From a virus: a stretch of 21,733 nt of DNA. The number at the start of each line of letters is the position of its first letter. Within the stretch, counting starts at the first letter, position 1. Below are positions 1 through 21,733 of this stretch, in pieces. A model generated the notes under the pieces. That model had not been told where the DNA came from. It did not search any database and saw only the letters and a program-made list of their open reading frames with translations. Where the stretch lies: positions 1-21,733 of IMG/VR virus record IMGVR_UViG_3300036715_001789; one strand, 5' to 3'. The position numbers were made by a program, and so were the translations under genes.

Positions 1-1624
1 GATCATCTGAACGGGTTGATTGAGGGCGACCGACATACTTGCCCATGCCTGCATTCAACGTGTACGCAATGTAATTCGTCATGCGTGTGTAGTTGTCAGT
101 GTTCGTGACAGCATTGCTTGAGCTGTTATGACCGAATCGCGCGCCGAAGTAAGCACCACCTGGAACCGGGTTTGCGATCAGGTCAATTCCAGCTTGACCA
201 AGCACCGTCAATTCGGCTGTGCTGTATGGACGAGACAAGAAACTACGCTGCGTCGCCACGATCCCATAAAGGGCTTTGTTCAGGCTGGATTGCTCCGGAG
301 ACTGATTCGACAGCAAGCCAGCAATGAAACCTTGCGGGGAAATGACGCGAGTCGTGTTGTTGACTGTATCGAGGAAATAAATCCAGTCGCCGAGCAATTG
401 CTTGTAAGCGTAGGAATCGATACCCGCTGCAGCTTTCGCCGCCGCCGCATTTGTCGGCGTCTCACCAGCAGGGCCAACACCAATCATGTACGTACCTTCA
501 GACAAGCCGTAGGCAATCTGATTGCTCGATGTCGTGTAATCGTCACAATCCGCCAGCATAGCGATTGACGAACCGGTTGAACGTAGCGAGTACATGCCTG
601 TGCGTGTGCCAGTATCAACACCGACCAAGACAGCACCGGTGATTGTTGTGGCGCCATCGGTACCGGCTGCAAGTGTGGTCGTTGCAACTGCAACACCGGC
701 AGTGCTTGCACCAGCCGAAGCAACAGCCAATTGAGACGGTCCGCGCGCAACTGATTGACCAGCATTGATTGCCGCTGCCAAGGCAATCCACATCGCATTA
801 CCTGTACCCGCAATATTGTCGAATACCTCTGGTGTTTGACCAGGCAAGGCCAACGTGACACGCGATGTATTTGCTGCACTACCGGCCGACATTGTGACTT
901 GTAAGGAATTACCAAGCGTGCCAGTATATTTTGCTGTGATCGTGACGCCAGTAACAGCAGCGGCACCGCCAGTCAAAGTGCCACCGGATGGTGTAGCGCC
1001 TGACACTGTTGTGGCGACAGTCAGCGCATTGCCAGCAACGCCACCAGTAACAGCAGTCAGATTCAGCGTATTGGCTACCAGCGCATAACTGAACTTAATC
1101 AGATTGACGTCAGTGGAAGCTTGCAACAACGTGAGCAGCGATGCCAGGGTGACAGCAACAGTGCCGCCAATGTTCACCTGGTTACCAACCGCGCCAGAAG
1201 CAACAAAGGTGACAGTGGTACCGCCAAGTGTCAGAGTCGTACCTGCAACTGGGTTGGTCGTGAATGCCACGTTACCAATCGCAGCCGGAGCAGCAGCAGG
1301 AATCGCCGCAGTAGCAGCGACATCGGTACCATCCGTCACGCGCACGAAACGGAAGTTGGCAGCGCCCTGCAATACCGCAGCAGCGACAGCAGTCCCCATA
1401 TCATATTTGCGCGCCTGGATCGCTCCGAAGCTGCGCGCATAGTCAGCCATCGAACCGCCAACTACTGGTGAATTCGTTGGACCCCATTGCGCGGTACCGA
1501 CAATGCCGAGAATATTGGTAGGAACACCGTTGAGCAATGACACGCTCGGCGGAACGATCTGAACATAAAGATCAGGGACGATCAAAGCGGTCGTGTTGAT
1601 TTGACCTTGCTGGACTACAGGCAT
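1..1624 (-). CDS. Phage contractile tail sheath protein, 3' end cut by window edge
   Basis: The frame is open from the ATG at 1624 to the window edge, giving 541 residues with no stop. A good Shine-Dalgarno (GGAGGC) lies just upstream. The N-terminus (ILGIVGTAQWGP, then YARSFG, then a region with FRFVRV near residue 92) is typical of tail sheath proteins of contractile phages, whose subunits stack around the tail tube and contract on infection. Residues about 116-222 form a Gly/Thr/Val-rich, probably beta-stranded, inserted domain. The later part (RVISPQGF, then SRPYSTAEL, then GGAYFGARFG) looks like the conserved core. It is the last structural gene visible and follows a hairpin terminator and a 56-aa gene. 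The sheath call makes this a myovirus-type phage. What is seen: frame, start and motifs. What is inferred: function by resemblance. Confidence 0.85.
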   Translation of the reverse strand, partial: MPVVQQGQINTTALIVPDLYVQIVPPSVSLLNGVPTNILGIVGTAQWGPTNSPVVGGSMADYARSFGAIQARKYDMGTAVAAAVLQGAANFRFVRVTDGTDVAATAAIPAAAPAAIGNVAFTTNPVAGTTLTLGGTTVTFVASGAVGNQVNIGGTVAVTLASLLTLLQASTDVNLIKFSYALVANTLNLTAVTGGVAGNALTVATTVSGATPSGGTLTGGAAAVTGVTITAKYTGTLGNSLQVTMSAGSAANTSRVTLALPGQTPEVFDNIAGTGNAMWIALAAAINAGQSVARGPSQLAVASAGASTAGVAVATTTLAAGTDGATTITGAVLVGVDTGTRTGMYSLRSTGSSIAMLADCDDYTTSSNQIAYGLSEGTYMIGVGPAGETPTNAAAAKAAAGIDSYAYKQLLGDWIYFLDTVNNTTRVISPQGFIAGLLSNQSPEQSSLNKALYGIVATQRSFLSRPYSTAELTVLGQAGIDLIANPVPGGAYFGARFGHNSSSNAVTNTDNYTRMTNYIAYTLNAGMGKYVGRPQSTRSDD

Positions 1625-1642
1625 GGAAGCCTCCTAGAAATG

Positions 1643-1664
1643 AAAAAAGCCACCCGAAGGCGGC
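1643..1664 (-). terminator. Intrinsic terminator-like hairpin upstream of the sheath gene
   Basis: On the minus strand a 6-bp stem (GCCGCC pairing with GGTGGC, one G-U) closes a TTCG tetraloop and is followed at once by six T. It lies between the 56-aa gene and the sheath gene, so it would attenuate or need antitermination inside the late operon. Confidence 0.65.
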
Positions 1665-1685
1665 TTTGAATTGATTGTTGACGGG

Positions 1686-1856
1686 TTATTTTTTACGCTT
1701 CACCGGGGCATCTGCCACAGGCTCGAGGTCGGTTGTCGCAACCTTCACGACATTGCTTGAATGATCCCCGTCAAGAATCGTCTTCACGGTGTCTGCATCG
1801 GTGATTTCGTCACCTACTTGATAGTCGGCAAATGCCGTTGTCACTACGAGTTTCAT
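1686..1856 (-). CDS. Small phage structural-region protein, 56 aa, unknown function
   Basis: The ATG at 1856 is preceded by GAGGATGAT, a usable ribosome site. The 56-residue product begins MKLVVTTAFADYQVGDEI, has an acidic middle (DADTVKTILDGD), a VVKV strand and a basic KRKK end. It sits directly after the 277-aa gene and before the sheath gene, a slot often occupied by small unannotated proteins in contractile-tail phages. I do not recognise a named family. The gene is supported by its start signal, its composition and its position in a same-strand operon; the function is unknown. Confidence 0.65.
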   Translation of the reverse strand: MKLVVTTAFADYQVGDEITDADTVKTILDGDHSSNVVKVATTDLEPVADAPVKRKK

Positions 1857-1863
1857 ATCATCC

Positions 1864-2697
1864 TCATGAATAGAGAGTTACGGATTGAGTTGCGACCGGA
1901 ACAGATACACCCAATTGTTCGATAACGATCTGCGTCGTTACCACGGTATTGGTGAGGCAATATTCAACTGCGTACAACATGTCGCGGCGGTAGATACTGG
2001 CTTTCTGCGTGTCGTCATGCTGAACACTGCTTCGGTAACGCATGAGGCCTTGACTGCCGTCTGGCATCGTCAGTCGGTAAGTGTCGGTCAATGCTGCATC
2101 GATCGCGCCGGCGAATGGATCCCGCTGCGTGAATGAATTGGCCCACACTGAAACCTGAAAAATCTTTTCTCTACGTTGCAGCACGCGAATGCCAGTACCT
2201 TGCACACCGACCCGGGCGCTGATTGTCTTCGCGTTCGGTATCGTGATCACCGCACCAGTGTTCGAAGCTGCTCGTTTCACCGTCACCAGAGCGACTAGCG
2301 CGGTTGCTATCGATGTAGCCGTGTCGCTTGCCTGCACCGCATAAACAAAAGGCACACCGTCGACCAGGAGCGCTGCGTTCTGCCCTGCCCCGCCAACTCC
2401 GTCCACTGTTACTGTCACGCCGACCACCGTCATACCGACTGTCGCAGCGCTTAAGGTTGCGTCCTGAATCTCGGATGCATTCGATTCTGTGACCCGCTCG
2501 GTCGCAGTTGGAAATACTGAAACGTGTATCTTGCCGGCGCGCAGATCGACGTCGAGCTGAGGCGCAATCGGCCAGCCCTGATACACCAGAACTGGTGCCG
2601 CACCTGGCGCAATGGAAGATTGCCCGGTGCCGTTTGGATATGCCGTAGCAGCAATCAGTGCAACCAGTGCATTTGCGACATCGGTTGAATCAGCCAT
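1864..2697 (-). CDS. Probable tail-terminator or tail-completion region protein, 277 aa
   Basis: The start ATG shares one base with the stop of the upstream gene (TAATG at 2695-2699), showing translational coupling. The N-terminal 75 residues (ADSTDVANALVALIAA, then LVYQGWPIAPQLDVDL, then IHVSVFP) and the C-terminal part (KIFQVSVWANSFTQRDPFAGAID, in pieces, to the end) read as one domain split by an inserted, Val/Ala-rich, beta-looking domain at about residues 95-175. The two outer parts resemble tail-terminator type proteins that cap the tail tube before joining to the head. Its place between neck-like genes and the sheath gene fits. The exact role is inferred from order; I do not see a diagnostic motif. 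Confidence 0.6.
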   Translation of the reverse strand: MADSTDVANALVALIAATAYPNGTGQSSIAPGAAPVLVYQGWPIAPQLDVDLRAGKIHVSVFPTATERVTESNASEIQDATLSAATVGMTVVGVTVTVDGVGGAGQNAALLVDGVPFVYAVQASDTATSIATALVALVTVKRAASNTGAVITIPNAKTISARVGVQGTGIRVLQRREKIFQVSVWANSFTQRDPFAGAIDAALTDTYRLTMPDGSQGLMRYRSSVQHDDTQKASIYRRDMLYAVEYCLTNTVVTTQIVIEQLGVSVPVATQSVTLYS

Positions 2698-3338
2698 TAC
2701 GTGTGTTCCTCAACTGCTTGTATGCGCCAGCCCAGATCCGTGAATTCCGCGGCCTGCACGACAAAGCGCCTAGCTTGATCATCGACAATCACATCAGATG
2801 CGACGATTTGCGTTGTGATAGATGGCGGCAATAATATTTTCCAGCCTGAATTCTTCCCTGCTGACGGTACACCGGTACCGGATGATTCGCCGCGACCACC
2901 AAGCAAAATTGACGCTGGCCAGCCTGAAATAACCGCGACTTGTGCTGCTGTGTTTTCTCCGCTGTAGGCGACAGCGCCAACGCCAGAAGGCGGCGTGGTG
3001 CGCATGATGCTGACAATTCGATTGCACTCAATGAGGATAATTGGCAGCAGGAATTGTTTGCCGGCGACGAAGTAAGTCCCTTCAGTACCGACGATGTAAT
3101 CACCCGTCTGCGTTGTTGCATCGTTGATGAGTGCGAACCAAGTCGGGTCGCCGTATTGATTTGGCTCTTTAAAGTTATATGACGATGTCGAATCAATCGC
3201 CACCTTAATGGTAGAAACCAGATTGGACAAAGGCGCGGTTTGTGATATTGGACGATAAAGCGAATGCAATAACCCAATGATGTTCGCAGCCTTCGCATAT
3301 CCAGCATAGACACGGGCTTGAATTGTTGCTCCGTCCAT
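2697..3338 (-). CDS. Head-tail joining region protein, 213 aa, function unassigned
   Basis: I place the start at the ATG at 3338 (product begins MDGATIQARVYAGYAKAAN). It lies directly after the stop of the upstream gene at 3341, and the longer frame upstream is Trp/Cys rich and reads like a shadow of that gene. The product has an early helix, then a beta-rich middle (TWFALINDATTQTGDYIVGTE, in part; TYFVAGKQFLLPI; RIVSIMR) and ends DDQARRFVVQAAEFTDLGWRI. This composition is common in small neck and tail-completion proteins. The gene lies between a 128-aa neck-like gene and a tail-terminator-like gene, so head-tail joining is the likely process. No family is firmly recognised. Confidence 0.6.
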   Translation of the reverse strand: MDGATIQARVYAGYAKAANIIGLLHSLYRPISQTAPLSNLVSTIKVAIDSTSSYNFKEPNQYGDPTWFALINDATTQTGDYIVGTEGTYFVAGKQFLLPIILIECNRIVSIMRTTPPSGVGAVAYSGENTAAQVAVISGWPASILLGGRGESSGTGVPSAGKNSGWKILLPPSITTQIVASDVIVDDQARRFVVQAAEFTDLGWRIQAVEEHT

Positions 3339-3340
3339 GA

Positions 3341-3727
3341 CTACACCACAAACGAAACGCCACCACCAGCCGATAAGCCCGGACCAGCAGTGATGCCAAG
3401 AAACGCGCAAAATTCATTGCGCCATTGATTGAACAAAGCCGTTCTGTCGCGCACTTCATTTTTGTTGTGCTTCCAAACCGCCGCCGCTTCAGTATCCAAA
3501 TTGACGCCAGATGCAACGATTGCCGCCTCAAGCAGATAAAGATTTGTCAGAAAGTTGGTGCGAACAACGGTCTCTTCTTCCGCGCCCAGGGTGTTCATTT
3601 TGTATTCAAGCACACCGTACTGCGTAGAAAACCGATAGCCGGATGCTGGCGTTGGCGTTCCCGTGCCATATAGTCCATAGCCACAGAAACGGCGTATGTC
3701 GACCTTTTCCGTAGTTGTGAATGACAT
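3341..3727 (-). CDS. Neck / head-completion-like protein, 128 aa
   Basis: The ATG at 3727 overlaps the stop of the upstream gene by one base (TAATG). The product begins MSFTTTEKVDIRRFCGYG, which resembles the N-termini of small phage head-tail connector proteins that start with a short strand followed by a helix and a YG motif. A helical middle (TNFLTNLYLLEAAIVASG) and a Gly-rich tail (GPGLSAGGGVSFVV) follow. It lies two genes after the major capsid gene, where head-completion proteins are normally encoded. Assignment is from position and general look, not from a catalytic or diagnostic motif. Confidence 0.55.
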   Translation of the reverse strand: MSFTTTEKVDIRRFCGYGLYGTGTPTPASGYRFSTQYGVLEYKMNTLGAEEETVVRTNFLTNLYLLEAAIVASGVNLDTEAAAVWKHNKNEVRDRTALFNQWRNEFCAFLGITAGPGLSAGGGVSFVV

Positions 3728-3957
3728 TAGCAGCTCTCCGGGAACTCGACCAACGGTGCCAGGCGAGTGATTAAATCGGTGATTTCAGCGGGATCATTAA
3801 CGACTGTTCCAACCTGCCAAAAATGCATCTGCTCGTCATCATCCAAATAACCGTATGGCGATGCAAGTGTGACTTGTGTTGGCTGATCAGCTGGATTAGC
3901 TTTTGCCGCAGCCTCTGTTTTTGCAGCTGCTTTTTCTGCTGGTGTTTCTCGTGCCAT
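3727..3957 (-). CDS. Small protein after the major capsid gene, 76 aa
   Basis: The start chosen is the ATG at 3957, preceded by AAAGGAATC, a clear ribosome site. The longer frame would start inside the terminator hairpin at 3973-4004. The N-terminal third is Ala/Lys/Glu-rich (AEKAAAKTEAAAKA), probably helical or flexible. The rest (SPYGYLDDDEQMHFWQVG, then VVNDPAEITDLITRLAPL) is a compact domain of a type seen in small unannotated proteins beside phage capsid genes. A head-associated role such as head decoration or head fibre is possible but unproven. Confidence 0.6.
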   Translation of the reverse strand: MARETPAEKAAAKTEAAAKANPADQPTQVTLASPYGYLDDDEQMHFWQVGTVVNDPAEITDLITRLAPLVEFPESC

Positions 3958-3972
3958 GATGATTCCTTTAAA

Positions 3973-4004
3973 AAAAAGCCCGTCACCGAAGCAAAGGGCT
4001 TTTT
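3973..4004 (-). terminator. Terminator-like hairpin after the major capsid gene
   Basis: The arms AAAAAGCCC (3973-3981) and GGGCTTTTT (3996-4004) are perfect 9-base complements around a 14-base loop. A run of A/T on both sides makes it work in either direction. It begins 20 bases after the capsid stop and ends before the ribosome site of the next gene. Confidence 0.7.
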
Positions 4005-4023
4005 GTGTCAACGAAACAGCGGA

Positions 4024-5385
4024 TTAAACGTGTTCAATCGCCACCGCGCGCTTCAGATACTGAGCGCCAGCAGTTGGAATGATCGTTACATTGGCGGTTG
4101 CATCGGTTGGCACTGCAAAACCACCGATCCAGAACCAAGACTGACCAACGATTTGCGCCAAACGATCGATAGGGGCACGAGTGACCATGCAGACACTATC
4201 AACCATTTGAATCTCAGAGTTGGTACCAGATAAATCAGCCGCTTTTTGAGCCATACCAGAAAAATCACCCTCAACCAATGCACCAGGAGCACACAAGAGA
4301 GGTCTGCGCACCTTCAATGCTGCGTTGGTTGGATGAGTCTGCACCAGTGCTTCAGTGGTAGGAACGAAGTTCACGCCCATCAACTGAAAAACTTTGCCCT
4401 GACGAGCTTCTGGCGAACCGTATTGACCTTGATACATCAATTTGAAATCATTGTCCGAGAACAATTGGCGCATCGAGACGTTGTCCAAATACAGATTGAA
4501 CATTTCGTCCTGCATACCAGTGTTATTACGCAATGCGGCAACAGCATCTTCAATTACGCCGAGAGTCAACACGTCAGTGCTGACCAGCGAAGGTGTTGCC
4601 GTAGCAATACCGAATGCTGAACCACCGTTGTACTTACCGTTTGGACGAATCATGACGGGTGCATTGGCATGTGACACTTGGTTGAGCGCAGTACCATCGG
4701 CAACCGATACGTTACTGGTGAAGGTCAATGTGCCGGAGTATCCGCCTGGCGTGGTTGATACGTTGCCGCCATCGCGAGTGGTACCCGACAATGTGTACAC
4801 GTTCAGACCAACAATGACCGGCGCCGTGAAGGTGCCGGACACAGGTACAAACTTACCAGCGCTGGCGCCAGTGCCAAGTACCTGTTCAAACCCGCGCACG
4901 TCGTCCACGTTGATGGTCAATGCTGGGCCGCCAAGTGTTGTACGAACACGAGTATTGCCGCCTAAGTAGCCAGCAAACAAGGCATTACGTGCCAAGCGGT
5001 CAAGCGACTGCTTGGCCTGCTTACCGTTGGTCAAACCGTTGAGCAAAAACTGATTTGCGATACCAACTTGCGACGTCACTAGATTCAAGTCAATCGAATC
5101 ACCGTACTGGTCGATACCAAGAACGTACTGCTCAATTGTCTGACTGGATGGCGTGATGCCGTTATCCAAGTTCGTATTGGCAGAAGGCGCCAGCGGTGTT
5201 GTCACTGGCGCCTTTAAACCTGCACGAGTCTTGGTGACGGTCTCACCAACGTTGATAGAGACTGGCTCTTTATCAGCAACTGAACGATAACCAATTGCTG
5301 AATTAAGTCCAAGGTGAAACTCTTGCTCCAGGAAGCCTTGTTGAATCGCATTTTGTAGCGATGCGGGCATATTTTGAATGGGCAT
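4024..5385 (-). CDS. Major capsid protein, 453 aa
   Basis: The start is the ATG at 5385, with GGAG seven bases upstream. The frame extends further but that part has no ribosome site. The N-terminal part (MPIQNMPASLQNAIQQGF, then GLNSAIGYRSVAD, then PLAPSANTNLDNGI) and the later VDSVCMVTRAPIDRLAQIVGQ and YLKRAVAIEHV stretches fit a HK97-fold major capsid protein that assembles the head shell. Residues about 190-275 are Thr/Gly/Val-rich and probably form an inserted beta domain. It follows a coiled-coil scaffold gene and a portal gene, which is the classic order. The capsid call rests on order, size and general features rather than a catalytic motif. Confidence 0.8.
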   Translation of the reverse strand: MPIQNMPASLQNAIQQGFLEQEFHLGLNSAIGYRSVADKEPVSINVGETVTKTRAGLKAPVTTPLAPSANTNLDNGITPSSQTIEQYVLGIDQYGDSIDLNLVTSQVGIANQFLLNGLTNGKQAKQSLDRLARNALFAGYLGGNTRVRTTLGGPALTINVDDVRGFEQVLGTGASAGKFVPVSGTFTAPVIVGLNVYTLSGTTRDGGNVSTTPGGYSGTLTFTSNVSVADGTALNQVSHANAPVMIRPNGKYNGGSAFGIATATPSLVSTDVLTLGVIEDAVAALRNNTGMQDEMFNLYLDNVSMRQLFSDNDFKLMYQGQYGSPEARQGKVFQLMGVNFVPTTEALVQTHPTNAALKVRRPLLCAPGALVEGDFSGMAQKAADLSGTNSEIQMVDSVCMVTRAPIDRLAQIVGQSWFWIGGFAVPTDATANVTIIPTAGAQYLKRAVAIEHV

Positions 5386-5484
5386 TATTAACTCCAAATA
5401 GATGAAAAGATGGTTTTCTTCATCGCCTTGGCGTCTGGCCACGATGCGAATGTTGCCGCGATATGCGGCGTGTTACTTGTTACT

Positions 5485-6045
5485 TTATTGCTTCAGAAGT
5501 GCTGCTTTTGCTGCGTTGTACTCTACTTTGCTCATATCCTTGACCAGCTTCTGTGCGGGTGGGGTTACGGCTGGCGGCGTGATTGGCGTGCTGCTATTAG
5601 CAACACCAAACAGATACGGCTTGGCCTCTTTCAGGCTAGTGAATAACGCATCAGCGCCATCAATTGAGCCATCGTCTTTCAGCGAAACCTTTGATAGATC
5701 AGCCAGCTTCAAGCCGTCCATATCGATCAATCCTGCTTCTTTCGCCTTGACCTTGAGTTCCGCACGCAAGATACGTTCGTTCGCGGCTGTATTGGCCTCG
5801 TTTATTTTGGTTTCGACATCCTTGGCAGAGTTCGCTACCGAATCTTCGGCAGTTTTGAGCTTTCCTTCGAGTTCTTGATTCTTCAGACGAAAACCTTTGT
5901 TTTCGGCGCGAAGTTCTTTTACGTACTCAAGGGAAAATGTTTGTGACTCTGGCGGTGTTTTTGATCCACCTCCTCCTTCATCATCGACCGCATGAAAACG
6001 TAGAAAACGTGGGAAAAGCAATTGAAACAGTTTTGATTTAGGCAT
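5485..6045 (-). CDS. Phage head scaffolding protein, 186 aa
   Basis: The ATG at 6045 follows GAGGG. After a basic/aromatic N-terminal stretch and a short Gly-rich linker (DDEGGGGSK), residues about 40-105 form a strongly predicted coiled coil (KELRAENKGFRLKNQELEGK, KTAEDSVANSAKDVETKINE). Then comes KAKEAGLIDMDGLKLADLSK, a stretch typical of scaffold proteins that precede capsid genes, and a Pro-rich linker with a short C-terminal helix (VEYNAAKAALLKQ), which in scaffolds binds capsid subunits. Scaffold proteins guide procapsid assembly and then leave. It lies between portal and capsid genes, which supports the call. About 100 bases separate it from the capsid start, with no further gene seen there. 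Confidence 0.75.
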   Translation of the reverse strand: MPKSKLFQLLFPRFLRFHAVDDEGGGGSKTPPESQTFSLEYVKELRAENKGFRLKNQELEGKLKTAEDSVANSAKDVETKINEANTAANERILRAELKVKAKEAGLIDMDGLKLADLSKVSLKDDGSIDGADALFTSLKEAKPYLFGVANSSTPITPPAVTPPAQKLVKDMSKVEYNAAKAALLKQ

Positions 6046-6059
6046 CTGGCCCTCTTTAT

Positions 6060-6082
6060 AAAAAAACCCACATCAAGCGGGT
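6060..6082 (-). terminator. Terminator-like hairpin between portal and scaffold genes
   Basis: On the minus strand ACCCGC pairs with GTGGGT-type bases (6 bp with one G-U) around a TTGAT loop and is followed by seven T. It lies in the 51-base gap after the portal stop. Confidence 0.65.
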
Positions 6083-6096
6083 CGGTTGTAAATTCT

Positions 6097-7563
6097 TTAG
6101 TCGTCTGAATTAGCCAGCGGCGCATTTTCAGGCTTTGGCGGTAAATTTGGCGGTGGTGGATCTGCATCGATCTGCTGGAGCTCGTTTTGTGGATCCGCAA
6201 TGTCGTAACTGGAAGCCAGAGACTTCACTGCCGTTTCACGTGAGAGCAAACAAGATTGGCGCAATACGTCAAGCGTTACTGCCTGTGTCTGCTTATCTGC
6301 AAACGTCGGCGCGTACCACTGAGGCCAACGCAACGATAAATCTTCATCAGATAGCTTAGGCAGCTTCTTGCCCTTCTTATCAATCAACTCAAACTTGGAA
6401 GATGCAGCCACAACCATATTCAGCAATGACAACAAAGCGCCCTCGCCGTAACTGATGCGCAGCTTGTCAGCCAACCAAATCAATGTTTGATTCATCAACT
6501 CCATTGCGCGGCCGGACTGAGCTGCAGCAAGTTTGTCGGCGTTGGAGCGATTACCGCCCGTGCCTTCGAGTGCAATTTCTCGCAAACCACGTACCCAATC
6601 AAGCACGGCCGCAGCGGCGGTACCGTTGATCTCCAACAGTTTTGCATCGCCTTCAGCACTGGTAATAATTGCGTTTGCAGCACCACGTACTACTTGGCCC
6701 TGTTCGCCAAAAGCTGGCTCTTTGATATGCAATGTAGGATCAGCCGAATACTTCAGACCGCGTCCACCTTGCGACAGCAAATAATCCGCTTCCATTTGCG
6801 TATCAATCGCCTCGCTGCCGAATGTCGGCTCACCATCGATTGAATCACCACCGGGCAAATTCTTAATCCACACCATCGGCACGAAACCAAGTTTATGCTG
6901 AGTGCTACGCGCAGTATCGACCGTTGGCGCTACGTCTTTTTCGTCTGTTCTCTGTGGGATGAACCAGTTTTCAGCGACTGAATCCCATTTGCGTTGAAAC
7001 CAGAAATCCAGAGTGACATCAGCGTCCGCAATTGGATAGCCCATGTCTTTGAGAACAGCACCCTTTACTTTCCTGCGCTCAGTCACTGACTTGAGTGTGT
7101 CGGGTGCTTGAAGCTCCCATTCTGGCGTCAGGAATGCCGTTGGCATCACATCGAAGAACACCCGGCTAGCCATCACACGCAACATGACCACGACAGATCC
7201 GACCGAGCCACGCGTTGCAGCGTCAATCATCACTCTATTCAAGCCTGATTCTTTTATCAGCTTAGCCAATGCGTCGCGAGTCGGTTCGTCAATACATTCA
7301 ACAGAAGGAAAGTGTCCTTCAGAAAACAGTAATGAAACCGAGTCATTGACGACCGTACGGCAAAACTTGTTGCGTGCCGATGGTCTGCGCTGTGCAAGCG
7401 AAATGTATTCGCCGGCGCCGTTCTTTTCAGTGCTGAACGGATACTTAAGATTTTCATACATCGTGCCATCTAAGACACGCGTTAATGCCAGGAGTAAATG
7501 TGTGCGCTCAGGATAATCCGAGTCTTTTGGATACGTTGATCGCAGGTTGATAAAATCTGACAT
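6097..7563 (-). CDS. Phage portal protein, SPP1 gp6-like, 488 aa
   Basis: The product is 488 aa, the usual size for SPP1-type portals. It opens MSDFINLRSTYPKDSDYPER and contains the pattern of a portal N-terminal half (RRPSARNKFCRTVVNDSVSL, LLFSEGHFPSVEC, DAATRGSVGSVVVMLRV) and a C-terminal helical part (TGGNRSNADKLAAAQSGRAM, ELMNQTLIWLADKL), ending with a Pro-rich tail (DADPPPPNLPPKPENAP). Portals form the dodecameric ring through which DNA is packaged by the terminase and leaves the head. The gene follows terL with a tiny coupled ORF between. No strong ribosome site precedes its ATG, which fits coupling to that ORF. Confidence is high on family, moderate on subtype. Confidence 0.85.
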   Translation of the reverse strand: MSDFINLRSTYPKDSDYPERTHLLLALTRVLDGTMYENLKYPFSTEKNGAGEYISLAQRRPSARNKFCRTVVNDSVSLLFSEGHFPSVECIDEPTRDALAKLIKESGLNRVMIDAATRGSVGSVVVMLRVMASRVFFDVMPTAFLTPEWELQAPDTLKSVTERRKVKGAVLKDMGYPIADADVTLDFWFQRKWDSVAENWFIPQRTDEKDVAPTVDTARSTQHKLGFVPMVWIKNLPGGDSIDGEPTFGSEAIDTQMEADYLLSQGGRGLKYSADPTLHIKEPAFGEQGQVVRGAANAIITSAEGDAKLLEINGTAAAAVLDWVRGLREIALEGTGGNRSNADKLAAAQSGRAMELMNQTLIWLADKLRISYGEGALLSLLNMVVAASSKFELIDKKGKKLPKLSDEDLSLRWPQWYAPTFADKQTQAVTLDVLRQSCLLSRETAVKSLASSYDIADPQNELQQIDADPPPPNLPPKPENAPLANSDD

Positions 7564-7566
7564 GTT

Positions 7567-7680
7567 TTATTGACTCATTTGGTTGACAGCGCCCGCGCTT
7601 GGTAAAAACAAACTGAAAGGATCGGCCTCATCTTCGTCGCTGTCTGCGTCGATATGTCCCGTCGGTGCGCTTCCGGTCAC
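7567..7680 (-). CDS. Possible tiny protein between terL and portal, 37 aa
   Basis: A GTG at 7680, five bases past the terL stop, opens a 37-codon frame whose TAA lies three bases from the portal ATG. The product is acidic in the middle (DADSDEDEADPFSLFLPS) and ends GAVNQMSQ. A weak AGG lies upstream of the GTG. Position and coupling argue for it: the portal ATG lacks its own ribosome site. Against it stand the GTG start and very small size. No known family is recognised. Confidence 0.4.
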   Translation of the reverse strand: MTGSAPTGHIDADSDEDEADPFSLFLPSAGAVNQMSQ

Positions 7681-7684
7681 AAAA

Positions 7685-8965
7685 CTACCTATTCATGTGC
7701 GCCACATGTGCATCGTGGGCTTGTATCTTCTTGACCACTGGCCAGCGGAAGTTCAGGAAGTAGCCGCCAGCATCATTTGCATGGTCGTGGCCACTCTTCT
7801 TGTCCGGCTCGCCGTTGTCGTCGTAGGTCTGTTGCTCAAGGCAATCGGTGAATGTCGGGCATGCATCCGTATTGACGCGCAATCGCCTGACACCAGCGCC
7901 ATTCAGGATCAATGCATTCACTGAATTGACACGATCTTTGACACGAGGATTGACAGTGCCTGTTTTGATTGTCAATCCAGCGTTTTGCAAAATAGTTAAA
8001 TCTGAGACGCTGGCACCCTTGCTGCTAGTGTTCGCGCCGCTGGCATCTGGGTACACCGTAACGGCGTGGCCCTTTGATTTGTAGCGTTCAACAATCATTG
8101 CCGCCATCGTTGGCGTATCCCGAACCTTTACCAATTCATTGACAGCGTGCGGCGTATCCTCGCGGATCACAAAACCGATTGCCGCCATATTGTTGACGTT
8201 GAAATCTAGTCCAAAGTGCAAAGGCTCGTTCGGCAAAATGATTGTTGACGAATGATTTAATTCCCGAGAGAAATCAGGATAAACTGCCCCGCTCGTCAAG
8301 TTAACAAACTGCCCGTTCAGATACGCCTCGATCAACTGGGGCGGATAATCGTCGCGCAGTGAATCGATGTAATCGTCTGGCAGAAATGGATTTGACGCCG
8401 TTGCAGCCTGCACCATGCCATACGCTGGCTTTGGGTCCTTCTTCCACTTCTTGTACACAAAGCGGAAGCCTTCGGGCGTCGTATAGACAGACACCCGGTT
8501 AAACGGATTCTCTTGCCCCTTCGGGCGTTGCCGGTTACGCGCAATGATTTTGCGCCAGGCTAATTCGGCTTGTTTCTCGTTGAGCGTGTCTAGTTCATCG
8601 ACATGCGCTCTATACGATTCATAACCAACGATGCGCGCCGGATTGTCCAGCGTACGCATCACGAAGTCACCACAGCCGCCTGTTGACGTGTAGATGATGT
8701 TTTCGCTCTTGTTGTACCGATACCTGATGCCAAGCTCGATTAACTTTTCTTCCATCCTGGGCGCAAGAATCAAACGCACCAGATCATAGGTCGGCTCATA
8801 CATCGCGATCATGGCCGCTGAGCTGTCCAGCGCGTCACGAATGGCGCAATTGAGCATCGTCTCAGTCTTGCCAGTACCGAATCCGGCAACGAAGGCAGGG
8901 AACTTGTGCGGCATCTGGAAGAACTCAGCCTGCGGCTCAGTCATTACCATTTTAATTTCGCGCAT
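7685..8965 (-). CDS. terL: Terminase large subunit (packaging ATPase and nuclease), 426 aa
   Basis: The N-terminal ATPase has a Walker A motif AGFGTGKT at residues 27-34 and a Walker B VDEL with D123-E124. The C-terminal RNase H-like nuclease shows FGLDFN (D254), YPDASG (D307) and HDHANDAGGY (D394, D398), which supply the metal-binding acidic residues. The protein pumps DNA into the procapsid through the portal and cuts the concatemer. Its start overlaps the end of the small subunit gene by 14 bases, showing coupling. The 426-aa length is normal for the family. Both active sites look intact. Confidence 0.93.
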   Translation of the reverse strand: MREIKMVMTEPQAEFFQMPHKFPAFVAGFGTGKTETMLNCAIRDALDSSAAMIAMYEPTYDLVRLILAPRMEEKLIELGIRYRYNKSENIIYTSTGGCGDFVMRTLDNPARIVGYESYRAHVDELDTLNEKQAELAWRKIIARNRQRPKGQENPFNRVSVYTTPEGFRFVYKKWKKDPKPAYGMVQAATASNPFLPDDYIDSLRDDYPPQLIEAYLNGQFVNLTSGAVYPDFSRELNHSSTIILPNEPLHFGLDFNVNNMAAIGFVIREDTPHAVNELVKVRDTPTMAAMIVERYKSKGHAVTVYPDASGANTSSKGASVSDLTILQNAGLTIKTGTVNPRVKDRVNSVNALILNGAGVRRLRVNTDACPTFTDCLEQQTYDDNGEPDKKSGHDHANDAGGYFLNFRWPVVKKIQAHDAHVAHMNR

Positions 8966-9491
8966 GGACTACCTCGACAAGGATTTTACCAACTGGCCTT
9001 GCGTCTTCTTTCGCTGCTGGGATTCCATCACCTCCAGCTTTCATCAGCTCTATGCGCGTTTTTTCCAAGGATTCAATACGAGCCAGCAATCGATCAATGA
9101 TTCCGCTATAGTCCCTGCGCTTGTACGACTTATCAACAAGCACATCAGAATCATCGAGCGGAACACTAGCGGCTGTCGCTGTCTTCTCGACCTTTGATTC
9201 AAGCAGCAAGTCATTGCCGTCCTTATTTTCTGCAGCCAGCGCTCTTACCAATCGAATTCTGCACAGTTTCAATTCATCATCAATTCGCCCAATTTGCACC
9301 TGATCCCAAATGGCTTTTTCCTCATCGTTTATGACGGATGAATAAATGCCGTGCGTATTTCTATTTTGGTTTCCTTTTGGAGCCCCGGTACTTTTACCAC
9401 CATGCAACTTACAGCGACTAGAACCTTTTAATACATGCTTCTTACATGGTTCCCCGCTGCGGTTCTTTGCGCCGCAGAGAGCCATAATCAT
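8952..9491 (-). CDS. terS: Terminase small subunit (DNA recognition), 179 aa
   Basis: The N-terminus carries CGAKNRSGEPC and SRCKLHGGKSTGAPKG: Cys6, Cys16, Cys27 and His30 followed by the HGG-S-TG-P motif seen in many small terminases and related HGG-motif proteins, probably a metal-stabilised DNA-binding region. The middle is helical and the C-terminal half has a coiled-coil-like stretch (IIDRLLARIESLEKTRIELM). The small subunit recognises the packaging site and hands DNA to TerL. The start is either the ATG at 9491 or the one at 9485; only a weak AAAGA precedes them. It lies directly upstream of terL and overlaps it. Confidence 0.8.
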   Translation of the reverse strand: MIMALCGAKNRSGEPCKKHVLKGSSRCKLHGGKSTGAPKGNQNRNTHGIYSSVINDEEKAIWDQVQIGRIDDELKLCRIRLVRALAAENKDGNDLLLESKVEKTATAASVPLDDSDVLVDKSYKRRDYSGIIDRLLARIESLEKTRIELMKAGGDGIPAAKEDARPVGKILVEVVHARN

Positions 9492-9537
9492 TATCTTTCA
9501 TGGGGTTGTATTAGATTTCTACCGCACAAATAACAAA

Positions 9538-9555
9538 GGCCACCCGAAGGTAGCC
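9538..9555 (-). terminator. Hairpin upstream of terS, weak terminator
   Basis: On the minus strand GGCTACC pairs with GGTGGCC (7 bp, one G-U) around a TTCG loop. It is followed by TTTGTTATTTG, a broken T tract. The loop and stem resemble the hairpin before the sheath gene. Confidence 0.5.
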
Positions 9556-9578
9556 TTGCTATTTGCTTTTGGCTTCAG

Positions 9579-9674
9579 TTAAGAGCCAGAAGATCGCGCA
9601 GAAGAAACACTTGATGCCTTGCGTGAGCGCTCACGCGATCCTGCTGGAAATGAATTCCGGAATTGGCTTCGCAT
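9579..9674 (-). CDS. Possible tiny Ser/Arg-rich protein, 31 aa
   Basis: An ATG at 9674 with AAAGG seven bases upstream lies just past the stop of the 146-aa gene. The product is 31 aa, rich in Ser and Arg (PAGSRERSRKASSVSSARSS). It spans two perfect palindromes, so the composition may only reflect a DNA site. It is listed because of its good ribosome site and its place in the operon; it may be non-coding. Confidence 0.25.
   Translation of the reverse strand: MRSQFRNSFPAGSRERSRKASSVSSARSSGS
9621..9664. repeat. Two perfect palindromes upstream of terS
   Basis: GCGTGAGCGCTCACGC (9621-9636, 16 bp, perfect) and AATTCCGGAATT (9653-9664, 12 bp, perfect) lie 16 bases apart, about 130 bases upstream of the terS start. 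They could be a regulator site or part of a packaging recognition site. The role is inferred from location only. Confidence 0.5.
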
Positions 9675-9685
9675 AAATTACCTTT

Positions 9686-10126
9686 CTAATCAACGAACCC
9701 AGCCCAAACTGGGTCTATTTTTGAACTTACGTTGTATGGTACATCTGCTGGCGGCAAGTCAACGCCTAGCTCTTTTGCAACTTTTTGCCCATCCAGGTAC
9801 TTGTCCCCAAACTGAAGCAAATTCATTGCTTTTAAAAATATCTCCTTTTGCTCCCGCGTTTGAAAGCAGAGGCAAGCAAAATATTCCGTGTCCGTTGCCA
9901 GTTCGAATCTTCGCCCTTCATCTTTTGCGCGCTTACGGAATCCCTCTTGCACGGCTGTTAAATCGGCGTGCGAATCTTTCTCCGGGTCCCCCGTCAGCTC
10001 CGGCAAATCAACATATTGAGGCGGTGGATTTTTTTTAAGCGCTCGCAAATCTGCGGTTTTTTGTTTAACAGCCAATGCCTTTGATTTGGCACTTTCTCGG
10101 ATTTTTTCGATATCAAGCTTTGCCAT
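9686..10126 (-). CDS. Phage protein of unknown function coupled to a PAPS-reductase-like gene, 146 aa
   Basis: The start overlaps the end of the upstream gene by 14 bases. The N-terminal 30 residues are Lys/Ala-rich and helical (AKSKALAVKQKTADLRALKK). The conserved-looking core is residues about 75-125: RRFELATDTEYFACLCFQTR, then EQKEIFLKAMNLLQFGDKYL, then DGQKVAKELGVDLP. I recall similar proteins near terminase genes in other proteobacterial phages but know of no proven function. The coupling suggests that it works with the PAPS-reductase-like protein or is at least made in equal amount. Confidence 0.65.
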   Translation of the reverse strand: MAKLDIEKIRESAKSKALAVKQKTADLRALKKNPPPQYVDLPELTGDPEKDSHADLTAVQEGFRKRAKDEGRRFELATDTEYFACLCFQTREQKEIFLKAMNLLQFGDKYLDGQKVAKELGVDLPPADVPYNVSSKIDPVWAGFVD

Positions 10127-10811
10127 TTGCGGCCTCCCAACGAAATACCTCCAACTCAGCCAAAGGGAACCACTCCAGAACTTTTTGATAGTCTGTCGGG
10201 CGATGCCTCTTCAGAGGCAGCAAAAAGCGTAAGTCAAGGCCGTCAAATGAGCGCCCAAACAATTTATAGTCTTGAGGCAGGCGGATGTTATGTTTTTTAA
10301 ACGCCTCAACCAGATCGGCTTTTTTCCAGTCCCATATAGGATGGTACTTCCCCTGGTTCTTTGAGATCGTGCCGTGCGTTTGTATTGCAATTCGGCGCAT
10401 CGGGCTGTCCGCAGCACGAACGCCATCGGCAGCCAGAATGCCAGGACTCAGCCCGGCCAATTGCGCTACGGCATTGCAACTGTCCTTGTAATTAAAATTT
10501 GGTAAATTTGCCTGTTCAATAACTAAGCACCGTTCTGGCGTCTGAAATACCAGATTATTCATCCACCGGTGCAGACTGGGATGCGGCAATCTGGTTATTT
10601 TTGCCTCGAATTTTCTCTCATAATAGTCAAGCGACTCCTCGACAAACTCAAGTCCTGGTATCAAGTAAAGGTAATACGGGACAACCCGATCAAAATGAGG
10701 GCGAATTGCGAGCCACGCCGCAATTGCGTCCTTCCCGGTTGAGAAAGCAAGCAGCGTTTCGCTTTGCATTTCCCTGACGGAATGTATTGTTTCCAACCCA
10801 CTCAGAGCCAT
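10113..10811 (-). CDS. PAPS-reductase-like ATP pyrophosphatase, phage type, 232 aa
   Basis: The motif FSTGKDAIAAW at residues 23-33 is the PP-loop (SxGKDS type) of the adenine nucleotide alpha-hydrolase superfamily that includes PAPS reductase. Further family-like stretches are DRVVPYYLYLIPGLEFVEES, GVRAADSPMRR (about 139-149), PIWDWKKADL and KLFGRSFDGLDLRFL. The last PP-loop Ser is Ala here. Phage members are common; IbrA, a prophage gene co-activator in enteric bacteria, is one relative, and the biochemical substrate is usually unknown. AGGAG precedes the ATG at 10811, and a promoter-like sequence lies at 10855-10883. It may adenylate or activate a substrate; sulfur chemistry is not assured. 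Confidence 0.75.
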   Translation of the reverse strand: MALSGLETIHSVREMQSETLLAFSTGKDAIAAWLAIRPHFDRVVPYYLYLIPGLEFVEESLDYYERKFEAKITRLPHPSLHRWMNNLVFQTPERCLVIEQANLPNFNYKDSCNAVAQLAGLSPGILAADGVRAADSPMRRIAIQTHGTISKNQGKYHPIWDWKKADLVEAFKKHNIRLPQDYKLFGRSFDGLDLRFLLPLKRHRPTDYQKVLEWFPLAELEVFRWEAANGKA

Positions 10812-10854
10812 AATATCTCCTGTTCGCCTTTTGCTTTATTGCAACGGCAACAAA

Positions 10855-10883
10855 ATCCTACCAGCAAACAGAAAAAACAACAA
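10855..10883 (-). promoter_or_regulatory. Candidate sigma70 promoter for the PAPS-reductase-like operon
   Basis: On the minus strand TTGTTG (10878-10883) and TAGGAT (10855-10860) are spaced by 17 bases, with TGG directly before the -10 (extended -10). Start of transcription would be near 10848. Confidence 0.4.
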
Positions 10884-10902
10884 CATATTTATCGCAGTGT
10901 GC

Positions 10903-10931
10903 CTGAAAAAATCAAATTTATAAGGCATAAT
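10903..10931 (+). promoter_or_regulatory. Candidate promoter for the lone HTH gene
   Basis: CTGAAA (10903-10908) and CATAAT (10926-10931) are 17 bases apart. A direct repeat (AAGGCATAATGCGAC at 10922 and AAGGCAAAATATGAC at 10942, 12 of 15 identical, 20 bases apart) overlaps the -10 and the gene start and could be an autoregulatory site. Confidence 0.4.
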
Positions 10932-10951
10932 GCGACATTTAAAGGCAAAAT

Positions 10952-11194
10952 ATGACCCCAAACGCCCAAAACCACACGCCAACCCCTGAATATCTGCGCC
11001 AACTCATCAAGCGGATAGATAAATCGCAGCGATGGATAGCTGAGGCATCGGGCATATCTGAGCGACGTTTGCGCTATTTAGTTGCTGGTAAGCGAACGAT
11101 TGCCGATGATGAAAAACCAGTCCTCATGGATTACACTGAGCAGTATGTATTAGAGCAGTTAGCAGATGCCGCTGATGTTTTTAATCGAAAATAA
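10952..11194 (+). CDS. Small HTH DNA-binding regulator, 80 aa
   Basis: The only plus-strand gene between the early and late minus-strand operons. AAAGG lies seven bases before the ATG. Residues about 12-60 contain a helix-turn-helix of the XRE/Cro general type (LRQLIKRIDKSQRWIAEASG, then ISERRLRYLVAGKRTI), followed by a short C-terminal helix (YTEQYVLEQLADAADVF). It is divergent from the PAPS-reductase-like operon, so it could repress or activate that promoter and its own. A phage regulator of late or accessory functions is plausible. The target is unknown. Confidence 0.65.
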   Translation: MTPNAQNHTPTPEYLRQLIKRIDKSQRWIAEASGISERRLRYLVAGKRTIADDEKPVLMDYTEQYVLEQLADAADVFNRK

Positions 11195-11259
11195 ATCATT
11201 AATTCTGCCGACTGTCCCGCCGCAGCGGTTCCCGATCATGGTCTTTTATAAGTGGGCAG

Positions 11260-11286
11260 AAAAAGAAAACCCCGCACTCAGCGGGG
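11260..11286 (-). terminator. Strong intrinsic terminator after the small membrane-protein gene
   Basis: On the minus strand CCCCGC and GCGGGG pair perfectly around a five-base loop (11270-11286) and are followed by TTTTCTTTTT. It ends leftward transcription before the lone plus-strand HTH gene. Confidence 0.8.
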
Positions 11287-11357
11287 CAAACAATCGAACA
11301 GGTTATATCCACCCCTTGATTTAGTTCGAGATAAGACCACTTCCTTCGGCTGTTGAA

Positions 11358-11540
11358 TTACTTAACTGCTTCTGATACCTGCTTGCCTGCGTTTTTCAGC
11401 AATGCAGAAGTGTTATCGAATGCGCCTTTTGTCGGATGCTCAGCGCTGACCGGAAGGGTGATAACATCAACAACCACGGCAACCGGAGTGAGCGCAACAG
11501 ATACCGCCGCTTTCGTCAAATTTGTAAGCATGGAGAACAT
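11358..11540 (-). CDS. Small membrane-associated phage protein, 60 aa
   Basis: The start chosen is the ATG at 11540, with GGAG six bases before it. The longer frame would begin inside the terminator hairpin at 11558-11589. The product has one hydrophobic segment (AAVSVALTPVAVVVDVITLP, residues about 10-29) and an amphipathic tail (FDNTSALLKNAGKQVSEAVK). Small proteins of this make-up are common in phages of Gram-negative bacteria, without known function. It is isolated between two terminators, so it must be read from its own promoter or by antiterminated transcription. A role in lysis or the membrane is possible but unproven. Confidence 0.6.
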   Translation of the reverse strand: MFSMLTNLTKAAVSVALTPVAVVVDVITLPVSAEHPTKGAFDNTSALLKNAGKQVSEAVK

Positions 11541-11555
11541 GTGCCGCTCCAAACG

Positions 11556-11589
11556 AAAAAGCCCGCGAACACGAATGCTTGCGGGCTTT
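11556..11589 (-). terminator. Strong terminator upstream of the small membrane-protein gene
   Basis: AAAGCCCGC (11558-11566) and GCGGGCTTT (11581-11589) are perfect 9-base complements around a 14-base loop. On the minus strand the stem is followed by more T. It is the second terminator after the Q-like gene. Confidence 0.8.
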
Positions 11590-11634
11590 AGACGCATTGA
11601 CCACGTCTATATGAATGTATTCTATAACGGAGTT

Positions 11635-11660
11635 AAAAACTCCGCAAGCTAAATTTGCGG
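11635..11660 (-). terminator. Terminator directly after the Q-like gene
   Basis: On the minus strand CCGCAA pairs with TTGCGG (11642-11660), followed by AGTTTTT. It starts one base after the stop codon. A second small inverted repeat (GGAGTT/AACTCC, 11629-11643) overlaps it. Confidence 0.75.
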
Positions 11661-12266
11661 CTATTTTATCAGCCCTGCATTTTTTAACTTATCCTCAAAA
11701 ATATTCCATGCTTTTGCCTCTTGGCCTGAATGATCTCGATCAGTTCCTTTGAGCCACGCTGATATTTTCTCATTCTGCGAATAGACGGTTTTTTCATTAC
11801 ACCCAGCATCTATAGCTAACTCCTTTAAGCTCACTTTTTCGCCAAAATGCTTGCGTATTAATCCACGGCGCACCGAATACAGGCTCAACATACCTGCAAA
11901 GAACTGAGCGCATTCCATTGTAAGGAACCCGAGTGCGTCCTGATACTCTTTGTTTGCCCTGCGTCCAGAGCAGCATGCGCTATTGCAACTACAAACTGTG
12001 GTGTCCTGCGCTACGCGAGCAATCAATAAACTTTCAACGAGCATCCCGCAGCTATGAAGCTCCTGTTTTACCATTCCCGCTTGCGCTGCGCCATCCAATC
12101 CACCCAGACCTTTACCGGATCCGCCGCCTGCTGGTGCCGCCAATGCAGCGACCGCTGATTTTCCGAATTGCTGGCCGGAGAAATTGAGCGCGAATGTCAG
12201 CGCTGCATGCGCACTGGAGAACAGTGCTTCTTCTTGAGCTACTGATTGTGGTAAGTCTCTTTTCAT
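11661..12266 (-). CDS. Putative late regulator with Cys cluster and HTH, 201 aa
   Basis: It is the last gene of the early operon, joined to the upstream gene by an ATGA overlap. A cysteine cluster (VCSCNSACCSG, C92, C94, C98, C99, with C73 nearby) could hold a metal. Residues about 134-172 (RGLIRKHFGEKVSLKELAID, AGCNEKTVYSQNEKISAWLK) form a helix-turn-helix like those of sigma region 4 or of Q proteins. The middle has a Gly/Ala-rich linker at 43-66. Last place in the early operon, followed by terminators and then late genes, is where lambdoid phages encode the antiterminator or activator of late genes. That role is inferred; sequence identity to a named Q family is not clear. Confidence 0.6.
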   Translation of the reverse strand: MKRDLPQSVAQEEALFSSAHAALTFALNFSGQQFGKSAVAALAAPAGGGSGKGLGGLDGAAQAGMVKQELHSCGMLVESLLIARVAQDTTVCSCNSACCSGRRANKEYQDALGFLTMECAQFFAGMLSLYSVRRGLIRKHFGEKVSLKELAIDAGCNEKTVYSQNEKISAWLKGTDRDHSGQEAKAWNIFEDKLKNAGLIK

Positions 12267-12736
12267 GCTGCAACCTCCATTACTTTCTTTGTGTTGATAT
12301 GGTTTCTCAACCGTCGCTGAATTTCTTGATATGCCCGTTCGACATCGATGACACGTACTGCATTCAACTGCGCTTCATGCACTTCTAGCAGATCATTCAA
12401 GGCCGTCATTTCATCGCCAGTCAGAATAAAACGATTAGATTTCAAATACCGCTTGCCAACAGCATGCAGCGCATCGCGACCCGCGATAAGCATGCCGTGA
12501 TACTCCATATCGAAATGAATTTCACACAGCACAATCGCCATGTTTGCAGCGCCTACCAACATATCCCAGTCTGATCTTTCGCCGATTCCCTGAGTAATCT
12601 TGAACATCGCCGCATGATTTTTAACGTTCAGATCAGTCAGATGCTCCCCTTGCAATCTTTCCATGCCACCAAAAACAAAATTCAGCGGGTTTTGGACGAC
12701 CGGCTTTGGTACGTATTTTTTATTTCGCTTTTTCAT
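12263..12736 (-). CDS. Conserved phage protein of unknown function, 157 aa
   Basis: Joined on both sides by ATGA overlaps. The basic N-terminus (MKKRNKKYVPKPV) is followed by an all-helical-looking body: LNVKNHAAMFKITQGIGERS, DWDMLVGAANMAIVLCEIHF, GMLIAGRDALHAVGKRY, and a C-terminal MTALNDLLEVHEAQLNAVRV. I recall similar proteins in Burkholderiales phages, with no known function. It lies just upstream of the Q-like gene. Confidence 0.7.
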   Translation of the reverse strand: MKKRNKKYVPKPVVQNPLNFVFGGMERLQGEHLTDLNVKNHAAMFKITQGIGERSDWDMLVGAANMAIVLCEIHFDMEYHGMLIAGRDALHAVGKRYLKSNRFILTGDEMTALNDLLEVHEAQLNAVRVIDVERAYQEIQRRLRNHINTKKVMEVAA

Positions 12737-12915
12737 TCCCGCTCCTCGTAAGATTTACACCGGCTTCCATGCTTTGTTTTGATCTTGCAGACCTTAATTC
12801 GCTTCTCACCCACTTCAACCCAATCCTCGTGCCGGCAACCTTTGCAGGTCTTCTCCTCTTCCCTGATCATCTGATCCAACGGATATCGGTATCGCCTGGA
12901 TTCATAGACTGTCAT
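12733..12915 (-). CDS. Small Cys-rich protein, 60 aa, probable zinc binder
   Basis: The ATG at 12915 is preceded by GGAGGG and overlaps the upstream gene by 14 bases. The stop overlaps the next start (ATGA). Four cysteines (CKGC at 24-27, then C43 and C53) suggest a small zinc-binding fold. The product is strongly charged (MIREEEKTCKGCRHEDW). No family recognised. Confidence 0.65.
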   Translation of the reverse strand: MTVYESRRYRYPLDQMIREEEKTCKGCRHEDWVEVGEKRIKVCKIKTKHGSRCKSYEERE

Positions 12916-13234
12916 TACTGAACCCTCCGTCTGAATTGCGAAACACTGGGATACTTACCGGCTGAATAACCCCGGGGAATGCTTTGTAATACGCTTCGAT
13001 GTCATCCAATATATGCCTTGCATCTGACGCGATGTCATAAATTCCGATCAGCGATGACTCAAACAAATCAACTCGGTTTTTGTAGTTTGGCGAATCTGCA
13101 GATGTCGATGAAATCTTCCCGCCGATCATAAAAATAGCAATTTCATTATCGCTATTGCTGTATGCCTTTATTGCCCGTTTGAATGCTTTTTGCACGGATT
13201 CTACGGGGGCATTGAGTTGTCCTTTTTTTGCCAT
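12902..13234 (-). CDS. Phage early protein of unknown function, 110 aa
   Basis: The ATG at 13234 overlaps the stop of an 11-codon ORF (TGATG), with AAAGGA upstream. The product begins MAKKGQLNAPVESVQKAFKR and has a predicted alpha/beta make-up (EIAIFMIGGKI, then FESSLIGIYDIASDARHILD). The C-terminus is GGFSNDSL. No family recognised. It belongs to the early operon and is coupled to its neighbours. Confidence 0.6.
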   Translation of the reverse strand: MAKKGQLNAPVESVQKAFKRAIKAYSNSDNEIAIFMIGGKISSTSADSPNYKNRVDLFESSLIGIYDIASDARHILDDIEAYYKAFPGVIQPVSIPVFRNSDGGFSNDSL

Positions 13235-13269
13235 CAGACTGCATCCTTTCCCATTGCCGATGTATTCAT
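13234..13269 (-). CDS. Possible 11-aa linking ORF
   Basis: GGAGG lies five bases before the ATG at 13269. The ATG overlaps the stop of the 65-aa gene (ATGA), and its own TGA overlaps the ATG of the 110-aa gene (TGATG). The product would be MNTSAMGKDAV. It may act only to carry ribosomes from one gene to the next. Confidence 0.35.
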   Translation of the reverse strand: MNTSAMGKDAV

Positions 13270-13463
13270 CGGTTCCTCCAAATATCTCGTCGTTTCTGAA
13301 TAACCTCTTCTGCTTCCTGCTTGAATCGTTTGCAGTCCTTATCCGCTTTCATCGCTACAAACCTGGCACGTAGCTTCGGGAATCCAATGCAAAGACCGAG
13401 GATGACTGCGCGATGGCCCGGGTGCGTCTCGATGTCGAAGTAGTGGCAGTGAGCGCATTTCAA
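13266..13463 (-). CDS. Small CxxC zinc-ribbon-like protein, 65 aa, TTG start
   Basis: No ATG is available in frame near the start. A TTG at 13463 overlaps the stop of the upstream gene (TTGA), with GGAG six bases upstream. The N-terminus KCAHCHYFDIETHPGH has a CxxC pair; C25 and C44 could complete a metal site. The C-terminal half is a basic helix (KRFKQEAEEVIQKRRDIWRN). It follows the DUF6475-like gene. Confidence 0.55.
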   Translation of the reverse strand: MKCAHCHYFDIETHPGHRAVILGLCIGFPKLRARFVAMKADKDCKRFKQEAEEVIQKRRDIWRNR

Positions 13464-14107
13464 GCGAGTCTCCGCAGTGATGGTGTCGATATCGCTTTTC
13501 CGACATCGCTCAATGACTGCATGCTAAGCAGTGGCTTATCGGTACCGAGCAGCATCACATCCTGTGCTTTTTTCGTATCGCCGATCAGCACTGGCTCCTG
13601 CCCTTTATGACCGTTGACTGCGTTCTGCGAGTTTGCTAAGCCGATCAGCACCGGCGGAAATTCAGGGTTTTCTCCGCGCATGCGATAGCCGCGATAACGC
13701 GTCTCGAACTCTTTGGCAACGAACGGCCATTCGTCATTACCCTTACTGCCGATCTGAATCCAGCCGCCCATTTCTGAAATCACACGATGAATCAGCGCAT
13801 CGTCAAACACGACATCACGATATGTGCCGACCTTGCGAACAGCGGAATCAACTTTTGCCCATGCGATAGATGCCTGGTCTTGCGTCCGCCCCTGTAGCAT
13901 GCGCACTACATCGGCAGGGAAAGGCATAAATTGCCCCACGTCTGGGTTGATGCAATGACGATTCAGCGCCTCACTGACAGCAACAAAATCGTATGGCTTC
14001 ATTGCTTCCCACCATACCGCCCCAGAAAATTCCGAGAAGTCTTTCCGATAGAACGCCGAGATGTCGGCAATCAGTTTGAAAAATGACTTGCGATCTGCGT
14101 TTATCAT
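13460..14107 (-). CDS. DUF6475-like replication-region protein, 215 aa
   Basis: Starts with an ATGA overlap to the DUF1376 gene. The sequence (DISAFYRKDFSEFSGAVWWE, VSEALNRHCINPDVGQFMPF, PADVVRMLQGRTQDQASIAW, AKVDSAVRKVGTYRDVVFDD, RVISEMGGWIQIG, EWPFVAKEFETRYRGYR) matches what I know as DUF6475, common in phages of Burkholderiales directly after a DUF1376 initiator. That slot corresponds to lambda P, and a helicase-loading or initiator-partner job is a reasonable guess. The function is not established. Confidence 0.75.
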   Translation of the reverse strand: MINADRKSFFKLIADISAFYRKDFSEFSGAVWWEAMKPYDFVAVSEALNRHCINPDVGQFMPFPADVVRMLQGRTQDQASIAWAKVDSAVRKVGTYRDVVFDDALIHRVISEMGGWIQIGSKGNDEWPFVAKEFETRYRGYRMRGENPEFPPVLIGLANSQNAVNGHKGQEPVLIGDTKKAQDVMLLGTDKPLLSMQSLSDVGKAISTPSLRRLA

Positions 14108-15120
14108 GCGTTTTCTCCTGCTGCCGCGAGGCGATCAGCAACGGCTTGGTTGCTCTGTTCGAGTGATGTCTGGCGATTCGGCCTTTCTCCCTTGGCTCTC
14201 TGGCAAATGGCCTTGAGATACGACGCAGGATCAGCAGGCCGATTAACGACCGTCGAACGAACTGCTTCAATCACGATGTCGTCTCCGTAATCATTGACCA
14301 ACTTGCCAACGAACGATCCGCATTGCGCGGCAGGCATACCGGCTTGCTGCAGCAGTGATTTACCCGAAGCCCAGAGTTCGGTCTTAGTCATGGCTTTGGC
14401 TTCATCTTGAGAAATTGGCAATTCAGTGGAATCCGACGGCTTGCCGTCAGTACCGTTAGGTACTGAATATAGTTGTCCCTTTCCCTCTCCCTTTCCCTCT
14501 CTCTTTCTCTTGGCTTCTGTTACAGAGTCTGTGACAGACTTTTTTATGCTGTTAAATTCAGTCTGTGACAGGCTCTGTGATAGCTCGCTTAACAGGGTCT
14601 GTACGTTGCTTTCTATATGAGAAAATTCAAACGTGTCACTGACTTTTGAAAGGCGAACTAGCATCGCTTGTAACCGCGCTTTACCAGTGCGTGATCGCTG
14701 GTTCATCTTGCCTTTCCACGCTTCTGCAGCTTTCTCTGCGACGACTGGGTGATACAGTCGTCCGTCGGAACATTTAATCCAACCATGCAGTGCCATAGCA
14801 CGAATCTTTTTCCACGTTTTTACGTCCCGACCAAGCTCCGCGAGGCGAGTAAGTGAAATATCATCATCCGGTATTGATCCGGATGGAACTTGATGAAATG
14901 ATTTGAGCCAAAGCGTCAACCCAGCACGCCAAGCGGTATCGTCAGCTAATGCATGAAATTCCGAATTGAAAAGCCGCGCAATATCCAGGGGCATAAAGGG
15001 AAAGTCGCGCAGATCACAATCAGTCGGTGACAAAGGATCTGGGAAAACGTCTGCTTGAGTCATGCTGCCGTTGAAAAGTATTGGCTTTTCCCGTTTTGTT
15101 GCTATAATTTCCGCAGTCAT
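14104..15120 (-). CDS. DUF1376-type phage replication initiator, 338 aa
   Basis: Residues about 38-137 (RDFPFMPLDIARLFNSEFHA, TAWRAGLTLWLKSFHQVPSG, SIPDDDISLTRLAEL, MALHGWIKCSDGRLYHP) are a DUF1376 domain, a winged-helix-like unit found in phage replication proteins. The middle holds a Ser/Gln stretch and a Lys/Glu/Gly-rich segment (KRKREGKGEGKG, 204-215). The C-terminal part (TELWASGKSLLQQAGMPAAQ, GKLVNDYGDDIVIEAVRSTV, PASYLKAICQR) resembles C-terminal domains of phage initiators and DnaT-like proteins that contact the helicase machinery. It corresponds to lambda O by position. Iteron-like repeats lie inside the gene. GAGGTAGGA precedes the ATG. Confidence 0.75.
   Translation of the reverse strand: MTAEIIATKREKPILFNGSMTQADVFPDPLSPTDCDLRDFPFMPLDIARLFNSEFHALADDTAWRAGLTLWLKSFHQVPSGSIPDDDISLTRLAELGRDVKTWKKIRAMALHGWIKCSDGRLYHPVVAEKAAEAWKGKMNQRSRTGKARLQAMLVRLSKVSDTFEFSHIESNVQTLLSELSQSLSQTEFNSIKKSVTDSVTEAKRKREGKGEGKGQLYSVPNGTDGKPSDSTELPISQDEAKAMTKTELWASGKSLLQQAGMPAAQCGSFVGKLVNDYGDDIVIEAVRSTVVNRPADPASYLKAICQRAKGERPNRQTSLEQSNQAVADRLAAAGENA
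14474..14604. other. Candidate phage replication origin inside the initiator gene
   Basis: Four near-identical 11-13 base palindromic units occur in 70 bases: TCTGTTACAGA (14516), GTCTGTGACAGAC (14527), GTCTGTGACAGGC (14561) and TCTGTGATAGC (14574), with a partial GTCTGTAC at 14597. A 20-base AT-rich spacer divides units two and three. A pure C/T tract of over 30 bases lies beside them at 14476-14511. Iterons next to an easily melted tract inside the initiator gene is the arrangement of lambda ori in O. Function inferred. Confidence 0.5.
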
Positions 15121-15143
15121 TTCCTACCTCAATTAGTTGATGA

Positions 15144-15524
15144 TTAGAGAAGCTCACTGTTCGCGCAGTGGGTTTTTTGCTTTAAATCTGTGATTACGAT
15201 CTTTGTTTGACCGCCTTTGATGACTGCATCGCTGACGATATGCAGATCCTGAATCTGGCTGTCATCAAGCCAAACTCCTGCATGTGTCAAAGCGTCCTGC
15301 AATGCTTTGAGCAAGTTATCGAGATCACGCTTGCGACGATCTGGTGGAAATACGCGGATAAACACACCCACACTTCCCTCAAGCGTTTTATGCCCGGCTT
15401 CAGCAACAATCTCAGCTACAACAGCGCGAAACTTCACGCCAGCCGGACGTATAAAGCGGGATTTACCACGAATGCCGTAGTAATGATTAATCGTTGGTGG
15501 GAATGGCAGAGTCAATGCGATCAT
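15144..15524 (-). CDS. rusA: RusA-type Holliday junction resolvase, 126 aa
   Basis: The DLDN motif (RDLDNLLKALQDALTHAGVW, residues 66-85) followed by LDDSQI (86-91) carries the acidic residues (D67, D69, D88) and Lys73 that match the RusA active site. The N-terminus (TLPFPPTINHYY) is also typical. RusA cuts four-way junctions made during phage recombination. Its length is normal (about 120 aa). The start overlaps the stop of the Ref-like gene (ATGA). It groups with NinB and the Ref-like nuclease as a recombination block. Confidence 0.9.
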   Translation of the reverse strand: MIALTLPFPPTINHYYGIRGKSRFIRPAGVKFRAVVAEIVAEAGHKTLEGSVGVFIRVFPPDRRKRDLDNLLKALQDALTHAGVWLDDSQIQDLHIVSDAVIKGGQTKIVITDLKQKTHCANSELL

Positions 15525-15946
15525 GCTGGACTCACAATCAAGAGCATTACCTGATGCAGAAGCTCAATCTGTGTCCCATACTGAGCCTCAAATCGTGCTT
15601 TATTCGGATGAACAGCGACACGTTGCATCGGGTCTGCATCGTCCTGCTGATGATGTGCCGCGCAAAGAGGAAGCACTTTTTTATGCGCACTAGGCTTAGT
15701 ACGTCCGTCGATGTGATGAATAGAGACATGCGTGTTTTTAATGCCGTCTTGCAGGCATGCGATGCAGCCCAGCGCAGCCATTTGCGACCACAGTTTTTTT
15801 TCTTCGGCAGTTACCGCGCGCTGTGATGTTTTCAAGCGCTTTGCCGATTTGACTTTCGCCAGCTTGTCTACCGATGCCGTACGCAAAACACCGGTACGGT
15901 TCATGGGCGCAGTTCTTGGCTTGAACGAGGTTCGTTTGAGAGTCAT
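15521..15946 (-). CDS. Ref-family HNH nuclease (recombination enhancement), 141 aa
   Basis: A basic N-terminal arm (KRTSFKPRTAPMNRTG, KLAKVKSAKRLK) is followed by CIAC (61-64), HHIDGRTKPSAHKKVLPLC (77-95) and HHQ (98-100). This is the zinc-bound HNH layout of the P1 Ref family, which cuts DNA where RecA filaments form a displacement loop. Length and order of motifs fit, and all metal and catalytic His/Cys positions are present. ATGA overlaps join it to NinB upstream and RusA downstream. Confidence 0.8.
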   Translation of the reverse strand: MTLKRTSFKPRTAPMNRTGVLRTASVDKLAKVKSAKRLKTSQRAVTAEEKKLWSQMAALGCIACLQDGIKNTHVSIHHIDGRTKPSAHKKVLPLCAAHHQQDDADPMQRVAVHPNKARFEAQYGTQIELLHQVMLLIVSPA

Positions 15947-16356
15947 TGATCGAACTCCACGCCAAACTCAGATGCTGCGCTTGCTTGCACCTGGTTCATG
16001 TAGTCTGAAAACTCGCCAACACTCATTTCTGTTGTTGATTTGCGCTTAATGATGACCTCGCCATCAGGCAGCGTCATTTCATCACTTATGCCGAATTTGC
16101 GAGCGTAGAACTCGTGCCACGTATCTTTGTCGAACTGGCGACCATTGACCCATGCTTGTTCTGAAATTTGCTTGAGAATTGCGCCCCAGTACATTCGGTT
16201 TTGCTGAACGTTCCGCTTACGCTCATCAGCAGTAACAATGACGCGCAACGGCTCGCCACGATCAGCAAACACTTGCGCATTCGCCCTGACAAATGCGACA
16301 ACAGCAGGCCATACGGTCGCAGTTCGGAGAGGAAACTCGCGGTAAAGTGAAGTCAT
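15943..16356 (-). CDS. ninB: NinB-like recombination protein (Orf family), 137 aa
   Basis: I place the start at the ATG at 16356, which overlaps the stop of the upstream gene (ATGA) and follows GGGGTGGGA; a GTG 15 bases upstream is less likely. The body (RVIVTADERKRNVQQNRMYW, ILKQISEQAWVNGRQFDKDT, WHEFYARKFG, IKRKSTTEMSVGEFSDYMNQ) is typical of NinB, the lambda Orf recombination mediator that helps load recombinase on SSB-coated DNA. It fits with the RecT-like gene at the right end of the window. Confidence 0.85.
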   Translation of the reverse strand: MTSLYREFPLRTATVWPAVVAFVRANAQVFADRGEPLRVIVTADERKRNVQQNRMYWGAILKQISEQAWVNGRQFDKDTWHEFYARKFGISDEMTLPDGEVIIKRKSTTEMSVGEFSDYMNQVQASAASEFGVEFDQ

Positions 16357-16550
16357 TTCCCACCCCGGCACAATTTGCAGTATTTCCGAGTTGGGTTACC
16401 AAATTTGTCGTAGAACTGTGCTACTGAACGGCGACGTCCATTGCAATGTGGCCCAGCGCAGACTCGCGTAGCGGGAATGGCATTGACGGGAGAGGACGAC
16501 TGATTGCGCAGATGCTTGAAATCAGTCGTCGCTGGTGATTGGTACGTCAT
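16353..16550 (-). CDS. Small zinc-finger-like protein, 65 aa
   Basis: Joined on both sides by ATGA overlaps. The C-terminal half has C31, C36, then YCKLC (C58, C61), giving a C-x4-C...C-x2-C pattern around a basic GRRRS and FYDKFGNPTRK stretch. This resembles small phage zinc proteins of nin-like regions but is not assignable to NinE or NinF with confidence. It lies directly before ninB. Confidence 0.65.
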   Translation of the reverse strand: MTYQSPATTDFKHLRNQSSSPVNAIPATRVCAGPHCNGRRRSVAQFYDKFGNPTRKYCKLCRGGK

Positions 16551-16729
16551 GGTTTACGCACTGACTCAACACGATCAACTGCCGCGAACATGCTGCTCTC
16601 CGCTTTAAATAATTCATCTTCCGCCACTTTTAATTGGCGCTTGATTTCAATTACGTTGCGCTTCTTTTCCGTTACGTTTTTGGCTTGCAGCGCAGCGAAC
16701 TGAACTAAATTTTCTTCTTTACGTTCCAT
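16547..16729 (-). CDS. Small coiled-coil protein, 60 aa
   Basis: The ATG at 16729 is preceded by GGAGAAAGG. Nearly all of the product is a charged helix (EKKRNVIEIKRQLKVAEDEL, FKAESSMFAAVDRVESV), probably a coiled coil. The stop overlaps the next start. Function unknown. Confidence 0.6.
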   Translation of the reverse strand: MERKEENLVQFAALQAKNVTEKKRNVIEIKRQLKVAEDELFKAESSMFAAVDRVESVRKP

Positions 16730-16746
16730 CGCTACCTTTCTCCTGG

Positions 16747-16929
16747 TTATAAATAACTACCTCTGCCTGATTCATTGTCTTGTGTTGAACGCAACAGGTG
16801 GGCGACTGCGAGCCGGTAATTCTTGGGATCGTTTTCGGACCACTTTGGGTCTATTTCTGTGGACACTGCTTCGGCTATGATCAACGTATCGAGTGAAAGC
16901 AACAGGAACAGGGCAAGGGTTTGAATCAA
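16747..16929 (-). CDS. Doubtful alternative frame overlapping the RHH gene, 60 aa
   Basis: Only a TTG can start this frame. Its first 20 residues are Leu-rich (TLALFLLLSLDTLIIAEAV) and the rest (WSENDPKNYRLAVAHLLRST) looks more protein-like than the Arg/Pro-rich C-terminus of the overlapping RHH frame. Either it is a separate small gene, or the RHH gene has shifted frame near 16920, or it is a chance reading. Confidence 0.2.
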   Translation of the reverse strand: MIQTLALFLLLSLDTLIIAEAVSTEIDPKWSENDPKNYRLAVAHLLRSTQDNESGRGSYL

Positions 16930-17065
16930 GTTCGATTTCGCGAATTAATAAATTGCGAATCAGTCCAGATTGAGAAACGTGGCGTTTTGTGCATAGCGCC
17001 TCCGTAGCCAAAAAAAGGTCTGCATCTAAATTGCTTTTTACTGAAATTGAGTGTTTTGTTTTCAT
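16772..17065 (-). CDS. Ribbon-helix-helix DNA-binding protein, 97 aa
   Basis: AGGAC lies nine bases before the ATG. Residues about 5-45 (HSISVKSNLDADLFLATEAL, then SQSGLIRNLLIREI) fit a ribbon-helix-helix fold: a short strand followed by two helices, the second with the RNLL pattern. The last 45 residues are Arg/Pro/Ser-rich and look less natural, which may mark a frame change. It is the second gene of the leftward early operon after the Cro-like gene, so a role in early regulation is likely. Confidence 0.6.
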   Translation of the reverse strand: MKTKHSISVKSNLDADLFLATEALCTKRHVSQSGLIRNLLIREIELDSNPCPVPVAFTRYVDHSRSSVHRNRPKVVRKRSQELPARSRPPVAFNTRQ

Positions 17066-17150
17066 GATTTATTCGTCCTATGAATGTGTTGCAGGAGCTA
17101 TAAAAATGGTTTGTTAAATTTCTAAAAAAAACGAGGTCGGGTCACATGGG

Positions 17151-17354
17151 TTACTCCTTAATGTTTACTTTTGGTGTGCAGCGCTTTTTGTGCAAATAAG
17201 TAAGCCGCTGGCCTACATGAAAAGAAAGCCTACTTCCGCGCTCGCCATTTTTTAATGCACTAATAAGCGACTGGCTGCATGGAACGAGCACAGCTAACTG
17301 CTTCTGAGTCAGGCCAGTTGACAGCAATTCTTGAACTGTTTTTTGAGTATCCAT
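17151..17354 (-). CDS. Cro-like repressor, 67 aa
   Basis: A compact helix-turn-helix protein (TVQELLSTGLTQKQLAVLVP, then CSQSLISALKNGERG, residues 6-40) of the size of Cro. It is divergent from the CI-like gene, across a 80-base region with three operators. A strong promoter sits so close that the transcript should start at or next to the ATG, so the message is probably leaderless. It is the first gene of the leftward early operon. By analogy it represses the CI-like promoter during lytic growth. Confidence 0.75.
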   Translation of the reverse strand: MDTQKTVQELLSTGLTQKQLAVLVPCSQSLISALKNGERGSRLSFHVGQRLTYLHKKRCTPKVNIKE

Positions 17355-17359
17355 GATTC

Positions 17360-17388
17360 ATTATCACGTTCGTGTTTAAGAAAGTCAA
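17360..17388 (-). promoter_or_regulatory. PR-like early promoter for the cro-like operon
   Basis: On the minus strand TTGACT (17383-17388) and GATAAT (17360-17365) are exactly 17 bases apart. Predicted transcription start is about 17353-17354, the A of the cro-like ATG. Operator O1 (17362-17377) covers the -10 and spacer. Confidence 0.75.
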
Positions 17389-17435
17389 GACTTTTAAACA
17401 CCTTTGTGTTTGTTTTTTATATTACATTTGTGTTA
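17362..17435. promoter_or_regulatory. Three repressor operators between cro-like and CI-like genes
   Basis: Three 16-base sites of the form WAWCAC-N4-GTGTTT: O1 TATCACGTTCGTGTTT (17362-17377), O2 AAACACCTTTGTGTTT (17396-17411, perfect arms) and O3 TATTACATTTGTGTTA (17420-17435). O1 overlaps the PR-like promoter; O2 and O3 cover the likely promoter of the CI-like gene, whose -10 (TATATT, 17418-17423) is seen but whose -35 is not clear. O3 reaches the A of the CI-like ATG. Confidence 0.75.
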
Positions 17436-17959
17436 TGAAGACACTAGCAAGCCGCCTCGCATGGGCAAGAACCAATAAAGGGCTATCACAACAAGAGTTA
17501 GCCCGTCGTTCAGGCGTATCCCAGTCCACAATTGGGAACCTTGAATCAGGGCTTCGTCTATCCTCAAGAAAGATCACTGTCATAGCATCCACACTGGATG
17601 TTGATGCGCTATGGTTGGCAGAGGGGAAAGGTTGCCCGACCACAGAGTCCATGCCGACGGCTTTCACTCAGGCCGTTGCAGCAGACGCGGAAAATACCGG
17701 CTTAGATACTCCATTACTGGCAATTACTCCAAGTAAGTCACCAAATGAACATATCCAAGCTGTCATCAAGCTGATGGAAAGCACGGATGACAAGGGCCGC
17801 AGAAAGATCAGAGACGCCGCCGAAGAGACGTTGGCGGAATACGATGCGCATTTGCGTCGAATCGGCGCAAAAAGTATCGCCAGCGATATCTTGAATATGT
17901 CAGGCCTGATGTCTTCTGATGACGTATTCTCAAAGAACAAAGAGAAAGAACAGAATTGA
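17435..17959 (+). CDS. CI-like phage repressor without a peptidase domain, 174 aa
   Basis: The start chosen is the ATG at 17435, the first with the standard XRE N-terminus (LASRLAWARTNKGLSQQELA, then RSGVSQSTIGNLESG, residues 4-39). The longer frame upstream reads through two operators. No ribosome site precedes it, and with the -10 at 17418-17423 the message would be almost leaderless, as for lambda cI from PRM. After the DNA-binding domain comes a helical stretch (ESTDDKGRRKIRDAAEETLA) and a charged tail. I see no LexA/S24-type Ser-Lys autocleavage domain. The stop overlaps the kinase start (TGATG). It should bind the five operators and hold lysogeny. Confidence 0.8.
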   Translation: MKTLASRLAWARTNKGLSQQELARRSGVSQSTIGNLESGLRLSSRKITVIASTLDVDALWLAEGKGCPTTESMPTAFTQAVAADAENTGLDTPLLAITPSKSPNEHIQAVIKLMESTDDKGRRKIRDAAEETLAEYDAHLRRIGAKSIASDILNMSGLMSSDDVFSKNKEKEQN

Positions 17960-18678
17960 TGATTGCCATCGCAACGCTGATTACCGGCACTGAGGTATCA
18001 ATTGGAGATGGTAGAAATAAACCGTTCAGGGCACCAGTCAGGATCGGCGAAGATCGCCCTATTTCAGCCATTTGTAAGCGGGTTTCGAAGGAACAGATCG
18101 CAGCAGAATGTTATGCTGCCACTCTATTAAAGGCATGGGGCTTGCCTGTGCCGACACCGCTGATTGTTGTCGATAAAGACGAATTGTTGTTTGGTAGTAC
18201 TGAAGAATATCCAAGCCTCAAGCAACGATTAAACATCAGGCTGGATTTACCAGAAGACCAGTTTAAAAAGCTGATACTCGTTGCCTGCGAAATCGTTGCT
18301 TCTTTTGAAGAAACGCCACTTGCTATCGTCGCCGATGAGGCCATCGATAATCGAGATAGAAACGTTGGTAATATCTTGTGGGATGGCAGTACGCCAAGTT
18401 TTATCGATCATGAGGCCGCATTTGGGCTATCAGAAGATAGTGATGCCAATAAATTAGTCAATATGGTCATCAATGCTGGAAAAACTGAGGCCGTTTCAAT
18501 AAAATCTGTCGCATCATCATTGACCTGGACTTTGCCAGAGATACGCGACCTATCGAGCCATGCAGACCTTGACGTAAGTGCGTTTTCGGCTTATGTTTCG
18601 GCGCGGATCGCCAACATTTCTGCACGCGTCCTGAAGAGGTTCCCTAAGCCTATCGATTTACTCTCTGAGATTACATAA
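17959..18678 (+). CDS. HipA-like protein kinase in the repressor operon, 239 aa
   Basis: The ATG at 17959 overlaps the repressor stop (TGATG). The fold has kinase landmarks: K40 in SAICKRV (ATP-binding Lys), E50 in the next helix, GLPVPTPLIVV (hinge-side strand), ADEAIDNRDRNVGNILW with D130, D133, N135, N138 (catalytic loop of HipA type), and SFIDHE with D150 (metal-binding, in the place of DFG). All key residues look intact. It is much shorter than HipA (about 440 aa) and resembles the short HipA_2-type group. XRE gene followed by an overlapping HipA-like gene copies the hipBA order. Expected to be made in the lysogen; substrate unknown. Confidence 0.7.
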   Translation: MIAIATLITGTEVSIGDGRNKPFRAPVRIGEDRPISAICKRVSKEQIAAECYAATLLKAWGLPVPTPLIVVDKDELLFGSTEEYPSLKQRLNIRLDLPEDQFKKLILVACEIVASFEETPLAIVADEAIDNRDRNVGNILWDGSTPSFIDHEAAFGLSEDSDANKLVNMVINAGKTEAVSIKSVASSLTWTLPEIRDLSSHADLDVSAFSAYVSARIANISARVLKRFPKPIDLLSEIT

Positions 18679-18679
18679 A

Positions 18680-19498
18680 ATGACAAATGCCACATGGATG
18701 CCTCTTTACTGGGAACCGGTTGCCGGAACAGATGAGCGCATCATGGCAGGCGTGATTGTTGATTATGAGAATAGTATGACTGCGCATAGGATATTGCGCG
18801 ATGATGTACTTGAAGCAATGTACGGAAAAGCATCGGGAAGCCCAAAAAACTTAATTGATACCGGGTTACGTTTTGCTTTGAAAATGGCAGAAATTTCAGG
18901 TCTGGACAGCGTAAAAGATGCTGTTCTCGGTCTGCACCCAGGCAATATCAGAACGACCGAAGCAAAAGATCGTAGCGAGGCAGTACGCATCGCTGCACTG
19001 ATGTTTTCAAGCTTATCCAATCTCGATTTGATCGATGATATTGATGCAGATGACGCTCCTACTCAGGAAGAGACAAATCGCCGACTCTCGACGGCCGTGC
19101 GCCAGATCGTAGTCGCCGAACGTCCGGATCTGGACAAGTACTTTAATCGCAATGCAAAATTGGTTGATCGCGGTGAAATAGTCAAGATTGGCTTTCTTTC
19201 CGAGCGATCAGCAATTCATTATGGCGTTTTGCACCCAATGCGGCAACCATCCAGCGTGAAAGATGCCCGTGCCAAAATCTTCGAACTGTTCAAAGTCCAC
19301 GAATACGTTGGGTTGCCTCAGTCCACCCTGATACTTGCAGTGCCACGACAAGATGAGCCGAGTTTAGGAAATAAGCAGCTCTTAAATATCATCAGGAATA
19401 CTGAAGAGTTAGTCAGGGAGGCGCAATCTGTTGGCGTTGACGTGAGGCAGGTGAATACTGCGGAAGAGGCAGCGCGTGAAACGATGGAAATAGCCTGA
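18680..19498 (+). CDS. DUF3037-like partner of the HipA-like kinase, 272 aa
   Basis: It starts one base after the kinase stop. The N-terminus (TWMPLYWEPVAGTDERIMAG, VIVDYENSMTAHRILRDDVL, EAMYGKASG) resembles the start of DUF3037-type proteins, which open with a strand, a conserved E and a 'GV' turn. The middle is helical (LRFALKMAEISGLDSVKDAV; EAVRIAALMFSSLSNLDLI). The C-terminal half (VKIGFLSERSAIHYGVLHPM, KIFELFKVHEYVG, STLILAVPRQDEPSLG) looks like a second alpha/beta domain. DUF3037 proteins are often next to short HipA-like kinases, which supports a two-gene unit. Function unknown; a substrate or regulator of the kinase is possible. Confidence 0.6.
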   Translation: MTNATWMPLYWEPVAGTDERIMAGVIVDYENSMTAHRILRDDVLEAMYGKASGSPKNLIDTGLRFALKMAEISGLDSVKDAVLGLHPGNIRTTEAKDRSEAVRIAALMFSSLSNLDLIDDIDADDAPTQEETNRRLSTAVRQIVVAERPDLDKYFNRNAKLVDRGEIVKIGFLSERSAIHYGVLHPMRQPSSVKDARAKIFELFKVHEYVGLPQSTLILAVPRQDEPSLGNKQLLNIIRNTEELVREAQSVGVDVRQVNTAEEAARETMEIA

Positions 19499-19577
19499 TC
19501 GGTGAAGCAGCATCAGGAGTAGAAAAAATAAAACCCGCCGCCTTTGAGTTTCCATACCTGCATACCATGCAATCGTG

Positions 19578-19736
19578 CTATGCGGTGCGTGTACTCAAAT
19601 CAGAGCCACAATGCTTGCACTTAATCGCCTCGATCCTGATTTCTTCCGCGGGCTTACTACCCGGATCAACAATTGATTCCTTTTTCCCGCAACCAACGAT
19701 AAGTAGCGCTGCCATCAAAGCTATGCCTATTTTCAT
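19578..19736 (-). CDS. Small lipoprotein with a CxxC pair, 52 aa
   Basis: AAGGAG lies four bases before the ATG at 19736. The product starts MKIGIALMAALLIVGCGKKE: a charged start, a hydrophobic core and a lipobox LIVGC with C16 as the lipid-carrying residue. The mature part is only 36 aa, with CKHC (C40, C43) near the end, a half zinc-ribbon-like motif. It points against the repressor operon, between that operon and the PL-like promoter. Membrane lipoproteins in this region of temperate phages often alter the host surface or block superinfection. That role here is inference. Confidence 0.7.
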   Translation of the reverse strand: MKIGIALMAALLIVGCGKKESIVDPGSKPAEEIRIEAIKCKHCGSDLSTRTA

Positions 19737-19900
19737 GATGCTCCTTAAATGTAATTTTTTGTATCAAAGTTAATTATTGCTCTTTATGCCATTTTCGGCA
19801 ATGCAAACAATCATCCTCACACTGCCCTCATGTAGTTTTTTCTACTAAAAACCCTCGGAGTTGTATTTTTGTTGTGACACGCAATAAATAAAAAAATAAA

Positions 19901-19941
19901 TATCACAAATGTGTTTGACTATTTTAAACACATACGTGATA
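19901..19941. promoter_or_regulatory. Two repressor operators at the PL-like promoter
   Basis: O4 TATCACAAATGTGTTT (19901-19916) and O5 AAACACATACGTGATA (19926-19941, opposite orientation) share the arms of the three operators at 17362-17435. O4 touches the -35 and O5 covers spacer and -10. Centres are 25 bases apart. Confidence 0.75.
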
Positions 19942-19943
19942 AT
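19915..19943 (+). promoter_or_regulatory. PL-like early promoter
   Basis: TTGACT (19915-19920) and GATAAT (19938-19943) are spaced by 17 bases. The 29-base promoter matches the PR-like promoter at 25 positions. Transcription should start near 19950 and run into the 125-aa gene. Confidence 0.8.
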
Positions 19944-19979
19944 TCCCACATCGCAGCAAACAACTCACCGGAGATTCAG

Positions 19980-20357
19980 ATGAACTTCACATTACCAGCT
20001 CACTTGCGCAAAAAAGACGAAGACACCGTTGCGCATTTGTTTGCGAAAGCAGTCGAGAGTGAAACGGCGTCATTGACGCAGCAACTCAAAACAGCGGCAG
20101 CGAACATGAATAAGCCGATGAGCGAAGTGGGCGTCAAGGTTTTCAACAGATCGTTAGATTGCCTGATCGATACGTTTGACGACGCTTATGGCTATGTCGA
20201 AGGCGACGATGCGGCGCGCAAGGTCGAAATCATGCAGGCGTATGTCGCCGGTGACAGAGAAAAATTCTTTGCGTTGCATGACTCGCTATTCAAGCAATCA
20301 ATTGCCCGTGAAGCGGAAAGAAACATCGAAGAAAACGAAGTAGATAACGGAGATTGA
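19980..20357 (+). CDS. First gene of the PL-like operon, 125 aa, unknown function
   Basis: The ATG at 19980 follows CCGGAGA. The longer frame starts inside the promoter and is excluded. The product (MNFTLPAHLRKKDEDTVAHL, AVESETASLTQQLKTAAANM, KVFNRSLDCLIDTFDDAYGY, MQAYVAGDREKFFALHDSLF) is helical and acidic at the end (NIEENEVDNGD). It lies in the place of lambda N but is acidic, not an Arg-rich RNA binder, so it is not an N homologue by look. It is directly under repressor control. No named family recognised. Confidence 0.75.
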   Translation: MNFTLPAHLRKKDEDTVAHLFAKAVESETASLTQQLKTAAANMNKPMSEVGVKVFNRSLDCLIDTFDDAYGYVEGDDAARKVEIMQAYVAGDREKFFALHDSLFKQSIAREAERNIEENEVDNGD

Positions 20358-20368
20358 TCTCGCCAAGA

Positions 20369-20677
20369 GCGGGGAGCCTCACAACTGCCCTGCCCCGCCT
20401 TCCGTGGCCGACAAATCGGATCGGTAACTCTCTGCCGGCGCAGTTTTAAGTGAGAGCCAAAAATTAACCAGTTTCAGCAGCGGCTTAGCCCCGTTGCAAA
20501 GCAATCAAACACTCTAGAGAAGACAGAAGGATAACCCTGCTTTATGGGAGTGAGACTGGTTAGTTTTTGGTTGATTAACAAGGCTGGCTCACTTACGAGC
20601 CACCAAACGCATGAGGACTGCCCTATGCAAGCTAAAGCCATTAGCCAGCATGGAATAGCCGTCTGAAACAGTCCTCA
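20369..20677 (+). ncRNA. Multi-hairpin structured RNA region in the PL-like transcript
   Basis: The gene-free stretch 20358-20828 is full of paired elements: GCGGGG/CCCCGC (20369-20398); CCGA/TCGG (20408-20419); CTGC/GCAG followed by TTTT (20432-20447); a long imperfect inverted repeat, 20457-20475 with 20552-20570 (17 of 19 pairs, extendable by two), enclosing GCAGCGG/CCGTTGC (20477-20497); TGGCTC/GAGCCA (20586-20603); TGAGGACTG/CAGTCCTCA (20613-20677). No convincing ORF lies here. It could be a leader with antitermination or attenuation function, or a free-standing RNA. Confidence 0.5.
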
Positions 20678-20681
20678 GTCG

Positions 20682-20753
20682 TGTGGTGAATGGCAGCGTT
20701 ATGAATCCTGATTATAGGCAGAAGCGCAAGAGGGTTCAAATCCTTCCACCACG
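20682..20753 (+). ncRNA. tRNA-like element (acceptor and T arm intact, D arm not seen)
   Basis: TGTGGTG (20682-20688) pairs with CACCACG (20747-20753) as a 7-bp acceptor stem (one G-U). GAGGG and CCTTC form a 5-bp T stem around the canonical loop TTCAAAT (20735-20741). The total is 72 bases, tRNA size. The 41 bases between do not fold into normal D and anticodon arms; instead GCGTT pairs with AGCGC and CCT with AGG to make one long stem, as in tmRNA-type tRNA-like domains. No CCA is encoded. Confidence 0.45.
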
Positions 20754-20828
20754 TAACTTAAACAGACGGAGAAACCGATGTGATCTGGCCTTTGAATTGA
20801 TTCTTGATTATCAAAACTGGAGATTGAA

Positions 20829-20918
20829 ATGAAAAAAATAAAACTGTTTTTAATGCTAGTTCGCCCTTGGCACTCATTCAAAGGAACGATGCTTCTGGTC
20901 AACAAAGTAAAGGTTTGA
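20829..20918 (+). CDS. Small basic hydrophobic protein, 29 aa
   Basis: CTGGAGA lies seven bases before the ATG. The product starts MKKIKLFLMLVRPWHSFKGT and ends LLVNKVKV; it is basic and partly hydrophobic. The next small ORF begins two bases after the stop. The tight spacing and good ribosome site argue that it is translated. No family recognised. Confidence 0.45.
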   Translation: MKKIKLFLMLVRPWHSFKGTMLLVNKVKV

Positions 20919-20920
20919 TC

Positions 20921-21046
20921 ATGAAGCCGTTTCGACCATCTTTTTTATGGGTGTGGCGGTCTTGGAATCACAGAAAAATGCCAACCAGAATATGCATCGC
21001 GATTTTTGATTGGCTTTATTGGAATTTTAAACGGAGTTGGAAATGA
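20921..21046 (+). CDS. Small Trp-rich basic protein, 41 aa, coupled to recT
   Basis: AAAGG lies seven bases before the ATG at 20921; the stop overlaps the recT-like start (ATGA). Six of 41 residues are Trp (for example FLWVWRSWNHRK and FDWLYWNFKRSW), and the protein is strongly basic. Such a make-up suggests membrane-surface or nucleic-acid contact, but I know no family. Coupling to recT supports real translation. Confidence 0.45.
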   Translation: MKPFRPSFLWVWRSWNHRKMPTRICIAIFDWLYWNFKRSWK

Positions 21047-21733
21047 GTGAAGTTACACAATCAGTAAAGTCTTTTAGCTTAGCGCCACAAGACCTTGCGC
21101 AAGCAATTCAGTTCGCAGAAATGATGGCTAAATCTAGCATTATTCCTAAAGATTTTGCAAACAATCCTGGAAACATTCTTGTTGCAGTTCAGTGGGGAAT
21201 GGAGCTTGGTTTGCAGCCAATGCAAGCAATGCAAAACATTGCAGTCATAAATGGCCGCCCTTCTCTCTGGGGTGATGCTGTGATTGGCCTAGTTCGATCT
21301 TCGCCTCTCTGTGAATACGTAACAGAAGAGAATCTGGAAGATAAATCAATCTGCCGCGTTAAACGTCGTGGTGAAGATGAGCAAGTGCGAATTTTCACTA
21401 TTGATGACGCAAAAAAAGCCGGATTACTTGGAAAGCAAGGTCCATGGACTCAGTACCCAAAACGCATGATGCAAATGCGTGCACGGTCATGGGCATTACG
21501 TGACGTATTTCCTGATGTGTTGCGCGGAATGCCAATTGCTGAAGAAATAATGGATATTGAGCCATCAAATACTTATCAAAAAAAGTCGGTCACCAATAAC
21601 ACGACGTCCAGTGATGCACCTCCAGCAAAACTAAAAATCCGTGAGAACGGACTAAAAGCCGCTATTGAGTCAATCAAAAAAGGGGACTTTACCCGCGAGC
21701 AATTGGTTTCTGAGTATGAGCTAACTCAAGACC
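21043..21733 (+). CDS. RecT-family single-strand annealing recombinase, 3' end cut by window edge
   Basis: The ATG at 21043 follows CGGAGTTGG, and the frame is open for 230 codons to the window edge. The stretch NPGNILVAVQWGMELGLQPM, then QAMQNIAVINGRPSLWGDAV, then IGLVRSSPLCEY is a hallmark of phage RecT-type proteins of Gram-negative bacteria. Also typical are KAGLLGKQGPWTQYPKRMMQ and MRARSWALRDVFPDVLRGM. RecT-like proteins anneal single strands exposed by an exonuclease, which is likely encoded to the right. With NinB, Ref-like and RusA it gives the phage a full recombination set. C-terminal part after about residue 190 is variable and linker-like. Confidence 0.85.
   Translation, partial: MSEVTQSVKSFSLAPQDLAQAIQFAEMMAKSSIIPKDFANNPGNILVAVQWGMELGLQPMQAMQNIAVINGRPSLWGDAVIGLVRSSPLCEYVTEENLEDKSICRVKRRGEDEQVRIFTIDDAKKAGLLGKQGPWTQYPKRMMQMRARSWALRDVFPDVLRGMPIAEEIMDIEPSNTYQKKSVTNNTTSSDAPPAKLKIRENGLKAAIESIKKGDFTREQLVSEYELTQD

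Follow-up and report, generated by a model that had tools for sequence, protein, structure and literature searches.

In phage lambda, the rexAB exclusion genes sit behind cI. The hipBA operon has a related order, with an XRE gene followed by a kinase gene. Phage 933W encodes a eukaryotic-like tyrosine kinase, Stk, that is co-transcribed with cI and aborts infection by HK97 (PMC3564112); the passage on Stk in that source does not mention a partner gene. Gut phages of the Gratiaviridae encode a kinase of the HipA superfamily that was proposed to exclude other phages, but the gene for this kinase is in a late-gene region, downstream of genes for an ATPase and a glycosyltransferase, and not behind a repressor (PMC8008677). 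In the Retron-Sda1 operon, deletion of the HipA kinase abolishes defence against Bas51, while deletion of the DUF3037 gene is toxic (PMC12548924). The system DS-6, renamed HipAD and modelled in PADLOC as PDC-M66, loses defence upon catalytic-residue mutation, and a complex of its kinase and partner was predicted (PMC13092281); the paper that named HipAD, cited therein, concerns E. coli prophage defence. Escherichia phage PhiR5_1 (PV340545.1) is annotated in the order cro / cI - HipA toxin - HipD antitoxin - kil - gam - bet, and Klebsiella phage Kp4864-1 carries a repressor-type gene, a kinase gene and HipD in the same order. A kinase pair in the slot behind cI is thus already known from PhiR5_1.

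We analyzed a stretch of viral DNA of 21,733 nucleotides, referred to in its entirety as the window, in which a repressor gene, a compact kinase gene and a partner gene follow one another on the same strand. With a probability of roughly 0.7, we read this locus as an immunity region of the lambda type whose rexAB slot is occupied by a HipAD-like toxin-antitoxin pair and in which exclusion would be carried out by the freed kinase. The features are as follows.

17151..17354, minus strand: Cro-like small helix-turn-helix protein, divergent from the repressor (phrog_6831 regulator, E = 5.5e-16)
17360..17388, minus strand (17388->17360): PR-like promoter TTGACT-17-GATAAT for the Cro-like/replication operon, consensus match only
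17363..17377, unstranded: predicted operator copy 1, ATCACGTTCGTGTTT, within the perfect 19-mer at 17361-17379
17395..17423, plus strand: candidate PRM-like promoter TAAACA-17-TATATT for the repressor-kinase-partner operon, consensus match only, 9/12
17397..17411, unstranded: predicted operator copy 2, AACACCTTTGTGTTT, sharing bases with the candidate promoter of the repressor
17435..17959, plus strand: XRE repressor gene, 174 aa
17959..18678, plus strand: compact HipA_2-like protein kinase gene, putative toxin, 239 aa
18680..19498, plus strand: partner gene, putative antitoxin, PHROG 21150, likely a remote HipD/DUF3037 relative, 272 aa
19902..19916, unstranded: predicted operator copy 3, ATCACAAATGTGTTT, palindrome match
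19915..19943, plus strand: PL-like promoter TTGACT-17-GATAAT, consensus match only
19926..19940, unstranded: predicted operator copy 4, within the perfect 19-mer at 19924-19942
19980..20357, plus strand: first gene of the PL-like operon, its ATG at 19980 preceded by GGAG
21037..21733, plus strand: RecT-family recombinase, continuing past the end of the window (Pfam RecT, E = 1.2e-5, above cut-off)

In the TGATG at 17957-17961, the last base of the repressor stop is also the first base of the kinase start, and the partner ATG at 18680 lies one base past the kinase stop (TAA, 18676-18678). The helix-turn-helix of the repressor spans residues 8-61 (Pfam HTH_3, E = 7e-13, with Phage_CI_repr above cut-off), and the protein falls in the PHROG 8/4 regulators; a Pfam search found no LexA/S24-type peptidase domain in it. 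The gene spacing and a weak consensus match suggest that a single autoregulated promoter probably drives all three genes in the lysogen.

The operon lies between the PR-like and PL-like sites, which have identical hexamers, are divergent and face outwards. Each of these promoters is overlapped by one of the two perfect copies of the 19-mer TTATCACGTnnGTGTTTAA in the window (17361-17379 and 19924-19942; 0.10 expected). The palindrome AWCACnnnnGTGTTT occurs at 17363, 17397, 19902 and 19926, two copies per end, and nowhere else in the window (0.77 expected). From the position of these predicted operators, we infer that they are bound by the repressor. Since the window shows the OR/PR and OL/PL layout of lambda, the operon occupies the cI-rexAB slot. 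An earlier sequence-only reading of this DNA had given the order of repressor, kinase and partner with both junctions and had placed the operon between two early promoters; the coordinates, the TGATG overlap, the one-base gap and the paired promoters, each with a perfect 19-mer operator, agree with it. As with rexAB, the genes behind the repressor thus lie between two operator-controlled early promoters, but the proteins differ, the kinase having only HipA_2 in Pfam and the partner having no match there. Rex-type families were absent from the Pfam, PHROG and PADLOC matches of the window, a comparison made at the level of family matches.

Past the Cro-like gene are genes for NinB, a RecA-dependent nuclease and RusA, and more early genes. 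In the PL-like operon, the ATG at 19980 suits the promoter better as the start of the first gene than does a GTG at 19911, and the product has no confident family in Pfam or PHROG. The RecT-family gene corresponds to bet of the lambda PL operon. The PL-like early region also contains a tRNA-Arg (CCT) gene at 20677-20754. In the interval that separates the PL-like promoter from the partner gene, a 52-aa open reading frame on the minus strand (19578-19736) begins like a lipoprotein (LLIVGC), ends like a zinc ribbon (CKHCGSDL; Pfam Zn_ribbon_3 at E = 0.0026, below cut-off) and has a promoter-like site upstream (19801->19773); a surface-exclusion lipoprotein is possible. Elsewhere in the window, a PAPS-reductase-like protein is encoded beside the terminase genes (10113-10811, minus strand; Pfam E = 0.0014, below cut-off). 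The terminase large subunit (7685-8965, minus strand) shares 66% identity with its counterpart in Xanthomonas phage Kintu, whereas the closest genome relatives of the kinase are mostly beta-proteobacterial.

The kinase retains K40, E50, D133, N138 and D150, the residues picked out in the sequence-only reading. All five are invariant across 52 aligned homologues, as are D126, E127, N131, R134 and H151. The AlphaFold2 model of the kinase has a protein-kinase fold (pLDDT 92.9, pTM 0.90) and matches protein and lipid kinases, the best solved structure being CtkA (3akk, E = 3.4e-7), so that the fold was found with confidence by the structure prediction proposed earlier as a check. When solved structures were searched by sequence, the kinase profile gave weak PI4K/CtkA matches only, and the kinase and the partner taken singly gave nothing meaningful. 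The sole Pfam match of the kinase is HipA_2 (E = 3.2e-5; 23.7 bits, below the 27-bit cut-off) and its sole PADLOC match is PDC-M66A (E = 1.2e-6), a model matched by 42 of the 52 homologues. The protein is thus, like the HipAD kinase, of the HipA_2 class with intact catalytic residues, at a Pfam score below cut-off. The earlier label 'HipA-like' is appropriate for this compact class but not for the HipA of HipBA, whose classical Pfam domains were not found in the 239-aa window kinase.

The partner belongs to PHROG 21150 (E = 2e-68). It had been labelled DUF3037-like, but Pfam DUF3037 matched neither the partner nor any of 55 homologues, and no PADLOC model, PDC-M66B included, matched the partner. 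In contrast, the HipD of PhiR5_1 matches both DUF3037 and PDC-M66B (3.8e-16 for PDC-M66B). Plain HMMER gave no match of the partner family to HipD. Using profile-profile alignment (hhalign), the partner family was colinear with 26 DUF3037 proteins over 234 columns with a score of 33.0, compared with a mean of 11.9 and a maximum of 22.1 for 100 column shuffles and 13.1 for the reversed profile; the probability given by hhalign itself was 25%. These profiles suggest that the partner is likely a remote homologue of HipD/DUF3037, and the label holds in that sense. Because the partner is not recognized as DUF3037 and its profile-profile homology is only remote, we call the window pair a variant of HipAD and not a member. 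The structure model of the partner (pLDDT 90.3, pTM 0.63) gave weak PD-(D/E)XK-type matches (XPF, Can2, DUF1828); no PDB fold matched at E ≤ 0.001, the best being an immunity protein (4zqu) over 109 columns. A different origin may be imagined from this model, although we regard it as unlikely: the PHROG 21150 partners would be a separate antitoxin/sensor family and not diverged HipD, and their C-terminal domain, for which the model shows a weak likeness to PD-(D/E)XK and DUF1828 folds, would free the kinase on binding the DNA of an invader. If this were true, the pair would represent an independently assembled kinase exclusion system specialized for phage lysogeny operons.

We also compared the window pair with HipAD at the level of the kinases. 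Both systems combine a compact kinase of the HipA_2 class with a partner of about 275 aa encoded directly after it, and in PhiR5_1 and Kp4864-1 the pair takes the same slot behind cI as in the window. The HipA of PhiR5_1 matches the kinase profile (E = 1.9e-14), and a profile-matching kinase was adjacent at 26 of 26 DUF3037 loci from the genome sampling. In a tree of 81 kinases, gathered as two sets by different queries, one branch (100/100) splits the kinases with PHROG 21150-type partners from those with DUF3037-type partners. On this tree, the clade of the window kinase stands apart, with full support, as the sister of the HipAD kinases; the depth and the root of the tree are unsure since long branches meet at the split. 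What is new here is this kinase branch and its unrecognized partner family. The HipAD kind is thereby extended to a branch that is common in phages of Gram-negative bacteria and whose pairs are missed by Pfam, NCBIfam and PADLOC models. The survey also shows that the rexAB slot is filled repeatedly by putative kinase toxin-antitoxin pairs, which pass from one repressor to another unrelated to it. The analysis offers a sequence-based route to further such exclusion genes, and it allows the role of rex-slot genes to be tested in a family for which a catalytic knock-out is at hand.

Searches with the kinase profile yielded 49 loci on viral contigs and ten genome loci. A search with the partner added thirteen further loci, and phage and plasmid records four more; single-protein scans of viral and genome contigs were unproductive, and some alignments were too diverse for patterns. 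At 74 of the 77 loci found with one protein or the other, the kinase gene is directly followed on its 3′ side by the partner gene, as in the window and in HipAD. Two of the exceptions end at contig edges (L011 and L040) and in the third the kinase is interrupted (L023). The kinase and the partner form an obligate pair. When the kinases were clustered at 70% identity (n = 42), 32 clusters had a helix-turn-helix repressor gene on the kinase strand, no more than 1.7 kb upstream, compared with 35 of 312 other genes at the same loci, a local and conservative control; a few of these repressor calls are weak (L050, L058, L066). In 26 of the 42 clusters the repressor gene is at most 250 bases upstream. 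The sequence-only reading had proposed to survey how often the kinase and DUF3037-like genes co-occur with phage repressors or in defence islands; pairing of the two genes proved near total, and their recurrence beside phage repressors was well above that of the control genes. No repressor was detected near the kinase in ten clusters; in one of these, L063, the start of the contig is too close to tell. Marine phage P24 and a Marinobacter M3C record have the same gene order as the window, while in Acinetobacter phage qsb1 the pair lies among tail genes, outside the lysogeny operon, and on a Rahnella plasmid it stands without a repressor. The partner family is rare in sampled genomes: leaving the source genome aside, 3 of 368 had it at class level and 2 of 397 at phylum level, while DUF3037 was found in 22 of 398.

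We propose that all three proteins are produced together in the lysogen and that the partner probably binds the kinase and holds it inactive. Infection by another phage would probably upset the balance between the two; the freed kinase would then phosphorylate a host target, growth would stop and the infection would abort, with the lysogens and the resident prophage protected. Toxicity, neutralization by the partner and defence are proposed by analogy with HipAD and Retron-Sda1, and the trigger and the abortive outcome by analogy with HipAD. Such a kinase would resemble Stk of 933W in being made with the repressor and in aborting the infection of another phage (PMC3564112). The toxin-antitoxin anatomy would also suit a pair that mainly keeps the prophage in place by addiction and does not exclude other phages, and the pair does occur on plasmid-like records, such as those of Marinobacter M3C and Rahnella. 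We find this improbable as the main role, since the position in the lysogeny operon matches those of rexAB and the 933W kinase. In addition, the HipAD-type pairs that have been studied protect against phage (PMC13092281, PMC12548924). Addiction and exclusion are compatible and could both apply.

The sequence-only reading had further suggested that the phage repressor may double as the HipB-like partner. On a model of this kind, parallel to HipBA, the repressor would be the antitoxin and the third gene an accessory. The XRE gene does stand immediately before the kinase gene and overlaps it, and the repressor has a weak couple_hipB (TIGR03070) match, at 31 bits against a cut-off of 71.65. However, kinase identity follows that of the partner (r = 0.94 over 49 loci; 0.82 for pairs under 60% identity) and not that of the repressor (in the pairs under 60%, r = 0.10 with its 75 N-terminal residues and 0.21 with its 60 C-terminal ones). 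Loci L030 and L031 have identical kinases (1.00) and partners while their repressor ends are unrelated (0.17/0.08), and L016 and L017, whose kinases (0.98) and partners are almost identical, have repressor ends at 0.21/0.07. Because kinase and partner diverge together and the same pairs stand behind unrelated repressors, the repressor is not the antitoxin. By these identities the kinase-partner pair is the unit and the repressor in front of it is swapped, which leaves the third gene as the candidate antitoxin. The HipB-like role is also contradicted by the ten clusters without a detected repressor, by relatives of the window repressor that head kinase-free operons (phiEt88, PseuP_222) and by Retron-Sda1, in which the DUF3037 gene is the neutralizer (PMC12548924); we therefore give it very little credence. 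The other part of the suggestion, namely that the cI-rexAB slot holds an exclusion or toxin-antitoxin unit built on a kinase, is favoured by the kinase fold, the pairing, the recurrent position behind repressors and the precedent of PhiR5_1. Although kinase and repressor share an operon and are tightly coupled, it is most improbable that the kinase controls the choice between lysis and lysogeny in its own phage, for example by phosphorylating the repressor, since the pairs move between unrelated repressors and are also seen in tail-gene regions or on chromosomes that lack a repressor.

A kinase-specific tail of the repressor was considered and rejected: such tails are common to some close relatives (0.80 in L041/L046) and wholly different in others, and similar repressors lead kinase-free operons. 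In L041 and L046 the DNA-binding ends of the repressors are unrelated (0.27) while the last 60 residues are 80% identical and the kinases 93% identical, a pattern that reads as immunity swapping with a breakpoint within the repressor gene. Other small genes accompany the pair at some loci. A carbon storage regulator is annotated downstream of it in the Marinobacter M3C record (L006, 9685-9870), and a CsrA-like gene, recognized by eye, lies between repressor and kinase in L010 (3680-3919). In L008, the repressor and the kinase are separated by two small genes (3161-3870) whose products resemble lipoproteins or secreted proteins.
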